From positions 3,162,001 to 3,226,000 of the forward strand of contig NZ_CP025066.1 of NCBI RefSeq assembly GCF_002952775.1: a DNA stretch of 64,000 nucleotides. The letters run 5' to 3'. The translations under genes were made by a program, and so were the position numbers. The notes below the pieces were generated by a model. That model had not been told where the DNA came from and made no database searches. It saw only the letters and a list, made by a program, of their open reading frames with translations. Source of the stretch: Halalkaliarchaeum desulfuricum. Lineage in GTDB: Archaea > Halobacteriota > Halobacteria > Halobacteriales > Haloferacaceae. Numbering within the stretch: the first letter of the stretch is position 1; each line of letters starts with the position of its first letter. Below, in pieces: positions 1-64,000 of this stretch.

Positions 1-209
1 ATCAGCAACATCGTCCGGTGTCGGCGACACAGAGCGGTCGAACCCGGTCCGACACGACAGTATCGACCGAACTGCGCCCGGGCGTGGCGACTACCACGAA
101 CGACGTGCGGAAAACGAAGAGGAGTGTATCGAAAACGGAGCAAGAATTGCAGCAGTCCTCGACAGCGTCACCTCGTGAGTATAAGTCGTCCCCGCTCGCA
201 ACCGCTGAT

Positions 210-605
210 ATGGCCGAGTTTACGACCGACGTGCAGGTCCGATTTCGGGATCTCGACGCGTACGGACACGTGAACAACGCGGTGTACGTGACGTACATCG
301 AACAGGCGCGCGTCGAGTACCTCAAGTCGATCATCGGAGTCGGGATTCACGACCTGGACATCGTGCTCGCGTCGCTTTCGGTGGACTACCGGCAGCCGGT
401 GACCGACACCGAATCGGTCGAAGTCGCGATCGACGTGCCGGACCTGGGTGACTCGAGCGTCCCCATGGAGTACGAGATCCGCGCCGACGACCGTGTGGTC
501 GCGACCGCCGAGTCCGTACAGGTCGCATACGACTTCGAGACACGGTCGTCGAAGCAGTTGCCCGATGAGTGGCGGGAGACGATCTCGACGTACCACGACC
601 TGTAG
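210..605 (+). CDS. Acyl-CoA thioesterase, 4HBT hotdog family
   Basis: A 131-residue single-hotdog thioesterase, expected to hydrolyse an acyl-CoA in the cytoplasm; the substrate is not readable from sequence. The motif RDLDAYGHVNNAVY at residues 13-26 matches the 4-hydroxybenzoyl-CoA thioesterase signature, with Asp16 in the usual catalytic-Asp position before the HVNN helix. The frame is open upstream to position 18, but the ATG at 210 begins exactly where family similarity begins and has a TATA-like box (GTATAAGT, about 179-186) 25-30 nt upstream, which fits a leaderless transcript. No clear functional link to the neighbours. Confidence 0.85.
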   Translation: MAEFTTDVQVRFRDLDAYGHVNNAVYVTYIEQARVEYLKSIIGVGIHDLDIVLASLSVDYRQPVTDTESVEVAIDVPDLGDSSVPMEYEIRADDRVVATAESVQVAYDFETRSSKQLPDEWRETISTYHDL

Positions 606-681
606 TCTCTCCAAACCGCCGCGCTCTCGGGTCGCTGCTGCCGTGGGAACTTACTTGCGCGTGGCCCCCGTCCACCCGGTG

Positions 682-933
682 ATGACTGTTACACTGTACG
701 CGCTGGACGGCTGTCCGTTCTGTGAGGACGTCCACGAGGCGCTCGAGGAGGCGGACGTGACATACGATACCCACTGGGTCGAAGCTCTCCACTCCGAGCG
801 AAACGAGGTAAAACGCGCAAGCGGTCAGCGTGGCGTCCCGGTCCTCGTCGACGAGGAGCGTGGCGTCACGATGTGTGAAAGCGAAAACGTCCTCGAGTAC
901 GTCGAAGAGACGCTCGCGGAGGGTGTCCGATGA
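682..933 (+). CDS. Glutaredoxin-like / GST N-terminal domain protein
   Basis: An 83-residue thioredoxin-fold protein beginning TLYALDGCPFCEDV, with a dithiol CPFC centre at residues 11-14 right after the first beta strand, and a later GVPVLVDE segment carrying the cis-proline. This is the fold of glutaredoxins and the N-terminal domain of glutathione S-transferases. Haloarchaea use gamma-glutamylcysteine rather than glutathione (established knowledge), so the thiol partner is open. Its TGA overlaps the ATG of the cobalamin adenosyltransferase gene (ATGA), so the two are translationally coupled. Confidence 0.85.
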   Translation: MTVTLYALDGCPFCEDVHEALEEADVTYDTHWVEALHSERNEVKRASGQRGVPVLVDEERGVTMCESENVLEYVEETLAEGVR

Positions 934-1496
934 AAATTTATACCGGGCGCGGCGACGACGGAATGACCGACCTCGGAAACGCCACCCGCGTTTCGAAAAC
1001 CTCCGATCGGATCGAGGCGTACGGCACCGTCGACGAGGCCAACGCCCTCGTCGGAACGATCCGTCCGACGGGCTATGACGACGTCGACGAGACGCTTTCG
1101 GCGATCCAGAACCACCTCCACATCATCCAGGCCGACTTCGCCAGCCCCGGTACCGACGGGACGGATGGCGGCGAGGGAAGCCACGCGGAGGGTAGCGCCA
1201 CCCGGATCCGCGAGGACCACGTCGATCAACTGGAGGAGTGGATCGACGCGTTCGACGAGGAACTCGACCCCCTCGAGTCGTTCGTTCTCCCGGGTGGAAG
1301 CGAGTCGGGGGCGCGGCTCCATCACGCCCGGACAGTCGTCCGTCGAGCCGAGCGCCGGGCGGTCGCGCTCGCGGCCGACGACCCGATAAACGAGGAGGCG
1401 ATCGTCTATCTCAACCGCCTTTCGGACGCCCTGTTCGTGTTCGCCCGGCTGGTCAACCGGCGCGACGGCGAACGCGAGGAGTCGCCGACGTACTAG
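930..1496 (+). CDS. Cob(I)alamin adenosyltransferase, PduO type
   Basis: A 188-residue ATP:cob(I)alamin adenosyltransferase, making adenosylcobalamin from reduced corrinoid and ATP. The N-terminal ATP-binding motif YTGRGDDGMTDLGN (residues 4-17) and the C-terminal helix with RRAERRAV and LNRLSDALFVFAR are typical of the trimeric PduO family, and the length is normal. An acidic insert around residues 72-95 is common in haloarchaeal copies. It is coupled through ATGA to the preceding glutaredoxin-like gene. A corrinoid-type RdhA-like protein lies 1.6 kb downstream, but RdhA enzymes use non-adenosylated cobamides, so a direct link is not implied. Confidence 0.93.
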   Translation: MKIYTGRGDDGMTDLGNATRVSKTSDRIEAYGTVDEANALVGTIRPTGYDDVDETLSAIQNHLHIIQADFASPGTDGTDGGEGSHAEGSATRIREDHVDQLEEWIDAFDEELDPLESFVLPGGSESGARLHHARTVVRRAERRAVALAADDPINEEAIVYLNRLSDALFVFARLVNRRDGEREESPTY

Positions 1497-1780
1497 CGGA
1501 CGATTGGGTCGAGGAGAAGTGTGACCGCCGGAACTCCACCGCAGACCGGCGATGAACCCGACGAGCCTGATCCAGCTCGACGCGTACTCGCTTTCGCAAG
1601 CTGTTTGCGTTATCCAAATACGGATCGCTCGAAACCCTTGTTTTGAAAGTTTGACTCGCCTGTACCTCCGATTTCCCAATAAAAAACCGCATAAAAGGCC
1701 ACCGTCTAGATACAGTCACGAACCACGGACCCGGATTGCCTTCAGCGACCGACAATGATCCCCCGGCTACAAAGTCACCA

Positions 1781-2593
1781 ATGACACCCGAACAGCGCAC
1801 TCGGAACACCGACGGCGGTACTGTCACGCGAGAAGTACTCCTCACGCGTTCTACCGACAGTGACCACGCGGAGCGTGATACTGAACTGCCAGTACCCGAA
1901 CTGGACACTCCGATTCCGGAACTTGCCGAACGGCTCCTGGCGACGAACGAACGACAGGTCCCCGTCAGCAATGGCGTCGAGTGCGTCGGTCACGTCTCCA
2001 TCACGAACGTCGTCCGGGCGATCGCCAGACGGGTTGTCACACTCGATGTCCCGGTTGCTGACGCGTACACCGACTCCGTCAACATCGTCTTTGCCGGGAC
2101 CCCTCTTCCGGTCGCAGTACGACAAATAACGAACGCTTCGGAATCATCCGCAATCGTCCTCGACGAGAACGGCGCTGCCGTCGGCATACTCACCGAGAAA
2201 GACGTCGTCGGCGCTGCTCGATTCACCCAGGGAGAACTGCGTTCGCCCGACCTCGAATATCGAGACGACGACCGTCAGTGGGAAGGCATCGAACTCGAGG
2301 TAAACGGTCCGATCCCGACCCTGACTATCGAACTTCCCGCGGTACCGGTCTCGGAGATTGTCTCCGAGGACGTTCCCACCGTCTCTGCCGACCGAAGCTG
2401 TACGGATGCTGCACAGCTCATGGTCTCGAAAGACGTCGATCAGGTGGCAGTACGGAAGCAGGAACAGCTCGTCGGGGTGCTCCGGGACCGTGACTTGCTG
2501 TACGCGCTGGTCGGCCGGAAGACCGGTCGAAAGGACGCACGAAAGGACGCACAAAAGAACGGACGAACGGCCGAACGAAAACGCGACGATTAA
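1781..2593 (+). CDS. CBS-domain protein
   Basis: About 270 residues with tandem CBS-type sensory segments: SSAIVLDENGAAVGILTEKDVV in the middle and VSEIVSEDVPTVSADRSCTDAA through LVGVLRDRDLLYAL near the C-terminus. CBS pairs bind adenosine nucleotides or act as intramolecular regulators. No catalytic domain is visible. The C-terminal 30 residues are a basic KDARKDAQKNGR-type repeat, unusual in an acidic proteome. The ATG at 1781 is preferred over an in-frame TTG at 1736. An AT-rich stretch with ATAAAAGG near 1690 may be the promoter, giving a 5' UTR of about 65 nt. Confidence 0.8.
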   Translation: MTPEQRTRNTDGGTVTREVLLTRSTDSDHAERDTELPVPELDTPIPELAERLLATNERQVPVSNGVECVGHVSITNVVRAIARRVVTLDVPVADAYTDSVNIVFAGTPLPVAVRQITNASESSAIVLDENGAAVGILTEKDVVGAARFTQGELRSPDLEYRDDDRQWEGIELEVNGPIPTLTIELPAVPVSEIVSEDVPTVSADRSCTDAAQLMVSKDVDQVAVRKQEQLVGVLRDRDLLYALVGRKTGRKDARKDAQKNGRTAERKRDD

Positions 2594-2622
2594 CTCGGCA
2601 CGCCAGGGAATCCAACGTATTC

Positions 2623-3108
2623 ATGACTCACACCACGAGACGGGCGCTGTTGGCGACCACGGCCGCAGTCGGGGCGTCGATAGCCGGCTGTCTGGGCGAC
2701 GCCACCGACGACTGGGCGGTCGAGGACACCGTTCCGGCGACAGCAGCGACGCTGTATCAGGGCCCGAACTGCAATTGCTGTGAGGTGTACGCCGACTACC
2801 TGGACGATCACCTCGACGGTGGGCTGGAGGTGGTCGTCACCGAGGATCTCGGTGCGATCAAGACGGAGCGCGGGATCGACGTCGATCTCCACTCGTGTCA
2901 CACCGTCGATTTCGACGGCTACGTCGTCGAAGGCCACGTTCCAGTCGAGGTAATCGTCCAGCTGTTCGAGGAGGGGCCCGACCTCGACGGCATCGCGCTG
3001 CCGGGCATGCCGTCGGGCTCCCCGGGGATGGGCGGCAGCAAGGACGAGACGTGGACGATCTACGGCTTCTCGGCCGACGAGAGTCCGACTGTCTACACGG
3101 AACTGTGA
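2623..3108 (+). CDS. DUF411 metal-binding-type lipoprotein
   Basis: A 161-residue secreted lipoprotein: an RR-containing hydrophobic leader ends in the lipobox IAGC (Cys23). The rest is a DUF411 domain: CNCC near residues 48-51, then HSCH at about 90-93 and GYVVEGHVP. DUF411 proteins often sit near copper-handling genes (family knowledge), and the Cys/His set here could bind a soft metal. Its stop overlaps an in-frame GTG of the following RdhA-like gene, and that gene's preferred ATG is only 50 nt on, so the two form one unit. What a DUF411 protein would do for an RdhA-like enzyme is unknown; metal or thiol delivery is only an inference. Confidence 0.82.
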   Translation: MTHTTRRALLATTAAVGASIAGCLGDATDDWAVEDTVPATAATLYQGPNCNCCEVYADYLDDHLDGGLEVVVTEDLGAIKTERGIDVDLHSCHTVDFDGYVVEGHVPVEVIVQLFEEGPDLDGIALPGMPSGSPGMGGSKDETWTIYGFSADESPTVYTEL

Positions 3109-3158
3109 CCCGATCCAGTACCGCCACGGGCCCCCGGCTCCCGGAGGGGCTCGCAGAG

Positions 3159-4757
3159 ATGGCCCAAAGCGAGGAGACGGTCGATCGCGAGGACGTCGCG
3201 GCGGTGTACGACGAACTGCTCGCGGAACTTGCGGACGCCGAGATCGATCGACGAACTCTTTTGAGTGTGTTCGCGGGCGGCGGCGGGCTCGCTGTGCTGA
3301 CGTCGCTTTTCGCCCAGCGGACGTTCGTCGGCGACGACGCCCAGTCGGGCCTGGAGGCGGTGCTCGAGGCGAGCGACGGGCCGCCCGGCGTTCGGTACGT
3401 CGACGATCCCACCTACGAGGTCGACGACGACGTCTACGAACGGCCACCGAACGAGACCGACTTCCGATTCCGCGGCGCCATCGCCAGATGGATCGACGAG
3501 TCGGACGGTGGTGTCGCCGACGAGGGGGAGTTGCTCGATCGGGGACTCGAGACGGCGGAGACGTCGTATGCGATCCCGAATCCCGCCAACGAGGCGGTCG
3601 AAGCCGCCGATCCCGGACTCGGACGGGCCAATCGGGCGCTGGAGGCCGCCCTCGGGAGCGTCAGCGGCGCGATCCAGGGGTTCCGCTTCGGACGCACTGA
3701 CGACCGGCTCGACATTCAGAAACACGTCGCCGAGGGGAGCGGTTTCGCCACGAGGGAGTTGGTCGACCGTGAGCCGACCGTCGAGGATCCCGATCGCCTG
3801 CGGTCGCTTTTGGGCACCGTCGCCCGGCTCGCCGGCTGTGCGGACGTCGGCGTCGGCGAACTCGACGAGCGGTGGATCTACTCCCACCGGGGGGACGGCG
3901 CGCCGATCGTCTTCGAAGACGTCGACGAGCCGGTTCTGGACGACGACCGGACGGTGATCCCCGAGCGGTTCGACCGCGTCGTCGTCGGCGTCTCCGAGAT
4001 GCCGCTTTCGCTCACCCGCACTTCGCCGACCCCGGTTTCGGCGGCGTCGGGGGCGCTCGGATACAGTCGGATGGCCACCGGGGCGGTCGCCCTGGCAACG
4101 TGGATCCGGGCGATGGGCTACGGGGCGATTCCCGCATTGAACGACACCGGGCTGAGCGTCCCCATGGCGATCGACGCCGGCCTCGGGGAGGCGGGTCGAC
4201 ACGGGCGGCTCATCCACCCGCAGTTCGGGTCGAACGTCCGGCTGTTCAAGGTACTCACCGACATGCCGGCCACCGTCGACCCGTACGTCGAGTTCGGCGT
4301 CGGCGCGTTCTGCGAGACGTGCCGGATCTGTGTCGAGAACTGTCCGTCGAATACGATCCCCTACGGGAGTCGGACGTGGGAATACGAGGGCGAGGCGCCG
4401 TCTTCGTGGCGCGGTGCGACCGACGAGCCGTGGGACTCGACGAAGGCAAACGGCGTCCGGAAGTGGTACGAGAAGCCGAAAACCTGTCTCCGCTTCTGGA
4501 TGGAGAACGGGTCGAGCTGTTCGAACTGTATCGTCACCTGTCCGTTCACCCAGGGACGGGGGCGACTGGCGGAGCTTTTCACCGTCCTCGCCGGGCGTTC
4601 CGAACGGATCGATCGGCAACTGGTCGATCTCGCCGGCGGCCATGCGAGCGGCCGGTCGGCGTTCGGCGACGTGGGCCTTCACCCGCCGGAAACGGCGTGG
4701 GATCGGACGTACCTGCCCTACGGGCTCTCACAGGATCCGGATCTCCCCCGGGAATAG
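3159..4757 (+). CDS. Reductive-dehalogenase-like (RdhA family) corrinoid/4Fe-4S protein
   Basis: A 532-residue protein with the RdhA architecture. The corrinoid-binding core contains LGYSRMA and GYGAIPALNDTG, providing the Tyr and Asn that match the catalytic pair of RdhA enzymes, followed by GLGEAGRHGRLIHPQFG. Two 4Fe-4S motifs follow: CETCRICVENCP (CX2CX2CX3CP), then Cys with CSNCIVTCP. An RR-plus-hydrophobic stretch at about residues 30-50 (DRRTLLSVFAGGGG) resembles a Tat signal set unusually far in. No RdhB-type anchor gene is adjacent. GTG 3105, overlapping the upstream stop, is an alternative start; ATG 3159 has GGAGGGG upstream. Substrate unknown; it could be a corrinoid oxidoreductase not acting on organohalides. 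Confidence 0.82.
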   Translation: MAQSEETVDREDVAAVYDELLAELADAEIDRRTLLSVFAGGGGLAVLTSLFAQRTFVGDDAQSGLEAVLEASDGPPGVRYVDDPTYEVDDDVYERPPNETDFRFRGAIARWIDESDGGVADEGELLDRGLETAETSYAIPNPANEAVEAADPGLGRANRALEAALGSVSGAIQGFRFGRTDDRLDIQKHVAEGSGFATRELVDREPTVEDPDRLRSLLGTVARLAGCADVGVGELDERWIYSHRGDGAPIVFEDVDEPVLDDDRTVIPERFDRVVVGVSEMPLSLTRTSPTPVSAASGALGYSRMATGAVALATWIRAMGYGAIPALNDTGLSVPMAIDAGLGEAGRHGRLIHPQFGSNVRLFKVLTDMPATVDPYVEFGVGAFCETCRICVENCPSNTIPYGSRTWEYEGEAPSSWRGATDEPWDSTKANGVRKWYEKPKTCLRFWMENGSSCSNCIVTCPFTQGRGRLAELFTVLAGRSERIDRQLVDLAGGHASGRSAFGDVGLHPPETAWDRTYLPYGLSQDPDLPRE

Positions 4758-4794
4758 TGAGTGACGGCGTTCTCGAGAACCGTGCCGGCTCCGA

Positions 4795-5241
4795 TCAGCA
4801 GTGCCCGCCTTCCTCGTGGTATTCGTCGTGATACTCGTCGTGGTGGTCGGCGTGGTCGCCGTCGTGGTGGTCGGCGTGGTCGCCGTCGTGGTGGTCGGCG
4901 TGGTCGCCGTCGTGGTGGTCAGCGTAATCGCCGTCGTGGTGGCCAGCGTGGTGGTCGGCGTGGTCACCGTCGTGGTGGTCAGCGTGGTGGTCGGCGTGGT
5001 CACCGTCGTGGTGCTCGGCGTGATTGTGGTCGCTCATGTGTTCGGACATCCATTCGACTGCGTCACCGCCCATGTGCTGGTTCATCCAGGTGATCGCATC
5101 GTTGCCCATGTGATCTGTCGCGTTTTCACCGTACAGTGCGTCATCGGCCGTGTTCGCGTCCGCGCTCGCGAGGCCGATCGCGCCAACGAGCGCGATGACG
5201 ACTGTCAGAGTCAGTATCAGCCGGATCGTTGTAGACTTCAT
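4795..5241 (-). CDS. Secreted His/Asp-rich repeat protein
   Basis: A 148-residue protein with an N-terminal hydrophobic signal peptide (about residues 7-27), a short helical segment containing MGNDAITWMNQHMGGDAVEWM, then about 70 residues of near-perfect repeats of the type HADHHDGD, ending EEGGHC. More than a third of the tail is histidine. Such tails bind transition metals (Zn, Ni, Cu) in known His-rich proteins; binding here is inferred. The repeats are 24-bp DNA units on the plus strand. It is convergent with the RdhA-like gene, only 37 bp away, so it is not in that operon. Confidence 0.75.
   Translation of the reverse strand: MKSTTIRLILTLTVVIALVGAIGLASADANTADDALYGENATDHMGNDAITWMNQHMGGDAVEWMSEHMSDHNHAEHHDGDHADHHADHHDGDHADHHAGHHDGDYADHHDGDHADHHDGDHADHHDGDHADHHDEYHDEYHEEGGHC
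4828..5032. repeat. 24-bp tandem repeats within the His-rich gene
   Basis: Plus-strand units of the form GTCGTGGTGGTCGGCGTGGTC recur about eight times, with small variants (CAGCGTGG, CAGCGTAATC). Each unit encodes HADHHDGD on the minus strand. Because units are multiples of three bases, copy-number change would alter repeat length without shifting frame. Confidence 0.85.
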
Positions 5242-5601
5242 TGGTCTTCGACTATCCGTATGCCCTTTGAGTGGTTAGCTCCCAGGACGTGAACTGTCTC
5301 CTCAGAACGTTCGAGAGCGTTTATAATTGGTTCTAAACGTTTCCCTGCGGAGAAACCGTTCATCTCGCCGGAATTCCGGCGTTTCGGCCCGGTTCTGGTG
5401 TGGACGCCCGTTTTCGACCGGTCGCGCTCGATCGATACCGGTACTGCGCCGTGGAAACGCCTCGTGCCTCCCCAGCCTCGGCGGCCCACGGGCGGGCCGC
5501 CTCCCTCGCGCGCCGGCGACGGCACGGAGGCCGCCGCCGATCGCGCGCCAACGGCTATGAGATTCCCTTTATAAGATAACGGGATTCACGTCGGGTGCCG
5601 T
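5242..5601. other. Intergenic region, 360 bp
   Basis: No convincing gene: open frames on both strands are poor in haloarchaeal codon pattern. It contains AT-rich TATA-like stretches (TTTATAATT near 5320, TTTATAAGA near 5570, TTTATAAATTTT near 5601) between very GC-rich tracts, including the imperfect inverted repeat GGCGGCCC/GGGCCGCC near 5480-5502. It probably holds the upstream promoter of the His-rich gene and the end of the regulator transcript. Confidence 0.5.
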
Positions 5602-6243
5602 TTATAAATTTTGATCGGTGCGCCGGGAGTCGGCCAGTTCGTCGGCGGGATACACCCGATAGGTCCGCCCCTGTCGTTCCCGATACAACAGCCCCCGCTT
5701 TTCCAGGTCGGTCACGGTCTGGCTCACCTTGCTCTTCGAGAAGTCCGACCGGTCGCGGATCTCGATCTGGGTGAGTCCCGGCGATTCGACGACGGGTTCG
5801 AGGATCCGCCGTTCGTCTTCGGGGAGGTAATCGAGCGGTCGACGCTGGACGGGGGTCGGATTCGAGGTGGTGTCGCCGGTCGTATTGGATGTGGTCCCGC
5901 CGGGCGCGTCCGGTTCGGGACCCGGAGCCGCGCCGTCGTTCGTCTCTGGTGACCCTGCATCGAGCGTGGACTCCCCGGAATCGAACGCGGGTTCGGAATC
6001 GAACACCTCTCCTCGAACGAACACGTACACACCCCCGATCACGCTGGCGACGAGGACGCTCCCGAGGAGATACCACACCGGGTGGACGCCGTGCAAGAGT
6101 CCGACCGACGCGTCCATGTGATGGCCCATCGCATCGTCTATTGTTCGACTCGCCCGATAGGCCTGCCAGGCGGTCCAGACGCCGACGAGCAGGACGGCTC
6201 CGATCAGGGCGGCGGCCGCGGCGTCGGCGGTTGTGCGATTCAC
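5602..6243 (-). CDS. Membrane-anchored winged-helix regulator
   Basis: A 213-residue protein with two N-terminal membrane segments (about residues 8-28 and 56-77), a Pro/Gly/Thr-rich acidic linker (about 85-130), and a C-terminal winged-helix domain: YLPEDERRILEPVVES, then LTQIEIRDRSDFSKSKVSQTVTDLEKRGLLYRE, ending in a YRVYP wing. Haloarchaea have many proteins of this layout that may sense at the membrane and bind DNA directly; the ligand is unknown. It is divergent from the gene at 6354, and two inverted repeats lie in the shared upstream region. Confidence 0.82.
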   Translation of the reverse strand: MNRTTADAAAAALIGAVLLVGVWTAWQAYRASRTIDDAMGHHMDASVGLLHGVHPVWYLLGSVLVASVIGGVYVFVRGEVFDSEPAFDSGESTLDAGSPETNDGAAPGPEPDAPGGTTSNTTGDTTSNPTPVQRRPLDYLPEDERRILEPVVESPGLTQIEIRDRSDFSKSKVSQTVTDLEKRGLLYRERQGRTYRVYPADELADSRRTDQNL

Positions 6244-6289
6244 TGTCGAACTGTTTCGACGTGAAGCGACCTACGTGTTACGATCGACC

Positions 6290-6310
6290 GGGCGATAGCC
6301 TGTATCGCCC
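6290..6310. promoter_or_regulatory. Inverted repeat, candidate operator between divergent genes
   Basis: A perfect 8-bp inverted repeat, GGGCGATA at 6290-6297 and TATCGCCC at 6303-6310 with a 5-bp spacer, lies in the 110-bp divergent region between the wHTH membrane regulator and the 6354 gene. Position and symmetry suit a dimeric regulator; no binding evidence is available. Confidence 0.45.
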
Positions 6311-6326
6311 GTCTCCCACAAGGGTT

Positions 6327-6355
6327 ATATCTGTCCTCTTCGTAAGGGCAGATAT
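6327..6355. promoter_or_regulatory. Inverted repeat spanning TATA box and start codon
   Basis: ATATCTG at 6327-6333 and CAGATAT at 6349-6355 form a 7-bp inverted repeat with a 15-bp spacer. The left arm overlaps the TATA-like box (GGTTATAT) of the 6354 gene and the right arm overlaps its ATG. A protein bound here would block initiation, so an operator is plausible. Confidence 0.4.
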
Positions 6356-6659
6356 GAGCAAGCACTTCGAAGATGCACGGTACTACCTCGGACGAGCGGT
6401 CGAACACGCGAAAGCCGGCATGAAGGAGGAACTCGAGGACCTCGAGGTGAAGGTCCGGGAGCTGACGGGCCGCGAGGCCGACGAGGAGCCCGAGCCGTCG
6501 CGACTCGAGTCGCTGCAGGACGACCTGAAGGAACTGGAAGAGCGTGCCGAGGGCGAGGCGAAGGAGGCCATCGAGAGCGCCCGCGCGAAGATTCAGGCGT
6601 TCAGGGACGAGGAACCCGAAGAGTCAGGAACGCCCGGAGAGTCCGAACAGGCAGAATAG
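6354..6659 (+). CDS. Small acidic coiled-coil protein
   Basis: A 101-residue highly charged, helical protein (many E/K heptads, for example EELEDLEVKVRELTG and LQDDLKELEERAEGEAK) with no Cys and no membrane segment. It resembles the conserved haloarchaeal small coiled-coil families (DUF7553-like); function unknown. The TATA-like box GGTTATAT sits 25-30 nt before the ATG, so the transcript is probably leaderless. It is divergent from the membrane wHTH regulator with two palindromes between them, so it may be that regulator's target. Confidence 0.75.
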   Translation: MSKHFEDARYYLGRAVEHAKAGMKEELEDLEVKVRELTGREADEEPEPSRLESLQDDLKELEERAEGEAKEAIESARAKIQAFRDEEPEESGTPGESEQAE

Positions 6660-6743
6660 CCGCGATCAATTAGCCAGTTCACTCCCGACGCTGACGTCGC
6701 TTTGTCCTCCGTATTTTTACTCGTGGAACGGTAACCACCTGGT

Positions 6744-7343
6744 ATGGCAGAACTGCCGAGCATCCAGGTCATCGAGGAGGAGGGGGAGGCACCGTCGTTC
6801 GAGCTTCCCGGCGTCGACGGCGAGACGCACGCGCTGTCGGACTTTACGGACAACGAGGCGCTGTTGCTCGTCTTTACGTGCAACCACTGTCCGTACGCCG
6901 AGGCGAAGGAGGACACGCTCAACGAAATCGCCGCGGAGTACGACGATGTGGCCGTCGTGGGGATCAATCCCAACGACGCCGAGGAGTACCCTGACGACTC
7001 CTTCGAGAAGATGCAAGCGTACGTCGAGTCGGGACGGATCGCCTACGACGCCTACCTGCGGGACGAGTCACAGGCGGTCGCTGCGGCGTATGGCGCCACC
7101 TGCACGCCGGATCCGTTCCTGTTTAAAAATGAGGGCGGGACGTTCCGACTGGCGTACCACGGTCGGCTCGACGACGCCTTAAATCCCGACGACGACCCGT
7201 CCGGCGAGCCTGGGTTCGAGATCCGGCAGGCGATCGAGGAGGTACTCGCCGGCGAGGAGGTGTCCGTCGACTGGAACGCCTCCCGCGGCTGTTCGATCAA
7301 GTGGCGCGAAGGCAACGAGCCGGACTACTGGGACGAGGTCTAG
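6744..7343 (+). CDS. Thioredoxin-like / AhpC-TSA family redoxin
   Basis: A 199-residue thioredoxin-fold protein. The N-terminal PSFELPGVDGETHALSDF is the AhpC/TSA entry motif, and the active-site region is FTCNHCPYAEAKED (Cys-X2-Cys). The GVNPND-type strand and CTPDPFLF (cis-Pro segment) follow, ending in GCSIKW. This pattern matches the widespread thioredoxin family protein often annotated as a redoxin. It should act on cytoplasmic thiols or peroxides; the partner is unknown. Confidence 0.88.
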   Translation: MAELPSIQVIEEEGEAPSFELPGVDGETHALSDFTDNEALLLVFTCNHCPYAEAKEDTLNEIAAEYDDVAVVGINPNDAEEYPDDSFEKMQAYVESGRIAYDAYLRDESQAVAAAYGATCTPDPFLFKNEGGTFRLAYHGRLDDALNPDDDPSGEPGFEIRQAIEEVLAGEEVSVDWNASRGCSIKWREGNEPDYWDEV

Positions 7344-7424
7344 CCAGCCGTCGAGATCCTCCACCATCACCGGCAGGCTTGCGCCGGGCACAACCCATTT
7401 GCGGGTCCGCGTCGAGAGGGGAGT

Positions 7425-7907
7425 ATGGACCGCGAACTGCTCGAGGTACTCGCCTCCGACGCCCGCACGTCGGTCGACGACATCGCCCGCCAACTCGACC
7501 GCGAACCCGAGGCGGTCGCGGCCGCAATCGAGGAACTCGAGGAGGCCGGCGTCATCAAAGGGTACAGCGCTGTCATCGACTGGGACGCCGTCGACGCCTC
7601 CACGGTGCGGGCGATCGTCGAACTGAACGTCGAACTCGACCGCGAAACCGACTACGAGGAGATCGCCGACCGGATCGCCCGGTTTCCGGAGGTGAAATCG
7701 CTGCTTTTGGTCTCCGGTAACTACGACTTCGCGATCGAGGTCGAAGGGAAATCGATGCAGGCAGTCTCCCGATTCGTCTCCGAACAGGTGGCTCCCGTGC
7801 CGGAGATCACCCAGACGGTGACTCACTTCGTGATGGAGACGTACAAGGACGGCGGCTTCGTCTTCGAGGACCGCGACGAGGACGACCGCCTTTCGGTGTC
7901 ACCATGA
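7425..7907 (+). CDS. Lrp/AsnC family transcriptional regulator
   Basis: A 160-residue regulator: an N-terminal HTH (LLEVLASDARTSVDDIAR through IKGYSAVIDW, residues 4-50) and a C-terminal RAM/AsnC ligand domain with an FPEVKSLLLVSGNYDF core. Lrp proteins bind DNA as octamers and respond to amino acids. Its stop overlaps the start of the downstream aminotransferase (ATGA at 7904), an arrangement suggesting local control of amino-acid metabolism. Confidence 0.93.
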   Translation: MDRELLEVLASDARTSVDDIARQLDREPEAVAAAIEELEEAGVIKGYSAVIDWDAVDASTVRAIVELNVELDRETDYEEIADRIARFPEVKSLLLVSGNYDFAIEVEGKSMQAVSRFVSEQVAPVPEITQTVTHFVMETYKDGGFVFEDRDEDDRLSVSP

Positions 7908-9127
7908 CAGAGCGCGGATCGAACGCCGGCGTCGAAGAGGACTCCGGGGGCATGGGGAACGAACCGACCGACAGCTCCGCGTTCGGCAACCGACTCTCCG
8001 AGCGTGCGGCGACCCTCTCCGAGTCGGGTATCCGTCGGTACTTCGAACTCGCCGAAGAGCGGGATGACGTCATCTCGCTGGGTGTCGGCGAGCCCGACGT
8101 CTCCGCGCCGTGGGGCGCCCGGGTCGCCGCCATCGAGTCGCTGGAGCGCGGGCGCACCTCCTACACCGCCAACCGGGGACTCCTGGAACTGCGCGAACGG
8201 GTCGCCGAGTACCTGACCAGATGGGGGCTGTCGTACGACCCCGGCGAGGAGCTACTCGTCACGACGGGCGCCAGCGAGGCGGTCGATCTCGCGTTGCGCG
8301 CGCTCGTGGATCCGGGTGACGTCGTCGCCGTCCACCAGCCGACGTACATCTCCTACGGACCTGGCGTCGAGCTCGCCGGCGGCGAGATGCTCCCGGTACC
8401 GACGCGGGCGGCCGACGAGTTCGCGCTCACCCCCGAAGTGCTCTCGGCGGCGGGCGCCGAGGAGGCCGACGTGCTGGTGCTGTGTTATCCGAACAACCCG
8501 ACCGGGGCGACGATGAGCCGCGAACAGCTCGCGCGGGTGGCGGCGTTCTGTCGGGAGCACGACCTGCTCGTGGTGAGCGACGAGATCTACGCTGCGCTCA
8601 CCTACGACGGGGGACACGCCTCGATCGCGTCGTTTTCGGGGATGCGCGAGCGGACGCTGGTGGTCAACGGCTTCTCGAAGGCGTACGCCATGACCGGCCT
8701 GCGGCTGGGGTTCGCGGCGGGTCCGCCGGAGATCGTCGACGCGATGACGCGGATCCACCAGTACACGATGCTGTCGGCGCCGACGACCGCACAGTACGCC
8801 GCACTCGAGGCGCTGTCGAGTTGTGGAGACGAGGTCGACCGGATGCGTCGGGAGTACGACCGTCGCCGGCGCTACGTCCACAGCCGGTTCGAGGAGATGG
8901 GGATGGACTGTTTCGAGCCGACCGGCGCCTTCTACGCGTTCCCCGACTGCGGGGAGGACGACGAGGCGTTCGCGGAGGCGCTGCTCGAAGAACAGGGGGT
9001 CGCCGTCGTGCCCGGCCGGGTGTTCGGCGCCGGCGGCGAGGGACATCTGCGGGTCTCGTATGCGACGGGGATGAACGAACTGAAAACCGCGATGAATCGG
9101 ATCGAAACGTTCCTCGTCAGTCGCTGA
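7904..9127 (+). CDS. Pyridoxal-phosphate aminotransferase, class I/II
   Basis: A 407-residue fold-type I aminotransferase. Visible are the YTANRGLLELRE substrate-entry motif, CYPNNPTGAT with the PLP-binding Asn, VVSDEIYAALTYDG with the Asp/Tyr that hold the cofactor, and the Schiff-base lysine in NGFSKAYAMTGLRLG. Sequence alone suggests an aspartate/alanine-type or aromatic aminotransferase; the exact donor is not determined. A non-conserved acidic leader of about 35 residues precedes the fold, so initiation within it is possible, but the ATGA overlap with the Lrp regulator supports 7904. Confidence 0.93.
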   Translation: MTERGSNAGVEEDSGGMGNEPTDSSAFGNRLSERAATLSESGIRRYFELAEERDDVISLGVGEPDVSAPWGARVAAIESLERGRTSYTANRGLLELRERVAEYLTRWGLSYDPGEELLVTTGASEAVDLALRALVDPGDVVAVHQPTYISYGPGVELAGGEMLPVPTRAADEFALTPEVLSAAGAEEADVLVLCYPNNPTGATMSREQLARVAAFCREHDLLVVSDEIYAALTYDGGHASIASFSGMRERTLVVNGFSKAYAMTGLRLGFAAGPPEIVDAMTRIHQYTMLSAPTTAQYAALEALSSCGDEVDRMRREYDRRRRYVHSRFEEMGMDCFEPTGAFYAFPDCGEDDEAFAEALLEEQGVAVVPGRVFGAGGEGHLRVSYATGMNELKTAMNRIETFLVSR

Positions 9128-9169
9128 TAGTTCTTTGCCGGCCGTTTCCGCTGTGTGTTCGACCTGCGC

Positions 9170-9766
9170 TCACTCCTCGAACGGATCGACGTCGGCGTCG
9201 CGTTCGAGATCTCGGAAGACGCCGACGAACTCCTCGTGGTCGCCGAAGGAGTCGAGGGTCTCCCCGAGTTCCGAACGCAGCTGTTCGAGCTCCCGTTCGA
9301 GCTGCTGATACTCCTTGCTGTCCTCGAGTTCGGCGGAGCCCTTCTCCGACTCCAGTAGCGCCTTCTTCGAGGCAAGCGCGTACAGTTTTTGGACGCCCTC
9401 GTCGTAGCTGCTCCGCGTCAGCAGTGATTCGACTGTTTCGTACAGCTCCTCTTTCGCGACCGGCTTGACCAGGTAGTCGTCGAACCCCATCTCCACGATG
9501 TCGAAATCAGGTTCGACGGCGGTCACCATCGCGATCCGGCAGTCGAGGCCTCGCCCCCGGATCTCCTCGAGCACCTCGTCGCCCGAGACGCCGGGCATCC
9601 GGCGGTCGAGCAGGACGATGTCGATTTCCTCGTCGAGTTCGTCGAGCGCTTCCTGTCCGCCGTAGGCGGTGCGCACGCGGTAGTCACTCGAAAGCCACGC
9701 GGCGTACAGATCCGCAAGATCGGGCTCGTCCTCGACGATGAGCACGAGCGGGGCTTCCTCACTCAT
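9170..9766 (-). CDS. HalX-domain response regulator
   Basis: A 198-residue two-component receiver: DE at residues 12-13, the phospho-acceptor in IVLLDRRMPGVSGDE (about Asp54), the conserved Thr in AMVTAVEPDF and Lys in YLVKPV. It is followed by a C-terminal HalX coiled-coil domain (YALASKKALLE through ELEQLRSEL). HalX regulators are specific to haloarchaea and may act through partners rather than direct DNA binding. No histidine kinase is adjacent, so this is an orphan regulator. Confidence 0.93.
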   Translation of the reverse strand: MSEEAPLVLIVEDEPDLADLYAAWLSSDYRVRTAYGGQEALDELDEEIDIVLLDRRMPGVSGDEVLEEIRGRGLDCRIAMVTAVEPDFDIVEMGFDDYLVKPVAKEELYETVESLLTRSSYDEGVQKLYALASKKALLESEKGSAELEDSKEYQQLERELEQLRSELGETLDSFGDHEEFVGVFRDLERDADVDPFEE

Positions 9767-9869
9767 AATCTGTCCTCGAGGTGTACACGTTCTTCATGCA
9801 ACCGGAGGGCATATGAAAATACCTCTTCGAATCCGCGTGGTCGGCGGCACAGATCATCGCCGGCAGCGA

Positions 9870-11066
9870 TCATTTCGTCGCCCCCGTGGCGTCGAGAGGC
9901 CGACTGTTACGTCCTGACGGTTCCCGCTGGCTCTCGCGCTCGTCGCCTTCGATCGCGGTGACGGTCAACCGCCGTGCCTCGATGTCCTCGATTACGGCAC
10001 CCCAGCCGCCCACCGAGACCGACTCGAGGCTCCCGACGCCGGGCTCGGTGGCGTGTTCGGATCCGTCTGTACCATCCGTCCGTTCGAGATACACCGTCAC
10101 CTGCCCTGCGAGATGACTCAACGGGATGTCTCGACCGGTCGAGTCACCGACGTACGCGAGGTCACGCAAAATTCCCTCGACGGTCATCGACCGTCCGGTT
10201 TCGGTGGCGTAGCCCTCGACGCGGACGGTTATCTCTGCTCCCTCCGCCAGCAACGGCTCGCACTCCCGGACGAACCGACGGATGTCGGTGTAGGAAATCG
10301 GGGGTTCGATGTTCCGGTCGTCGTAGACGACGGGCCACACCTCCCACAGGCAGGTCCTGAAGTACCAGTGGAACACATACGAGAGGGTATGGTCGTCGAC
10401 CAGGACGCCGTACTCGTTCAGGGACTCGCGGTGCGGAGAAAAGCAGGTGACCGTCCGGTCGACGAGCGCGAGAAACGGCGTCGGGAGCTGTCGGTGGCGG
10501 ATTTCGGTGACTGCGCCGTCGAACCGCTCCTCGTCCGGCAGCGCGGTGGCGCCCTCCCCGCGTCCGGTGTGGATCGACACTTTCACCAGCGCGCCCGACT
10601 CGTGGGCGGACCGGAGTGCCGGTTCGAGCTCCTCGTACCCGTCGGGGGTCACGGCGACCTGCACCTCGTTTTCCGCCTCCGAGACGAGGCGCGTGGCGCG
10701 ATCGAACACCGTGTCGAACCGCTTTACGATGCTGACACGGTGCTCCTCGAGATCGGGCTGTTCCCACCGGTTTTCGATCTCTTCGGCGGCGGTCGCGAGG
10801 CGGTCCGCCCGATTGCGGAGGTCCTCGAGCACGTCGTCGGGATTACACGCCTGGGCTCTGAGACGCTCCTGATCGTACGTCTCGACGTAGCCACGTTCCT
10901 CGAGGTCGCCGAGGACGTCGTAGATACGGGCGCTGGGGACGTCACAGGCGTCGGCTACCTCAGTCGCGCTCGCGGAGCCGAGCCGCAGGAGGGCCGTGTA
11001 GGCGTCTGCCTGATACTGCGACAGGCCCGCCTCCTCGAGCGCGCGGCGCAAGTCAGCGGTGTCCAT
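9870..11066 (-). CDS. TrmB family transcriptional regulator
   Basis: A 398-residue regulator with the TrmB N-terminal winged helix (LSQYQADAYTALLRLGSASATEVADACDVP, about residues 15-44, then RIYDVLGDLEERGYVE), a short coiled coil and the C-terminal TrmB sugar-binding-type domain. TrmB proteins control sugar transport and central carbon metabolism and respond to sugars (family knowledge). No sugar transporter is adjacent, so it may act globally. A TATA-like box GATTAACC about 25 nt before the ATG fits leaderless expression. Confidence 0.9.
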   Translation of the reverse strand: MDTADLRRALEEAGLSQYQADAYTALLRLGSASATEVADACDVPSARIYDVLGDLEERGYVETYDQERLRAQACNPDDVLEDLRNRADRLATAAEEIENRWEQPDLEEHRVSIVKRFDTVFDRATRLVSEAENEVQVAVTPDGYEELEPALRSAHESGALVKVSIHTGRGEGATALPDEERFDGAVTEIRHRQLPTPFLALVDRTVTCFSPHRESLNEYGVLVDDHTLSYVFHWYFRTCLWEVWPVVYDDRNIEPPISYTDIRRFVRECEPLLAEGAEITVRVEGYATETGRSMTVEGILRDLAYVGDSTGRDIPLSHLAGQVTVYLERTDGTDGSEHATEPGVGSLESVSVGGWGAVIEDIEARRLTVTAIEGDERESQREPSGRNSRPLDATGATK

Positions 11067-11099
11067 ACTCGCCGTTGTGGGCCGGAGAGGGTTAATCCT

Positions 11100-12596
11100 T
11101 TACCGGTCCGGGCTGTAATTCGGCGCTTCGTCGGTGATCATCACGTCGTGCGGGTGGCCTTCGGTCTGTCCTGCAGTCGAGACACGGACGAACCGTGCCT
11201 CCGTTTTGACCTGCGGGATCGTCTCCGCGCCGACGTAGCCCATCCCCGACCGCATCCCGCCGACCAGCTGGTAGAGTTCGGAAGCAAGCGTCCCCTTGTA
11301 CGGTGTCGCTGCCTCGACCCCCTCGGGGACGAACTCCTCGTCGTCCTCCGCGTCCTTGAGGTAGCGGTCGCCGCCGCCGGATTTCATCGCGCCGACCGAT
11401 CCCATCCCGCGGTACTGCTTGTACTTCTTGCCGTTCATCGTGATGATCCGACCGGGCGCCTCCTCGGTGCCCGCGAAGTAGGAGCCGAGCATCACGGCGT
11501 CGGCGCCGGCGGCGATCGCCTTGATCGCGTCCCCGGAGTACCGGATCCCGCCGTCGGCGATCACCGGGGTGTCGTGGCGGGCTGCGACGTCGGCAACCTC
11601 GGCGACTGCGGTGATCTGGGGCATCCCCGCCCCCGACACCACGCGGGTGGTGCAGATCGAGCCCGGCCCGATGCCGACCTTCACGCCGTCCGCGAAGTCG
11701 ACGCAGGCTTCGGCGGCCTCGCGGGTTCCGATGTTGCCGACGACGACGTCGGCGTCGACCTCGGCTTTGATCTCCCGGGCAGTGTCGAGCACGTTGAGGT
11801 TGTGTGCGTGGGCACAGTCGATGAAGATCACGTCCACCTCTGCCTCGTCGGCCGCGCGGGCCCGCTCGGCGTCGAACGGGCCGACTGCGGCGCCCACCCG
11901 GAGCCGGCCGTCCTCGTCGCGGGCGGCGTGTTCGTGTTCGCGCCGCTGGAGGATCCCCTGCATCGTCACCAGCCCGACGAGCCGGTTCTGCTCGTCGACG
12001 ATCGGGACGCGCTCGATCTTGTAGTCGTACATGAGTTCCAGCGCCTCTCTGGCGGTGACGTCCTCGCCGGCGGTGATCACCTCGTCGGTCATCGCCTCCC
12101 GGACGGCGTCTGACTCGCCGACCTCCAGGTACGGCCGGATGTCGGTGCCGGAGATGATCCCGAGCACGGTGTCGTCCTCGTCGACGATCGGGGCGCCCGA
12201 GACGCCCTCCCGCTCCATCATCTCGTCGACCTCGCGGACCGTCTGATCGGGACGCGCAGTGACGACGTTCTCTCGCCGGATCACCAGCTCGTGGGCCCGT
12301 TTGACGCGCTGGATCTCCTCGACCATCTCGTCGTCGGTCATGTTCCGGTGGAGCACGCCGAGCCCGCCCTCGCGGGCCATCGCGATCGCGAGTTCGCTTT
12401 CAGTCACCGTGTCCATCGCCGCCGACAGGACGGGCACGTTCACCTCGACGTTCTTCGAGACCCGGGTGCTCACGTCTGCCTCGTCCGGTTCGACCCGGCT
12501 CTCTGCGGGTCGAAGCAGCACGTCGTCGAACGTCAGTGCCTCCGGAACGCGGAGTTTCTCCGAGAAGGGTTCGCCGCCGGAAACGTCTCTCTCCAT
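11100..12596 (-). CDS. guaB: IMP dehydrogenase
   Basis: A 498-residue IMP dehydrogenase, oxidising IMP to XMP with NAD+ in GMP synthesis. The (beta/alpha)8 barrel is split by two CBS domains (about residues 110-230). The catalytic loop [13 protein letters not shown] carries the nucleophilic Cys, and the IMP site includes [20 protein letters not shown] and [11 protein letters not shown]. The frame extends 49 codons further upstream, but the chosen ATG matches the family N-terminus ([13 protein letters not shown] follows). It ends 34 bp before the TrmB gene on the same strand. Confidence 0.97.
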
Positions 12597-12685
12597 GTAA
12601 GTCGTCGAGGTGGGAGGTGGAAAAGCGTGTCGCAACGCCCACGATTGTCCCCCGTTCGGTCGCGTTCTCGGCGAATCTGCAGGGT

Positions 12686-12697
12686 GATTTATGTATC
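12686..12697 (+). promoter_or_regulatory. TATA-like box deciding the VOC gene start
   Basis: GATTTATGTATC lies 25-30 nt upstream of a GTG at 12718. The alternative ATG at 12691 is inside this box and could not be on a transcript started from it, so the GTG is favoured as a leaderless start. Confidence 0.55.
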
Positions 12698-12717
12698 CTC
12701 CTTGCGAACCGGCGCCC

Positions 12718-13083
12718 GTGTCAGGAATCGTTTTCTTTGCCACGGAGCGCCACGATGCCGTCGTCGACTTTTATACCCAGACCGTCGGCGCGGTCGTCTG
12801 GCTGGAACAACCCGACTGCACGATCCTCGAGTATACGGCCGGGGCAGGGGACGACGCGTTCCGGTTCGCCTTCTGTTCCCGGGACCGAACCGACGACTGC
12901 GGGATCTTGACGTTCGTGTACGACTCTCGGGAGGCCGTCGACCGGATGCACGACCGGGTCGGCGACGCCGCCCTGGAACAGCCCCACGAGAACGAGCGCT
13001 ACCGGATCTACCAGTTCTTCGCAGAGGATCCGGACGGGCGGACCGCGGAGTTCCAGACGTTCCTTCACGACGTCAGGTGGTAG
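12718..13083 (+). CDS. VOC-family (glyoxalase/bleomycin resistance) protein
   Basis: A 121-residue single vicinal-oxygen-chelate module: GIVFFATERHDAVVDFYTQTVGA opens the first beta-alpha-beta unit and IYQFFAEDPDGRTAEFQTF closes the second, with the acidic ligand in AEFQ. Such proteins act as dimers with a metal centre (lyases, dioxygenases or binding proteins); the substrate is unknown. GTG 12718 is preferred over ATG 12691, which adds nine residues (including Cys-Glu-Pro) outside the fold and overlaps the promoter. Confidence 0.82.
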   Translation: MSGIVFFATERHDAVVDFYTQTVGAVVWLEQPDCTILEYTAGAGDDAFRFAFCSRDRTDDCGILTFVYDSREAVDRMHDRVGDAALEQPHENERYRIYQFFAEDPDGRTAEFQTFLHDVRW

Positions 13084-13105
13084 CAATTGGCCCAACGACC
13101 AAGGG

Positions 13106-13375
13106 ATGTCAACGCCAACGTCGACACACGATGGAGCCGCGGACAAACAGATCCGAATCAGCGATCGGGTAAAGCGACGTCTCGATCGACATCGTCGAAA
13201 AGGGGAGTCGTACAACGACGTTCTGGAGCGGCTCCTTTCGCAGGATACCGACGCCGACTTCTCCGATGGGTTCGGAATGCTCTCGGATGAGGAAGCCGAC
13301 TGGATTCGCGAAAAGCGGGATGAAGCCAAAGAGAACCGAACGCGTCGGATGCGACGGCGCAGCGAGGAGACATGA
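13106..13375 (+). CDS. VapB-type antitoxin
   Basis: An 89-residue antitoxin: KQIRISDRVKRRLDRHRRKGESYNDVLERLL is the haloarchaeal VapB ribbon-helix-helix-type N-terminus, followed by an acidic, helical toxin-binding tail. Its TGA overlaps the ATG of the downstream PIN gene (ATGA), the standard antitoxin-toxin layout. The partner toxin has a large internal deletion (next entry), so this antitoxin appears to be an intact orphan kept after toxin loss. Confidence 0.85.
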   Translation: MSTPTSTHDGAADKQIRISDRVKRRLDRHRRKGESYNDVLERLLSQDTDADFSDGFGMLSDEEADWIREKRDEAKENRTRRMRRRSEET

Positions 13376-13536
13376 GAGTTCTCGACACGAATTTTTTGAT
13401 CGACTACCTCGACGGTGTCGACACACTCGTCGCCGCAGTCGGCCAGACGGTGGATGCACCGATCGTCTCGACGGACGGCGATCTCACACACGATGCGACG
13501 AAACGTGTCGTCCACGTCGAAGAATACCGCCGGTGA
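13372..13536 (+). pseudogene. VapC PIN toxin with internal deletion
   Basis: A 54-residue reading frame starting at the ATGA overlap. The first 15 residues, MRVLDTNFLIDYLDG, are a PIN-domain N-terminus with the first catalytic Asp. From about residue 29, APIVSTDGDLTHDATKRVVHVEEYR matches a PIN C-terminus with the final acidic residues. The 70-80 residues between them, including the middle catalytic acids and most of the fold, are missing although the frame is kept. PIN toxins are normally about 125-140 residues, so this cannot fold as an RNase. It was not disrupted by an insertion; a clean in-frame deletion is the simplest reading. Confidence 0.75.
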
Positions 13537-13540
13537 CCGT

Positions 13541-15088
13541 TCACGTCGGCTCGCGGGAGCTGGGTTCGTCGCGATCGAACGTCTCTCCGGCCGAATCCAG
13601 GTCGATCCACTCGAACCTCGACTGGGGCTCCCGTCGCTCCTGTAGCGCATCCTGGAGCCGATCGGTCAACTCTTCGCGAAGCCAGTCGGCGTCCCCGTCG
13701 TCGTAGTCGACGGCGGCCGCGCCGCTCCCGGTCAGCGAGAGTGTGCCGGCCGTGTCGGCGTGGACCGTCGCGATGTTCCATCGTCGCTGAAAGATCGTCC
13801 GGGTGTCGATCACGTTCTGGATCCGGTAGTACGGCACCGCCTTGATCTCCCGCCGCCAGAAGCCGTTGCGCGTGAGGAGGTGATCCTCGCCGAGCCAGTA
13901 CCCCCTGTGTTTCCACTTGAGGTGTGCCGCCGCCGGAACGAACACGAGCAAAGCGAGCACGTACAGCCAGGGCACGTCGAACCCGAGATACCGGTCGACG
14001 CCGTACGCGATCGCCGTCAGTACGCCGATCCCGATGCTGTACCGGAATGCGTACCGGCGTCGGGTGCGTCCCGGCGGTTGATGGAACTCGGGGGTACCGA
14101 ACTCCTCGACCTCGTTGGCCAGCCGGTAGATCCGGTCCGTCCGGGCGATCGGCACCGCGACCTGCTGGCCCCGACCTTCCCCGCCACCGCCGGGGGCGTA
14201 GCCGGCGGTCTCGATCACCAGCGTTGCGTAGCCGAACGTCCGCTTTAGCGGGTTGTCCTGGACCGTGATGGACTGTACCTTTTCGGAGGGGATCGAGCCG
14301 CTGAACCGGCGCAGCAATCCCCGCTCGTACCGGAACTCGTCACCCGAGCGGGTCAGACGGAAGCCGTAGTAGTTGGTCACCGCGATCGCGACCCCGAGCA
14401 GCCAGGAGGCGACGAACAGCCCGGCCACGACGAGCAGCCCAGTGACCGACAGCAACAGCGCCTCCGGCTGCGGGAGGAACTGCTGGAGCAATGGAAACGA
14501 CCCCGACGCGACGAACAACGCGAGCCCGAGCAGGCGCGGATCGAACGACAGCGCCCCGACGAGCCCCAGTTCGGTCGGCGTAATCGAGTACAGCTCGGTC
14601 TCCTCGACCGGCTCGGGATCGGCGTCGTCGACTCCGGGTTCGTCCGACTCTACCCGGCGCTTTCGCCGCTGGAGTTCCGACTGCAGTCGCTTTGCTTCCG
14701 CGGGGGAGACGTACCGGATCGACCCCTCCGTCGAACTGCCGCCGGCGGTTTCTAGGCTCACGGCGGCGATTCCGAGCAGCCGCTGGAGCACGTTCCGGCT
14801 GATATCGACGTTTTGAATCCGGCGATACGGGATCTCCCGCTCGCGGCGCGAGATCACGCCCGACCTGATGTCGAAGGTGTCGTCGGTGAACTCGTACTCG
14901 AAGCGCCGATAGTAGGCGATCTCGTACCCCACCGCGAGCAGGATCGCCCCGACTGCGAGGGGAACGACGACCGGGATCCCGGCGACGTCGCCTCCGGTGC
15001 CGGCGGCTACGACGAAGAACGCCGCGATCAGAAGGCTCGAGGCCTTCTGGAACGCTCGATACGGGATCGAAACCGGAGACAGCTTCAC
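13541..15088 (-). CDS. PH-domain membrane protein (YdbT-like, bPH2)
   Basis: A 515-residue membrane protein with two or three bPH2 repeats separated by paired transmembrane helices. Repeat hallmarks: YEFTDDTFDIRSGVISRREREIPYRRIQNVDIS near the N-terminus, GDEFRYERGLLRRFSGSIPSEKVQSITVQDN in the middle and DHLLTRNGFWRREIKAVPYYRIQNVIDTR near the C-terminus. It pairs with the smaller YdbS-like gene upstream, overlapping by GTGA. Function unknown; bacterial YdbS/YdbT sit in envelope-stress or export contexts. The GTG start is chosen because the upstream frame is only a shadow. Confidence 0.85.
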   Translation of the reverse strand: MKLSPVSIPYRAFQKASSLLIAAFFVVAAGTGGDVAGIPVVVPLAVGAILLAVGYEIAYYRRFEYEFTDDTFDIRSGVISRREREIPYRRIQNVDISRNVLQRLLGIAAVSLETAGGSSTEGSIRYVSPAEAKRLQSELQRRKRRVESDEPGVDDADPEPVEETELYSITPTELGLVGALSFDPRLLGLALFVASGSFPLLQQFLPQPEALLLSVTGLLVVAGLFVASWLLGVAIAVTNYYGFRLTRSGDEFRYERGLLRRFSGSIPSEKVQSITVQDNPLKRTFGYATLVIETAGYAPGGGGEGRGQQVAVPIARTDRIYRLANEVEEFGTPEFHQPPGRTRRRYAFRYSIGIGVLTAIAYGVDRYLGFDVPWLYVLALLVFVPAAAHLKWKHRGYWLGEDHLLTRNGFWRREIKAVPYYRIQNVIDTRTIFQRRWNIATVHADTAGTLSLTGSGAAAVDYDDGDADWLREELTDRLQDALQERREPQSRFEWIDLDSAGETFDRDEPSSREPT

Positions 15089-15543
15089 ACCGCGTCCTCC
15101 CCCTCGGCCCGGATCGCGAGCCGCTTCAATCGTTCGCGGAGCTGATCGGCTTTCTCGGGCGTCAGTCCGGGGATCCGGACGTCCGCTCCCCGTGAGCCGG
15201 CGGTGTAGACGACACAACTCGCCAGACCCGTGGCGCGCTCTATCGGCCCCCGGCGGGAGTCGACGTGCTGGATCCGAACCAGGGGAACGACGGTGCGGAC
15301 CTGGGTGATCACTCCCCGCTCGAGGTAAATGTCGTCCTCGCGGATCTCGTACCCCCACCGTCGGTAGCGGGCGACTGCGAAGACGATTCCCACGAGCAGC
15401 ACTGCTCCCGGAACGGCGGCCGCAACGTACTGTGACAGCCCGAAGTATACGTATCCGACACCGGTCGGGACCGCAGCGAGCGCAGCCAAAAGGAGCGAAC
15501 GGAGCGCCCAGACGAACTGTATCCGCGGATGTAGTCGATTCAT
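15085..15543 (-). CDS. PH-domain membrane protein (YdbS-like, bPH2)
   Basis: A 152-residue protein with two transmembrane helices (about residues 12-30 and 37-55) followed by one bPH2 domain: YEIREDDIYLERGVITQVRTVVPLVRIQHVDSRRGP. It is the small partner of the downstream multi-repeat protein, and their ends overlap at GTGA, so they should be made together. The ATG is chosen where family similarity begins; 27 upstream codons are left out. Confidence 0.85.
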   Translation of the reverse strand: MNRLHPRIQFVWALRSLLLAALAAVPTGVGYVYFGLSQYVAAAVPGAVLLVGIVFAVARYRRWGYEIREDDIYLERGVITQVRTVVPLVRIQHVDSRRGPIERATGLASCVVYTAGSRGADVRIPGLTPEKADQLRERLKRLAIRAEGEDAV

Positions 15544-15678
15544 CGCTTCTCCTCCGACTGGAGCGCTACGGACGTTCGACACATCGGTTGTTGGAAAGCG
15601 TTGCACGCGGACGCCTATAAGCATCCGCAGTACGCTCCGGGAAGGGATGGGGGGGTGATGGGGCTTTCCGTTCGTCGA

Positions 15679-16764
15679 TCAAACGCGCTCGTTTTCGGAG
15701 TCGAACACCGCCACGTCGGCCGGCCGGATCCGGACCTCGACTCGGGTTCCCCGCTCCGGCGGTCTCGCTGCACGTTCCGCGACGAGTTCCGCTCCGGTTT
15801 CGAGTTCGACAGTCACGTCGTACCGGCGTCCCACGTCGGCGACGCGGCGGACGACACCCTGGAGGGAGAGGACGTCGTCCTCGTCGCCACTGCCGTCGGT
15901 CACGCCGACAGTCATCGTCACGTCCTCGGGGCGGACGTGGCAGTCGACGGTTCCCGTGACTGTCCCCGGCTCGCACCCCTCGGGAAGTCGGGCGCTCTCC
16001 CCGCCGATCTCGATCGTGGGTGGGGTGCCGTCGGCCAGGGTCGCCGAAAGCGCGTTCGACCGACCGAGAAACGACGCGACGAACGGCGTCGGCGGCGACT
16101 CGTACAGCTCCCGTGGCGGTCCGATCCCGGCGACCCGACCGTCGTCCATAACGACGAGACGGTCCGCAAGCGACATCGCCTCTTCCTGGTCGTGGGTGAC
16201 AAGCAGCGTGGTCACCCCGGTTTCCGCCTGTATTCGGGCGATCTCCTCGCGGAGCCCGACCCGGAGGGATCGGTCCAGCGCCGAGAGGGGTTCATCGAGC
16301 AGCAGCACGTCCGGTTCGGGGGCGAGCGCCCGGGCGAGTTCGACGCGACGCTTCTGCCCGCCGCTCAACTCGCTGGGGTACGCCTCCCGCTGTTCCGGCA
16401 GGTCGACGAGTTCCAGGAACCGGGTAACGACTTCCTCGCGATGTCCCGGCGGAACGTCGCGGGCCTTCAGCCCGTATTCGACGTTCTCTTCGACCGTGAG
16501 GTGGGGAAAAAGCGTCGAGTGCTGGAAGACGATCCCGACCTGTCGAGCCTCGGGCGGATCGTCCGTGACGTCTGCTCCCCGCAGGCGGATCCGCCCGCCC
16601 GACGGCTGGACGTGACCCGCGACCGCCTGGACGATCGTCGTCTTGCCACAGCCGCTCGGACCGAGCACGGCGACCAGTTCGCCGGCCCCGACACCGATGG
16701 AGACGCCGTCGACGGCGAGCTCGTCGCCGTAGCGGTGCGTGAGGTCGTCGAGTTCGAGAATCAC
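15679..16764 (-). CDS. ABC transporter ATPase, tungstate/molybdate type
   Basis: A 361-residue ATPase: Walker A GPSGCGKTT (about residues 35-43), signature LSGGQKRRVELARAL, Walker B VLLLDEPLSALD and switch His in VTHDQEEAM, followed by a C-terminal regulatory beta domain of the TOBE/MOP kind. Third gene of an operon with the permease (ATGA overlap) and a WtpA-like binding protein, which together indicate an oxyanion (tungstate or molybdate) importer. The substrate is inferred from the binding protein. Confidence 0.88.
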   Translation of the reverse strand: MILELDDLTHRYGDELAVDGVSIGVGAGELVAVLGPSGCGKTTIVQAVAGHVQPSGGRIRLRGADVTDDPPEARQVGIVFQHSTLFPHLTVEENVEYGLKARDVPPGHREEVVTRFLELVDLPEQREAYPSELSGGQKRRVELARALAPEPDVLLLDEPLSALDRSLRVGLREEIARIQAETGVTTLLVTHDQEEAMSLADRLVVMDDGRVAGIGPPRELYESPPTPFVASFLGRSNALSATLADGTPPTIEIGGESARLPEGCEPGTVTGTVDCHVRPEDVTMTVGVTDGSGDEDDVLSLQGVVRRVADVGRRYDVTVELETGAELVAERAARPPERGTRVEVRIRPADVAVFDSENERV

Positions 16765-17579
16765 CGGTCGATCACCGTCGGCACGCGACCGAAGCGCTGG
16801 ACGAGCGCGAGCACGCCGAGCGTGATCGCAAACAGCGCGAGTGCAAGCGGGACGATCGCGTCGATCCCGCCGGCGATGAACTCCACCCAGATCCGGGTGG
16901 GCATTGTTCGCGGGTTGTACGCGACCATCATGGTGGCGCCGAATTCCCCGATCGCCCGCGCGAACGTGAGGATGATCCCCGCGAGGATCGCCCCACGGGC
17001 CAGCGGCAGCGAGACGTTCCAGAACGTCGACACCGGTCCGTACCCCAGCGACCGCGAGGCCTGCTCGACCCGGACGTCGATCGCGCCGAACCCGGCCCGG
17101 GCGGTGATGATGACGAACGGGGCGGCGACGAACAGCTGTGCGAGGATCACGCCTGCGAGACTATCGGTAAGCGGGATCCCCGCGGCGGCGGCCGCCGAAC
17201 CCAGGGGCGTAAACCGCCCGACTGCTGTCAGGATCATCGCGCCGCCGACGACCGGCGGGACGATCAGCGGCATGATCACCAGCGCCTCCACCAGCCGCTT
17301 GCCGGGGAACGACTTCCGGGCGAGGACGTACGCGAGTGGGACGCCGAGAACGGTCGCGATCGCGGTGGTGACCGGAGCAGTGAGAAGCGAGTTCCGGATC
17401 GCGAGCTGTGCCTCCGGCGTGGCCAGCCCCGAGAGCACGTCGGCGGTCCCGGTCCGGTAGAGGAACGTCACGAACGGCAACAGGAAGTACACGAGGATCA
17501 GCCCACCCAGCAGCGCGGGAACCAGCAGCTCGGGGACGCGGATCCCGCGCCACACCCGCGTTCGCCGTTCGAAGCTCAC
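16761..17579 (-). CDS. ABC transporter permease, tungstate/molybdate type
   Basis: A 272-residue inner-membrane permease with about six transmembrane helices. The EAA-type coupling motif is seen in EQASRSLGYGPVSTFWNVSLPLARGAI, which contacts the ATPase. The layout is that of ModB/WtpB permeases. Translation starts at a GTG that is the third copy of a tandemly repeated start-site sequence; two 11-codon mini-ORFs precede it, each overlapping the next start by GTGA. Confidence 0.88.
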   Translation of the reverse strand: MSFERRTRVWRGIRVPELLVPALLGGLILVYFLLPFVTFLYRTGTADVLSGLATPEAQLAIRNSLLTAPVTTAIATVLGVPLAYVLARKSFPGKRLVEALVIMPLIVPPVVGGAMILTAVGRFTPLGSAAAAAGIPLTDSLAGVILAQLFVAAPFVIITARAGFGAIDVRVEQASRSLGYGPVSTFWNVSLPLARGAILAGIILTFARAIGEFGATMMVAYNPRTMPTRIWVEFIAGGIDAIVPLALALFAITLGVLALVQRFGRVPTVIDR

Positions 17580-17643
17580 GGCTCTCCCTCCGTTCGCCGT
17601 TCGAAGCTCACGGCTCTCCCTCCGTTCGCCGTTCGAAGCTCAC
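17559..17643 (-). repeat. Triplicated start-site repeat with two coupled mini-ORFs
   Basis: Reading leftward from 17643, the 32-bp unit GTGAGCTTCGAACGGCGAAC + GGAGGGAGAGCC occurs twice in full and then partially (21 bp) at the permease start. The unit length is not a multiple of three. Each full unit encodes an 11-residue peptide (VSFERRTEGEP) whose TGA overlaps the next copy's GTG. So the binding-protein stop (17640-17642), mini-ORF 1 (17643-17608), mini-ORF 2 (17611-17576) and the permease (17579) form a chain of GTGA overlaps, each with an internal GGAGGG purine run able to act as a ribosome-binding site. Confidence 0.85.
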
Positions 17644-18659
17644 GGCTCCACCTCCCCGGGCGGCGCCCCGAACGCTCGCGGCAGCGAGTCGGGGACGCGG
17701 AGCCCGGCGTCGATCAGGAGGTCCGGCCTGTCCATCAGGAACGCCACGAGTTGCCGACCCGCGTCGGGGGTGTCGGCGTCGTCCGGGACTGCTGCGTTGT
17801 ACAGGATCGGCCGCCCGACCGCCTCGTACCCCTCTTCGTCCGTGACGAACACCGCCGTCGCATAGTGGTCGGCCAACTCCGGTTCCGCGAAGTTGTACGC
17901 CGGCGGGAACTCGTGGAAGGGCATCCCGTGATCGACGGCCATGTTGCCGTAGACGACGGCGCCTGCTCGTGCACCCGTCGAGACGCCCGCCATCATCTGT
18001 GGCTCCTCTGGCTCCCGGTACGTCTGTTCGAGCATCTCCTCGCGGAACCCATCCAGTCCGTATTCCGTCTCGGCGAGTTCGAACGCCTGCACTGCCCGGT
18101 ACCCCAGCGGATCCAGGTCCGGCTCGCCGATCGTGAGGTCACCCTCGGGCAGCCCCCGGACGAGATCGTACCACGGCTCGCCGCGTTCGAGCCCCGTTCC
18201 CAGGTCGGTGTTGGGGTTGTAGCCGATCCCGAGAACGTTCGTCGCGAACTCGACGTCCCAGTCGACGAACCCGTCGTACAGGCGGTCGCGGAGGAGCGTC
18301 GCGTCCGCGCTCACGACGACGTCCGGGTGTTTGGTCCTGTCCTCGACCATCCGCATCACCGCGTTCGACCCGTAATACTCGCCGTGGAGGGCGATGCCGG
18401 TCCGTTCCTCGAACGCCGGCCCGACGTGGTCCTCGAAGGTGTGCGCGAGGCTGCCCGCAGCCAGGACGCTCACCGATTCGGCGGCCGCCCCGAGACAGCC
18501 TGCAAGCGCCGGAAGGCCCGCCCCCACCGCCGCGATGCCTCCGCCGAGACCGCGGAGAAACCGGCGTCGACCTGGCCCATTGCCGGTTCCGCCCGGACCC
18601 GCGGCGGCGGAAAGACGGGATCGGTTTCCGGAGGGATCGGCGCCTTCGTGTCGCTCCAT
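17640..18659 (-). CDS. Tungstate/molybdate-binding lipoprotein (WtpA/ModA-like)
   Basis: A 339-residue extracellular binding protein. It has a long leader with the Tat motif GRRRFLRGLGGG and lipobox LAGC (about residue 55), so it is exported folded and lipid-anchored. The body has LAAGSLAHTFEDHVGPAF and GSNAVMRMVEDRTKHPDVVVSADATLL, matching the WtpA oxyanion-binding core. This makes a tungstate or molybdate importer with the two downstream genes. Its TATA box, about 26-33 nt before the ATG, is embedded in a palindrome. Confidence 0.88.
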   Translation of the reverse strand: MERHEGADPSGNRSRLSAAAGPGGTGNGPGRRRFLRGLGGGIAAVGAGLPALAGCLGAAAESVSVLAAGSLAHTFEDHVGPAFEERTGIALHGEYYGSNAVMRMVEDRTKHPDVVVSADATLLRDRLYDGFVDWDVEFATNVLGIGYNPNTDLGTGLERGEPWYDLVRGLPEGDLTIGEPDLDPLGYRAVQAFELAETEYGLDGFREEMLEQTYREPEEPQMMAGVSTGARAGAVVYGNMAVDHGMPFHEFPPAYNFAEPELADHYATAVFVTDEEGYEAVGRPILYNAAVPDDADTPDAGRQLVAFLMDRPDLLIDAGLRVPDSLPRAFGAPPGEVEP

Positions 18660-18684
18660 GTTTCAACTACTGACCTGGGGCACC

Positions 18685-18706
18685 ATATAACCATCTGGGG
18701 TTATAT
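18685..18706 (-). promoter_or_regulatory. Palindrome overlapping the tungstate operon promoter
   Basis: ATATAACC at 18685-18692 and GGTTATAT at 18699-18706 form a perfect 8-bp inverted repeat with a 6-bp spacer. The proximal arm contains the TATA-like box of the binding-protein gene, correctly spaced (26-33 nt) for a leaderless start at 18659. A repressor bound here would exclude TBP, so metal-responsive (ModE- or DtxR-like) control is possible but not shown. Confidence 0.55.
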
Positions 18707-18901
18707 AATTTTGAAAATTAACTTATTTTAGTTTCAATAAACTCGATACACCCCTCGAAACGCGGGAGTTCGTAACCGGTTCCGTTCCTGGATCGGCGTC
18801 AACGACCCGGAGGCCGACACGACGGGCGTCGCCTCGGAAAGACTCAAAGGGGTGTTTGTGCCTTGCCAGCTTATAGGGTACTCTCGCGCAGTCGTCAAGA
18901 T

Positions 18902-19831
18902 ATGCAGAGACGAACGCTTGCGGTCGTGGCGCTTGCGGTGCTGCTGCTCGGGGCCGGCTGTGTCGGTAGTGCACCGCTTTCCGACGACGCGGACTCGGCG
19001 GCGGTCGAAGAAGCGGCCGACGCGGAAGAAGCAGCCGAGGTCGCTGCTGACGACACTGCGGAGGACGCGGCGGTCGAAGTCGAAGGGGAGACGTTCGCGA
19101 CGACGGCATCGACGGATTCGGCGACGGCCCCACAGCCGGCGCCGGACAGGGACCTGATATTCACCGGTAGTGTCGAGCTCGAAGTCGACTCTTATGAGAC
19201 GGCTGACGGGGAGATCCGGGCGATCGTCGCGGATCACGACGGGTTCGTGAGCGACTCGGCCAGGCAGGTCCACGAACGCGACAACGAGACGTGGACCACC
19301 GGAGAGCTGGTCGTCCGGGTGCCCAGCGACTCCTTCGACGAGGCGGTCGAGGAGATCAGTGACGTCGGCGAGGTGCAGTCGGTGGCGACCGACTCCGAGG
19401 ACGTGACCGACCAGCTGGTCGACATCGAGGCGCGCCTCGAGAACCTCCGGGCCGAGCGGGACCAGTACCGGAAGCTGTACGAGGAGGCCAACGAGACCGA
19501 GGACGTGCTCGCGGTCCAGGAGCGTCTCTCTGCCACACAGGAGGAGATCGAACGGCTCGAGGCCCGCCAGCGCGCGCTCGAACAGCAGGTCGCGTACGCG
19601 ACGATCACCGTCTCGCTCGCCGAACCGACGCCCGAGCCGGAGCGGCCCGATCCCGACGCCTGGTACGACACGGCGGTGACGGAGGCGTTCCTCGAGTCGG
19701 TCTCGGGCGTGACGACTGTTCTGCGAGCGAGCGTCGTTGCGACGGCGTACGCGGCGCCGTACGCCCTGACGTTCGGAGCACCGTTCGTGGTCGCGCTCGG
19801 CGGGGTGCTCGTCTGGCGATCGCGACGGTGA
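18902..19831 (+). CDS. DUF4349 lipoprotein
   Basis: A 309-residue membrane-anchored lipoprotein: the signal peptide ends in the lipobox GAGC (about residue 20), then a low-complexity Ala/Asp/Glu linker (residues 28-75) and a DUF4349 domain (IFTGSVELEVDSYETADGEI through VVRVPSDSFDEAVEEI). A coiled coil (IEARLENLRAERDQYRKLYEEA) and one C-terminal transmembrane helix follow, ending in RSRR. DUF4349 proteins are of unknown function; the coiled coil suggests oligomerisation at the cell surface. A TATA-like CTTATAGG lies about 30 nt before the ATG. Confidence 0.88.
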   Translation: MQRRTLAVVALAVLLLGAGCVGSAPLSDDADSAAVEEAADAEEAAEVAADDTAEDAAVEVEGETFATTASTDSATAPQPAPDRDLIFTGSVELEVDSYETADGEIRAIVADHDGFVSDSARQVHERDNETWTTGELVVRVPSDSFDEAVEEISDVGEVQSVATDSEDVTDQLVDIEARLENLRAERDQYRKLYEEANETEDVLAVQERLSATQEEIERLEARQRALEQQVAYATITVSLAEPTPEPERPDPDAWYDTAVTEAFLESVSGVTTVLRASVVATAYAAPYALTFGAPFVVALGGVLVWRSRR

Positions 19832-19876
19832 GGCCGTCTTGACTCGCTGAATTTGCCTCAAAAGTGCGGGGTTGCT

Positions 19877-20311
19877 TCAAAAGCGCCGGTTCGCGTCGTC
19901 GTCGTGGCCAAGCGCCTGCCGCAGAAACGACATCCATCGCTTCCGGTCGGCCGCCTCCCTGCGTTGCTCTTCGGCTTCGAGGTCGACCGGCTCGAGCCCT
20001 TCGAGCGCCTCGAGTGCGCGATCGATTCCGACGATCGTCTCCGCAAGCTGTTCTCCCTCGGCGTAGCTCATCTCCTCGCTTTCGAGTCTGTCGAACCGCC
20101 TGCGGCGTTCCCGACGGAGGTTTCGCTTTGCGGTTTCGACCCGCTCGCGCTCGCCCGGGGGGATCGTCTCCCGGCGCTTGATCTCGAAGACGAACGACCG
20201 CAACTGGATCTGTTCGCCGTCGAGTTCGATCGTCTCCGGGATCGACGCGCCGACCGTGGCTGCCTCCCGGTTCACGCGCTCGAGCAGCCCCTTGCGCTTG
20301 TACTCTTTCAC
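19877..20311 (-). CDS. DUF5788 family protein
   Basis: A 144-residue, highly charged helical protein (MKEYKRKGLLERVNREAATVGASIPETIELDGEQIQL at the N-terminus, RRERRRRFDRLESEEM in the middle). It matches the conserved haloarchaeal DUF5788 family, for which no function is known. No Cys, membrane segment or signal is seen. It is divergent from the amidohydrolase-like gene at 20370. Confidence 0.8.
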   Translation of the reverse strand: MKEYKRKGLLERVNREAATVGASIPETIELDGEQIQLRSFVFEIKRRETIPPGERERVETAKRNLRRERRRRFDRLESEEMSYAEGEQLAETIVGIDRALEALEGLEPVDLEAEEQRREAADRKRWMSFLRQALGHDDDANRRF

Positions 20312-20369
20312 CGCGGATGTGAATTGACACCACGGACGCTTAAGCGTCTGGACATGGGAGTGTCAGCCG

Positions 20370-21191
20370 ATGCTGGAACTGGAGCATGGCTTCCGGATCG
20401 TCGACGTGGGTGTGCGCCTCGATCCGGATCAGGAGGCAGTCACCCGGCGGGGACGGGACATCACCCCCGAACGGCTCGAACGGGAACTCCACCAGGCCGG
20501 AGTCGTTCGAGCGATCGTCGCGCCGGGCCCCAGAGAGTCGGGAGGATATCTCCGGTTGAACAACGCGGTCGCGCGCCTGAGCGTCGACCGGCCCTTCATG
20601 GCGTTCGCCCGGCTCGGGGGCCCCCGCGTCCCGGACTCGTCGACGCTCGGCCGGGTCCGGAACCTCGCAGTCAAGCGGGAGCCGTACCACGCCGATCCCG
20701 AAGACGTCGAGCAGTACGCCTACGACGACCGCTTTCACGGGTTCCTCCTCGATCCAGCCCAGGACGGGCTCCCCGAGAGCGACGTCCTCGAAATGCTTGC
20801 CGAGGTCGGTTCACCCGTGCTCGTCAGAGGTGGGGTCAGATTCCCCCCGCACGCGGTCGAGGAGTTCGTCCTCGACTACGAGTTTCCGGTCGTCCTCTCC
20901 GGGTTCGGCGGATTCCCCCTGAACCGCGAACTCATGGGGGCGGCGATCGAACTCCTGTCGGCACACGACGAACTGTACCTCGACACGCGGTTCGTCCGGT
21001 TCCGCGACCCGATGGAGCGGGCGCTCCGGGAACATCCCGATCGAGTGCTGTTCGCCAGCGGGGCGCCCGACTCCCATCCAGACGTGGCGGTGATGGAGAT
21101 TCTCACCCTCGATGTCCCCGAGGACGCGATGCGTCGGGCGTTCTCGAAGAACCCCGGACGGGTGATATCGGGGCTCGCCGGGAGCGAGTGA
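20370..21191 (+). CDS. Amidohydrolase/TIM-barrel metal-dependent hydrolase family protein
   Basis: A 273-residue TIM-barrel-type protein. The order of strands (RIVDVGVRL, VRAIVAPGPRES, FMAFARLGG, FHGFLLDPA, VLVRGG, FPVVLSGFG, LYLDTRFVRF, RVLFASGAPDSHP and the terminal AFSKNPGRV) is that of the amidohydrolase-2/TatD family. The usual metal-ligand HxH at the N-terminus is replaced by DVGVRL, and the central His is missing, so metal binding and catalysis are doubtful although the ASGAPDSHP segment keeps the shape of the C-terminal Asp motif. Substrate unknown. Confidence 0.72.
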   Translation: MLELEHGFRIVDVGVRLDPDQEAVTRRGRDITPERLERELHQAGVVRAIVAPGPRESGGYLRLNNAVARLSVDRPFMAFARLGGPRVPDSSTLGRVRNLAVKREPYHADPEDVEQYAYDDRFHGFLLDPAQDGLPESDVLEMLAEVGSPVLVRGGVRFPPHAVEEFVLDYEFPVVLSGFGGFPLNRELMGAAIELLSAHDELYLDTRFVRFRDPMERALREHPDRVLFASGAPDSHPDVAVMEILTLDVPEDAMRRAFSKNPGRVISGLAGSE

Positions 21192-21235
21192 CGGGTCTCA
21201 CGTCCGGACCCCACGGGTTCGGGTCGTTATCACGC

Positions 21236-22519
21236 TTAATTCTCATCGCCCCGACTTCCGGCGTGCGGCTCGGACTGGCCGGAACCGTTGCCGGACCGAG
21301 CGCCGCCGGAGGCGGAACTTTCGCTGCCCGTCGCCGGACCACCGAAGGCGGCTCCACTCCCGAACTCGTCCCACCGATCGAGCAGCACCGAGTGTGCCGT
21401 CGCTCCGTTCAGCTGCATGATGTACCGGAGGCTCTGTGTGTGGTGTTCGCGGGTGAGCACGTCGGTTCCGGGCTGATCGACCAGGTTGAGGTCGACCCGA
21501 CCGAACCCCGAGAGGAACTCCCGGAGGTCCTCGGCGACCTCCGGGGTGATCCACTTGACTCGCTCGTAGTAGTTGACCGCCCGCACTGCGTCGGTGACGT
21601 CGGCGTTGGAGACCAGAAATTCCAGCCACTCCATCACGACGAGATCGCCCACGTAATCGCCCGGTAGCGACGTAAGGTATGGCTTCTCCTGGTTCGCCAT
21701 TCCGCCGGTGTTGACGTACTCGTACCCCTCTTCGCCCTGTCTCCGGTTTCGCCTGCCGGCCGCCGCCGGATCCCGACCGGTCTCCGGGTCGAACCCTTGT
21801 CCCGCCGACACCGAATTCGGATCCTGTTCGGGATCCGGTTCCGGTTCCGTTTCAGACGTCGGATCCGACTTTTCTTCCATCTCGTTCGGGATCGGCTCGA
21901 CCGACACTTCGTCTCTCTCGCGGGCATCGTCTGCCCAGTCGGCCTCTCCGGCGTCGTACTCCTCTTTTAGCTCGCTGAAACTCTTGTCTTCGTCGTTCAT
22001 GTCGGTCTCCGTGGTGACGGTGTCGGTTGCGTCAGCCTCGTCGCCGAGTCCCTCGCCATCGTACCTTTCGCCGTCGACGAACGGGTTGGTTCTCTCGGCC
22101 ACCATCTCGTGGGTGTCCAGCAGATTCTGGACGTCCTCCTCGATGTCCTCGACCGTCTCGGAGATTTCGGCGTTCTCCGATCGGACCGTCGTGACGGTCG
22201 AAGAGAGGGTCGCGACCTCGTTTTCCAGTTCGTCAAGCCGCTTTTCCAGCTCGTCGGTGTCGGTTCCTTCCTCGTCGTCGCCGGCGTCGTCGAAGTCGCC
22301 GTCGAGTGGGTCGTCATCCCCGTCGCCGGCGTCGTCGAAGTCGCCGTCGAGTGGGTCGTCATCCTCGTCGCCGGCGTCGTCGAAGTCGCCGTCGAGTGGG
22401 TCGCCATCCCCGCCGCCGTTGTTGAGGAGACGGTCGAGGATGCTAACCCCGACGAGTCCGAGCGTGGCCGCCAGCCACGCGACGGTCGTCGCGGGCACGA
22501 CCGGCGTTTCGATACCCAT
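21236..22519 (-). CDS. FlaD/FlaE-domain membrane protein, unlinked to archaellum genes
   Basis: A 427-residue protein: one N-terminal membrane segment (about residues 5-27), three 15-residue acidic repeats (DGDFDDAGDEDDDPL type, about 40-85), a coiled coil (LEKRLDELENEVATLSSTV), a long acidic linker, then a FlaD/E domain, YLTSLPGDYVGDLVVMEWLE through YYERVKWITPEVAEDLREFL. In archaella this domain occurs in the FlaC/D/E proteins that link the motor to taxis signalling. No other archaellum gene is in the window. It may connect some other membrane machine, or be a paralogue. Confidence 0.78.
   Translation of the reverse strand: MGIETPVVPATTVAWLAATLGLVGVSILDRLLNNGGGDGDPLDGDFDDAGDEDDDPLDGDFDDAGDGDDDPLDGDFDDAGDDEEGTDTDELEKRLDELENEVATLSSTVTTVRSENAEISETVEDIEEDVQNLLDTHEMVAERTNPFVDGERYDGEGLGDEADATDTVTTETDMNDEDKSFSELKEEYDAGEADWADDARERDEVSVEPIPNEMEEKSDPTSETEPEPDPEQDPNSVSAGQGFDPETGRDPAAAGRRNRRQGEEGYEYVNTGGMANQEKPYLTSLPGDYVGDLVVMEWLEFLVSNADVTDAVRAVNYYERVKWITPEVAEDLREFLSGFGRVDLNLVDQPGTDVLTREHHTQSLRYIMQLNGATAHSVLLDRWDEFGSGAAFGGPATGSESSASGGARSGNGSGQSEPHAGSRGDEN
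22276..22411. repeat. Three 45-bp tandem repeats in the FlaD/E-domain gene
   Basis: The unit begins GTCGCCGGCGTCGTCGAAGT and recurs every 45 bp, encoding a 15-residue acidic repeat (DDPLDGDFDDAGDED type). The copies differ at only a few bases, indicating recent duplication or gene-conversion-like homogenisation. Length changes keep the frame. Confidence 0.85.
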
Positions 22520-22691
22520 TACCTGACCGGATCACGCACGTTCACTTATATCCACTCCCGCAGCTATCAACAGTGATACTTGTCGCCGCCGACAGCGCCG
22601 ACGCGCCGGTCCGGAACTCATGATTGTAGCGATTTACCGGTCGATCGGCCGCCCGGTAGGCCGATCGTCCGGTTACGCCCGAGAATAATCA

Positions 22692-22922
22692 TTAACGGAT
22701 GCGCTCGAAGCCGTCGGCTGCACGGACCCGGTTCGATCCCTCGGGTTCGAACCGGGTCGTCCGCCCGACGTCACCGCCGACGCGGTCCTGGAGGCTCGTC
22801 GGGTCGCCGCCGGCGTCGCCGATCCGGTCGAGCGTGCTCTCGATCCCCGAATCGACGTGCTTAGCGGCGGAGGCGGTCGGCGGGGCACGCGCGTAGCTGT
22901 ACCAGTGGAGTTCGTCGCGCAC
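22692..22922 (-). CDS. Hypothetical small protein
   Basis: A 76-residue frame starting with GTG: MRDELHWYSYARAPPTASAAKHVDSG at the N-terminus and FEPEGSNRVRAADGFERIR at the end. The third codon positions are almost all G or C and the codon choice is that of the neighbouring genes, which supports a real gene; the opposite strand lacks that pattern. No known domain is recognised. Confidence 0.6.
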   Translation of the reverse strand: MRDELHWYSYARAPPTASAAKHVDSGIESTLDRIGDAGGDPTSLQDRVGGDVGRTTRFEPEGSNRVRAADGFERIR

Positions 22923-23206
22923 TTAACCGCTCGCCAGCGGTTCTCATTGCTGAGAATGGGTCTACTCGACACGACGCCCTCACTATGTGGGATGTTGTCG
23001 ACGAACAACACGAGGTCGTTCCGTACTTTCGGCGGCACGTTTTCGGTGTGTTCCTCACGTCGTCGCTGGTGCTGTTCGAATTCTATCGCCCTGCCGAACG
23101 GTGAGACAACAGTCACCACGTGGGTTATTGCTGAACACTGCTGAAATAGGAACGGTGTAGGATGGGGGATGGGCGGCACAGAGCCGACTCGAGACGACGA
23201 CTCTCG
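22923..23206. other. Intergenic region with a doubtful 39-codon frame
   Basis: Lower-GC DNA. One plus-strand frame at 22985-23104 encodes 39 residues (MWDVVDEQHEVVPYFRRHVF...) with a hydrophobic C-terminal half. No promoter or GC3 bias supports it, so it is recorded as a possible remnant only. Nothing else is seen. Confidence 0.3.
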
Positions 23207-23488
23207 TCACTCGTGGATGGTCAGGCTGTACAGAATGAACGCGAACCCGGAGGCGGTCAGCCCGTTGTTCACCAGCAGTAACGACCGAACGCTCTCGAAA
23301 TCGGTGACAAAGGCGCTTATCGTGGTCGCGATCGCGGCGCCGACGACCAGCGTGAAGCCGATCGAGAGGTGGACCATCGACTGTCGGTGTGTCTCGGCGT
23401 ACGCCCGAAGGGCGAGCCAGACCATGGCCAGACCCGCCGCGACGAGTGCCGCCGTGGTGGCCAGATACAGGCCTTCCACGAGTTGCAT
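23207..23488 (-). CDS. DUF7521-type small membrane protein
   Basis: A 93-residue integral membrane protein with three transmembrane helices (about residues 3-25, 38-60 and 65-87), similar to the small haloarchaeal DUF7521 family often found next to wHTH regulators. Function unknown. The ATG at 23488 is chosen over a codon seven residues upstream because a TATA-like box (CTTTATT on the coding strand, 23513-23519) lies 25-31 nt upstream, consistent with a leaderless transcript. Confidence 0.78.
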   Translation of the reverse strand: MQLVEGLYLATTAALVAAGLAMVWLALRAYAETHRQSMVHLSIGFTLVVGAAIATTISAFVTDFESVRSLLLVNNGLTASGFAFILYSLTIHE

Positions 23489-23759
23489 ATCTACCCGTCC
23501 CGACAGCACCCCAATAAAGCTCAGGTTCTATCTATCACCTCCGATAACGAGCGAACGGTTCGATTTCGATCTGTAATGAGTCGTTAATCGTGCGTTTAAT
23601 CAGCAATAAACCAGGGTATTTATGACGTGATTATACGCTTTTGGCTCTGCTTAAAAAGGCTAACGTTCGAATTTCGGGGCCTAGAACCGGACTTTCTCTC
23701 CTGAAAACAGTATTGTAGAGTCAACACACATTTAAGCACGGACAGCGAAACGGAGATAC

Positions 23760-24398
23760 ATGTCACTGCTGACCGACGAGAACAAGCGGCAGATCGGCGA
23801 ACTCCTGGAACGGATGGACGAGCCGGTGACGATCCACACGTTCACCGACGACTGCGAAACCTGCGAGGAGTGTCTCGAGTTCAACCGAGAGATGGCCGAA
23901 ACGTCCGAGCTGCTCTCGGTCGAGGAACACGAGTTCGACGGCGAGGCCGCCGAGGAGTACGGCGCCACCAAGTACGACCACGGTCCGGTGCAGGTGCTCG
24001 AGGGCGGCGACGTCTCCGGGGTGAACTACTTCGGGCTCCCGACGGGCCAGGAGATCAACTCTTACATCACTGACATCGTGGAGCTGTCCACCGGCGATCC
24101 CGATCTCTCTGTGGACCTGATCGAGGCGGTCCAGGAGATCGACGAGCCGGTCGAGATTACCGTCTTCGTCACGCCCACGTGCCCGCACTGCCCGGGCGCG
24201 GTCCAGACGGCCCACCGGTTTGCGATGGTCAACGAGCACGTCACCGGCGAGATGATCCAGTCCCAGGAGTTCATGGAGGTCGCTCAGGAGTACGGTGTCC
24301 GGGGCGTCCCCCAGATCAACGTCAACGGGTCCGACGGCGAGTTCACGGGGAACCTCCCGCCCCAGCAGTTCCTCTCGGAAGTCAAAAACGCGCTGTAG
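23760..24398 (+). CDS. Protein disulfide oxidoreductase with two thioredoxin modules
   Basis: A 212-residue double-thioredoxin-fold protein of the PDO/glutaredoxin-like family, expected to reduce or make disulfides in the cytoplasm using NADPH via thioredoxin reductase. The first module has CETCEEC (Cys32, Cys35, Cys38) in place of a plain CXXC. The second has the redox motif CPHCPG and the cis-proline segment GVRGVPQINVNG. A TTTAAGC box about 30 nt upstream supports the ATG. It is a generalist thiol-redox enzyme in archaea. Confidence 0.9.
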   Translation: MSLLTDENKRQIGELLERMDEPVTIHTFTDDCETCEECLEFNREMAETSELLSVEEHEFDGEAAEEYGATKYDHGPVQVLEGGDVSGVNYFGLPTGQEINSYITDIVELSTGDPDLSVDLIEAVQEIDEPVEITVFVTPTCPHCPGAVQTAHRFAMVNEHVTGEMIQSQEFMEVAQEYGVRGVPQINVNGSDGEFTGNLPPQQFLSEVKNAL

Positions 24399-24479
24399 GT
24401 CCACACACGGGGCTTTCGGTCTTTTTCAGTGCTCTCGGCCCCTTCCCGCGCTGGAGTGCGAGGGTTTCGCCTTCCATCT

Positions 24480-24559
24480 CCGTAACTCTCTCCATCTTGT
24501 TTATAACGGTCGAGACGGGCTTTTGCCTCCTCGGTCACGCGGATCGAGGTGTCACCCAT
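24480..24559 (-). pseudogene. VapB-type antitoxin remnant
   Basis: Starting at an ATG (24559-24557), the frame reads MGDTSIRVTEEAKARLDRYK QDGESYGD, the first 28 residues of a haloarchaeal VapB antitoxin. It then runs into unrelated sequence that reads into the 3' end of the neighbouring gene. No PIN gene follows. This is a 3'-truncated antitoxin gene, the second decayed toxin-antitoxin piece in the window. Confidence 0.65.
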
Positions 24560-24600
24560 GCGTGAATACGCATACGCAGACAATAAGCCGGGTCACTGGG

Positions 24601-25329
24601 TCACCGCCCTTCGCGCAGCCGCGTTCCGATCCGCTTCGGGAGCCCCGCTTCCTCGACGGCGTCGACGACGGTCTCGACATCGTACTCGACGCGGTGCTCC
24701 GCCACGGTCGGCACCTCCCCCGGCGTCCCCGTGTCCGTCGGATCCTCGGGATCACCGAGTTCCAGCACGGCGTACGCCGCCCGGGGGTCGCCGTCGCGGG
24801 GCTGGCCGACGCTGCCGGGGTTCATCACCACACCCTCCTCGAAGACACGGTGGCCTTGCACGTGGGTGTGGCCGAGCACGAGCACGTCGGGATCACGTCC
24901 CGTCCCGTCTTCTGCGCCGTTCCCCTCGAGCATTTGCGCCGAGAACTCGTCTGGGTAGGTGTAGCGATCCGGATCGTCCGGGTGGCCGTGGACAATCTGC
25001 ACCCGGCCGTCGAACTCGGTCCGGTGGGTCGGCAACGCCCCGAGCCACTCCCGGTCGTCGTCATCGAGCACCTCGCGGGCGTACTTTACGCCCGCCGTCG
25101 CCATCGAGTTGAAGCCGAATCCCCCGCCGCGGGCGACCTCGCGGTCGTGGTTGCCGAGCACCGTCGGCACCTCTAGTTCGCGGACCCGATTCAGGCACTC
25201 CGCAGGCCAGGGGTTGTAGCCAACGATGTCGCCCGCGCAGGCGACCGCGTGCACGTCGGGCATATCCGAGAGCACAGATTCGAGGGCCGGCAGGTTGCCG
25301 TGGATGTCGGAGAGCACGCCGAGTCGCAT
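24601..25329 (-). CDS. Calcineurin-like metallophosphoesterase (YfcE/MJ0936 type)
   Basis: A 242-residue phosphodiesterase or phosphatase. Dinuclear metal motifs are complete: LSDIHGN (residues 6-12), GDIVGYNPWP, GNHD, a VHGHP-type segment and LGHTHVQ. The fold and length match the MJ0936/YfcE group that cleaves simple phosphodiesters. The physiological substrate is unknown. It precedes the AbrB-VapC pair on the same strand, separated by about 50 bp, but belongs to a different function. Confidence 0.9.
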   Translation of the reverse strand: MRLGVLSDIHGNLPALESVLSDMPDVHAVACAGDIVGYNPWPAECLNRVRELEVPTVLGNHDREVARGGGFGFNSMATAGVKYAREVLDDDDREWLGALPTHRTEFDGRVQIVHGHPDDPDRYTYPDEFSAQMLEGNGAEDGTGRDPDVLVLGHTHVQGHRVFEEGVVMNPGSVGQPRDGDPRAAYAVLELGDPEDPTDTGTPGEVPTVAEHRVEYDVETVVDAVEEAGLPKRIGTRLREGR

Positions 25330-25381
25330 GTCCTAGGGTACGGGTGGCTGGCGGAAAAAACCGGACGGAGGTGCCCGTGTC

Positions 25382-25798
25382 TCACAGGACGACCGTTTCT
25401 ATCTCGTCGAGGCCCTCGAAATCCGGATCGCCGGAATAGAGCACGCTGCAGTCGTCGTGAACGACCGCGGTTGCAAGATGTATCACGTCCGCGTACGACA
25501 ACTCCCGTTCTCCCGGTTCATAGTATTTGAAGCGAAGTTCTGCTGCGTACGTTGCGATCTCGTCGATGAGCGGCATACTCTCGATATATTCGAAATCTCG
25601 AATCGCGTGGATCGCTTCTTCGGCAATCTCTGCGTCCTCGACGATGCGGACCCGGTACGAGACCTCCGTGAGAACAGTCGGTGCAATGAGTCCCCCCTCC
25701 GCTGGACTGTTTGCGCGTTCGATGACCCCCTCGGCTCTGTTTGCTCTGTCTCCACTGAAGATGTATTCGAGCCACACCCACGAATCGAGGAAGATCAC
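25382..25798 (-). CDS. VapC-type PIN-domain toxin
   Basis: A 138-residue PIN-domain ribonuclease: [10 protein letters not shown] (Asp4 region) near the N-terminus, [12 protein letters not shown] with the second acidic ligand, [13 protein letters not shown] with the third, and the terminal YSGDPDF carrying the last Asp. The acidic quartet that binds Mg2+ is intact, so it is probably an active tRNA- or mRNA-cleaving toxin. GTG 25798 overlaps the antitoxin stop (GTGA); ten codons further upstream are only read-through of the antitoxin end. Confidence 0.9.
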
Positions 25799-26064
25799 GT
25801 GTCGTCGGCCTCGAGATGCGAACTCCACTCGTCTTTCGATTCCCGCCGCATTTTCTCGATATCGACTTCGTGGGCAGCCAGGCGCTCCTTGACGTCGCGA
25901 AGCCGCTGGAGTGGGGGTTCTTTCGGTCGAACCCGAATCGTCCCGTCCTCATCGAGAACGAATTCCACTTTCGTCCCGGCACTGAGTCCGAGCTCGTCGC
26001 GAATGCGTTTCGGGATCGTCACCTGCCCTTTGCTCGTCACCGTTCCTTCCGCTGAAAGAGACAT
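25795..26064 (-). CDS. AbrB/MazE-type antitoxin
   Basis: An 89-residue antitoxin with an N-terminal SpoVT/AbrB DNA-binding domain ([32 protein letters not shown], residues 7-38) and a charged helical C-terminal tail that should clamp the PIN toxin downstream. Two direct repeats of TCCTTACTAT (26065-26074 and 26085-26094), one touching the start codon, lie exactly two helical turns apart and would suit autoregulation by the antitoxin complex. Confidence 0.9.
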
Positions 26065-26094
26065 TCCTTACTATAGATGTCTGCTCCTTACTAT
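26065..26094 (-). promoter_or_regulatory. Direct repeats upstream of the AbrB antitoxin
   Basis: TCCTTACTAT occurs twice (26065-26074, 26085-26094; plus-strand reading) with start-to-start spacing of 20 bp. On the coding strand the copies read ATAGTAAGGA. The first is adjacent to the antitoxin ATG. Such phased repeats are typical operator arrays of toxin-antitoxin operons. Confidence 0.55.
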
Positions 26095-26143
26095 TAGTAT
26101 TTCGTATTACGACGACTGCCGAACGCGATCGATCCGGCGACTG

Positions 26144-26788
26144 TTAGGTGCCGTTCTCGATTGCGGTTTTGATAGTCACGCCCCCAGGCGTCGCCCCCTC
26201 GCCGTCCCCATCTGTCGCATCGACCGTCACCCCGGCGGCACACACGGCGTGCTCGAAATCGGACTCGTACAGTTCGCGTGCGACGCCGTCGGCCGTCGTC
26301 GACGCCAGCTTCCACGGTTCGGGGTCGTCGCGCTCGTAGGTGGCCACAAGCGTCGGCTCGGCCACCTCGCGGACGACCAGCGCGTCGCGCCGCACGGTCC
26401 CGACATGGGCGGTCTCGGCGCCGACGACGCCGGCGATCCGAGGGGTATCGTAGTCGTCTTTCTCGAAGTCCAGCGCGAGCAATGAACTCGCGAGCGCGTC
26501 GCGGGCAGGGTACCCCAGCGAGAGCTTCTCGGTAATCGGGTCGACATGTGAGCCGTTGCCGACGACTGCCAGTTCGGTTCCAGCCGTTCGGTCGGTCGCA
26601 TCACCCGGGGTCACCGACCGGACGCAGTTGTAGGCGATATAGGGGTTGTCCGTTTCGGGAGCGTCGGGGGTCGGCGAGATCGTAAGCGTGCCGTCGCGCT
26701 CAATGACCTGGCGGTTCGGGAACGACCGCGAGGATACCCGATACCCGCCGATTCCGGGGCCAACAACGAGGAACCGTCCGACATACAT
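26144..26788 (-). CDS. purO: IMP cyclohydrolase, archaeal PurO type
   Basis: A 214-residue archaeal IMP cyclohydrolase, closing FAICAR to IMP at the end of purine synthesis. Family motifs: [12 protein letters not shown] at the N-terminus, YNCVRS near residue 60, [27 protein letters not shown] in the middle and the C-terminal VCAAGVTVD. The ATG at 26788 has a TATAACC box (coding strand) about 26 nt upstream, so leaderless expression from here is likely; the 49 codons upstream are not conserved. Confidence 0.88.
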
Positions 26789-27087
26789 ACCCGTGTCTGG
26801 CGGGGGTTTGGGGTTATAGCTACCGGTCGCTTCCCTGCAGTCTCTCGATAGTACCGGCTTGAGTGCGCCCATATTCTCGTGATTTCCTTCCTTCGGTGAG
26901 GTAAGCGCTTTTTGACTCATCTCTCGGTAGATCAAGGCCAGATACTCCTTCTTCTCTTACGTTTGTCATTTCCCGCATATTCCATTCCATACAGATCTAA
27001 TAAAGGGAACTTTTGAAAGGGCACATTTAAAGAACACCATATTTCAGGAATACAAGTTCAAATGTGTAGTCTTCAAAAATGTATTGT
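26789..27087. other. AT-rich intergenic region with promoters
   Basis: Non-coding. At the left it holds the purO TATA-like box near 26813-26819. The right half is much lower in GC than the neighbourhood and contains a TTTAAAGA box (27025-27032) that may serve the haem-protein gene, with a 5' UTR of some 30 nt or more. No conserved gene is seen. Confidence 0.55.
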
Positions 27088-28722
27088 ATGGCAAACGACC
27101 CTGCGACAGATCCAGACGAAATCCTCGACGACTCAGATGCCGAGGAGATCGAACAGGAACTCGACGGAAAGCTCACGCTTCCGAACGAAGTATCCAAAAC
27201 CCATCGACGCCGCGTCCTCGCGGCACTCGGCGGTGCGGCGATCGCCGGGTTTGCGGGCTGTGTAGGCGAAGAGGATCCGGAACCCGAAGAGACGCCGACG
27301 CCGGAGCCGACGCCGACGCCGGACGAGGAGACGCCGACACCGACTCCTGAAGAGGAACCCGTATTTGAGCGGCCGGACTACACCCAAATCGACCACATGG
27401 CGGTCGACTGGGCTCCGAAGGACTGGGTAAAGGACCTTGACGTACAGGTCGCGTACAACGACGACGAGATCCGGTTCCGCTTCGAGTGGGACTGGGACGT
27501 CAAGAACGGCTGGTTCCACGACGTGTTCGTCTATGAGGACGGCGAGTGGGTCCGCTACGGCGAACCCAATCCGGGCGCACCCGATCCCGACTACGGATTC
27601 GGTGACAACTTCTCGGGGTTCACCGAGGACCGACTCTCGTTCCTCGTCGACGACGGCAGCGTGAAAGGGTTCGAACAGTTCGGCGGCTGGCTCACGGTCC
27701 ACGAGGGGACCCGAACGCTTCCCGGCGCCGTGGAGGGTGACGAAGTCGAAGACCATCCCCACCACGGCGACGTGCTGGGCAACGACGACGTCCGCAAGTA
27801 CATCCCACAGTCCCGTGAGGGCGAGTGGTGGGAGAACGACTGGGACGCCGTCAAGGACCAGGAGGAACTCGACGAGATGCTGGAGAACGGAGAGTTCCTC
27901 GACATGCCGATGATGCGAGCCCACCGTGGTGCCCCCGGCGGATACGGAACGGTTCATTGCATCCTCGATCACCGTCACGGCGCAATGGACGAACCATCCA
28001 CCCGGATACGGAACAGCCAGGGCATCACCGACGACGGTCATCCGGAGTACATGTTCGATCCAGACGTCGTGGAGGGTGGAACGCTCGACCTGCAGGAGAT
28101 CTATGACGGCGAGGTGCTGCAGACCGACACTCACGCATTGATCCAGGGCGAGAACATGGTCGAGTTCGATCCGGACGAGGCGGACGTCTCCGAGGGTGCG
28201 GTCATTCCACGGCGGTACAACCGCCCTGACGAAGTCGAGGGTCCGGGCGCGCTGTGGCGCGTCGACGCGACCTGGGAGAACGACACCTGGACCGTCGAAA
28301 TGTGGCGCCCGCTGGAATCCGGCTACGCAGGCGAGCAGGACTTCGAACCGGGTGAAGTGTACGACTGGTCGCCAGCCGTCCACGGTGGGGGCGCACAGCG
28401 CTGGCACTGGGTCGGCTACCCGTACAAGCTCGGGCTCGGCGTCGATCCCGACCACCCACACACGGAAGAAGCAGAAATCGTCGCCGAAGAATTCGACGGT
28501 GACGAACCCGACTGGGGTGCCGTCGACACGTACACCGTCCCCCTGATGTACCCCGGTCAGACCGACTGGACGTGGCTCACTAGCGGGGAGCACCCCCGCG
28601 TCGACGAGGTGCGCAACGCCGACATCGCCATCTGGGAGTACCACAGCTTTGCCGCTGAGGATCCCGAGGACTTTGCCGCACGGATGATCGACCTGGAGGA
28701 AGCTGAAGCGCCCCGGAAATAA
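27088..28722 (+). CDS. Ethylbenzene-dehydrogenase-type haem-binding protein, Tat lipoprotein-like
   Basis: A 544-residue exported protein. After an acidic N-terminus it has THRRRVLAALGGAAIAGFAGC, an RR-hydrophobic leader ending in a lipobox Cys (about residue 60), then a TPTPEPTPTP-type spacer of about 35 residues. The body is an EB_dh domain: IDHMAVDWAPKDWVKDLDVQVAYNDDEIRFRFEW, a His-rich centre with HPHHGDVLG, and SPAVHGGGAQRWHWVGYP. This domain binds haem b in DMSO-reductase-type complexes (EbdC/DdhC) and in CbsA-like cytochromes. No molybdenum subunit is adjacent. ATG 27079 is the alternative start. Confidence 0.8.
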   Translation: MANDPATDPDEILDDSDAEEIEQELDGKLTLPNEVSKTHRRRVLAALGGAAIAGFAGCVGEEDPEPEETPTPEPTPTPDEETPTPTPEEEPVFERPDYTQIDHMAVDWAPKDWVKDLDVQVAYNDDEIRFRFEWDWDVKNGWFHDVFVYEDGEWVRYGEPNPGAPDPDYGFGDNFSGFTEDRLSFLVDDGSVKGFEQFGGWLTVHEGTRTLPGAVEGDEVEDHPHHGDVLGNDDVRKYIPQSREGEWWENDWDAVKDQEELDEMLENGEFLDMPMMRAHRGAPGGYGTVHCILDHRHGAMDEPSTRIRNSQGITDDGHPEYMFDPDVVEGGTLDLQEIYDGEVLQTDTHALIQGENMVEFDPDEADVSEGAVIPRRYNRPDEVEGPGALWRVDATWENDTWTVEMWRPLESGYAGEQDFEPGEVYDWSPAVHGGGAQRWHWVGYPYKLGLGVDPDHPHTEEAEIVAEEFDGDEPDWGAVDTYTVPLMYPGQTDWTWLTSGEHPRVDEVRNADIAIWEYHSFAAEDPEDFAARMIDLEEAEAPRK

Positions 28723-28908
28723 CGGTCCGATAGGGCTGGCGTCCACTCTCCGGTTGTCCGGTCGAACGGATGGCGTTATCAGTCTGCGATACTGACTGAA
28801 ATAGCCAAAACGGAAAGAATATAGGGGGAAGTGAGAAGCGATTCCGGACGGCTGCTCCACGCCTCATCACTCGACTCCACCGACCCACCAAACCGAAACA
28901 CTATATCA

Positions 28909-30282
28909 ATGTACGACGACGTCGCCGGACTCCGATTCACGCTCGAGGAAGACGGTTTCGACCGGTTCGAGATCGCCTGCAGTCACGAGGAGTCGTCGGT
29001 TCGGTCGTTCCTGCTCGGAAAGGCGGGAATCGAGGAAGCGCTCGTGTTGCGCACCTGCCAGCGATACGAGATTTATCTCCACGGTCCGGACGCAAAGGAC
29101 GTTTTGAAAGGGCTCGGTCAGAAAATCGGCGTGGACGTTTCTCACGACTCCGATCGGTTGCTCGCGGGTGACGCCGTCGTCGAGCACCTCCTTCGGGTGG
29201 CCTGTGGACTCGAAAGCGGCGTCCTCGGGGAGGACGAGATCCTCGGCCAGTTGCGCGGGGCGTACAAGCGCGCGAGCGATGCCGACGCGCTCGGTGGCAC
29301 ACTGGATACGATCGCCTTGAAAGCGCTGCGAGTGGGCGAACGCGCCCGCACCGAAACCCGGATCAACGAGGGCCGGGTGTCGCTGGGCAGCGTCACCCTG
29401 GACCGCGCACGCGAAGAGCTTCCGAAACTGGATGCCGTCGACGAACTCAAAGCGGTGACTGTCCTCGTCGTGGGCGCCGGAGAGGTCGCAGAACTCGTCG
29501 TCAAGTCGCTCGCCCACCGGATCTCGGGGGACGACACCGAGACCGACTTGGAGAGCAACGTCAGTCTCACTGTCGCCAACCGCACGCTTTCGAACGCCGA
29601 AGAACTCGCCGAGGTGGCCGGCGGCGACGCCATCGAACTCGATGAACTTGCCGACGGTCACCTCTCTGAGGCGGATCTCGTCGTCACCGCCACGGGTTCC
29701 GATGACCGGGTGCTTTCGATCGCGGACCTGGTCGGCCACGAACTGATCGTGTTCGACCTGGCGAACCCACGCGACGTCGATCCGGGAGTGGACGACCTGG
29801 AGGACGTGGAACTGGTCACGATCGATGAAGTGCTGTCGGTTCGAAACGAGGAGCTTAAGCGCCGCGAAGCGTCGATCCCCGCAGTCGAGGGGATCATCGC
29901 CGAAGAGCGGGCCCGACTGGCAGAGCAGTTGCGAGCCGAGGAGGTCGACGACACGCTGTCACAGATCTACTCGCGGGCCCACGAACGCCGGGAGGCAGAG
30001 TTCGAACGGGCGCTCGATCGGCTCGACGCTGAAAGCGAACAGCTCACCGCCGAGCAAGAGGCGGCGATGCGTGACTTCTCGGAAGCACTCGTCAACAAGC
30101 TCCTTCACCCGAAGACGACGGCGTTGCGACAGGCAGCCGCCACCGACGACCGGAAGACCGTCGACGCCTGGCTGACGCTGTTCGATCGGACGGTCGACGA
30201 AATCGCCGTAGACGACGTTCGTGAGAACATGCAGTCTGACTCCGAGGAGTCGACGTCGGAAGCCGACGCCGAAACGCGATAG
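28909..30282 (+). CDS. hemA: Glutamyl-tRNA reductase, divergent type
   Basis: A 457-residue glutamyl-tRNA reductase, making glutamate-1-semialdehyde for haem synthesis. The catalytic Cys is in VLRTCQRYEIYLHG (about residue 50; the usual motif is TCNRxE). GVLGEDEILGQLRGAYKRA, the NADPH-binding LVVGAGEVAELVV and a C-terminal dimerisation helix (EALVNKLLHPKTTALRQAA) are present, so it looks catalytically complete. The Asn-to-Gln/Tyr change and an N-terminus unlike common haloarchaeal HemA suggest a paralogue. It lies 186 bp downstream of the haem-binding protein gene on the same strand. Confidence 0.85.
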   Translation: MYDDVAGLRFTLEEDGFDRFEIACSHEESSVRSFLLGKAGIEEALVLRTCQRYEIYLHGPDAKDVLKGLGQKIGVDVSHDSDRLLAGDAVVEHLLRVACGLESGVLGEDEILGQLRGAYKRASDADALGGTLDTIALKALRVGERARTETRINEGRVSLGSVTLDRAREELPKLDAVDELKAVTVLVVGAGEVAELVVKSLAHRISGDDTETDLESNVSLTVANRTLSNAEELAEVAGGDAIELDELADGHLSEADLVVTATGSDDRVLSIADLVGHELIVFDLANPRDVDPGVDDLEDVELVTIDEVLSVRNEELKRREASIPAVEGIIAEERARLAEQLRAEEVDDTLSQIYSRAHERREAEFERALDRLDAESEQLTAEQEAAMRDFSEALVNKLLHPKTTALRQAAATDDRKTVDAWLTLFDRTVDEIAVDDVRENMQSDSEESTSEADAETR

Positions 30283-30324
30283 TTCGGCTTACGCTGGCTT
30301 CCCGTTCTCACCGATCACCAGTTC

Positions 30325-30582
30325 TCACCGATACCGAGAGTGCAAAACGAGCAGGCTCGGGAGCAGGAACACCGACGCGAGGAACGCGTACCCGACCACC
30401 AGGATCATCACGAGGCCGAACCGCTGGAGCGACGGGAGGAACGTGAAAAGCAACACGCCGAGCCCGGCGGCCGTAGTGACGGCGCTTACAAACAGCGTAC
30501 CACCGGCGTCATGAACCGCCCGCGAGAATGCGTCGATCGGATCGACGGTATCACCGTGCGGTGATGACCGTTTCGCAGCCAC
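30325..30582 (-). pseudogene. C-terminal fragment of an RND/MMPL exporter
   Basis: An 85-residue frame whose body, AVHDAGGTLFVSAVTTAAGLGVLL through YAFLASVFLLPSLLVL, is the final pair of transmembrane helices of an RND/MMPL-family exporter (normally about 750-900 residues). Everything upstream is missing, and the upstream DNA instead carries the fragment on the opposite strand. A leftover of a deleted transporter gene. Confidence 0.78.
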
Positions 30583-30852
30583 TCCCTGTACCAGTTCCAG
30601 TTCCTGGACGAGTACGAATTCCTTCCGTTGGATATCGACGAAATCAACGTCACGCTCACCGATGGTGAATCCGCTGTCGTCGAGGTGCCGGGAGAGATCC
30701 CGCTGACCTTCAACGAGCCTATAGAAGGCATGGAAAATACCCGAACCACCTTCGTGGCTGACTTCACCCCAGTCCGGCGGGGACAGACCGACGAGTATCT
30801 GCTCCGGCCTGCCGCCCAGGGGATCACCGTAAGCTACGAAGACGACGAGTAG
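30568..30852 (+). pseudogene. 5'-truncated fragment of an unrecognised gene
   Basis: An open frame without a credible start codon, reading SLYQFQFLDEYEFLPLDIDE, then INVTLTDGESAVVEVPGEI and FVADFTPVRRGQTDEYLL, ending in YEDDE. The codon usage is haloarchaeal and the text looks like the C-terminus of a beta-rich protein. It sits head to head with the RND fragment, so both lost their 5' parts at the same junction. Its stop is followed 2 bp later by an ATG (next entry). Family not recognised. Confidence 0.5.
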
Positions 30853-30853
30853 G

Positions 30854-31064
30854 ATGTCTCCAACGGATTCCTCGGAGAATCAATCAACTGGTGAGAGTGA
30901 ATCTATCGACAATCACGAGGGACCCACCACCTCCGCAGACGAATCAGAAAATCAAGAATCGTGTGTATGAGTCCATCGACGATATGTCCCGGAAAATTCA
31001 GAATACGATCAAGGAAATCAATCCTCCGTTAATGTTTAATTATTTAAATTCGGGAGTATAATCC
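30854..31064 (+). pseudogene. Possible frameshifted small gene
   Basis: ATG 30854 opens a 38-codon Ser/Glu-rich frame (MSPTDSSENQSTGESESIDN...) that stops at 30970. In another frame, overlapping its end, the sequence VYESIDDMSRKIQNTIKEIN continues to a TAA near 31064. One frameshift would join them into a 70-residue protein. GC content is falling and no family is recognised, so this is a tentative remnant. Confidence 0.3.
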
Positions 31065-31697
31065 GGAAAAAGAAATGACATTCCATAAACCATAATGCCC
31101 AGAAGAAATGATATTTAATCGCCGAGGTAGTGTGTTCCCTTGTGCTCGCCGCTGGTCTGTCGACCTGGCATCACTACCTCGGTATTTCCGATATATTGGA
31201 GGTCCCAAATCGACTCAAACGGTCAACTAATTCTTCAGAATCTACCAATGATACATTGAGGGACAAAGTGACCCATAATTGGGTTTTAATATCTCAGTTC
31301 TCCAATGATCTCTAAAAATAACGTAATAGATGCGGGACCTGCATCTTTCAGCGAGATTCTGACGAAGTGTTGATAAGATGGGCTTGATTCCCGGGGTGTG
31401 ACTTAACTATAGTAGCCCAAGACCAATTTGCGCGATCCAAAATCCCCAATGATGTGTTCGCCCGCTCTACACATCATATCAACTAAAATATAACATCAGT
31501 AGTTACTATCTGAATTTACACCTCAGAACTGATTGCCGATAGTAATGTATTCAATCACGTATCTCTTCTACTATACCCACCTTCGCCGCGCCACAGCAGT
31601 GGCGACCAACGAAACCACGAGCCAGCGAGCCGTAATACGTCCAATCGTCGTTTGAGCCAACAAAACAATGATTTTTGAGGGATCCGTTCACCTGCCC
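31065..31697. other. AT-rich intergenic region, about 630 bp
   Basis: The lowest-GC stretch of the window, with many stops in all frames and no gene with haloarchaeal codon pattern. An inverted short motif (CCGAGGTAGTG near 31120 and CACTACCTCGG near 31170) and scattered TATA-like runs are visible. No transposase, terminal inverted repeats or target duplications were recognised. It looks like an old insertion or deletion zone. Confidence 0.5.
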
Positions 31698-31922
31698 ATG
31701 AATCTCGGAAATACGCTCGTCGTGACGGGGCTGGCGATACTGTTCGTGGCCATCGTCTTCGAATATCTGTCGCTCGATCTCAGCGGGATGGCTATCGGCG
31801 CGACACTTGCCCTCCTCGGATTCGTCGTCCTCGGTGTTCGAGCCCTCCGTACGTCGTCGTCTCCGGACCGACAAACCTGCGACGACTGCGGGTCCGCCAA
31901 CGACCCCGACGCGGTCGAGTGA
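31698..31922 (+). CDS. Small membrane protein with C-terminal CXXC
   Basis: A 74-residue protein with two transmembrane helices (residues 4-25 and 30-50) and a cytoplasmic tail containing CDDCGS. The lone CXXC is half a zinc ribbon, so metal binding would need dimerisation. ATG 31698 is chosen where the hydrophobic segment begins; an in-frame ATG at 31668 would add ten residues. Function unknown. Confidence 0.65.
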   Translation: MNLGNTLVVTGLAILFVAIVFEYLSLDLSGMAIGATLALLGFVVLGVRALRTSSSPDRQTCDDCGSANDPDAVE

Positions 31923-32015
31923 GCTTACTGCGAGGCTGCGATATAAACGTCTTATAAGAGTCCGCGACGCGCTATCTCTTCAGCGCCCAAAACCGAGACT
32001 ACTCGACCAATACCC

Positions 32016-33470
32016 TTACACGTATTCCACAATCCGCACCATTCCCGTCTCCATGTGGTAGAGGTGATGGCAGTGGAACAGCCACTTGCCCGAGTTGTCG
32101 GCGACGAAGTCGAACTCGACCTGGCCCATGTGTCCGGGAACCGTGATGGTGTCCTTGACGACGTCGCCGGCCTGGAAGTGGTGGCCGTGGAGGTGCATCG
32201 GGTGACGCATCGGGCTCCGGTTTCGCACCCGGACCCGGACGTGTTCGCCCTCCTGGATTCGGATCGGATCCGCGTCCGGGAACGCCTGACCGTTTATCGT
32301 CCACTCGCCGTCGTCGCCGGAACCGCCCATCATCCCCATCGCCCCGCCCGCCGAGAGTTCGAGGTCGATGGTGCGGTCGGGTGACCCTCCAACGCCCGGA
32401 GCCGGCGCCAGCGACCGGAGGTCGGCGTACTGGAGCCGGTGGCCGCCGATTGCACCCTCGTCGATGCCGTCAGTCGCGTCCTCGTATGCGAGGACCGCAC
32501 GACCGGCGGGCGCGACCGAATCGACCGGCGCGATCCGGATCGGCCACCGACCGGGCGAGTCGCCCTCGACGACGATGTCGTAGCGTTCGCCCATCCCGAT
32601 CTCGAGGGTGTCGACGGTCACGGGGTCGACTGCCGGTCCGTCGGCGTGAGTCACCGTCAGTCTGTGGTCGTCGATGCCGACGGCATACATCGTCGCCGCC
32701 GCCGCATTGATGAGCCGAAGCCTGACGCGTTCGCCCTCGGTGATTTCGAACTCCGCGGGATCGCTCGGGAGCGCGCCGTTGACGAGCGTTCCACTCGCCG
32801 GCGGAGCACCCGGGAACGAGCCCTCCATTCCACCCATACCCCCCATTCCGTCCATCCCGTCCGCGGTTTCGACCCGCGGCTCCTCGGGAAGGTATTCGTC
32901 GAGGATCAGCGTGTGCTCGGCGTCGTACTCCACGTGCGGGTTCCGTTCCTCGACCACGAGCGGGCCGAGCAGCTCTCGATCCAGTTGGAGTCCGACGTGA
33001 CTGTGATACCAGTGGGTCCCGGCCGGTTCGGCGTCGAACTCGTAGACGAACTCATCACCAGGGGCGATCGCTTCCTGGGTGACGCCCGGGACGCCGTCCA
33101 TCGCGTTGTCGCCGCGGACGGTCATGCCGTGCCAGTGGACAGTCGTCTCCTCGGGGAGGTCGTTTTCGACGACCACACGGACGCGTTCGCCCTCAACTGC
33201 CCGTATTTCGGGACCGGGATACGCACCGTTGTACGTCCAGCCGTCGTAGCTGTCGCCGCCGGCGATGTCGATTTCGTGTTCGCTTGCAGTCAGGCGGTAC
33301 GTGCGGTCGGGATCGCCGTACTCCGGCTCCGGATACGCCGAAACGGTCCCGGCGTCACCGTCGCTGCGAAGCGCAACGCCGACGGCACCCAGTCCCGCCA
33401 CGCCCGCCGCCCCCGCGCCGATCTGGAGCGCCCGGCGTCGACCGATCGGCGAGCCAGCCTCACGGCTCAC
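32016..33470 (-). CDS. Multicopper oxidase, Tat-exported
   Basis: A 484-residue three-cupredoxin oxidase, coupling oxidation of phenols, Cu(I) or similar to O2 reduction at the cell surface. All copper motifs are present: HWHGM (about residues 112-116), HWYHSH, HPMHLHGHHF and the C-terminal HCHHLYHMETGM with the type-1 Cys and Met. A Met/Gly-rich insert (MDGMGGMGGMEG) resembles the methionine-rich regions of cuprous oxidases such as CueO. The leader GRRRALQIGAGAAG is a Tat signal. The GTG start overlaps the stop of a 17-codon upstream mini-ORF. Confidence 0.93.
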   Translation of the reverse strand: MSREAGSPIGRRRALQIGAGAAGVAGLGAVGVALRSDGDAGTVSAYPEPEYGDPDRTYRLTASEHEIDIAGGDSYDGWTYNGAYPGPEIRAVEGERVRVVVENDLPEETTVHWHGMTVRGDNAMDGVPGVTQEAIAPGDEFVYEFDAEPAGTHWYHSHVGLQLDRELLGPLVVEERNPHVEYDAEHTLILDEYLPEEPRVETADGMDGMGGMGGMEGSFPGAPPASGTLVNGALPSDPAEFEITEGERVRLRLINAAAATMYAVGIDDHRLTVTHADGPAVDPVTVDTLEIGMGERYDIVVEGDSPGRWPIRIAPVDSVAPAGRAVLAYEDATDGIDEGAIGGHRLQYADLRSLAPAPGVGGSPDRTIDLELSAGGAMGMMGGSGDDGEWTINGQAFPDADPIRIQEGEHVRVRVRNRSPMRHPMHLHGHHFQAGDVVKDTITVPGHMGQVEFDFVADNSGKWLFHCHHLYHMETGMVRIVEYV

Positions 33471-33520
33471 AGCCGATCGTGGATCGCGAGATCCGTGTTC
33501 GATTGTTCGTGTTCGTTCAT
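33467..33520 (-). CDS. Short upstream ORF coupled to the multicopper oxidase
   Basis: ATG (33520-33518) opens a 17-codon frame (MNEHEQSNTDLAIHDRL) whose TGA overlaps the GTG of the multicopper oxidase as GTGA. It could be a translated leader that couples initiation, or the true N-terminus separated by a one-base frameshift. No other role can be seen. Confidence 0.4.
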   Translation of the reverse strand: MNEHEQSNTDLAIHDRL

Positions 33521-33708
33521 ATTTTCAATAAGGGACGAATACGGAAAAGGGTTGTTACTAAAGTGTGAATATAGTACAATACTATATCTGCCTTTCGAGG
33601 GGAAAATCCCGGTTCTTTTTATAATCTTTATAATTAAAGGGACCATCTCGGCGAAGATAGTACATACAGTGATGCCCTATTAAGACACGTTCGTCAGGCA
33701 CCGGCGCT

Positions 33709-34362
33709 TCACGACTGCCCACCCCGGAGCCTGGCGATGCGATCCCCCAGCGGCGGTTGGATCTCGAACAGCGTCCGCCAGGAGCCGGTTTTCGGTTCGA
33801 CGCCGCGGACGTCCGCGACGGCTTGGAACGCGTCGGCGACCAGCTCGGCGCCGACCTGCCGGGCGGCGATTGCGTCGGCCCGGTACTGGATCCGGCGTCC
33901 CGCCGCGAAGGCGACGAGCGCACCGACGCCGATGAGGAGAAACCCGACGTCGAAGGAAAGAAAGCCCGCGAACGTCAAAACGAGCAGCGTGATCACGACC
34001 GTCACGGCGACAGCGCGGAACTCGGCGTAATACGTCACAGTCCGGCCGCCCTCGGCAGCGAGCAATCCGATCAACACCTCGTCGTCGAGCGACTCCAGCG
34101 CGTAATCGGTGACGAGCAACACCCGATAGCCCGGGATTCCGACGGCCTTGACGTCGACTGACGCCTCGCCGACCGTCTCGACGACGTACGTCCGATCGGG
34201 GGACAGCGACGTCGTCTCACAGTAGTGCTCCAGTCGTGACTGCTCTGTGTCGGTCGGTTCCCGTGTGCGACGCAGTCGGACGTTGACGTACAGCGGTCCG
34301 AGCGTCGTCGCCAGCAGGAACGCGAGCGCGACGAAGACGACGTAGCCGAGCGAGCCGAACAT
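33709..34362 (-). CDS. M48-like membrane protein without zinc ligands
   Basis: A 217-residue protein with an N-terminal membrane helix and a paired hydrophobic segment (about residues 112-150), laid out like an HtpX/M48 peptidase. Where the HEXXH should be after a LDDEVLIGLLA helix the sequence reads AAEGGRTVTYYAEF, and the third-ligand motif (ExxAD) is QYRADAIAA with Gln in place of Glu. So the fold appears kept but zinc catalysis is lost. It starts 6 bp after the HIT gene, in one transcription unit. Confidence 0.72.
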   Translation of the reverse strand: MFGSLGYVVFVALAFLLATTLGPLYVNVRLRRTREPTDTEQSRLEHYCETTSLSPDRTYVVETVGEASVDVKAVGIPGYRVLLVTDYALESLDDEVLIGLLAAEGGRTVTYYAEFRAVAVTVVITLLVLTFAGFLSFDVGFLLIGVGALVAFAAGRRIQYRADAIAARQVGAELVADAFQAVADVRGVEPKTGSWRTLFEIQPPLGDRIARLRGGQS

Positions 34363-34368
34363 CCCGGC

Positions 34369-34791
34369 TCAGTCGTCCCGAATCGACGCCGCGATGTCGT
34401 CCAGTTCCTCGTCGGCGAGGTCGGGAGGGCTGCCGGCAACGCCGTGGATCGGGCCGCCGCCGTCGCCCTCGAACCGGGGGACGATGTGGACGTGAACGTG
34501 GGGGATCTCCTGGCCTGCTGCGGGACCGTCGTTGATCCCGATTGTGATGGCGTCGGCGTCGACGGCCGCTTCGATCCGGGGAGTGAGCTCGTGGACGGCG
34601 GCAAACAGGTCCGCCGAAAGCGACGCCGGGAGATCGCGAACGCGCTCGTACCCCTCCTTCGGGATGACGAGCGTGTGCCCAGGCGCGAGAGGATTCGCAT
34701 CGAGGAACGCGAGGGTCGTGTCGGTCTCGTGGACGGTACGGGCCGGGATCTCGCCGGCGACGATCTTGTCGAAGATGGTTTCCTCGCTCAT
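34369..34791 (-). CDS. HIT-family nucleotide hydrolase/transferase
   Basis: A 140-residue Hint-type histidine triad protein: FDKIVAGEIPARTVHETD opens the fold, and the active-site triad is HVHVHIVPR (about residues 97-105). HIT proteins cleave AMP-amino or AMP-phosphate bonds (Hint, Fhit types). The C-terminal extension is acidic, as expected here. It leads an operon with the M48-like membrane protein. Confidence 0.92.
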   Translation of the reverse strand: MSEETIFDKIVAGEIPARTVHETDTTLAFLDANPLAPGHTLVIPKEGYERVRDLPASLSADLFAAVHELTPRIEAAVDADAITIGINDGPAAGQEIPHVHVHIVPRFEGDGGGPIHGVAGSPPDLADEELDDIAASIRDD

Positions 34792-34886
34792 GGTCGTTCA
34801 GTCTCCCGGAACGGGCTTGAAACTTCTGTCGCCGGACGGGGGCCGAAAAGCGAAAGACGTACAGTCGACTCTCGTCTACCGGCGTC

Positions 34887-35144
34887 ATGGACGAAACGAT
34901 CACAACACACCTCGCGGAAATAGTCGAACTCGTTCTAGTGACGATCGGTGCCGGCGTCATCTCCGCGGTGGGGATTTACCTCGAATCGCTCGCCGTTGGA
35001 GCGATTTCGGCCGGTCAGTTCGAGGTCGCCGTCTGGCTGTTCGCGGCCGGGGTGGTTGCGCTGTACTTCGGCGTGTACGCGCTCGGCCTCTCGCAGGTCA
35101 TTCCCCGAGTTCGACGGCTTCGGCGATCGCTGGCGCGACCGTAA
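34887..35144 (+). CDS. Small membrane protein
   Basis: An 85-residue protein with two transmembrane helices (about residues 12-36 and 43-67) and a basic tail (RVRRLRRSLARP). No known family was recognised. Its last 47 bp overlap the 3' end of the convergent prs gene, so the two transcripts are complementary at their ends. Confidence 0.65.
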   Translation: MDETITTHLAEIVELVLVTIGAGVISAVGIYLESLAVGAISAGQFEVAVWLFAAGVVALYFGVYALGLSQVIPRVRRLRRSLARP

Positions 35145-35961
35145 CCGACGAAATCGACCGCTCGAGCGTGTCCGTTCCGTAGACGCCATCGATCCCGGAT
35201 CCGGAGAGTTTTATAAAGGCATTGCCGACGAGCAGTGGGTGGACGCACGCGACGAACACCCGGGCGGCCCCCCGCTCTAAGAGCACATCGACGGCGTCGC
35301 TCATCGTCGATCCGGTGGCGATGATGTCGTCGGCGACGACGACGTCCCGGTCGGCGATCTGCGCGTCGCTCGGGGTGATCTCCACGTCGCCGGTGTCGCG
35401 GTCCCTGGTTTTCTCGAAGTAGTCAGTCTCCCCGCGGCCGTAGCCGTCTCGGACGCTGTCGATCAGCTCGACGGCGCCCTCGTCCGGGGCAAGAAACAGC
35501 GGTTCATCGAACTCGTCCGGCAGCGGTTCGGCCAGCCTGTCGGCCGCGTCAATCGACTCGCAGGGGACGTCGAAGAACTCCGTAATCCCGGATTCGTGGG
35601 GGTTGACGACCCCGACCCGGTCTGTTCCCGTCGAGACCGCCCTGGCCATCGCCCGGGCGGACACGGGTTGGCCGTGTTTGAACGCCCTGTCCTGTCTGGT
35701 GTATCCCATGTACGGCAGGACCGTCGTCACCGACTCCGCGCCGGCCTCCCGAACGGCGTCCTGGAGCTGGAGGAGTTCGACGTAGGCGTCGTTGCTGGGG
35801 GTCGCGGCGACGACGACTGCGTGGTCGGCCTCGAACGCTGGAACGCTTGCGAGCGTCTCGCCGTCCGGAAATCTGTCGTACGTGGGCGTCGCGAGCGGGA
35901 GTCCAGTCTCCGCCGCGAGCGCCGCCGAAAGCGCCTGTGACCTGGAGCCGGGAACGATCAT
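35098..35961 (-). CDS. prs: Ribose-phosphate pyrophosphokinase
   Basis: A 287-residue PRPP synthase, making PRPP from ribose 5-phosphate and ATP for nucleotide, histidine and NAD synthesis. Motifs: the N-terminal IVPGSRSQALSAALA, the ATP-site YTRQDRAFKHGQPVSARAMA, the metal-binding NPHES and the PRPP loop DRDVVVADDIIATGSTM. The length matches archaeal class enzymes. ATG 35961 is chosen with a TTTATCG box (coding strand) about 25 nt upstream; 13 codons upstream are left out. Confidence 0.94.
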   Translation of the reverse strand: MIVPGSRSQALSAALAAETGLPLATPTYDRFPDGETLASVPAFEADHAVVVAATPSNDAYVELLQLQDAVREAGAESVTTVLPYMGYTRQDRAFKHGQPVSARAMARAVSTGTDRVGVVNPHESGITEFFDVPCESIDAADRLAEPLPDEFDEPLFLAPDEGAVELIDSVRDGYGRGETDYFEKTRDRDTGDVEITPSDAQIADRDVVVADDIIATGSTMSDAVDVLLERGAARVFVACVHPLLVGNAFIKLSGSGIDGVYGTDTLERSISSVTVAPAIAEAVELGE

Positions 35962-36099
35962 ATCGGGCCTATCTCCCCGGGGCGATAAACCGGTTTCCAA
36001 AGTCCCGCGGAGCGTCGCTCGGCGGACAGCGCCTCATACTGAGTCAACCGGCGGCAGACACCAGAGGATATATGCGGTCGCAAGCTGTAATGTGCGTTG

Positions 36100-36543
36100 A
36101 TGACAACAGAGGACAATTCCGACGTGGAACTGTCGACGAAGACGGTTACTGGAACCCGGATCAGTCCCAAGCGAATGACGATCGACACCGGCGAATCGAC
36201 GTTCACGATCGGGACCGACGGGAGCCCGCTGCATCACCTGCTGGGCGCCTATGCGGCCTGTGTCAACTCGACGGGAAGCCAGGTGGCACGCGACTGGGAC
36301 ATCGAGATCGAGAGCCTCGAGGTGTCCGTTGAAGCGAGCTACGATTCCCGAGTCTACCTGGGCGAGGACGTCGACGCCCGGGCCGGCTTTCAGGGCTTCG
36401 ACGTGACGATCGACGTCGAGGCCGACGCCGACCGGGAGACCCTCGAGGAGTGGCTTGCCGAGATCGAACGGCGCTGTCCCGTGAGCGAGAACATCGAAAA
36501 CGAAACCGAGATCGCGGTGACGCTGTCGGTCGATTCGGCCTAG
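36100..36543 (+). CDS. OsmC/Ohr-family protein
   Basis: A 147-residue OsmC-fold protein. The conserved region DGSPLHHLLGAYAACVNSTGSQVARD holds the first active Cys (about residue 52), and RRCPVSENI near the C-terminus holds the second (about residue 129). OsmC/Ohr proteins reduce organic hydroperoxides with these two cysteines. ATG 36100 is chosen over the in-frame TTG just before it; TATATG about 27 nt upstream fits leaderless expression. Confidence 0.88.
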   Translation: MTTEDNSDVELSTKTVTGTRISPKRMTIDTGESTFTIGTDGSPLHHLLGAYAACVNSTGSQVARDWDIEIESLEVSVEASYDSRVYLGEDVDARAGFQGFDVTIDVEADADRETLEEWLAEIERRCPVSENIENETEIAVTLSVDSA

Positions 36544-36579
36544 CTGGGGCCGACGCAGTCGAGCCGAGTTCCGTCGAGT

Positions 36580-36759
36580 TCACTTCATACCGAAGAGCCG
36601 CATCACGCTGTCTGCAATCCCTTTGGCGACCAGCGCGAACCCCGCGACGAGTATCATCACGGCGGCGCCGACGATCGGGTCGTGCCAGGTCAACAGCACG
36701 ATCGAGAGGACGATCAAAACGACCCCGAGGAGTCCTTCAATTCCGAGCGTATCGAGCAT
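36580..36759 (-). CDS. Small membrane protein, DUF7470-like
   Basis: A 59-residue protein with two transmembrane helices: GLLGVVLIVLSIVLLTW (residues 8-24) and IVGAAVMILVAGFALVAKGI. It resembles a conserved haloarchaeal small membrane family without known function. The ATG at 36759 is preferred to an upstream start because the 52 preceding codons show no conserved text. Confidence 0.68.
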   Translation of the reverse strand: MLDTLGIEGLLGVVLIVLSIVLLTWHDPIVGAAVMILVAGFALVAKGIADSVMRLFGMK

Positions 36760-36923
36760 ACGCCGGGATGCAACCGGCGGACTGGTAACGGTTCCGATGT
36801 CGACGCAACCGCGAACGTAGTCCGGTTTCGACGCAACCGCGGACGCTGCGTCGGCCAGGTCGACAGGCCAGTCGAACCGAAGCCCATGCCATTTAATTGT
36901 TCGGGCACCAACCATCAGCCAAC

Positions 36924-37208
36924 ATGGGCGAAAACGAGGGGCGACGCGACCTCCGGATGCCGGACGACGACGAGGTGTTCGCGGAGGTCACCAACATGCT
37001 CGGAGCGAATCGCGTGAGAGTACGCTGTGCCGACGGGGTCGAGCGGACGGCACGCATCCCGGGCCGGATGCAAAAGCGGATCTGGATCCGGGAGGGCGAC
37101 ATTGTCCTCGTCGAGCCGTGGGACTGGCAGGACGAAAAGGCGGACGTGACCTGGCGATACGAGAAGTCCGAGGCCGACCAGCTCCGCGAGGAAGGCCACA
37201 TTCGGTGA
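36924..37208 (+). CDS. eif1A: Translation initiation factor aIF1A
   Basis: A 94-residue S1/OB-fold factor that binds the ribosomal A site and stabilises the initiation complex. The conserved core is [27 protein letters not shown], then [32 protein letters not shown]. Complete, with normal length. A TTTAATTG box lies about 27-32 nt before the ATG. Its TGA overlaps the priL ATG, so the two core information-processing genes form an operon. Confidence 0.96.
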
Positions 37209-38299
37209 TGAACCCGCTGGACGCACGGTATCCGTTCTTCGAGTCGGCCCGGACAGCCGTCGAAACGGCCGAGATCTCCCTTCCGGAACTGGTTTCCCGT
37301 GGCGCGCCCGCCGTCGAGCGAGGACGCGAGCGCGTCCAGCGAGCCCTGCTCGAAGGAACCGTCCGCCCGGAGACCGACGACGTCGATCCGGAAACGGAAC
37401 TGCTTTCGTATCCGATCGCACGGATCCTGGTGTCGCTTCTGGACTCCACTGCCGCGATCGACAAGTACGCCGCAGCCGAGGCGTCGACCGCGATCGAACG
37501 GATCCGCGAGGACGTCGCGCGGGAAGACGACCTCCGGTCGACCCAGACGACGAATCTGGATCTCGACGACGTGCTGGCGGAGTTCGACCTTGCAGACGAC
37601 GTACAGCCCGACGATCGGTCCCACCAGGGACACGGCGAACAGTGGTATCGGATCGACGTCGGCGCGTACCTGTCGCTGTCGTCGTCCAGCTGGGGTCGCG
37701 AGTGGCGACTCGTCGCGCGCGAACTCGACGAGGGCGAGGTAAGAATTACCGGGGCGGATCTGTTCGAACTGCTGGAGACGGCGATCCGCGACCGGATCGC
37801 CGCGGGGCTTCCGTTCGACCTCCCACGGGAAGAAGGACTCGGGGCAGAACTCGAACCCCAGGTGACGGATCTTCGGGGCCTGTTGTCCGACCGGACGCGG
37901 GTCCACGACATCGACGTCGTCGCACCGGAACTGTTCCCGCCGTGTCTGCGAAACCTGATCGACAAGGCCGAGCGGGGAACGGAACTGTCTTCCGTCGAGG
38001 GGTTCTCGCTGATGGCGTTCCTGGCCGGGATCGGGATGTCCGCAGACGAGATCGTCGCCTTCTGTGCCGACACCTCCCTGGAGGTCGAGACGCTCCGCTA
38101 CCAGTTGGAGTATCTCCGCGACGAATCGGGATCGCAGTATCCGCCGCCGTCCTGCGAGACGCTGTCGGCGTACGGGATCTGTCACAACGAGGACGACCAC
38201 TGGAAGGTGGCCTCCCATCCGCTCGCGTACTACGAAACGCGGGTCGAAGAGGTCGACTCGGACGCGATCACGGACTGGCGGGCGACGACGAACGCGTGA
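37208..38299 (+). CDS. priL: DNA primase large subunit
   Basis: A 363-residue PriL, partner of PriS in making RNA primers. The all-helical N-terminal domain (residues 1-170) is followed by the Fe-S domain with four conserved cysteines, in FPPCLRNLI, VAFCADTS, PPSCETLSAY and GICHNEDD, which hold a 4Fe-4S cluster in the family. Gly-rich HQGHGEQWYRIDVGAYLSL is a conserved family motif. Start chosen at the ATG overlapping the aIF1A stop. Confidence 0.93.
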   Translation: MNPLDARYPFFESARTAVETAEISLPELVSRGAPAVERGRERVQRALLEGTVRPETDDVDPETELLSYPIARILVSLLDSTAAIDKYAAAEASTAIERIREDVAREDDLRSTQTTNLDLDDVLAEFDLADDVQPDDRSHQGHGEQWYRIDVGAYLSLSSSSWGREWRLVARELDEGEVRITGADLFELLETAIRDRIAAGLPFDLPREEGLGAELEPQVTDLRGLLSDRTRVHDIDVVAPELFPPCLRNLIDKAERGTELSSVEGFSLMAFLAGIGMSADEIVAFCADTSLEVETLRYQLEYLRDESGSQYPPPSCETLSAYGICHNEDDHWKVASHPLAYYETRVEEVDSDAITDWRATTNA

Positions 38300-38343
38300 C
38301 ACGTGGAATCCGGGAGCCCTCTGACGGACGCCTCCCGAGTCGC

Positions 38344-38550
38344 TCACTTGGTGCGATCGAGGTAAAAGCCGACCGCGGCCATCAGGAAGACGAACGCCAC
38401 GAGCAGGCCGACGATAGCCATCGCGCCGGCTTCCGGCAGCGAGTCGCCGCCGTCGTAAAAGATCCCGACCCCGACCAGCGCAGCGAGAAACACGGCGACA
38501 GCGGAGATCGAAACGATCGTCTTCCGACGCACCTCCTCGTCGATTTCCAT
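38344..38550 (-). CDS. Small membrane protein, DUF7472-like
   Basis: A 68-residue protein with an acidic N-terminus (MEIDEEVRRKTIV) and two transmembrane helices (about residues 11-31 and 43-63), matching a small conserved haloarchaeal family of unknown function. It is convergent with priL and divergent from the SWIM-protein gene. Confidence 0.72.
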   Translation of the reverse strand: MEIDEEVRRKTIVSISAVAVFLAALVGVGIFYDGGDSLPEAGAMAIVGLLVAFVFLMAAVGFYLDRTK

Positions 38551-38707
38551 ACCCAGCGGTATCCCCGCACTTCACAAAAGGCCGTCGAATGTCCGCAGAC
38601 GGGAATCGGCCGCAGAACACGACCAACGCGGCGCTTTCGGCCCGAACGTTCACGTTTGGCGGGTGCGTAGTTCCAGCCGAAGTCGGGGTGAGTCCCCGGG
38701 AGAAACG

Positions 38708-39412
38708 ATGACGACACCCGAAACGGCGGAGTCGACCGAGACACCCGAAACGCCCGAAACAGGGGAAACTGTTTCCGAAACAGCCACGCGTACGTCCGGC
38801 GTTTCGGGACGCACTCACCGGGCGTTGACCGAGGAGATGACGGTTCGGCCGCTCCGGGACGGCCGGTACGTGGTCGAAACGGACGGGGGGACGTACGTCG
38901 TGGACATCGACGACGCGTCCTGTACCTGCCCGGATCACGCCATCCGCAGGGAGTACTGCAAACACCTCCGGCGCGTCGCCTTCGAGATCGCCGCCGAATC
39001 CGTCCCCGCCCCCGAAGAACGGCTGGGCGCCTGTGCGGTCTGCGGTCGGGAGCTGTTCGTCCCTCGCTGCGAGTCGGGATCGTATCTGTGTGAGGAACAC
39101 CGACCCGCAGTCGGCGAGGTCGTCCGCGACCGGGAAACCGGCTCGTTGCTGGTCGTCGTCGCGGTCACGACCGACCGGGCGGACGCCGTCGAGACCGACG
39201 AGGGGCGGATCGTGGCCGAGTATCCGACGAACACCGGCTACGGGGACCACGAGCCGGTCGTCCGCGCGGTGTACGCCTCGGGGCTCGCCCCGGATCGCGA
39301 CGTCGGAGATCTGAAGCCGTACAGCTTCCCTGCCTCCCGGATCGTTCGGCTGGAGAGATCACACCGAGGGCCGGTGGTTTCGGTGCCGGAAAATCCCAAA
39401 TCTCACTGTTGA
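38708..39412 (+). CDS. SWIM zinc-finger protein
   Basis: A 234-residue protein: a Thr/Glu-Pro-rich disordered N-terminus (residues 1-35), then the SWIM finger CTCPDHAIRREYCKH (CXC, then CKH; about residues 78-92). A second zinc-type pair follows, CAVCGREL with YLCEEH. SWIM fingers mediate DNA or protein binding in varied contexts; haloarchaeal members are conserved but not functionally assigned. The ATG lies just after a purine-rich stretch (GGGAGAAACG). Confidence 0.88.
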   Translation: MTTPETAESTETPETPETGETVSETATRTSGVSGRTHRALTEEMTVRPLRDGRYVVETDGGTYVVDIDDASCTCPDHAIRREYCKHLRRVAFEIAAESVPAPEERLGACAVCGRELFVPRCESGSYLCEEHRPAVGEVVRDRETGSLLVVVAVTTDRADAVETDEGRIVAEYPTNTGYGDHEPVVRAVYASGLAPDRDVGDLKPYSFPASRIVRLERSHRGPVVSVPENPKSHC

Positions 39413-39511
39413 ACACGGGGTTTCGGACAGTTAATTCGGGTTAACTCGGCGGTAAACCGCACTGACGGTCGTCCCGATTAATGTAGGGAGGGGTATATTA
39501 CTGAAGCGAGC

Positions 39512-40504
39512 ATGAATTCGAAAACGCTGCTTTCCCTCGCACTCGCCTTCGTCGTGATCGCCGGCGGCGCGTCGGCGGCCGTCGCAGGCACAGATGGCGG
39601 CCTCCAGGTGGACGTCGCCCAGAACGACGCCACCGCAGAGGTCACCGTCGAGGTAACGCACAACAACACGTCGGTCGAGAACGCACAGGTGAACGTCACC
39701 GTCGATGACGAGGACGCAACCTACGCCGACGCTGGCGACTACCAAACTAACGAAGACGGAATCGTCGAACTGTCGGCACCTGACGAAGAGGTGAACGTCA
39801 CCGTGACGGTTGACTACGAGAACGAAACCACGTCGGTTTCGACGACCCTCGAGGCCGCGCCTGGATTCCAGGTGAACGTCGACCAGGACCCCGGTGAGGA
39901 CGCCATCGTGACCGTCACCGACAACGGGACCGCCGTCGAGAACGCCACGGTGAACGTCACCCTCGTCGACGAGGACGAGAACGTCACCTACGACGGTGTG
40001 GGCGAATACGAAACCGACGAGGACGGTACCGTCGTGCTGCCGGCACCCTACGAGACGGTGGAAGTCGAGGTCACGGCCACGCACGAGGATCGCACTGCCT
40101 CGACGATTGTGACGCTCGAGGCCTACGAGGGCGATCCGTCTCTGCCGTTCGGTCAGCAGCTCCAGGGATACATGGATACAATCGAGGATGACGAGCACCC
40201 GTTCGGCCACCACGTGGCGAACTGGGTGACGAAGAACAACCCGGGTAACGCTCCCGCTCACGCTGGCCCGCCGGCTCAGGCCGGTCCCCCGGACCACGCT
40301 GGACCCGGTGCTGACGGCGACGCCAAAAACGAATCCGACGGCCAGGGTCCCCCGGAACACGCTGGACCCGGTGCTGACGGCGACGCCAAGAACGAATCCA
40401 ACGGTCAGGGTCCCCCGGACCACGCTGGCCCTGGTGATAAGAGCGAAGCCAAAAACGGAACTGACGACGTGCGCGGTCCGCCGGCTCACGCCGGTCCCCC
40501 CTGA
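39512..40504 (+). CDS. Secreted beta-domain protein with Gly/Pro-rich repeats, frameshifted 3' end
   Basis: A 330-residue exported protein: signal peptide (residues 1-26, ending AVAG), two Ig-like repeats (QVDVAQNDATAEVTVEV..., then QVNVDQDPGEDAIVTVT...) and a C-terminal run of 21-residue repeats (GPPDHAGPGADGDAKNES type). It has many N-glycosylation sequons (NNT, NVT, NGT). The frame ends in a CCCCCC tract (40496-40501); with one C fewer it would read on to 40592, adding an acidic tail (HAEDDADEDDEEND...). Other copies of that repeat have five Cs. Either a sequencing error, a mutation, or slippage-based switching. Confidence 0.75.
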   Translation: MNSKTLLSLALAFVVIAGGASAAVAGTDGGLQVDVAQNDATAEVTVEVTHNNTSVENAQVNVTVDDEDATYADAGDYQTNEDGIVELSAPDEEVNVTVTVDYENETTSVSTTLEAAPGFQVNVDQDPGEDAIVTVTDNGTAVENATVNVTLVDEDENVTYDGVGEYETDEDGTVVLPAPYETVEVEVTATHEDRTASTIVTLEAYEGDPSLPFGQQLQGYMDTIEDDEHPFGHHVANWVTKNNPGNAPAHAGPPAQAGPPDHAGPGADGDAKNESDGQGPPEHAGPGADGDAKNESNGQGPPDHAGPGDKSEAKNGTDDVRGPPAHAGPP

Positions 40505-40592
40505 CCACGCGGGCGGACCACACGCCGAGGATGATGCTGACGAAGACGACGAGGAGAACGATGACGACGAAGACGACACAGAAGACGAGTAG
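40501..40592 (+). other. Out-of-frame acidic tail of the secreted protein
   Basis: In the frame shifted by one base, PPDHAGGPHAEDDADEDDEE and NDDDEDDTEDE lead to TAG at 40590-40592. The acidic text fits the protein and repeats its HAG motif, so this segment was probably once, or sometimes is, part of the same gene. Confidence 0.6.
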
Positions 40593-40698
40593 ATAACTAA
40601 AAAGCGAGCGGAAGCTCCGACCCTGTTTTTCTCGTTCGATGACAATTATCGGCGGTGATTAAGCCTCGCTGTGCGAACCGTCTCCCTGTGAGGAAACT

Positions 40699-41457
40699 AT
40701 GACAGGGGACGACTCAACGGCGCACTACGATCGGACGAAGGAACTGGCCACCGACTCGCCGACACTCATCGAGGGGCTGCCCGGACTGGGACTGGTCGCG
40801 TCGATCGCGGTCGATCAGATCACGAAACAGCTCGAACTCGAACAGCACGGAACCATCAGGTCGGACGAGTTCCCGCCGGTCGCGTCGTTCAACGACGGCC
40901 GTGTCCGTGACACAGTGCGGGTGTACGCCGGGAAAGATCCGGACGTGATGACGCTGCAAAGCGACGTGCCGATCCCGCCGAACGCCGTCGAATGCTTGAG
41001 CAAGTGTGTGTTGACCGATCTGGCCGAAGACTTCGAGAAGGCGGTGTTTCTCGCGGGCGCTCCCGCCGAGACGGAAACGGAAATCGGAGAGATCGTGGGC
41101 GTCGCGACGACCGACGAGTTGGAGACGGATCTCGTGGACGCGGGGATCCCGCTGGCCGAGGGGGCCGGCGTGATCGGCGGCATAACGGGTGGACTGTTGG
41201 CTTCCTGCTATCACAACGACATCCCGGCGTCCGTGCTCGTCGTCCGGTCGCACCCGTACATCCCGGACCCGGGGGCCGCCCGTGAGGTGGTCGAGAACGC
41301 CCTCGAACCGCTCGTCGACTTCGACATCGACACCCAGGAACTGCTCGAGCAGGCCGAGGAAATCCAGCGGCAGAAACAGCAGATCGCACAGCAACTCCAG
41401 CAGTATCAACAACAGCAGCAGGAACAGCAGCCACAGACGTCGGGAATGTTTCAGTAG
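40699..41457 (+). CDS. PAC2-family proteasome assembly chaperone-like protein
   Basis: A 252-residue PAC2/PbaB-type protein. The core (PTLIEGLPGLGLVASIAVDQITKQL; FPPVASFNDGRV; VFLAGAPAE; EGAGVIGGITGGLLASCYHNDI) matches archaeal homologues of the proteasome assembly chaperone. The C-terminus is a Gln-rich coiled coil (QIAQQLQQYQQQQQEQQPQT), unusual for the acidic proteome. It likely assists 20S assembly or a related complex. The Usp gene follows 12 bp after it. Confidence 0.85.
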   Translation: MTGDDSTAHYDRTKELATDSPTLIEGLPGLGLVASIAVDQITKQLELEQHGTIRSDEFPPVASFNDGRVRDTVRVYAGKDPDVMTLQSDVPIPPNAVECLSKCVLTDLAEDFEKAVFLAGAPAETETEIGEIVGVATTDELETDLVDAGIPLAEGAGVIGGITGGLLASCYHNDIPASVLVVRSHPYIPDPGAAREVVENALEPLVDFDIDTQELLEQAEEIQRQKQQIAQQLQQYQQQQQEQQPQTSGMFQ

Positions 41458-41469
41458 CGGAAAACCACT

Positions 41470-41916
41470 ATGACCGATAATATTCTCGTCCCGATGGACG
41501 GCTCGCCGCTGTCGGTCGAGGCGCTGCGGCACGCGCTGACGACGTTTCCGGACGCGTCGATCACCGTGTTGCACGTCGTCGACCTGTTCGAACCGGGCTA
41601 CGGCACCGCGCCCGAATTCGAGAGTTCCTACGAGCCGTTGATGGGGACCGACGAGTGGTACGAACGGGCCGACGAGGTCACCGAACAGCTGTTTAGGGAG
41701 GTTGATTCGGTTGCTGCGGATTACGATCGCGAGGTCGAGACGACCTCGGAGATCGGCGACCCGAAACGGATCATCGTCGACTACACGGAGGAAGAAGACG
41801 TCGATCACGTCGTCCTCGGGGCGCATGGACGAACCGAAAAAGAACGGTCGCTGTTCGGGAGCGTCACCGAGGTGGTGGCGAGGCGGGTCAGCGTTCCCGT
41901 GACGCTCATCCGGTGA
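41470..41916 (+). CDS. Universal stress protein, UspA family
   Basis: A 148-residue UspA-fold protein: ILVPMDGSPLSVEALRHAL at the N-terminus, and the ATP-binding motif GAHGRTEKERSLFGSVTEVVARR, matching G-X2-G-X9-G(S/T), close to the C-terminus, with VSVPVTLIR as the last strand. It probably binds ATP and forms dimers. It follows the PAC2 gene by 12 bp and may share its transcript. Confidence 0.93.
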   Translation: MTDNILVPMDGSPLSVEALRHALTTFPDASITVLHVVDLFEPGYGTAPEFESSYEPLMGTDEWYERADEVTEQLFREVDSVAADYDREVETTSEIGDPKRIIVDYTEEEDVDHVVLGAHGRTEKERSLFGSVTEVVARRVSVPVTLIR

Positions 41917-42394
41917 GGCGGGCCAGAGGGGCGAATACTCGTCTCACCGGGTCGATCCTTTCGAGTGGATTTATCTGGTCGGGACGGATGATGTCCGAAA
42001 CTACAGGTGGAAGTTCACCACCCAACTCGAACTGCTCGAACTGCTCGAAGAGGCCGTTGACGATGTCGTCTCTCTTTTTCGGGGGCGACCACGGTCCAAC
42101 GTCTCATCGCCGTTACTCCGTGCTGTCGGCGAAGGGGCAGTCCAACTGACCGATGGACGAGCAGTCCGCTGCGATCCTCGTCGAGTTCTGGATCCCATAA
42201 TATCCCTATATTTGAGCCACAACCGACAACCTGCGGGAGGCTGTACACTCGATTTCCCCTCTGGACCGAGGGGTGGTCGTCGGGTACCGGCATGCTCGAT
42301 ACGACCTCCGCTGTCGTTCCCTGGCAGTGGCACTCCCATTTTTGTGAGCCGGGATCTCGAGGCAGTCGGCACGATCACGACCGGGATGAATTAG
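41903..42394 (+). other. Open frame without a start codon, possible remnant
   Basis: About 160 codons without a stop, overlapping the end of the Usp gene. The text (YSSHRVDPFEWIYLVGTDD, then NYRWKFTTQLELLELLEEA) looks protein-like for the first 80 codons and less so after, with no ATG or GTG at its beginning (only TTG at 42212). Likely the truncated 3' part of an unrecognised gene, adjacent to the tRNA repeat. Nothing else is seen here. Confidence 0.3.
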
Positions 42395-42408
42395 GGGTGG
42401 ATTTTAAG

Positions 42409-42427
42409 TAGTCCCGGGCGGATTCGA
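42409..42427 (-). repeat. Partial copy of the tRNA-Gln 3' end (att-like)
   Basis: TAGTCCCGGGCGGATTCGA at 42409-42427 is identical to the 19 bp at 42527-42545, the 3' end of tRNA-Gln including its discriminator. Such 3'-end copies are the typical mark of tyrosine-recombinase integration at a tRNA gene. The copies are only 118 bp apart, so no element remains between them. Confidence 0.6.
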
Positions 42428-42526
42428 CCCTCACTCGCTCCCGTTCGCTCGCTTCGCTCGCTCACCTCCCGCTCCCTGGTTCGAATCCGCGTGAAAACGA
42501 ATAGCGCTCGCTTCGCTCGCGCAATA

Positions 42527-42599
42527 TAGTCCCGGGCGGATTCGAACCGCCGTCAACGGCTCCAAAGGCCGCTATGATTGGCCACTACACCACGGGACT
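42527..42599 (-). tRNA. tRNA-Gln (anticodon TTG)
   Basis: Reverse strand reads AGTCCCGTGGTGTAGTGGCC, with the anticodon arm GCGGC-CTTTGGA-GCCGT (T33 followed by TTG) and the T arm GGCGGTTCGAATCCGCC. The acceptor AGTCCCG pairs with CGGGACT, followed by discriminator A. 73 nt, no intron, CCA not encoded. Its 3' end is duplicated 118 bp away. Confidence 0.93.
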
Positions 42600-42667
42600 G
42601 CACTCGGGTATTACCGCTTGGGATACCAAACAGTTGCGGTTCGGATCAACGACGGTCCGGCCACTTT

Positions 42668-43096
42668 TCAATCCGCGATCTCGCCGGCGTCGAGACACGA
42701 ACACGCGTCGGTCTCGGGATCGAAACAGTCCGGACACTCGGGATTGCGATCGATGATGGTGTCGATCCGTTCGGCGACTGTCTCGTCGATCACCGACTCC
42801 ATCTCTCGGGCCTCGAACTGGAACTCCTCGACGCCGAGGACGTTCGCCAGGAACCGCTCGATGATGCAGTACGTCTGCAGGGCGTCCCGGGCGCGGCCGA
42901 TGCCCTCGTCGGTGAGGTGCACGCCCTTGTACTTCTCGTGTTCCGCGAACCCGCGCTCTTCGAGTTTGCCGATCATCTCGTTCGCGCTGGCGGGGCTCAC
43001 CGACAGCCGTTCGGCGATCTCCCCCGTCGAGGCGGGTCCGTCCGCCCCTGATTGAATGAGATAGATCGCCTTGAGATACTGGTCTGCCGTGTTCAT
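42668..43096 (-). CDS. DtxR/MntR-family metal-dependent regulator
   Basis: A 142-residue regulator: N-terminal winged helix (DQYLKAIYLIQSGADGPASTGEIAERLSVSPASANEMIGKLEERG), then the metal-binding and dimerisation region with ERFLANVLGVEEFQFEAREMESVID; the metal ligands include Glu and His/Cys residues. The C-terminus has CPDCFDPETDACSC, an extra cysteine cluster. It probably represses metal-uptake or iron-storage genes when metal is bound. It overlaps the upstream ferritin-like gene by ATGA. Confidence 0.9.
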   Translation of the reverse strand: MNTADQYLKAIYLIQSGADGPASTGEIAERLSVSPASANEMIGKLEERGFAEHEKYKGVHLTDEGIGRARDALQTYCIIERFLANVLGVEEFQFEAREMESVIDETVAERIDTIIDRNPECPDCFDPETDACSCLDAGEIAD

Positions 43097-43599
43097 GCCT
43101 CCAGACTCCCCCCGCTTCCGGATCGCTCCATCAGTTCTGTCACTTCCTCGACGCCCTCGGCCTCCTCCGCCTGGATCTCCCGCAGCGTCTCGAGCAGCGT
43201 CTCCCGATCCACTGAAAAGTGCGCGTCGCTGTCCTCGATGGCTGCGATGAGATCGTCGTAGAACTTGTAGGCGGTCTCCTCGTTGCACAGTTGGTCGTAC
43301 AGGACGCCGTCGAAGTCCTCCGGTTTCGTCTTTCCGTACTGCGCTTCCACCAGCGATTCGACCTCCTCGAACGGAACGCTCTCGACGCCGAGCTGCTCGA
43401 CGAGTTCCTCGAGGCGATCCCGGTGTTCGGCCGACTCTTCGGCGGCGTCCTCCAGGAGAGCTTCCACCTCCTCGTCAAGTTCGGCGTCGAGGCTTCGGTA
43501 GTGGTGGTACGCCCGGGCCTCGACGACCTCCTCCAGCACGATCCCCAACTGGAGCAGGCGTGCGAGCTGACGGTCGGAGCTGACCGCTCCGACGCTCAT
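43093..43599 (-). CDS. Ferritin-like/rubrerythrin-type helical protein
   Basis: A 168-residue four-helix protein: LGIVLEEVVEARAYHHYRSL, with E and H residues at ferritin-like positions (about 22-34), AEESAEHRDRLEELVEQLG (ExxH, residues about 54-60), then LCNEETAYKFYDDLIAAIE. The di-iron ligand set of rubrerythrins is partly visible; no rubredoxin domain follows. It sits in an operon with the DtxR-type regulator, so an iron-storage or peroxide role under metal control is likely. Confidence 0.8.
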   Translation of the reverse strand: MSVGAVSSDRQLARLLQLGIVLEEVVEARAYHHYRSLDAELDEEVEALLEDAAEESAEHRDRLEELVEQLGVESVPFEEVESLVEAQYGKTKPEDFDGVLYDQLCNEETAYKFYDDLIAAIEDSDAHFSVDRETLLETLREIQAEEAEGVEEVTELMERSGSGGSLEA

Positions 43600-43680
43600 G
43601 GTCTCCCCCCACTGGACGACGTTTTCATGCCCGCAACTCCGAGCGTCGAGAACTTACGGCTTTCCCTGTTTCTCGGGAGG

Positions 43681-44199
43681 CTACAGCGTTCGGGTGTATA
43701 TCACAGTCGGATATTCGGTGTCGCCGATCTCGTGGGTGGTGGCGCCGGTCCGTTCGAATCTCCGTGATTTATAAAAGCCTCGGGCCTGCTCGTTGTCCGC
43801 CAGCACTTCGAGTCGCACTGCCTGCACCCAATTCGGCAGCCGCGACAGTCCCTCCACGAGAAGCATCGTCCCGATGCCGTCTCCCCAGTCGTCCGGGTGA
43901 ACGTAGATCGCTCGCAGGCCGGCCTCCTCCGGTCCGACGAACGCCTTTATCGACTCGTCATCCCACCGAAAGTCCGCGAATCCGCGAACCGATCCCCCCT
44001 CGACGGCGACCAGCACGACACCCTCTTCGGGGAGCCCCTGGAACAGCCGGTCGACGTCATCTTCGGAGGGGTTCGGATGCTGATAGCTCTCCAGGACCTC
44101 CTCGGGTAGCAGATCCGCGTACGCTTCCCGCCAGGACAGGGCGTTGACCCGGAGCAGGCCTCTCGCATCGTCCCGGCCCGAGAGGGATCGGACGATCAT
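43681..44199 (-). CDS. GNAT-family N-acetyltransferase
   Basis: A 172-residue GNAT acyltransferase: VNALSWREAYADLLPEEVLE opens the fold, LRAIYVHPDDWGDGIGTMLLVEGL is motif A with the acetyl-CoA-binding Q/RxxGxG/A-type loop (WGDGIG), and RLEVLADNEQARGFYKSRRFE is motif B. The substrate (protein N-terminus, antibiotic or small amine) is unknown. Confidence 0.9.
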   Translation of the reverse strand: MIVRSLSGRDDARGLLRVNALSWREAYADLLPEEVLESYQHPNPSEDDVDRLFQGLPEEGVVLVAVEGGSVRGFADFRWDDESIKAFVGPEEAGLRAIYVHPDDWGDGIGTMLLVEGLSRLPNWVQAVRLEVLADNEQARGFYKSRRFERTGATTHEIGDTEYPTVIYTRTL

Positions 44200-44364
44200 G
44201 GACTCTCTGACCTCGGCTCGACAGCGAATTCCTCCGCGATCGTAATTAAGCGTTCGGGGGTGATCGCCGCCATCCCCTCTTCAACTCTTCCTCACCCCTG
44301 ATATACCGTTGAACGGTCTCAGCGAGGCAGAAAAGATTTTACAGTGCAACCCAACCAGGGACGT

Positions 44365-44577
44365 ATGCCCTCCAGCATACTGTTACAGTCAGGCGCAGCC
44401 GGAGCAATGGTGTTTTTCCTCCTGATACTCGCCGTGACGATCGCGATTATCTGGTGGACCTACACCGACGCCCAGAAGAACAGTACCCACCCGGCGTTCC
44501 TCTGGGCGATCGTGGTGTTCCTCGCCCCGATTTTGGGGCTGGTACTGTACCTCATTCTGGGTCGCGACCGGCTGTGA
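44365..44577 (+). CDS. PLDc_N-like small membrane protein
   Basis: A 70-residue protein with two transmembrane helices (about residues 13-33 and 46-65) separated by WWTYTDAQKNSTHPAFLW, the pattern of the phospholipase D-nuclease N-terminal (PLDc_N) domain, and ending in LGRDRL. Stand-alone PLDc_N proteins are common and of unknown function. The ATG is supported by a TTTTACA box about 27 nt upstream. Confidence 0.78.
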   Translation: MPSSILLQSGAAGAMVFFLLILAVTIAIIWWTYTDAQKNSTHPAFLWAIVVFLAPILGLVLYLILGRDRL

Positions 44578-44690
44578 CGCCTCGTCGCCGACCAGGGGAC
44601 GAACCGAATCCCGACCAGGGGACGAACCGACTCCCGACGATTGGGTCGGTCCTGCAGAAACGTAATAGGGCTGCAGTTCGACGATATCCT

Positions 44691-46364
44691 ATGGGACGGG
44701 TTCTCACCCTCGCGGTGGCCCTGCTGATGGTGACGGCGATGTTCGCACCCGTAGCTGCCGCCGCCCCTCCAGGGACTGTCGACGATGTCGCGACAGCATC
44801 GTCGACGAACGATCACGTGGAGGCGTCGGGTGCGCCCGTGTCGACCTTCGATACCGATGACGCCGACAACGAAACCGACGAAGACGAGTTCGGCGACGAA
44901 CCGATCGGGAAGGTCAACGGCTACTGGTACAACGACTCCATCGACATCGATCAGGCCGACGGCCTCACCGACGAGGAGCTCGAGGCGTACGTCTACCGCA
45001 AGATGGCCCGGGTCGAGCAGATCCGCGACCAGAAGTTCCGCGCTGACGTTCCCGTCGACGTGATGACCCGCGAAGAGTTCCGCGAGATGCGGGAGGACCG
45101 CGAGAGCGACGAGGAGTTCAACCGCTGGAACGACCAGGTGTGGAAGGGCCTGTTCATCGTGGGCGAAGACGAGTCTTCCGAAGAGGAGATTGACACCGTC
45201 TTCTCCGGTGCAGTCGCCGGTTTCTATTCCCCTGCGGAGGATCGGGTCGTCATCGTGACTGACGACGGTGACAACCCGGTGATCGACAACTCCACGCTGC
45301 TTCACGAACTCGGCCACGCGATGCAGGATCAGTACCACAACCTCTCCGATCCGACGTACCGCGGCGCCACCCAGGACGCCGATCTCGCGATCGACGGCAT
45401 CGTCGAGGGTGAAGTCGTCTACATGGAACACGTCTACGAAGAGCGCTGTGAGTCCGGCGAATGGGAGTGTGTCGAGACGCCCCCCACTGACAGAACTGAC
45501 GACGACGGACCGGATCCGAACCTGGGGATCTTCCTGACGGTGTTCCAGCCGTATTCGGACGGGCCTGGATACGCTGCCGACATCGTCGAGGAGGACGGCT
45601 GGGAGGGAATCACCGAACGCATGGAGGAGCCGCCGAAGTCGACGACCCAGGTGATCCACCGCACCGACCGCGAACCGACCCCGATCGACTACGAACACAC
45701 CGCAGAAAGTGGGTGGGAACACTACCCCGACCAGGGTGTCGAGGGGGCCGACACGGTCGGTGAGGCGTCGATCTACGCGATGTTCTGGTATCAGGCGCGG
45801 TTTTACGAGGCCGACACGATCGACTGGCGGGAGTTCACGCAGGCCGACCACCCCCACGAGACGTACAACTACGTCTCGGAGCCCTCCTCCGGATGGGCGA
45901 ACGACGAACTGTACCCGTACAGGCGCGGCGACGACCAGGACGGCTACGTCTGGGTGACCGAGTGGGAGACCGCAACCGACGCCCAGCAGTTCAGTGACGC
46001 CTACGGCGCGATGCTCGAGGCCCACGACGTCCGGACCGACGACGGTTACCACGTGGTCGACGACGGGCCGTTCCGCGGGGCGTACCTCGTCTCGACCGAG
46101 GACACCCGAGTGACGATCGTCCACGGACCCACGACCGGTGCCGTCTCGGACATCAGACCCGATCTCGCAGCGGAGATCCGCGATGACGCGACGACCGAGC
46201 CGGACGACCCGGGCGAGATCGAGACACCGACCGAGCCCGACGCCCCCGACGCCCCCGACGATGACGGGTCGATCGACCTCGAGACGCCCGGGTTCGGCGC
46301 CGGAATCGCCGTCGCCGCCCTGCTCGCGACGATCGCGCTGCTGCGTGTCGGCCGGCGCCGGTAG
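44691..46364 (+). CDS. Hvo_1808-type surface protein with HExxH motif and PGF-type anchor
   Basis: A 557-residue exported protein: signal peptide (residues 1-24), acidic linker, then a conserved domain with the gluzincin-like motif LLHELGHAMQDQYHNL (about residues 203-218), and a late Glu-rich acidic tail followed by LETPGFGAGIAVAALLATI and RVGRRR. That tail, PGF before a hydrophobic helix and basic end, is the PGF-CTERM archaeosortase sorting signal, so it is attached to the surface. It could be a cell-surface metalloprotease. A TATA-like box TAATAGGG lies about 28 nt upstream. Confidence 0.88.
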   Translation: MGRVLTLAVALLMVTAMFAPVAAAAPPGTVDDVATASSTNDHVEASGAPVSTFDTDDADNETDEDEFGDEPIGKVNGYWYNDSIDIDQADGLTDEELEAYVYRKMARVEQIRDQKFRADVPVDVMTREEFREMREDRESDEEFNRWNDQVWKGLFIVGEDESSEEEIDTVFSGAVAGFYSPAEDRVVIVTDDGDNPVIDNSTLLHELGHAMQDQYHNLSDPTYRGATQDADLAIDGIVEGEVVYMEHVYEERCESGEWECVETPPTDRTDDDGPDPNLGIFLTVFQPYSDGPGYAADIVEEDGWEGITERMEEPPKSTTQVIHRTDREPTPIDYEHTAESGWEHYPDQGVEGADTVGEASIYAMFWYQARFYEADTIDWREFTQADHPHETYNYVSEPSSGWANDELYPYRRGDDQDGYVWVTEWETATDAQQFSDAYGAMLEAHDVRTDDGYHVVDDGPFRGAYLVSTEDTRVTIVHGPTTGAVSDIRPDLAAEIRDDATTEPDDPGEIETPTEPDAPDAPDDDGSIDLETPGFGAGIAVAALLATIALLRVGRRR

Positions 46365-46442
46365 CCCGGGAGGAACAGCCGCCGCGGCCCGGCCGTGACC
46401 CGCGGCCGGATGGTTTTTTGTTCCCGCCGGAAAAGTCCAGGC

Positions 46443-47603
46443 ATGGATTTCGACATCGTCTCCCCGTCCGCGATCCACGAGGGACGGGCGACGGACGCGT
46501 ACTTCGAACGAACGGCGGCCGCACTCGACCACGCCGGGCGGAACCCGACCGTCACCGCCGAAGTCACCGCCGACCAGTTTCCCTCGGGCGAGTTCGAGCT
46601 GTTCGCCGGCCTGAAGGACGCGACGGCGCTTCTGGAGGGACGCGACGTCGACGTCGATGCGATCCCCGAGGGACGGCTGTTCGACGGCGGGCCCGTCCTG
46701 CGGATCGAGGGTCCGTACCTGGAGTTCGCGGAGCTGGAGACGTCGCTTCTGGGCTTTCTCTCCCACGCCTCCGGCGTCGCGACCGCCGCGCTGGACTGCC
46801 GCGTCGCCGCCCCCGACACGACGGTGCTCTCCTTTGGCGCCCGCCACGTTCACCCCTCGATCGCGGCGATGATCGAGCGGTCGGCGCTGGTTGGCGGACT
46901 CGACGGCATCTCCCACGTCGCCGCCGGGGAGGTGATCGGCCGGGAGGCAAGCGGAACGATGCCACACGCGCTGGTGATTTGTTTCGGGGAGGGCAACCAG
47001 GAGGACGCCTGGCGGGCGTTCGACGAGGCGGTGCCGGAGTCGGTTCCCCGGATCGCCCTGTGTGACACCTACACCGACGAGGTCGACGAGAGTCTCCGCG
47101 CCGTGGAGGCGCTGGGCGACCGACTGGCCGGCGTTCGCCTCGACACCACCGGCTCGCGACGGGGAGACTTCAAACACATCGTCCGGGAGGTGCAGTGGGA
47201 GCTTTCCGCCCGCGGTCACGAGGACATCGAGATGTTCCTCAGCGGCGGGCTCGGCCCGGACGCCCTCCGGGGGCTTCGGGATGTCGCCGACGGGTTCGGC
47301 GTCGGCGGGTACGTGTCGAACGCGGATCCGGTCGACTTCGCACTCGACATCGTCGAAGTGGAGGGCGAGCCCGCGGCCAAACGGGGGAAACTCTCCGGAG
47401 CGAAACAGGCCTACAGGACCGACGACGGCGGCCACCACGTCGGACTCGCGTCGCGGGACGCCCCCGTTGACGCGGAACCGCTCCTCGAACCGGTGATCAG
47501 GGACGGAGACGTCGTCGCCGACGAGGAACTGTTCGATCTCGATGCCGCCGCACAGCGGGCCCGGTCGGACGCACGGAGCGTCGGCTACGGTGACCAGGAG
47601 TAG
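46443..47603 (+). CDS. Nicotinate phosphoribosyltransferase
   Basis: A 386-residue type II phosphoribosyltransferase, forming nicotinate mononucleotide from PRPP and nicotinate in the Preiss-Handler NAD pathway. Motifs include FGARHVHPSIAAMIERSALVGGLDG, EVIGREASGTMPHAL, LDTTGSRRGDF (substrate site) and EMFLSGGLGPDALRGL (PRPP site). It could instead be a related quinolinate-type enzyme, but the length and motifs favour NAPRTase. ATG 46443 has a T-rich TTTTTTG box about 27 nt upstream. Confidence 0.9.
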   Translation: MDFDIVSPSAIHEGRATDAYFERTAAALDHAGRNPTVTAEVTADQFPSGEFELFAGLKDATALLEGRDVDVDAIPEGRLFDGGPVLRIEGPYLEFAELETSLLGFLSHASGVATAALDCRVAAPDTTVLSFGARHVHPSIAAMIERSALVGGLDGISHVAAGEVIGREASGTMPHALVICFGEGNQEDAWRAFDEAVPESVPRIALCDTYTDEVDESLRAVEALGDRLAGVRLDTTGSRRGDFKHIVREVQWELSARGHEDIEMFLSGGLGPDALRGLRDVADGFGVGGYVSNADPVDFALDIVEVEGEPAAKRGKLSGAKQAYRTDDGGHHVGLASRDAPVDAEPLLEPVIRDGDVVADEELFDLDAAAQRARSDARSVGYGDQE

Positions 47604-47624
47604 CAGTATCGAGGAGAGGAGTAC

Positions 47625-49508
47625 TCACTCCACCGTCCGTCCGAGTCGCTCGGCTGCGCCGAAATGTTCGGGGTCGACCGGCGGATCCGTCCACGGGTCG
47701 TCCAGCGGCGTCGCCTCGTCGACGACGTCGAGGAGATCCAGTCGCTCCAGGCAGGCGCGAGTGGGACGGCCGTTCTTACCCCACTCCCGCATCGCGTAGT
47801 ACGCCTCGAGCATCCGGTCGAACTCCCCGGGGTCGATCGACTCTCCGGCGGCGGGACCGTCGTCGATGGGCGAGGTGAGCACAGTCGGGAGTTCGTCGTC
47901 CTCCCGGTCGAACCCCTCCCGGACGTTGAACAGCCGAACGAGCGTCCAGACCCGTTCGCCGATCCCGGCGAGTTCCGCGGGCGTGTACTCCAGGCCGATC
48001 GCCTCGAGCCACTCGGCGCCGAGGTCGCCCCACATCGTCTCGCCGGCGAAGTCGTCGGCCACCAGGCTCCACAGCACGGACCGGACGTCCTGTGCCACTG
48101 CGACCGCACGGGCGCGGTCGGCCGTCCCCCACCGGTCGGCGGCGAACACTTCCGTTTCGATCGGACGGGCCCGGCGGTGACAGCCGCCCCGGTCGCTCGT
48201 GGCGTACGCGAGCGCCATCCCGGCTGCGCCCCGCGGATCGTAGGAGGGCAGCTCCATCGACTTCACGGTCGGGATGAGGTCGTCGCCGCCATACGCCTCC
48301 GCAGCTGTATCGACGCCATCACCCAGGAGCGCGGGGAGTTCGGGCGGCCAGGGCGGCGACGCTTCCTCGGAGCGCCCCGGCGCGTCTTCGGTCCCGTAAG
48401 CGATCGCTTCGATCAGCCGGCGGATCCCCTCCTCGTCGCCGAACACGAGGTCGACGTCAACGAGCCCCTTCTCGCCGGCACGGACCGCCCACGCGACGGC
48501 GTTTCCCGCGGAGATCACGTCGACGCCGAGCCGGTCACAGACACCCCCCAGGGCCGCGACGGCGTCGAACTCGTCGATCCCGAGGCCGGCCCCCAGCGTC
48601 ATCGGCGTCGCCCCTCGGGGGACCGTCTCGCCCTCCTCGGTATCGATCCGGAACCCGCCGGGGACGGCGTCGTCGGGTCGTTCCCTGCCGGTCGATCGCT
48701 CGCGTGCCCGTTCGATCCCGATCTCGTCGGCACCGTCGAACCGGCTTCGTTTCCACCCCTCGGTGGGCAGCACGCCGACCTCATTCGCGAAGTCGATGCT
48801 CTCGAGGGTTTCGCCTGCGGCCTGCCAGCGGCCGACGTCGTGGTCCTCGTAGGCATCGGCGTACTTCTCGTGGAGCGTCTCGACGCTCGGCGGGAGCTCC
48901 GGCGGCCCATCGCGGGCGACGATCGCCTTCAGTCGCTTTGCGCCCATCACCGCCCCCGCGCCGCCGCGGCCGGCGTGGTGCTCGCCGCCGTCGGAGGCGA
49001 TCGTCGCGTACTCGACGCCCGATTCGCCGGCCGGGCCGACGCACGCAACCGCCGCGTCGGGGAACGCCGCGGCGGTCGTTGCCGCGTCCGCGCCCCAGGT
49101 CTCCGCCGGCGAAACCGTCGCCTCCCCGCCGGAGAGTTCGATCCGGACCGGCTCGTCGGCGGTGCCGACGACGATCAACCCGAGGGCGTCATCGAGCGAT
49201 CCCGAAAGCCGTGCTGCGAACTCGCCGCCGCTGTAGGAGTCGAGAAACGCGCCGGTGAGCGGAGATTTCGTCACGGCCGCATACCGCGATTCGCCCGGGA
49301 GATATCCCGACAGCGGACCGACGAAGAAGCCGAGGAGGTTCTCACAACCCCACGGATCCACACCCGCGGAAAGCTCCTCGTAGAGGTAGCGCGCGCCGAG
49401 CCCTTTGCCGCCGAGAAAGTCGCGTCGCCAGCGTTCCGGGACTGTCTCCCGTCGTACCGTTCCGGTCGTGAGATCGACCCGCAAAACTGCGTCCCGGGTG
49501 GAGGTCAT
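47625..49508 (-). CDS. Aldehyde:ferredoxin oxidoreductase-family protein lacking Fe-S cysteines
   Basis: A 627-residue AOR-fold protein. The N-terminal domain (VLRVDLTTGTVRRETVPERWRR, FLGGKGLGARYLYEEL, GFFVGPLSG, SYSGGEFAARL, AVMGAKRLKAIVA) matches the tungstopterin-binding domain. The rest (LGAGLGIDEFDAVAALGGVCDRLGVDVISAGNAVAWA, YATSDRGGCHRRARP) matches domains 2-3. But the CX2CX3C cluster motif is replaced by RERPDDAVPGGFR, and the last cluster Cys (usual DSLGxC) is replaced by QDVRSVLWSL. It may bind the pterin yet cannot carry the usual 4Fe-4S. Confidence 0.85.
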   Translation of the reverse strand: MTSTRDAVLRVDLTTGTVRRETVPERWRRDFLGGKGLGARYLYEELSAGVDPWGCENLLGFFVGPLSGYLPGESRYAAVTKSPLTGAFLDSYSGGEFAARLSGSLDDALGLIVVGTADEPVRIELSGGEATVSPAETWGADAATTAAAFPDAAVACVGPAGESGVEYATIASDGGEHHAGRGGAGAVMGAKRLKAIVARDGPPELPPSVETLHEKYADAYEDHDVGRWQAAGETLESIDFANEVGVLPTEGWKRSRFDGADEIGIERARERSTGRERPDDAVPGGFRIDTEEGETVPRGATPMTLGAGLGIDEFDAVAALGGVCDRLGVDVISAGNAVAWAVRAGEKGLVDVDLVFGDEEGIRRLIEAIAYGTEDAPGRSEEASPPWPPELPALLGDGVDTAAEAYGGDDLIPTVKSMELPSYDPRGAAGMALAYATSDRGGCHRRARPIETEVFAADRWGTADRARAVAVAQDVRSVLWSLVADDFAGETMWGDLGAEWLEAIGLEYTPAELAGIGERVWTLVRLFNVREGFDREDDELPTVLTSPIDDGPAAGESIDPGEFDRMLEAYYAMREWGKNGRPTRACLERLDLLDVVDEATPLDDPWTDPPVDPEHFGAAERLGRTVE

Positions 49509-49597
49509 TCACCTGAAAGTGGTCGATTACGCGGGTTAAACCTGTCGGGAAGCGAAAGAACTCGGTTCTCTGGATCCAACGCGTACCGGCAGCCAAA

Positions 49598-50587
49598 TCA
49601 GACCAGTCCGAGGAGACGCATCGCCGCGAAGAGCAGGTCGCCGTAGACGACGGCGACGACGAGGCCGACGAACATCGGGACGACGAACGGGAGTCCGGGC
49701 GAGACCCACACCCGGTCGCGTTCGATCAGCGTCTCGATCCCTTCCCGAAGCGATTCGGGCGTGGTTCCGTACGCCGGGCCGACCTCCTCGCGGAACCGCT
49801 GTGCCGCCCAGTCGTCGCCCGCCTCCGCGCCGGCGGAACGTCCGCCGTCAGTGACGGCCGGTCCGTCCGTCGACCGGGCGGAGACCGCGCCGTCGGTCGG
49901 GTCGTACGTCTCCCCGACGCTTTCCGGCTCCCGAAGCTCTTCGGGTCGGTCGACGAGTTCCTCGAAGGAGAGGCCGCGCCAGCGGAGATACATTCGAAGC
50001 GCATCGAGGTCCAGACCCCCCCTCGTGTAGCCGCTCCGGGTCTCGAACAGTCGGCCGTGGCGCGTGATCACCGACTCAACGGGAACCGGCCGGGCGAGAA
50101 ACATCACCGGGGAGATCCGTCCCGACAGAAGGTTTCCGAGCGCAAGCGCGATCGGATACGCCAGTCCGACCAGCACGGTGTTGGTGAGGATGGTGAGCGA
50201 GAAGACCCCGACGTTCGACATCACGACCGGGAGCGTCGGGAGCCACGCCACCGGGAGCCAGTAGGCCGGATACGTCGGATACACCACCGCAAGCGAGATC
50301 AGCGCCTTCGCGTCGGCACCGCCGAAACCGCCGATCCGCCAGAACAGATAGCCCAGCGGCGCGACGAAAAACAGGCTGATCGCGACCTGCACGAGGAACA
50401 GTCGATCGTTGACGCCCGCAAGCGGAAGCCGGGTCCACGACTCCCACGCGAGCGCGAGCAACCCCAGCGCGATCAGCGGCGGCCACAGCCGGTTCGGAAG
50501 GCGGCGGGTCCGGACGTCCCGGTAGGCCGCCCACGCGAACACGGGGACGACGACCAGTCGAAGCAGATCCGGCCCGGAGGCGATCAT
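49598..50587 (-). CDS. pibD: Prepilin/prearchaellin peptidase (A24 family, PibD/FlaK-like)
   Basis: A 329-residue integral membrane peptidase that removes the leader from type IV pilins and archaellins. The two catalytic aspartates are in AYRDVRTRRLPNRLW (about residue 22) and GGFGGADAKALISL (about residue 91). Six or more membrane helices are interrupted by a long acidic cytosolic insert (about residues 195-275), common in halophilic homologues. It supports pili and archaella encoded elsewhere. Confidence 0.9.
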   Translation of the reverse strand: MIASGPDLLRLVVVPVFAWAAYRDVRTRRLPNRLWPPLIALGLLALAWESWTRLPLAGVNDRLFLVQVAISLFFVAPLGYLFWRIGGFGGADAKALISLAVVYPTYPAYWLPVAWLPTLPVVMSNVGVFSLTILTNTVLVGLAYPIALALGNLLSGRISPVMFLARPVPVESVITRHGRLFETRSGYTRGGLDLDALRMYLRWRGLSFEELVDRPEELREPESVGETYDPTDGAVSARSTDGPAVTDGGRSAGAEAGDDWAAQRFREEVGPAYGTTPESLREGIETLIERDRVWVSPGLPFVVPMFVGLVVAVVYGDLLFAAMRLLGLV

Positions 50588-50653
50588 GTCGGTGAGCGTG
50601 TCTGCACGCCCCGTCTGTTAAAAACAGTCGGTTTGACCGTCCCCGAACGCGAG

Positions 50654-50878
50654 TCACCGACCAAACGTAACCCGTGTGGCCCACTCGTCGAGTCGGCGGC
50701 GGAGTCGAGAGAAGAACACTTCGTGACGGACGACCGAACGGAGTTCGTCCTCGTCGAGCTCGATCCTGGAGCCGTCGAACGGGTTCCTGCCACCCGTGTC
50801 CCCGTCCTCGGCGTCGGACGCGTCGACGACCGTCGAAACGCTGCATCGGCCGCACGCCTCGGTTCGTTTGCCTCCCAT
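50654..50878 (-). CDS. Small protein with an N-terminal CXXC
   Basis: A 74-residue protein starting MGGKRTEACGRCSVSTVVD, with a CXXC near residues 9-12, and a charged helical C-terminal half (RHEVFFSRLRRRLDEWATRV). The single CXXC suggests half a zinc site or a redox pair. Not recognised further. The ATG is preferred to an in-frame GTG three codons upstream. Confidence 0.6.
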   Translation of the reverse strand: MGGKRTEACGRCSVSTVVDASDAEDGDTGGRNPFDGSRIELDEDELRSVVRHEVFFSRLRRRLDEWATRVTFGR

Positions 50879-50971
50879 GTGTCTCACTCACACACTATTG
50901 GGAGGAAGGACGGTTAAACCTTGCCGGTGGCGACGAGAACTATTTAGCGCGGCGGCCGCACGTGTGTGTAC

Positions 50972-51340
50972 ATGGAATACCACGTCGTCGATCCCGACGT
51001 CGTCGATCCGGAACCCGATCGTCCGTCAGAAAAGCGATCGATAAGTGACGCGGCCGAACTCGACCAGGTCGGAGTCCACGTCTACGGGGTCGCCCCGGGG
51101 GAACAGGTGCCCTACGTGTACCACTATCACGACGAACAGGAGGAAATCCTGTACGTCCTCGAGGGAACCCTCTCGGTGGAGACGCCCGAGGAGACGTTCG
51201 AGGTCGAAGCGGGGCAAGCGTTCGTAGTCGAACCCGAGAGCCCTCACCGGGCGTACAACCCGGCCGGCGCCGATGCCCCTGTCCGCCTGCTTGCAGTTGG
51301 GGCCCCGGCAGTCGACGACGCCCACGAGTACGAACCATGA
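50972..51340 (+). CDS. Cupin-domain protein
   Basis: A 122-residue single cupin: motif 1 VPYVYHYHDEQEEILYVLEG (HxH and E ligands, about residues 47-66) and motif 2 FVVEPESPHRAYNP with the last metal His. It probably binds a divalent metal; enzymatic or binding role unknown. TATTTAGC lies about 27 nt upstream (leaderless). Its stop overlaps the following gene by ATGA. Confidence 0.9.
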   Translation: MEYHVVDPDVVDPEPDRPSEKRSISDAAELDQVGVHVYGVAPGEQVPYVYHYHDEQEEILYVLEGTLSVETPEETFEVEAGQAFVVEPESPHRAYNPAGADAPVRLLAVGAPAVDDAHEYEP

Positions 51341-52065
51341 GCGAAACGGACGACTGGGAAATCGACAGCGACGACGAACCTGCCGTCGACGCGGACGACG
51401 AACCTGCCGTCGACGCGGACGACGAACCTGACGACGCTGTCGACAGGCCGACCGGGACAGGAACAACACGTACAGAGCGGGAGGAGGCAGACGGAAAACC
51501 GTCGGAGGTCCCCGTCTGGGACGACGACTATCTCGAGACGGTCAGCGGCCGGCTCCTGTTCAACTACGACCTGAAAAAAGCGCACCAGGTCGACGGCGAG
51601 CGGTTCGACCTGTACGGCCACATGGAGCTCCACAGCGAGAAACACTTCTTCCATCCGGCACTGTCGTTCGCCCACCACGTGTCACACGAGCACCTGTACG
51701 TCCGCCGAACTGATCGGGCGACCGAACGGGAGATCGACCGGCTCGTGGAACTCGGTCACGGCCTGGCAGACGAACTGATCGACGCAGACGAGGAACACTA
51801 CTCGACGGACTTCACGTTCGTACTGGTCGTCCCTGAAATCCTCGATTCCGTCCGGTCTCGGGTGGAGAACCTCGACGAGCGGACGCTGTTAAAATACGGC
51901 TACTACGGCCATTACGAGATCAACGTCGTGGTCGTTGCCCCCGACCGGAAGGAACTCGTCGCGAACGACGGCGCCGACGTCGAGGAGGCGTTCCGGACCT
52001 GGGACCCGATCGAGAAAGAGGAACCTGGGTTGCTCGGACTGATCTCTCGACGGCTCGAGTTCTGA
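51337..52065 (+). CDS. Conserved haloarchaeal hypothetical protein
   Basis: A 242-residue soluble protein with an acidic N-terminal 55 residues including a duplicated DDEPAVDA unit, then a folded part with RLLFNYDLKKAHQVDGERFDLYGHMELHSEKHFFHPALSFAHHVSHEHL, rich in His, and TLLKYGYYGHYEINVVVVAP near the end. No known catalytic motif was recognised. It is coupled to the cupin gene by ATGA, so the two may work together on a common substrate. Confidence 0.72.
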   Translation: MSETDDWEIDSDDEPAVDADDEPAVDADDEPDDAVDRPTGTGTTRTEREEADGKPSEVPVWDDDYLETVSGRLLFNYDLKKAHQVDGERFDLYGHMELHSEKHFFHPALSFAHHVSHEHLYVRRTDRATEREIDRLVELGHGLADELIDADEEHYSTDFTFVLVVPEILDSVRSRVENLDERTLLKYGYYGHYEINVVVVAPDRKELVANDGADVEEAFRTWDPIEKEEPGLLGLISRRLEF

Positions 52066-52099
52066 GGCACCATCGGAAACCGATTAAAAAACGCGTCCC

Positions 52100-53983
52100 T
52101 TAGTCGTCGTCGGGCGCGTCTGCGTCGGGCTCACCGCCGTCGGCAACGGCTGGTTCCTCGCCTATTCCACGCACCGCCTTGATGTTGCCGTATCCGATCC
52201 ACACCAGGCTCACCGCCAGTCCGATGAGCGTCAGTGCGATGAGGACCTGGACAACCGCCGAGATCTGCGCGAGGAGTTCAGTCTCTGCGGGCGTGGTGAT
52301 TCCCAGGAGCCGTCCCCCGAGAACCTGATACATCGACACCCACGTCAGACCGGCGATGGTAATAATCACCATCAACGCCATCGGGACGCCCGTGGAGATC
52401 AGTTGCTTGGTGTCGTCCCAGTTCGCGAGCCACACCGTCACTGTGAGCAGTGCCATCGCGGCCAGCAACTGGTTTGCGCCTCCGAACAAAGTCCAGAGGT
52501 CCTCCCACCGGCCGCTGCCGAGCAGGAAGAACGCCACGACGACGATGACCGACGTGTTGACGTAGCGGTTCGCTCCCGCCTCCTGGACCGAGGTCTCGGG
52601 GGTTCCGATGACCTCTTCGATCATGTATCGACCCAGACGGACAGCAGTGTCCATACTCGTCAACAGGAACGCGGACAAGACGAGAGCCATGAACACCTCG
52701 CCGACCGCGAAGGGGACGCCCAGCGCAGTGAGGATCGCGCCACCGCCGAGCGCGAAGTTCGGCAAGGCGAGCCCGATCCCGCCGGTGCCGGCCGGAATCG
52801 CGACAACCGCGACGGCGGAAAGCGCAACCGCGGCCAACAGCCCCTCGCCGAGCATGCCGCCGTAGCCGATTAGCCGAGCGTCCGTTTCCTTGTCGAGCTG
52901 TTTCGCGGTCGTCCCCGAGGACACGAGCGAGTGGAAGCCGCTGATCGTCCCACAGGCGATCGTAACGAACAGCAGCGGGAACAGCGGCATCAACGGAAGG
53001 TCACCCGCGAACGGGCTCCCGCCGCCGAAGAACCCGTACCAGGCGTCCTGCACGATCGTGAACGTGAGCTCGCCCCCGGTTTCGGGGTGTGTCGCGGTCA
53101 TCCCGGTGATGAACGTTCCGACGATCACGGCGAGGATCGTTCCCCCGACCCCGGTGTACAGCAGGAACGACGACAGGTAGTCACGCGGCTGGAGCAGAAT
53201 CCATACCGGGAGGACGCTTGCAGCACCGCCGTACACGAGCATTGTTATCACCCACGCACCGATGTTCGCGCTGCCGAGCAGTTCCGGAATGAAGCCGGGT
53301 GCTGTCTCGCCGAACACCACGATCGTTCCGGCGGCGTGGTCGCCGACGAAGGCGACCGGGTATTCGATCCCGATGAACACCGCCGCGAAGACGCCGGCGA
53401 CGAAGATCACGGTCCCGATGGCGAACGACAGGTTCAACTGATACAGCCAGACGCCGAACACAAGCGCCAGGGCGATGTAAATGATCCCGGCTGTCGCCGC
53501 CGCCGGGTACGCGTCGAATACGACCGCGATGACCAGCGAGAACACTGCGACCACGAGGATGACCAGCAGGAACGCGAACCACAGCAGCATGTTCTTGCCC
53601 CTGTCGCCGACGTACTCGCCGATGATGTAGCCGATCGACTTCCCCTCGTGTCGCAGGCTGCTGGACAGCGAGGTGAAGTCGTGAACCGCGCCCAAAAGCG
53701 GGTTACCGATCGCGACCCACAGCACGGCCGGCACCCATCCCCAGATGAACGCGGCCGTGATCGGACCGACGATCGGGGCGCCACCCGCGATCGACGAATA
53801 GTGATGTCCGAGCAATACTGGTTTCTTTGCCGGTACGTACTCCTGCCCGTCCTGGTATTTGTGGGCTGGCGTCTCGCGACTGTCGTCGAGTTCGACGAAC
53901 TGCGACAGGTAGCGTCCGTATCCCAGGTACGCCACCGTGAACGTTCCGAGCACCAGCGCCACGATCCATATTACCCCTGCCAT
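52100..53983 (-). CDS. cstA: Carbon starvation protein CstA, peptide/pyruvate transporter family
   Basis: A 627-residue transporter with about 16-18 transmembrane helices. Family motifs: GHHYSSIAGGAPIVGPITAAFIWGW near the N-terminus, AVHDFTSLSSSLRHEGKSIGYII, FHSLVSSGTTAKQLDKETDARLIGYGGMLGEGLLA and LFGGANQLLAAMALLTVTVWL. Bacterial CstA members import peptides or pyruvate on carbon limitation. ATG 53983 is chosen; a TTATAATG box (coding strand) at about 54013-54020 is embedded in a palindrome. Confidence 0.94.
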   Translation of the reverse strand: MAGVIWIVALVLGTFTVAYLGYGRYLSQFVELDDSRETPAHKYQDGQEYVPAKKPVLLGHHYSSIAGGAPIVGPITAAFIWGWVPAVLWVAIGNPLLGAVHDFTSLSSSLRHEGKSIGYIIGEYVGDRGKNMLLWFAFLLVILVVAVFSLVIAVVFDAYPAAATAGIIYIALALVFGVWLYQLNLSFAIGTVIFVAGVFAAVFIGIEYPVAFVGDHAAGTIVVFGETAPGFIPELLGSANIGAWVITMLVYGGAASVLPVWILLQPRDYLSSFLLYTGVGGTILAVIVGTFITGMTATHPETGGELTFTIVQDAWYGFFGGGSPFAGDLPLMPLFPLLFVTIACGTISGFHSLVSSGTTAKQLDKETDARLIGYGGMLGEGLLAAVALSAVAVVAIPAGTGGIGLALPNFALGGGAILTALGVPFAVGEVFMALVLSAFLLTSMDTAVRLGRYMIEEVIGTPETSVQEAGANRYVNTSVIVVVAFFLLGSGRWEDLWTLFGGANQLLAAMALLTVTVWLANWDDTKQLISTGVPMALMVIITIAGLTWVSMYQVLGGRLLGITTPAETELLAQISAVVQVLIALTLIGLAVSLVWIGYGNIKAVRGIGEEPAVADGGEPDADAPDDD

Positions 53984-54009
53984 AGGAAGTATGTAAATAG
54001 CTAACAAAC

Positions 54010-54030
54010 ATCCATTATAAAATTATGGAT
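54010..54030 (-). promoter_or_regulatory. Palindrome overlapping the cstA promoter
   Basis: ATCCAT (54010-54015) and ATGGAT (54025-54030) frame a 9-bp AT-rich centre that contains the TATA-like box (TTATAATG on the coding strand). The box is 27-35 nt from the cstA ATG. A dimeric repressor here would block transcription. Confidence 0.4.
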
Positions 54031-54100
54031 TGGGGAAATACGACGACAGCGTATCAATCAGACGCCACGTTCCGGGGGTAACGACAATGGCCGACAGGGA

Positions 54101-55081
54101 CTAGGAGGGTTCGGACGCGTGTGTTGCCGCCGCCGGGTCGATCGCGAGTTCGTCGGCGACGTCCTCGAGGAGGTCGCCTTTGACTTCGCGGACGCGGTTC
54201 TCGATCTGGGCGACGACCGGAACCGAAAAGGAGTCGTGGATCGCCGCGAGTCGCTCCTGCTCGGTTTCGACTCGTTCGCGAAGATACCGGGCGCCTCGGC
54301 CGTCCTCGTCGGGATCCGGCGCCGGTGTGAGCTTGTTGACGACCAGCCCTGCAACGTCGAGTTCGCTCTCCTCGAGGGCGTCGACCGCCCGTCGCGTCTC
54401 CCGGATCGACAGCTCGTCGGGGTTGAGAACCAGATGGAAGACGGCGTCCTCTCGGAGCGTTTTCCCGGCGAATGCGAACGTTTCCTTGCGCTCCTCGAGG
54501 CGGGCGAGGATCGGGTCACCCTCCATCATCCGTCTGGCCTGGCGGTCGCCGATCGCGGCGCGTTCGAAGTTCTTGATGCTCTTTTTCCGCTTGTGATGCA
54601 GGCGGTCGATCCACTTTTCGAGGTACTCCGGCAGCGCGAGCAGCCGGAGCGTCCCGCCGGTGGGCGAGGTGTCGAACACCACCCGATCGTACGGGTCAGA
54701 GTCGCGCATCACGTCGATAAACCGGTCGAACAGCGCTGCCTCGTAGGCGCCCGGCGTCCGGTGTGCCATCTCGAGCTGCATGGAGATCTCGTTTACCATC
54801 GCCGGGCTGAGCTGCTGGCCGAGCTGCCGGCGGATCTCCTGGCGATGCCGGTCGACCTCCTCTTCGGGGTCGATCTCCATCGCGTGGAGCCGGTCGACCC
54901 CCTCGACAGGCTCGGGATCGTCGGAAAACGGCTGGTCGAACACGTCGGCGGTGCTGTGGGCAGGATCCGTGGAAACCAGAAGTGTCTCCAGGCCGGCGCG
55001 AGCGCATTTGAGCCCGAACGCCGAGGAGACGGTGGTCTTTCCGACGCCGCCCTTGCCGCCGAAGAAGGTGAACGTCGCCAT
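54101..55081 (-). CDS. Get3/ArsA-type ATPase
   Basis: A 326-residue P-loop ATPase: deviant Walker A FFGGKGGVGKTT (residues 6-17), switch I STDPAHSTADVF, switch II FDTSPTGGTLRLLALPEYL, A-loop-type NKLTPAPDPDE. Single-domain length fits Get3 (tail-anchored protein targeting) rather than the double-domain bacterial ArsA; the usual Get3 CXXC is not visible, as in several archaeal homologues. It begins at an ATGA overlap with the small helical protein encoded upstream, so the two are co-translated. Confidence 0.88.
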   Translation of the reverse strand: MATFTFFGGKGGVGKTTVSSAFGLKCARAGLETLLVSTDPAHSTADVFDQPFSDDPEPVEGVDRLHAMEIDPEEEVDRHRQEIRRQLGQQLSPAMVNEISMQLEMAHRTPGAYEAALFDRFIDVMRDSDPYDRVVFDTSPTGGTLRLLALPEYLEKWIDRLHHKRKKSIKNFERAAIGDRQARRMMEGDPILARLEERKETFAFAGKTLREDAVFHLVLNPDELSIRETRRAVDALEESELDVAGLVVNKLTPAPDPDEDGRGARYLRERVETEQERLAAIHDSFSVPVVAQIENRVREVKGDLLEDVADELAIDPAAATHASEPS

Positions 55082-55377
55082 CAGAAGTGGTACTGCTGTC
55101 CTTTCCGCTCGAGCAGCGTGTCCCGGTCCCACATCCGACGCTGCCAGGCCTCGTACTCGTCTTCGAGGTACGGCAGCAGCTCCGCAGTGTAGTACGACAC
55201 CGGGCTCGGGATCCCGAAGGCGTCGGGGAAACACGCCAGCATGAACGCGTCTTCCAGATCCTCGGCCTCCTTTTCTATCTTCTCGTAAGCCGGATGCGTG
55301 AGCAGGCCGTGGTACAGCCCCCTGAGCCACTCGTCGAGCGTCTCCAGGAACGCGTTGATACGGGAACTTAGCTCCAT
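55081..55377 (-). CDS. Small helical protein coupled to Get3/ArsA
   Basis: A 98-residue all-helical soluble protein: LSSRINAFLETLDEWLRGLYHGLLTHPAYEK, then EKEAEDLEDAFMLACFPDAFGIPSPVSYYTAELLPYLEDEYEAWQRRMW. No known family recognised. Its TGA overlaps the Get3-like ATG (ATGA), which implies fixed stoichiometry and a shared role; a partner or adaptor of the ATPase is the leading inference. Conserved aromatic-rich segments such as PSPVSYYTAELLPYL may be an interface. Confidence 0.7.
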   Translation of the reverse strand: MELSSRINAFLETLDEWLRGLYHGLLTHPAYEKIEKEAEDLEDAFMLACFPDAFGIPSPVSYYTAELLPYLEDEYEAWQRRMWDRDTLLERKGQQYHF

Positions 55378-55468
55378 GTAACCGCGTATGGACGCCACGG
55401 GGCAAAAACTCCTCCGGCGATGCAGGGCGCAGGGCGCAGTCGGGCCGTTTCGACCGCTGCCGTCCCCC

Positions 55469-55846
55469 TTATTCGAGGTGTTCGACGAACTCGACGACGT
55501 AGCCGTTCGGATCGCAGACGAACGCCGCCCTGACGTCGATGTGATCCATCGTGACTGGTTCGACTTCGACCTCACAGCCGGTTTCCTCGACCACGTGTTC
55601 GTATGTCGCGTCTGTGTCCTCGACTTCGATCGCGACGTGATCGATGCCGGCTGGGTCCGGAACGGATTCGCCGTCGGGATCGTACTTGAACTGGATTTCG
55701 GCCCCCGACTCGGTTCCGACGTACACGTTTTCGACGCCATCGTCGGCCGTGAATCCCCAGACCCGATCGAGGTCGAGCACGTCGGTGTAGAACGCGAGTG
55801 TCGCTTCGAGGTCGTCGGTCCAGAGTGCCGTGTGGATGAGTTCCAT
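55469..55846 (-). CDS. VOC-family glyoxalase-like protein
   Basis: A 125-residue vicinal-oxygen-chelate protein: ELIHTALWTDDLEATLAFYTDVLDLDRVWGF (His4 as first ligand), then GIDHVAIEVEDTD and the last FVCDPNGYVVEFVEHLE with the Glu ligand. Lactoylglutathione lyase-like in layout, but glutathione is not known in this group, so another substrate is likely. It is divergent from the CobW-type gene by 111 bp. Confidence 0.9.
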   Translation of the reverse strand: MELIHTALWTDDLEATLAFYTDVLDLDRVWGFTADDGVENVYVGTESGAEIQFKYDPDGESVPDPAGIDHVAIEVEDTDATYEHVVEETGCEVEVEPVTMDHIDVRAAFVCDPNGYVVEFVEHLE

Positions 55847-55957
55847 GCGCGATCATCAAGGGCTGGCTGCATAACAGTTGAGGTGGGATCGCCCGAGGAG
55901 AGACGTCATCGAGGCGCACCCGTGGGATCAAGTAGCTCGGCGACCGATGAGCCTCCA

Positions 55958-57193
55958 ATGACCACGTCGAAGATTCCCGTCACGCTGCTCAGCGGGAGCC
56001 TCGGAGCCGGCAAGACGAGTACGCTGAACCACCTGCTCGTGAACGCCGGAAATCGCCGGATCGCGGTGCTGGTCAACGACATGGGAGAGATCAACATCGA
56101 CGCCGAACTGCTCTCGGCGGGCACGGACGTCGCCGCCGACGGCGGGATCGCCGAGCTGTCGAACGGTTGTATCTGCTGTGAGCGCCAGGACGACCTGGAG
56201 ACGGAGGTCGCCCGGCTCGCGGACGAACGAGACTTTGACTACCTGGTCGTCGAGGCGTCGGGAATAAGCGAGCCGGAACCGGTCGCCCGGCTGTTCACGA
56301 CCGCCTCCCGGGCGGCGGCCGCCTACGAGCTCGACACCCTCGCGACTGTCGTCGACGCGACGCAGTTCCTCGAGACGTTCGACGATAGCGAGACGGTCGA
56401 GCGCAAAACGGCCCCCGGGGCGGAAGACAGGCCACTCTCGGATCTCCTCGTCGAGCAGATCGAAACCGCCAACGTCCTGCTTTTGAACAAGTGCGATCTC
56501 GTCGACGACGAGGAACTCGAACTGGCCGAGGAACTGCTTTCGACGCTCAATCCCGGCGCGAAGGTGGTCCGGACCGTCCACGGGCAGATCGATCCCGAGG
56601 AGATTCTCGCTACTGGATGCTTCGACCCGGACAACCTCGGCGAGGTCGGCGGGGCGCCGACGTTCGAGATCGACCATCCCGAAGACGGACATCACGACCA
56701 CGAACACGATCACGACCACGATCACGCGACGCCCGAGCGAACGTACGGGATCACCTCGATCAGTTATCGGCGGCGCCGACCGTTCCACCCCGAGCGGCTG
56801 TGGGAGGTCGTGAACGACCTCCCGGGAGCGGTCGTCCGGTCGAAGGGACTGTGCTGGCTCGCGGGCCAGGACGACGTGGCAGTGTCGTACAGCCAGGCCG
56901 GCCCGACCGTGCGGTTCGAGGCCGTCGGGCCGTGGATCGCGGGGCTTCCGGAAATCGAACGGGACCTGTACCGCGACGGCAATCGCGACCTGCCGTGGGA
57001 CGACGAACACGGCGACCGCCGCACGGAACTCGTGTTCATCGGCCACGACGTCGACGACGCGGGGATCACAGAGCGTCTCGACGCCTGTCTCGTGACCGAC
57101 GACGAATGGGAGAACATGGGACGGAAACCCACCGATCAGGGGGCCGGGTATCCGACGGAAATCGGCGCGTCAGTCGAGATCGACCTCCGGTAG
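55958..57193 (+). CDS. CobW/COG0523-family GTPase (metallochaperone)
   Basis: A 411-residue G3E GTPase: Walker A SGSLGAGKTST (residues 11-21), NDMGEINID, the metal-binding CXCC motif in LSNGCICCERQDD (about residues 69-81), Walker B-like VVEASGISEPEPV, NKCDL for GTP specificity, and a His-rich loop HHDHEHDHDHDH (about residue 245). COG0523 proteins deliver Zn, Co or other metals to client enzymes. The start is the ATG before TTSKIPVTLLSG; the preceding frame is noncoding. Client unknown; no cobalamin synthesis gene is adjacent. Confidence 0.92.
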   Translation: MTTSKIPVTLLSGSLGAGKTSTLNHLLVNAGNRRIAVLVNDMGEINIDAELLSAGTDVAADGGIAELSNGCICCERQDDLETEVARLADERDFDYLVVEASGISEPEPVARLFTTASRAAAAYELDTLATVVDATQFLETFDDSETVERKTAPGAEDRPLSDLLVEQIETANVLLLNKCDLVDDEELELAEELLSTLNPGAKVVRTVHGQIDPEEILATGCFDPDNLGEVGGAPTFEIDHPEDGHHDHEHDHDHDHATPERTYGITSISYRRRRPFHPERLWEVVNDLPGAVVRSKGLCWLAGQDDVAVSYSQAGPTVRFEAVGPWIAGLPEIERDLYRDGNRDLPWDDEHGDRRTELVFIGHDVDDAGITERLDACLVTDDEWENMGRKPTDQGAGYPTEIGASVEIDLR

Positions 57194-57206
57194 TCCACCT
57201 CGCGGC

Positions 57207-57524
57207 CTAGCGGACCTGGATCGCAAACAGCGCCAGGACGACGATCACGCCGACGAGAATCGCGTACAGGAACTTCCGGAACCGGACTTCCGCTGGAACT
57301 TCCTCCCGCACAGTCGGGTTCGCGGTCCAGACCAGCCGGTGGTACGCCACCGCGACCGACGCGACGGCGATCCCGACCGAGATCCCGACTGCGACCGGGA
57401 GGTCCACGCTCAATCCGAGCAGATACACCGGCCCCCAGGCTATCGCGATCGTGACGGCCAGAAGCGCCACGACCAGGAACGGCACGGGATCGATCGGCGT
57501 CCCATCGCGGTTCCGGAGCCGCAT
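57207..57524 (-). CDS. Small membrane protein
   Basis: A 105-residue protein with three transmembrane helices (about residues 15-32, 38-58 and 82-102), N-terminus MRLRNRDGTPIDPVPF and the charged loop REEVPAEVRFRK. No family recognised. The ATG at 57524 is chosen where the residues before it lose coding character. Confidence 0.68.
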   Translation of the reverse strand: MRLRNRDGTPIDPVPFLVVALLAVTIAIAWGPVYLLGLSVDLPVAVGISVGIAVASVAVAYHRLVWTANPTVREEVPAEVRFRKFLYAILVGVIVVLALFAIQVR

Positions 57525-57684
57525 CGACCGTACGTAGGGAGTTGTGCTAAAAAGCGTGTCGTATGCTATCACACGAAATCGTGACGACGATTGGTCGAAA
57601 CCGCCGCGGGCGGACGACATTCGATTGTGCAAGCTGGACACACATCCGAGGCAAAGCTATTTATTCGATAGCTGTAGCGGATTT

Positions 57685-57897
57685 ATGGGCATACTCGACG
57701 CTGTACGGGATCTGTTTTCGGAACCGCCACAGCAACGATCCTCGAAATCGGAGTCAGTCGGCGCATACTGGTGTCACGACTGTGCCGAACGAGTACCCGG
57801 GAGCGACCAGACGGAGGACACCGCTCCCGAGTGTCCTTCCTGCGGGGAGGAGATGTCCTTCGAACGATCGCCCGGGACGGCGAGTTGTGCCTGCTGA
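57685..57897 (+). CDS. Small zinc-ribbon protein
   Basis: A 70-residue protein with CHDCAERV at residues 30-37 and CPSCGEEM about 20 residues later: two CXXC knuckles forming a zinc ribbon, ending in SCAC. Haloarchaea have many such micro-proteins, and some affect growth or stress. ATG 57685 has CTATTTATTC about 25-30 nt upstream, consistent with leaderless expression. Confidence 0.8.
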   Translation: MGILDAVRDLFSEPPQQRSSKSESVGAYWCHDCAERVPGSDQTEDTAPECPSCGEEMSFERSPGTASCAC

Positions 57898-57935
57898 GTT
57901 CGCGGTGACGTGCCCGGTCGACCGGCGGACCGCGG

Positions 57936-58112
57936 TCAGCTGACGAGCACGTGCGTGAGGACGATCAGTGCCGCCGTCGCGATTAGATACGTCTGCAGCG
58001 TGAACTCCACTGCGCCAATGAAGTCCAGCCCCAATAGCGCGACGTAGACGAACGCCGCCGACAGGATCACGTTCATCACGAAGTGGACCCGAGGATCTCC
58101 CTTTGACGCCAT
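57936..58112 (-). CDS. Small membrane protein
   Basis: A 58-residue protein with two transmembrane helices (about residues 11-32 and 36-56), N-terminus MASKGDPRVHFVMN. Conserved-looking but not assignable. It is convergent with the zinc-ribbon gene and divergent from the CoA-transferase operon. Confidence 0.65.
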   Translation of the reverse strand: MASKGDPRVHFVMNVILSAAFVYVALLGLDFIGAVEFTLQTYLIATAALIVLTHVLVS

Positions 58113-58222
58113 CGACAACACCGTCGGTTCGGGCGCCCTTAAACCTCCGTCCGTGCCCGTCCGCCGCGAAAAGTCGGTGCAGTCAAGGGGAGAATGGTCG
58201 TAGCTCCGGACGTGACCGCACG

Positions 58223-59230
58223 ATGAACGTCATCGAGGAGGGCAACGGCGAACTGGTCGGCTGGGAGCATCCCGACGACGCCAGGCAGTGGATGGCAGAA
58301 GAGAAGTCCCGGGCGTTCGAGGACAAACGGATGACTGCCGCCGAGGCGGTCGATGCGTACGTCGAGGACGGCGACCTGATCGCCGGCGGTGGGTTCGGAC
58401 ACGTCAGGATCTCGACGCCGATCCTCCACGAGATCATCCGTCAGGACGTGACCGATCTCGTCGTCTCGGGCAAGACCGCCGTCTTCGATCTCGACTTACT
58501 GATCGGAGCGGGACAGGTCGCGGGCGTCGAGGTCGCCTACTCGTTCGGCCACGAGACGCGGGGGCTGGCACCCGCCTCCCGGCGGAAGGTCGAAAGCGGG
58601 GAGGTCGAGGTCGTCGCCGAGGCGAGCAACGGCGCGCTCCAGTGGCGCTTCCTCGCCGCCAGCATGGGGATCCCGTTCGTCCCCGCCCGGATCATGGCGG
58701 GGACTGAGACGTTCGAGAAGAGCTCCGCGAAAGTCGTCGAGGATCCCTGGAGCGGTGAGCGGATAACGCTGGTTCCGGCTTGCTATCCAGACGTCGCCGC
58801 GATCCACGTTTCGAAGGCAGACAGGTACGGCAACGCGGTGATCGACGGTATCGCCGTCGAGGATCCCCAGCTCGCGGGCGCGGCAAAGCGGCTGCTCGTC
58901 ACCGCAGAGGAGATCGTCGACACCGAGGAGATCCGCGCGGATCCCGACGCGACCGACATCCCCTTCTTCCAGGTCGACGCGGTCGTCGAGGCGCCCTACG
59001 GGAGCCATCCGGGGGAGATGCCTCGCCGGTACTACTTCGACGAGGAGCATCTCGCCGAGTGGATCGAGCTGTCGGAAACCGAGGAGGGAGCCCGAGAGTA
59101 CGTCGAGGGGTACGTTACCGGTACCGACGACTTCCGGGAGTATCTGGAGGCGGTCGGCGGCGAGGAGAAACTCGCCGAACTGGAAGCGATCGAACGGTAC
59201 GAACGGGAAGCCGATTACCCATGGGCGTGA
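58223..59230 (+). CDS. CoA-transferase subunit A, glutaconate/3-oxoacid family
   Basis: A 335-residue family I CoA-transferase A subunit: MTAAEAVDAYVEDGDLIAGGGFGHVRIS near the N-terminus is the oxyanion-hole region, then FGHETRGLAPASRRKVESGEVEVVAEASNGAL, RIMAGTETFEKS and VTAEEIVDTEEI. With the B subunit it would transfer CoA between an acyl-CoA and a carboxylate. The exact acids are undetermined. The B gene starts 4 bp after it. Confidence 0.9.
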   Translation: MNVIEEGNGELVGWEHPDDARQWMAEEKSRAFEDKRMTAAEAVDAYVEDGDLIAGGGFGHVRISTPILHEIIRQDVTDLVVSGKTAVFDLDLLIGAGQVAGVEVAYSFGHETRGLAPASRRKVESGEVEVVAEASNGALQWRFLAASMGIPFVPARIMAGTETFEKSSAKVVEDPWSGERITLVPACYPDVAAIHVSKADRYGNAVIDGIAVEDPQLAGAAKRLLVTAEEIVDTEEIRADPDATDIPFFQVDAVVEAPYGSHPGEMPRRYYFDEEHLAEWIELSETEEGAREYVEGYVTGTDDFREYLEAVGGEEKLAELEAIERYEREADYPWA

Positions 59231-59234
59231 ACGC

Positions 59235-59999
59235 ATGACTGCAGAGTACACCGACACCGAACTGCTGACGACGGTCGCATCGAAGATCCTCGAGGACGAA
59301 CGCACTGTAATGGTCGGGACGGGGATGCCGATGCTGGCGGCGATGCTGGCACAGCGCACCCACGCCCCGGACGTCACCCTCGTTTACGAGGCGGGCGGGA
59401 TCGGCGCCGACGCCCCTGCCCTCCCCGTCTCGGTCGGCGACGAGCGCACGTTCCACCGGGCGCTGACGGCGGCGGGCATGCACGAAGTGATGTCCTACGG
59501 GCAGGCCGGGCTGATCGACTACGGCTTCCTCGGCGGCGCACAGATCGACCGCTACGGCAACCTCAACTCGACTGTCATCGGCGACTGGGAGTCGCCGGCG
59601 GTCCGCTTCCCCGGCAGCGGCGGTGCCAACGATATCGGCTCGTGGGCCAACGAGACCATCATCGCGATGCGGCAGCGCGAGCAGTCGTTCGTCGAGGAAC
59701 TCGACTTCCGGACGACCCCGGGGTACCTCGACGGTCCGGGCGCCCGCGAGGAGGCCGGTCTCCCCCGCGAGACCGGTCCCAGCCGGGTGATCACCCAGCT
59801 CGGTGTCTACCGATTCGACGAGGACACCCGCGAGATGACGCTGGACGCGCTGCATCCGGGCGTCGAACTCGAGGAAATTCACGAGCACAGCGGCTTCGAG
59901 ATCCACGTCCCAGACGACTACGGCCGGAGTCCCGAACCCACCGACGAGGAACTCCGGTTGCTTCGCGAGGAAATCGATCCTCGGGGGATCATTCGGTGA
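59235..59999 (+). CDS. CoA-transferase subunit B, glutaconate/3-oxoacid family
   Basis: A 254-residue B subunit of the same CoA-transferase: the catalytic glutamate is in VTLVYEAGGIGADAP (about residue 53; the E(S/A)GG pattern), and the fold continues through GAAGLIDYGFLGGAQIDRYGNLNSTVIG-type text (here GQAGLIDYGFLGG) and SGGANDIGSWA. Starts 4 bp after subunit A. Complete. Confidence 0.92.
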   Translation: MTAEYTDTELLTTVASKILEDERTVMVGTGMPMLAAMLAQRTHAPDVTLVYEAGGIGADAPALPVSVGDERTFHRALTAAGMHEVMSYGQAGLIDYGFLGGAQIDRYGNLNSTVIGDWESPAVRFPGSGGANDIGSWANETIIAMRQREQSFVEELDFRTTPGYLDGPGAREEAGLPRETGPSRVITQLGVYRFDEDTREMTLDALHPGVELEEIHEHSGFEIHVPDDYGRSPEPTDEELRLLREEIDPRGIIR

Positions 60000-60150
60000 G
60001 CGTTCTGGTCCGTTCGATGGCGGCCTGCGAAACGGCCACCGCGCGGTTGGCATCGGGATCGAAACCGACTGTTTTTGCCGGCGTTGGAGACACCGGCAGG
60101 TCCTGACCCGGCCTCGATGGTTTAGGAGGGAGCCCGTCGTAGGAGAGATC

Positions 60151-61446
60151 ATGCCAGAAGATTCGGACGGCTACCGGTTCGACACGAGAAGCGTTCACGA
60201 CGGCGAAGCGCCCGACCCCGCAACGAACGCGCGGGCGCCGCCGATCCACCAGACGACGTCGTACGTCTTCGACGACGCCGACCACGCGGCTCGACTGTTC
60301 GCACTCGAGGAGGAAGGATTCATCTACAGTCGCCTGTTGAACCCGACGGTCGCCCGGCTTGGCGAGAAGCTCGCCTCGCTGGAGGGTGGCGTCGGCGCGG
60401 TTCCGACCGCGTCCGGGATGGCCGCACTGGACCTGGCGACGTTCCTGCTCGCGGAATCCGGCGACAACATTGTCACCGCCTCGTCGCTATACGGTGGGAC
60501 ATACACCTACCTCACCCACTCGGTCGAGCGTCGGGGGATCGAGACGCGGTTCGTCGACACCCTCGATTACGAGGCCTACGAGGAGGCGATCGACGACGAC
60601 ACCGCCTATCTCCACTGTGAAACCATCGGCAACCCGGCGCTGGACATCCCAGACCTCCAGCGGCTTGCCGACATCGCACACGACAACGGGATCCCCTTCT
60701 TCGTCGACAACACGTTCGCGACGCCGGTGCAGTGTCGCCCCCTCGAACACGGCGCAGATCTCGTCTGGGAGTCGACGACGAAGTGGATCCACGGGGCGGG
60801 CTCGACGATCGGCGGCGTACTCGTCGACGGGGGCTCGTTCCCGTGGGCGGAGTACGCCGACGACTACCCCGAAATCGCCCAGGAGAACCCGGCGTATCAC
60901 GGCGTCAACTTCGCCGAACGGTTCGGCGACGCCGCGTTCACCTACGCCGCGATCGCCCGCGGCCTTCGCGACATCGGCAGCGCCCAGTCCCCGTTCGACG
61001 CGTGGGTGACCCTCCAGAAGCTCGAGACGCTACCGCTCCGGATCCAGCGCCACGTCGAGAACGCCCAGGCCGTCGCGGAATACCTCGCCGAGCACCCGGA
61101 GGTGTCGTGGGTGAACTACCCCGGCCTCGAGAGCCATCCGACCCACGACGAGGCCACCGAGTATCTCGACGGCTACGGGAGCATGATCACGTTCGGCCTG
61201 GAAGAAGGCTACGAGGCCGCCAGAACCACCGTCGAATCGACGGAGCTGGCGTCGCTGCTCGCGAACGTCGGCGACGCGAAGACGCTCGTGATCCATCCGG
61301 CCAGCACCACCCACCAGCAGCTCTCCGATGCGGAACTCGAGGCGGCGGGCGTCACCGACGACATGGTGCGGCTGTCGGTCGGCATCGAGGATCCACAGGA
61401 TATCATCGAAGACCTCGAGGCGGCCATCGAGACGGCGACGTCGTAG
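60151..61446 (+). CDS. metY: O-acetylhomoserine sulfhydrylase
   Basis: A 431-residue fold-type I PLP enzyme of the Cys/Met metabolism family. It has PIHQTTSYVF (residues about 30-39), YSRLLNPTVARLGEKLASLEGG, ASGMAA, the substrate-pocket YGGTYTYL, and the PLP lysine in ESTTKWIHGAGSTIGG. The C-terminus HPASTTHQQLS is typical. The length of about 430 fits O-acetylhomoserine aminocarboxypropyltransferase, which makes homocysteine from O-acetylhomoserine and sulfide, rather than the 380-residue cystathionine enzymes. No acetyltransferase partner gene is adjacent. Confidence 0.92.
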   Translation: MPEDSDGYRFDTRSVHDGEAPDPATNARAPPIHQTTSYVFDDADHAARLFALEEEGFIYSRLLNPTVARLGEKLASLEGGVGAVPTASGMAALDLATFLLAESGDNIVTASSLYGGTYTYLTHSVERRGIETRFVDTLDYEAYEEAIDDDTAYLHCETIGNPALDIPDLQRLADIAHDNGIPFFVDNTFATPVQCRPLEHGADLVWESTTKWIHGAGSTIGGVLVDGGSFPWAEYADDYPEIAQENPAYHGVNFAERFGDAAFTYAAIARGLRDIGSAQSPFDAWVTLQKLETLPLRIQRHVENAQAVAEYLAEHPEVSWVNYPGLESHPTHDEATEYLDGYGSMITFGLEEGYEAARTTVESTELASLLANVGDAKTLVIHPASTTHQQLSDAELEAAGVTDDMVRLSVGIEDPQDIIEDLEAAIETATS

Positions 61447-61475
61447 CGTGCGACAGGTAGCGAGGCGCAGTTCCA

Positions 61476-62090
61476 CTAGCAATCGATGCCGTTCTCGCCG
61501 CCGCGGGCGTCGACCTCGGCAGCCACCCGAACCGCCCCGGCCGCGAGCTGTGCCACCCGGATCGGCTCGGGAACGACCCCCTCGGACTCGTCGCGGTTGT
61601 CGCGTTCGTCGGGGGTTGCCGCCCGGACGATCTCGTCGGCCCGGTCCTCGCTACAGCCGACCGCGCGGACGTACAGTCGACCCTCCCCGACGTCGACGGC
61701 ACGTCTCGGTGGCAGCGTTCGGTAGATCTGCAGTCGCTCTTCGAGGGCTGCTCCTGAAAAGTGTTCCCGGAGGGCCGGTTCGAGGCCGGGGCTCGACTCG
61801 AAGGAGATCGAAAGCACCGGTCGGTCGACGCCGTCGTGGATCCGGTGGAGGTCATAGAGGTTGAACCACGCCGGAGCGATTCCCGAAAGCAGAACTGCTC
61901 GGCAGTCTTCACGATCGAGACGGTCGAAAAGCGACAGAACAGACTCCGTGGCCTCCAGCCCGCCGACGGTACAGCTTGCGAGCGAAAACCCGTCGACGAC
62001 CCGATCGACACGGACGAGTGCCCCGGCGAGGTAGCTCCGCTCGGCGGCGTCGGAGGTGGCGATGCCCAGCAGCCTGGCGCCCGGTTTCAT
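61476..62090 (-). CDS. DUF99-family protein (endonuclease dU-like)
   Basis: A 204-residue DUF99 protein: MKPGARLLGIATSDAA, GTxVRVDRVVDGFSL-type text (here LVRVDRVVDGFSLASCTVGGLEATESVLSLF), DCRAVLLSGIAPAWFNLYDLHRIHDGVDRPVLSISFE. DUF99 family members include an archaeal deoxyuridine endonuclease described as endonuclease dU; that activity here is inferred by family only. Convergent with metY. Confidence 0.85.
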   Translation of the reverse strand: MKPGARLLGIATSDAAERSYLAGALVRVDRVVDGFSLASCTVGGLEATESVLSLFDRLDREDCRAVLLSGIAPAWFNLYDLHRIHDGVDRPVLSISFESSPGLEPALREHFSGAALEERLQIYRTLPPRRAVDVGEGRLYVRAVGCSEDRADEIVRAATPDERDNRDESEGVVPEPIRVAQLAAGAVRVAAEVDARGGENGIDC

Positions 62091-62114
62091 TCCCAGGGAG
62101 TCACTCCCCTGCGA

Positions 62115-62291
62115 TCACTCGCCTTTGATCTCCTTGAGCCGGTCGAGGAGTTCGTCGTTGGACGCTTCGAACTCGAACTCGACGCTCCCCTCGTGGTCGT
62201 TTTCGGCCGTCTGGATCCCACCAGAGTCCTCGAAATCGGCGTCGAGTTCCTGTTTCTCCTGTTCGGATTCGTCGTAGCTCCCGAAGCCCAT
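62115..62291 (-). CDS. DUF5786-family small protein
   Basis: A 58-residue acidic protein starting MGFGSYDESEQEKQ, with a C-terminal helix (EASNDELLDRLKEIKGE). It matches the very conserved haloarchaeal DUF5786 family, which has no known role. The ATG giving MGFGSYDES is the family start; an in-frame codon four residues upstream is not used. Confidence 0.85.
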   Translation of the reverse strand: MGFGSYDESEQEKQELDADFEDSGGIQTAENDHEGSVEFEFEASNDELLDRLKEIKGE

Positions 62292-62410
62292 ACGAAGACT
62301 CATAGCCGTTCCGTAGGGAAAAATCCCCCGCCCGTTGTTGTGCGTGTCATCGGCGGGCGCGAGACGGCCTCGGCCGCTGGCTTTTCCTCGCCAGCGGTCG
62401 ATCGATCGGT

Positions 62411-63037
62411 ATGGAGCCGATTACCGTCACCGACGGCGCAGAACGGTTCACCTGCAACGCCTACCTCCTGACGGAGGGGACGACGACACTCGTGGACGTG
62501 GGAACCGTCCCCGGAGTCGAAGACGAGGTTGCCGAGCACGTCGAGGGGCTCGATCGGGTGGTGCTCACCCACCAGCACGGCGATCACGTCGCGGAACTCG
62601 ACGCAATCCTCGATCGGTTCGATCCGGACTGTTACGCCTACGCCGATCATCCCGGGCGGACACACGCGATCGACGACGGCGACGAGATACGGATCGGAAC
62701 CGAGACCGCCGAGGTCGTCTACACGCCGGGACACGCCGACGATCACGTCAGTCTGGTCGGCGAAACCGCGCTGTTCAGCGGCGACGTCGTCGTCTACAAC
62801 GACGGCGCGTTCGACGACGGTTCCTTCGGCCGGACCGACATGGCCGGCCAGTCCCGGGAGCGACTGATCGAGAGCCTGGAGACGCTGCTCGATCGACTCC
62901 CCGACTCCGTGACTGCAATGTACGCCGGCCACGGAGACCCCTTCGAGGCGAGTTCGGACGGCGATTCCGTCAGTGACGTGATCGAACGGGCGCTGCGGCG
63001 GGCAAAGCGGCGGGAACCCAAATATCCCGACGAGTGA
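62411..63037 (+). CDS. MBL-fold metallohydrolase
   Basis: A 208-residue metallo-beta-lactamase-fold hydrolase: NAYLLTEGTTTLVDVG, the dizinc motif LTHQHGDHVAELDAI (THxHxDH with Gln at the second position), TPGHADDHVSLVG with the next His, LFSGDVV with the bridging Asp, and the last His in MYAGHGDPF. Glyoxalase-II-like layout; substrate unknown. Confidence 0.9.
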   Translation: MEPITVTDGAERFTCNAYLLTEGTTTLVDVGTVPGVEDEVAEHVEGLDRVVLTHQHGDHVAELDAILDRFDPDCYAYADHPGRTHAIDDGDEIRIGTETAEVVYTPGHADDHVSLVGETALFSGDVVVYNDGAFDDGSFGRTDMAGQSRERLIESLETLLDRLPDSVTAMYAGHGDPFEASSDGDSVSDVIERALRRAKRREPKYPDE

Positions 63038-63061
63038 GCAGGGAGGAGACTCCCGGGAACG

Positions 63062-64000
63062 TCAGCCGCTTCCCCGGCCGAGCAGTTCCCCGGTCGTCTC
63101 GGCGACCCCTTGCAGCGACGGCACCGCGTCGTCGACAGTGAGAAGCAGTCCCGTCGTCGCCGCCGAGAGGGCAAGCGGGAACCAGAACGTGACGACCCGA
63201 CCCAAAAGCGCGATCGAGAGCCCGTCGACGAACGGGACGCCGGCGGCGACGTACACCAGCGCGAGCGTCCCCTCGAACGTCCCCGTACCGCCGGGAGAGA
63301 TCGGCGCGAGGCTCACCAGATACGCGAGATACGTGCCGACGAACGCGACCGTCACGCCGGCGTCGACACCCAGCGTGACGGCGACGACGTAGATCTTGAG
63401 GGGATACACCACCCACAGGAGAAACGCGAGCGCGTACAGCCAGTACCGGCTACGACGGTCCAGCAACGTCCCCGCCTCCCGGAGAACCGACCGAAACGTC
63501 GAGATTCCGCGGGAGAGCGGGCCTGCCTCCTGGCCGGCGCCGTCCGCGGCGATCGGCTCGGCGGTCGAATACTCGTCTACAGTCGACTCCTCGGACGCCA
63601 CGGGGCCCGATCCGTCCCGTTTTCGCCGCCGCAACAGCGAAAACAGCACCGAGAGAACAGCGACGACGCCGACGAATCCCCCGACGGCGGCGTACGCGCC
63701 CGAGGAAACCGTCACGTCCGTCCGGGTGACCGCGACGGCGACAGTGCCGACGACGAGCACCGCAAGCGGGGGCAGCGAGACGTACTTCTGGGCGAGCAGC
63801 ACCGACGAAAGGGTGTCGTACGCGGCGTCGGTCGTCCGCTCGAACAGGTACACCGTTGCAGCCATCCCGCCCAGTTTCGAGGAGGGAGTTGCGCTCTCGA
63901 CGAACGTGCCCGCAAGCGTCACCACGGCGGCCAGTCGGAACGAAACCCCGGTCCCGGCCCGGTCGAGGAGATACTGCCACTGGTAGGCGACGACTCCGAG
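63062..64000 (-). CDS. UPF0104 / lysylphosphatidylglycerol-synthase-TM flippase-like protein (5' end beyond window)
   Basis: Partial: the coding frame is open from 64000 leftward to its stop at 63062, so the start lies outside. About 312 residues are seen, with several membrane helices, a charged cytosolic insert (RRRKRDGSGPVASEESTVDEYS), and VSLAPISPGGTGTFEGTLALVYVAAGVP, the conserved LPG_synthase_TM signature. Such proteins move or handle lipid-linked substrates; the actual substrate is unknown. Confidence 0.82.
   Translation of the reverse strand, partial: LGVVAYQWQYLLDRAGTGVSFRLAAVVTLAGTFVESATPSSKLGGMAATVYLFERTTDAAYDTLSSVLLAQKYVSLPPLAVLVVGTVAVAVTRTDVTVSSGAYAAVGGFVGVVAVLSVLFSLLRRRKRDGSGPVASEESTVDEYSTAEPIAADGAGQEAGPLSRGISTFRSVLREAGTLLDRRSRYWLYALAFLLWVVYPLKIYVVAVTLGVDAGVTVAFVGTYLAYLVSLAPISPGGTGTFEGTLALVYVAAGVPFVDGLSIALLGRVVTFWFPLALSAATTGLLLTVDDAVPSLQGVAETTGELLGRGSG

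Follow-up and report, generated by a model that had tools for sequence, protein, structure and literature searches.

An RdhA-family gene in a haloarchaeon with a predicted intact catalytic core and no detected RdhB partner

Results

Within a 64-kb stretch of a single-contig 3.3-Mb haloarchaeal genome (G000:C1:3162001-3226000; hereafter 'the window'), a gene of the RdhA family lies directly behind a DUF411 lipoprotein gene and is followed by two genes on the opposite strand, one for a secreted His/Met-rich protein and one for a membrane-anchored winged-helix protein. The RdhA family comprises vitamin-B12 reductive dehalogenases, which remove halogens from organic molecules. The genes and the block that contains them are as follows:

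930–1496, + strand: PduO-type cob(I)alamin adenosyltransferase (TIGR00636, 179.7 bits), in the conserved chromosomal flank and present in the sister species G318 too
1490–6151, no strand: block missing from G318, where about 115 bp replace it and the HTH (winged-helix) gene survives as a 5′ remnant
2623–3108, + strand: DUF411 (CopG-type) lipoprotein, stop overlapping the rdhA start (PF04214, 77 bits; PDB 6wis, E = 1.5e-18)
3105–4757, + strand: rdhA, RdhA-family corrinoid/2×[4Fe-4S] reductase, 550 aa, GTG start (TIGR02486, PF13486 and PceA match; start by conservation)
4795–5241, − strand: secreted His/Met-rich repeat protein of metal-binding type, convergent with rdhA
5602–6243, − strand: membrane-anchored MarR/ArsR-like winged-helix protein (PF24034, MarR_2)

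A first-pass annotation of this DNA had described an RdhA-like corrinoid/Fe-S protein, and profile and structure-database searches bear this out. The protein exceeds the curated TIGR02486 cut-off in an NCBIfam scan (173.4 against 160.35 bits) and narrowly that of PF13486 in a Pfam protein scan (25.1 against 24.3 bits), while a PDB sequence search retrieved Sulfurospirillum PceA (4uqu, E = 1e-50), Desulfitobacterium PceA (8q4h, E = 2e-37) and, more weakly, NpRdhA. The Pfam and NCBIfam scans recognized RDH and 4Fe-4S as its only domains; a fused flavin/2Fe-2S reductase domain of the NpRdhA type was sought in them and not found. Unlike the protein scan, a six-frame PF13486 search of the genome returned no match; calls of absence are therefore based on TIGR02486 and the protein itself.

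The start codon had been placed at ATG 3159. We find GTG 3105 more likely, since the residues preceding that ATG, LPEGLAEM, are conserved in the two nearest relatives (LPEGLQEM and FSEGLEEM). The overlapping stop/GTG that had been remarked on is then the real start of rdhA, GTG 3105 overlapping the DUF411 TGA (3106–3108).

Features within rdhA, all on the + strand, are:

3240–3320: twin-arginine plus hydrophobic segment (R49 R50 TLL...), kept in a three-member clade (alignments)
4062–4064: Y320, equivalent to the PceA proton donor Tyr246 (PceA alignment; role, PMC5500849)
4140–4142: N346, equivalent to PceA Asn272 (PceA alignment; PMC5500849)
4239–4241: R379, equivalent to PceA Arg305 (PceA alignment; PMC10624902)
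4311–4343: Fe-S motif 1, CX2CX2CX3CP (C403, C406, C409, C413)
4485–4541: Fe-S motif 2, CX10CX2CX3CP (C461, C472, C475, C479)
4563–4670: degenerate menaquinone/RdhB pocket (W487R, H489A, R493T and Y522D relative to the relatives, with a 7-residue insertion)

The Tyr of GYSRMA, the Asn of ALNDTG and both Fe-S motifs named in the first-pass annotation are all present in the frame ending at 4757, with eight of eight cluster cysteines. In PceA, Tyr246 donates the proton and Asn272 lines the substrate entrance (PMC5500849), and an Arg305-type arginine stabilizes the tyrosyl intermediate (PMC10624902). All three residues have equivalents here by sequence, falling in an ungapped part of the alignment with a constant offset of 74. 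An AlphaFold model built from two sequences had a pLDDT of 33.6, too poor to judge the pocket, so we base this equivalence solely on the alignment. By its sequence the gene genuinely belongs to the RdhA family, and its catalytic core is intact.

RdhA was found in 2 of 391 haloarchaeal genomes, the window genome and G224 from another family of the order, and in none of the 169 further genomes from the host's own family. A scan of genome_contigs added a further close relative in Candidatus Methanohalarchaeum thermophilum. When placed in a tree alongside RdhAs of archaea and bacteria, these three proteins form a clade (support 100/99), with the window RdhA 39–43% identical to the other two and its branch length 0.61 against their 0.71 and 0.77; the window protein nests among RdhAs that have RdhB partners, away from short archaeal RdhA/QueG-like proteins. 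No near orthologue is available for dN/dS. Viral_contigs yielded no RdhA relatives, and plasmid matches were bacterial RdhAs only, at <30% identity. A literature search with incomplete coverage turned up no report of a haloarchaeal rdhA; archaeal rdhA is mentioned in Asgard archaea (PMC6737245). A relative of Methanohalarchaeum (G409, L082:41-2865, − strand) carries two tandem RdhAs that belong to a different clade and have truncated C-termini.

The far-in position of the Tat-like segment, noted from the sequence earlier, stands: the RR and a single hydrophobic stretch (by reading of the sequence) lie about 49 residues in, farther from the N-terminus than is usual. It is not an oddity of this gene; all three clade members share an N-terminal extension carrying the twin-arginine segment, which makes it a feature of the clade.

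The substrate side of the pocket gives some reason to ask whether this could be an RdhA-fold corrinoid/Fe-S reductase acting on something other than organohalides. Two PceA substrate-pocket positions are altered in the alignment (Y382 to S471 and T242 to G316), so we name no substrate; the substrates of RdhA homologues are in any case unreadable from sequence, and QueG-type profiles match weakly at 39 bits. That score is far below the 173 bits for RDH, however, while the Tyr, Asn, Arg and complete second cluster are RdhA-like and the tree position is with RdhB-partnered enzymes, all of which makes a non-organohalide substrate very improbable in our estimate.

In both relatives a short two-helix, PceB-like membrane protein is encoded directly downstream of rdhA and, through a G[AS][YF]xE loop, aligns with the PceB/RdhB-type product of the small gene behind rdhA in Dehalococcoides and Sulfurospirillum. 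In G224 this rdhB is followed by NapG-like and NapH-like proteins, whose best matches are below curated cut-offs, and the order rdhA, rdhB, NapG/NapH-like resembles that of the Sulfurospirillum region. The G224 cluster (L004:10797-14259, − strand), beyond which lies an HTH regulator gene, is a haloarchaeal candidate for complete organohalide respiration. In the G224 RdhA (L002:1489-3090, − strand) Asp replaces one Cys in the second Fe-S motif (TNDSACMNACPF), and the distal cluster of this protein may therefore be unusual despite the RdhB.

The absence of an RdhB next to the window rdhA, stated in the first-pass annotation, was confirmed and extended. None was detected genome-wide with the RdhB of the nearest relative (G224) as query, a search in which a divergent protein could be missed, and the RdhB-type loop motif occurs in no plausible small membrane protein within 84 kb of rdhA. 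Because RdhB is short and divergent, with little sequence shared even between the RdhBs of the two relatives, one could have gone unseen. At the sensitivity used, neither a full-length NapH nor NapG/NapH-like genes were found in the genome. One candidate at 38344–38550 (E = 0.008) was rejected: this membrane ORF of 68 aa lies at a distance from rdhA and has no RdhB motif.

The C-terminal part of the protein differs in the region that meets PceB in a known complex. In the PceA2B2 structure menaquinone sits between two C-terminal PceA helices and PceB, and H495, R499, D515 and Y520 are among the pocket residues named for DhPceA (PMC10624902). With positions fixed by the 8q4h sequence (CSWNKVETWNHDVARI...FDEWFGY), H495, R499 and Y520 align to A489, T493 and D522 of the window RdhA; His, Arg and Tyr are kept in both relatives, and the His and Tyr in seven of seven comparison RdhAs. 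A three-way count of unique changes (window/Methanohalarchaeum/G224) gave 18/30/30 in the core and 13/5/7 in the C-terminal domain, a contrast (Fisher p = 0.011) drawn post hoc after the pattern had been seen and from few sites. By identity to outgroups, the window protein ranks first of the three in the core and last in the C-terminal domain. Together these comparisons indicate that the core is not decaying and that change is concentrated at the RdhB/menaquinone region; as judged from the alignments, the catalytic core is no less conserved than those of the relatives, and residues of the RdhB/menaquinone pocket are lost. A frameshift behind the degenerate C-terminus was rejected on inspection, the other frames giving no better match. 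Across archaeal loci the evidence for a strict tie between RdhB and the pocket is suggestive at most: the pocket is retained in at least four other archaeal RdhAs whose short flanks show no RdhB. Another archaeal RdhA group lacks the entire C-terminal domain.

These data bear on whether the enzyme could still serve canonical organohalide respiration with an unrecognized membrane anchor encoded elsewhere. Such an anchor would be short and divergent, the nearest relatives do have RdhB (and G224 also the putative quinol-oxidizing NapG/NapH-like proteins), and the final residues of the window RdhA, LPYGLSQDPDL, still resemble the C-termini of the relatives. With the pocket His, Arg and Tyr replaced by A, T and D, and with RdhB and NapH not found genome-wide at the sensitivity used, we nevertheless consider this unlikely.

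The sister species G318, the only one compared, lacks the whole block and retains a 5′ remnant of the winged-helix gene, which suggests that it lost the block by deletion; the arrival of rdhA can consequently not be dated. The deletion site is filled by about 115 bp of unrelated sequence (G318 L070:8316-8430), possibly the remnant of a mobile element. Absence of the block from G318, the extreme rarity of RdhA in haloarchaea and the loss of both pocket and partner could also be read as signs of a gene becoming a pseudogene, its function gone after RdhB was lost. Against such decay, the 550-codon frame is intact with all catalytic and cluster residues kept, its GC3 (0.84) is like that of neighbouring genes, its core holds fewer unique changes than those of the relatives and its branch is no longer than theirs, and we judge this explanation improbable.

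The DUF411 lipoprotein was confirmed as the gene preceding rdhA. Its CNCC aligns to the CxCC copper motif of PDB 6wis/6wje. Structure 6WIS is that of CopG, which has a thioredoxin fold, holds a tetranuclear copper cluster through its CxCC and has a genetic link to copper export (PMC7558416). Among 145 haloarchaeal genomes, 29 (about a fifth) carry DUF411, one match (G075) being doubtful, and the loci examined place it beside heavy-metal/copper P-type ATPases (L024–L026), a multicopper oxidase (L043) or halocyanins (L035, L037). Elsewhere in the window, 33001–33470 (− strand) encodes the N-terminal part of a multicopper-oxidase-like protein.

The genes on the other side of rdhA have similar associations. 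The His/Met-rich protein has HHDGDHAD-type repeats and ends in Cys; it has a weak homologue beside DUF411 in G105 and beside the HTH (winged-helix) gene in G045 and G224, and homologues of the winged-helix protein lie near Cu-ATPases in G105 and G045. In G105 the DUF411, His/Met-rich secreted and membrane winged-helix genes are neighbours, an ArsP-type permease and a copper ATPase are encoded nearby, and rdhA is absent; the winged-helix gene differs from the window in its orientation relative to the His/Met-rich gene, so the two loci are not strictly collinear. Because G105 has these neighbours without rdhA, rdhA looks inserted, and the simplest reading of the gene order is that it entered a copper locus between the DUF411 and His/Met-rich genes. 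In several haloarchaea short His/Met-rich homologues adjoin the same winged-helix gene, once directly after a copper ATPase gene.

The earlier suggestion that DUF411 and RdhA are coupled as a functional unit was not supported. A pair of this kind, in which the CopG-type protein would feed electrons to RdhA, protect it or regulate it at the outer face of the membrane, has some appeal: the stop/start overlap (GTGA) makes co-translation likely, the missing RdhB calls for another redox partner, and a redox-active role has been proposed for the copper protein CopG (PMC7558416). But DUF411 belongs to the CopG copper family, is widespread in haloarchaea that have no rdhA and sits in copper loci elsewhere, it is absent beside the rdhA of G224 and of Methanohalarchaeum, where RdhB is directly downstream instead, and the window is the sole case among the DUF411 loci examined, no other genome searched keeping the pair. 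We regard a functional pair as quite improbable, and the adjacency is most likely an accident of location.

Discussion

Our preferred reading, to which we assign a probability of roughly 60%, is that the window encodes a catalytically intact, RdhB-independent RdhA from a formerly RdhB-dependent lineage, lying within a copper locus with DUF411 as a neighbour by location. Descent from an RdhB-dependent, respiratory-type RdhA is most likely, since the two other clade members have RdhB; the lineage would have lost RdhB and the C-terminal menaquinone/RdhB pocket and kept the catalytic core, and rdhA is probably co-transcribed with the DUF411 (CopG) gene owing to location, not function.

Under this preferred reading, RdhA would either leave the cytoplasm through Tat or stay anchored in the membrane via an N-terminal segment that is not cleaved, and would bind a cobamide, whose supply is plausible given that the genome encodes CobQ/CbiP, CbiA/CobB and the PduO-type adenosyltransferase. 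We infer that single electrons from a donor other than menaquinol-RdhB would reach the Co(II)/Co(I) cobamide by way of the distal and proximal [4Fe-4S] clusters; Co(I) would then cleave the carbon–halogen bond, with Y320 as putative proton donor and R379 stabilizing Y320, to give R-H and halide. The likely role would be the removal of natural organohalides rather than energy-conserving organohalide respiration. A bolder version, which we think very unlikely, is that without a menaquinol/RdhB route RdhA works as an extracytoplasmic corrinoid reductase with another donor, possibly the co-expressed CopG, so that copper handling would be linked to dehalogenation.

Among known systems, Sulfurospirillum PceA (4uqu) and Desulfitobacterium PceA2B2 (8q4h) are alike with the window RdhA in catalytic domain, Tyr246/Asn272/Arg305 equivalents, [4Fe-4S] motifs and twin-arginine segment; the window protein differs in having no RdhB detected in its genome, in the lost pocket residues, in its long N-terminal extension and in the two substrate-pocket positions. 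The rdhA-rdhB-napGH-like genes of G224 and rdhAB of Methanohalarchaeum thermophilum, although of the same clade and with the same extension, have RdhB directly downstream, a retained pocket and no DUF411 alongside. NpRdhA (4ras), a catabolic cytoplasmic enzyme, works without RdhB and has the catalytic domain in common over about 115 residues. It carries a reductase domain fused to it and lacks a twin-arginine segment, whereas the window protein has the twin-arginine segment and no reductase domain. RdhA/RdhB hybrids, which likewise have no separate rdhB gene, carry three N-terminal TM helices and no Tat motif (PMC6797604), in contrast to the single hydrophobic stretch after the RR here. The DUF411 neighbour shares with CopG (6WIS) the CxCC motif, CHT and GMPxGSPGM, as well as copper-locus neighbours in other haloarchaea, and is unlike it in being a haloarchaeal lipoprotein whose stop overlaps the rdhA start. 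An operon-like overlap is, by itself, no proof of functional partnership.

Halogenated organics arise naturally in salt lakes (PMC7284496), and the window RdhA is a lead to a salt-tolerant reductive dehalogenase. Of the three RdhAs from hypersaline archaea that make up this clade, two have RdhB and the third has apparently lost it together with the docking pocket; the clade offers a natural comparison for the contribution of RdhB and the quinone pocket.

Follow-up and report, generated by a model that had tools for sequence, protein, structure and literature searches.

What does an aldehyde oxidoreductase (AOR) family protein do once the cysteines that hold its [4Fe-4S] cluster are gone? The question is raised by a gene in the window, by which we mean the whole 64,000-nucleotide stretch of Halalkaliarchaeum desulfuricum DNA that was analysed. 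A sequence-only reading of it had claimed that the product lost all four Fe-S cysteines, kept the tungstopterin domain and the family motifs, and would need another electron route or a different role. According to a 2025 review, all known AOR/WOR members hold a tungsten- or molybdenum-bis-pterin, which the tungstoenzymes set beside an Fe4S4 cluster (PMC12096430); this Fe4S4 rule is broken by a clade that more than half of the haloarchaeal genomes sampled contain. Our analysis confirms and extends the observation: the claim that electron transfer is lost stands, and the role has a concrete, testable candidate answer.

Loss of the four cluster ligands in a haloarchaeal clade

The gene, its two domains and the regions of the former ligands are the following.

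47625..49508, minus strand: cysteine-less AOR-family gene, 627 aa plus stop
48909..49487, minus strand: AFOR_N (Pfam PF02730), residues 8-200, the AOR pterin-binding domain
47733..48872, minus strand: AFOR_C (Pfam PF01314), residues 213-592, domains 2 and 3
48648..48686, minus strand: degenerate CX2CX3C site RERPDDAVPGGFR, residues 275-287, located by the alignments
48048..48074, minus strand: LWSLVADDF, residues 479-487, with W480 at the D489 site and D485 at the C494 ligand site

Domains and fold both place the 627-aa protein in the AOR/WOR superfamily by descent. AFOR_N (E-value 9e-57) and AFOR_C (1.8e-87) lie far above the gathering cut-offs and are its sole Pfam matches, no FdhD domain being found, and the closest solved structures in a structure-sequence search are 9MQX, 1AOR, 9G7J and 1B25. 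The AF2 model (pLDDT 92.6, pTM 0.93) superimposes on 1AOR with a Z of 48.8 and an rmsd of 1.9 over 573 residues, its best structural matches being AORs, FOR, WOR5 and BamB; as modelled, the protein retains the AOR fold. The alignment with Pyrococcus-type structures that the sequence-only reading had proposed as a check, performed with HMMER against 1AOR, 9MQX, 9G7J and 1B25 and with MAFFT including the 1AOR sequence, places no cysteine at any ligand site: C288, C291, C295 and C494 of Pyrococcus AOR correspond to D279, a gap, G284 and D485. The same is observed throughout the clade, in which none of the four sites of the 60 aligned rows holds a cysteine (0/240), so that the ligand set of an AOR/WOR oxidoreductase acting as an enzyme is missing from all of them. 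All four cysteines are present in 67/67 rows outside the clade (51 relatives, 8 haloarchaeal sister rows and 8 paralogues), and the five further AOR paralogues of the same genome each carry a complete ligand set. The C494 site is Asp and the D489 site Trp in 60/60 clade rows. The earlier placement of the last cluster cysteine at RSVLWSL was therefore right for the region, of which RSVLWSL is the start, but not for the exact site, which is the invariant D485 of LWSLVaDDF.

Three other cysteines, C156, C324 and C443, are conserved within the clade, and they could speak for an AOR of the usual kind whose cluster motif is displaced or wrongly aligned. The cysteines of GGVCDRLG and RGGCHRR had been named as possible occupants of the cluster sites, but these (C324 and C443) align with C337 and C447 of Pyrococcus AOR, non-ligand positions at which 47 and 48, respectively, of the 59 four-cysteine rows (51 others and 8 sister rows) carry a cysteine alongside all four ligands. 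A displaced cluster served by other cysteines is thereby ruled out, and a sequencing accident is ruled out by the contrast between the clade and the 67 other rows. Comparison with the copy of a congener gives dN 0.051 and dS 0.335 (dN/dS ~0.15), which indicates purifying selection, and this, together with the conservation, rules out a decaying gene. With these ratios and the absence of every ligand against it, an ordinary or decaying AOR is hardly credible. As far as the sequences tell, the clade has lost its cluster ligands, and the loss is old and selected. An open frame of 660 aa (47664-49646, plus strand) overlaps the gene on the opposite strand; long opposite-strand open frames are common in high-GC haloarchaeal DNA.

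The cysteine-less clade that had been suggested for search in other haloarchaea does exist. An orthologue is found in 104 of the 148 genomes of the window genome's family (E <= 1e-80; 105 matches, from which G123 was removed as it holds only the four-cysteine sister). At class level, 223/391 genomes have a match at 1e-100, or 218 after removal of five sister-like ones (G123, G166, G251, G318 and G375; best E 1e-121 to 1e-123), the partial or weak G309, G381 and G386 being retained. The 60 rows in which the cysteine sites were read are a subset of the 223 genomes; they include the near-copies L102, L105 and L127 (of L077, L068 and L062), dropped for the neighbour counts only, and the split gene L070 is excluded from both alignment and neighbour counts. 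A scan of named genomes found members in Natronomonas, Haloprofundus, Haladaptatus, Halolamina, Natrialba, Natrinema, Haloarcula, Halobaculum, Halorubrum, Halobacterium and others. In a tree built without the trait's own columns, with 31 rows of atypical amino-acid composition, the clade forms one side of a branch with a support of 100 (SH-aLRT, not bootstrap), and one state change suffices; among the sequences sampled, the tree establishes a monophyletic clade with a single loss.

The sister is a four-cysteine haloarchaeal clade (for instance Haloferax marinum, L126, and L052-L058; L126 and L054 are identical), related at 43-44% identity over the full length. The two share DSYSGG and AYATSDRGxCHQRA, and D489 is already replaced in the sister, which differs in retaining all four cysteines and GPEYE. 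The sister clade has its own set of shared neighbours, among which formate dehydrogenase (FDH) was not found.

The pterin pocket and the active site

The positions R76, R182, D338, D343 and D489 are taken here to have roles at the AOR pterin, R182 presumably sitting in the loop by which Mg and the phosphates of the pterin are bound. The segments that bear on the pocket are the following.

48609..48623, minus strand: VPRGA, residues 296-300, replacing AOR GPEYE (E311/Y312/E313 to R/G/A)
49251..49286, minus strand: kept pocket motif RYAAVTKSPLTG, residues 75-86
48960..48980, minus strand: kept HHAGRGG region, residues 177-183, preceded directly by the acidic E176 at the R182 site
48519..48539, minus strand: kept CDRLGVD, residues 324-330, with the D338 and D343 sites
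48171..48197, minus strand: kept SDRGGCHRR, residues 438-446; H444 occupies the His448 site (His in 60/60)

The domain, as had been claimed, and the fold are kept, but the family motifs only in part. T243, H448 and D343 are retained in 60/60 clade rows, Y427 in 59/60 and R76 in 56/60; the D338 site is Asp in 54/60 and Asn in 6/60, and the columns that vary least within the clade include RYxxVTKSPLTG, AGRGG, CDRLG-D and RGxCHRR. The changes are equally consistent: the GPEYE positions read PRG(A/G) in nearly all rows, with Arg at the E311 site and Gly at the Y312 site in 60/60 and Ala (53) or Gly (7) at the E313 site, the Y452 site is mostly Arg, and the R182 site is Asp or Glu in 57/60, a replacement that could weaken binding of bis-MPT. 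Compared with AOR/WOR enzymes (Pyrococcus furiosus AOR, 1AOR; bacterial 9MQX and 9G7J), the clade has the same domains, fold (Z ~49) and pterin-pocket motifs, but it lacks the [4Fe-4S] ligands and E311/Y312/E313, and carries D489 to Trp and R182 to Asp or Glu. In the review, E313 is the proposed catalytic acid of AOR, T243, Y427 and H448 are further second-shell residues, and N93 and A183 are named as main-chain Mg ligands (PMC12096430). The second shell of an AOR/WOR enzyme is accordingly present at T243, H448 and mostly Y427, and absent at E313. The clades of YdhV and of class II benzoyl-CoA reductase (BamB) are likewise described there as being without the usual second-shell residues; they have an extra cysteine ligand at the metal, and it is by this description only that they are set apart here (PMC12096430).

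Judged from the residues, both the electron exit and the acid-base group are gone, and selection acts on the fold and on most of the pocket. Of the two possibilities raised by the sequence-only reading, the loss of the acid-base site in addition to the electron exit favours a different role over another electron route.

Linkage to formate dehydrogenases, MobA and YqeC

The genomic context adds what had been missed in the earlier reading, namely an association with FDH, MobA and YqeC that is absent from the window and is seen only in other genomes; in the window's own genus, none of the three was found near the gene. The neighbours within the window (nicotinate phosphoribosyltransferase, prepilin-peptidase-like and CstA-like) are common only to the congener or to a few loci, and they were discarded as uninformative. 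The survey comprised 57 de-duplicated loci of ~4 to 20 kb each, and its counts are lower bounds because the gene calls came from a simple script. FDH-alpha-like genes occur in 36/57 loci, YqeC in 20/57 and MobA in 18/57, the last on the opposite strand in 16 of the 18 and within 210 bp in 12. At the scale of whole genomes, FDH-I, II or III lies within 20 kb of the gene in at least 63 of the 104 family genomes (~1.8 expected; FDH-III positions taken among the matches listed), and YqeC lies within 10 kb in 55/104. Outside the family, FDH-I or II is within 20 kb in at least 40/83 genomes, by coordinates among the matches listed. The gene is thus linked to three FDH subfamilies, MobA and YqeC, and its link to formate dehydrogenases is new here.

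The three subfamilies are distinct. FDH-I genes match the window genome's copy at 470673-472790 at 77-86%, and FDH-II genes match its copy at 1954037 at near 48%, one of those examined having a weak Tat signal match; FDH-III, of ~1105 aa, adjoins a NuoF-like gene. The TIGR01591 cut-off is passed by FDH-I and FDH-III, not by FDH-II. Within the family, the gene is present in 75/75 genomes with FDH-I and in 35/35 with FDH-II, and FDH-I or II is found in 90/104 gene-positive versus 0/44 gene-negative genomes. In seven gene-variable genera (g3, g5, g6, g10, g14, g16 and g27), FDH-I/II tracks the gene without exception; in two others (g25 and g28), no genome has FDH-I/II. Three gene-positive genomes that seemed free of FDH (G028, G120 and G129) do carry FDH-III. 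YqeC is present in 103/104 gene-positive family genomes and also in 15 without the gene. A second FDH-like paralogue served as control, since another AOR paralogue was too rare for this use (3/148 genomes at 1e-150): the gene is present in 31/40 genomes with it and 73/108 without it (p 0.31, the co-occurrence p-values ignoring phylogeny), and in the same family genomes the control was never found within 20 kb of the gene.

The association is not strict. At class level the gene is present in 79/80 FDH-II and 144/170 FDH-I genomes, leaving one FDH-II and 26 FDH-I genomes without it; two genomes that lack the gene, G051 and G092, carry full-length FDH-III, and ~10 further gene-negative genomes carry shorter FDH-III relatives. 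FDH therefore does not depend on the gene in a strict one-to-one manner. FDH-I can evidently mature without the gene, and it is these 26 genomes that weigh most against the gene being indispensable. Linkage and co-occurrence, with these FDH-I and FDH-III exceptions, are what an accessory role for FDH would entail.

Genes for electron carriers are also found at these loci: a polyferredoxin with an FlpD domain (HdrA-like) in 17/57 and a NuoF-like gene in 8/57. They could serve a protein that is still an aldehyde oxidoreductase and whose electrons go straight to a partner docked close to its pterin. We regard this as very unlikely: both kinds of gene adjoin FDH and are for that reason better read as partners of FDH, and E313, the proposed catalytic acid according to the review (PMC12096430), is lost together with E311 and Y312. 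A NarJ-like chaperone gene (PF02613) is present in 10/57 loci.

A candidate role in cofactor handling

We propose that the best explanation for a protein that has a pterin pocket, lacks a redox relay and is encoded beside MobA, YqeC and FDHs of three kinds is a carrier or insertion helper. That it is a redox-dead AOR descendant handling the pterin cofactor of certain bis-MGD FDHs is quite possible, although we put it below an even chance. MobA adds GMP to make bis-MGD, the cofactor of FDH. Among the sequences sampled, the four [4Fe-4S] ligands disappeared in a single ancestor within Halobacteria, together with the Glu311-Tyr312-Glu313 portion of the active site, and strong selection has preserved most of the pterin pocket and, as modelled, the AOR fold. 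The starting point would have been a haloarchaeal tungsten aldehyde oxidoreductase. We infer that the protein would still bind, as cargo and not as catalyst, a pterin of W or Mo or its precursor, and that the cofactor may be protected, stored or passed on, the recipient being either apo formate dehydrogenase or the MobA/YqeC step; the direction of this hand-over and the partners in it are put forward in the same sense. The clients would be FDH-I and above all FDH-II. Several points count against a carrier: the genus of the window lacks the linkage; the R182 site holds an acidic residue, which may oppose a bound phosphate; and AORs hold bis-MPT and FDH uses bis-MGD, so that a nucleotide step lies between.

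Two other readings address the same evidence. The protein could be a cofactor-free structural or regulatory subunit, or a folding chaperone, of FDH complexes that no longer binds metallopterin, as the pocket changes R182 to Asp or Glu and D489 to Trp and the linkage to three different FDH subfamilies would allow; the high invariance of RYxxVTKSPLTG, AGRGG, CDRLG-D and RGxCHRR, needless for a scaffold, makes this distinctly improbable. Alternatively, an active W- or Mo-pterin C1 enzyme without an Fe-S relay could hydrate, hydrolyse or isomerise a compound of the formyl or formaldehyde type, all without redox chemistry, and supply FDH with the product. H448, Y427 and T243 are kept, the invariant R298, G299, W480 and D485 could form a new active site, and besides the FDH linkage, formaldehyde-dehydrogenase-like genes lie nearby in 4/57 loci, which fits a metabolic role too and so counts against a carrier. 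Such an enzyme is nevertheless unlikely, if worth serious consideration, given the loss of E311/Y312/E313 and, in most rows, of Y452, and it leaves the adjoining MobA and YqeC unexplained; moreover, we know of no pathway gap for it to fill.

The carrier or insertion helper that we favour would resemble known maturation systems in function only. The W-FDH of Methylorubrum needs MoeA1, MobB and FdhD (PMC13197769), and maturation by FdhD and MobA/MobB/MoeA likewise concerns the handling of the FDH cofactor; there is no sequence kinship, the cysteine-less protein matching only AOR models in Pfam. TorD/NarJ-type chaperones, an unrelated family, are similarly dedicated maturation helpers whose genes adjoin that of a bis-MGD enzyme. 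For YqeC, a likely accessory function for selenium-dependent molybdenum hydroxylases has been described (PMC2276186), and fdhD is described as near-systematically close to fdh operons, with archaeal exceptions (PMC10609526). No fdhD beside the genes was found among the 25 families listed for 63 of the 99 unassigned neighbour proteins of 210-340 aa, a search covering neighbour proteins only, in which a single match could be hidden. It is more doubtful, but conceivable, that a complete catalytic tungstoenzyme, stripped of its redox centre and of its catalytic acid, was reused across Halobacteria as an FDH metallopterin carrier or insertion factor, making it the first non-catalytic, cofactor-trafficking protein of the AOR family and perhaps a partner or replacement of known FDH maturation proteins. 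If cofactor handling for FDH is true, it would represent an enzyme-to-helper conversion among metalloenzymes and bear on archaeal FDH maturation, a question directly testable in culturable haloarchaea. The literature searched, seen in part and mostly outside subscription journals (including PMC12096430, PMC6365974, PMC10609526, PMC13197769, PMC2276186 and PMC5437934), yielded no description of the cysteine-less clade, which is no proof of absence.

Further observations concern the surroundings of the gene. The window's genome has two YqeC genes (G000:C1:2520639-2521274 and 1963483-1964103), neither near the cysteine-less AOR; in several genomes of genus g28, one YqeC adjoins the cysteine-less AOR, the second an FDH-like gene. 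A G3E/CobW-type GTPase frame is present in the window (55388-57190, plus strand), its congener copy matching ZigA/CobW models below cut-off, and the family occurs near the cysteine-less AOR in 6/57 loci. The alcohol dehydrogenases of the four loci are at L079:10882-12045, L087:3603-4769, L065:5435-6595 and L124:7655-8818; the first three match TIGR02819 (glutathione-independent formaldehyde dehydrogenase) best, below cut-off, and the one of L124 is assigned only by cluster and sequence start. A ~190-aa protein without a Pfam match lies near FDH-I in 8/57 loci (for example L079:8144-8740 and L121:13012-13689). Finally, a DUF7124 gene is found in 17/57 loci, in 17/17 on the same strand and offset by -103 to +111 bp from the point where the alignment of the AOR gene ends; lying directly downstream, as at L077:10099-11034, it is a candidate partner.
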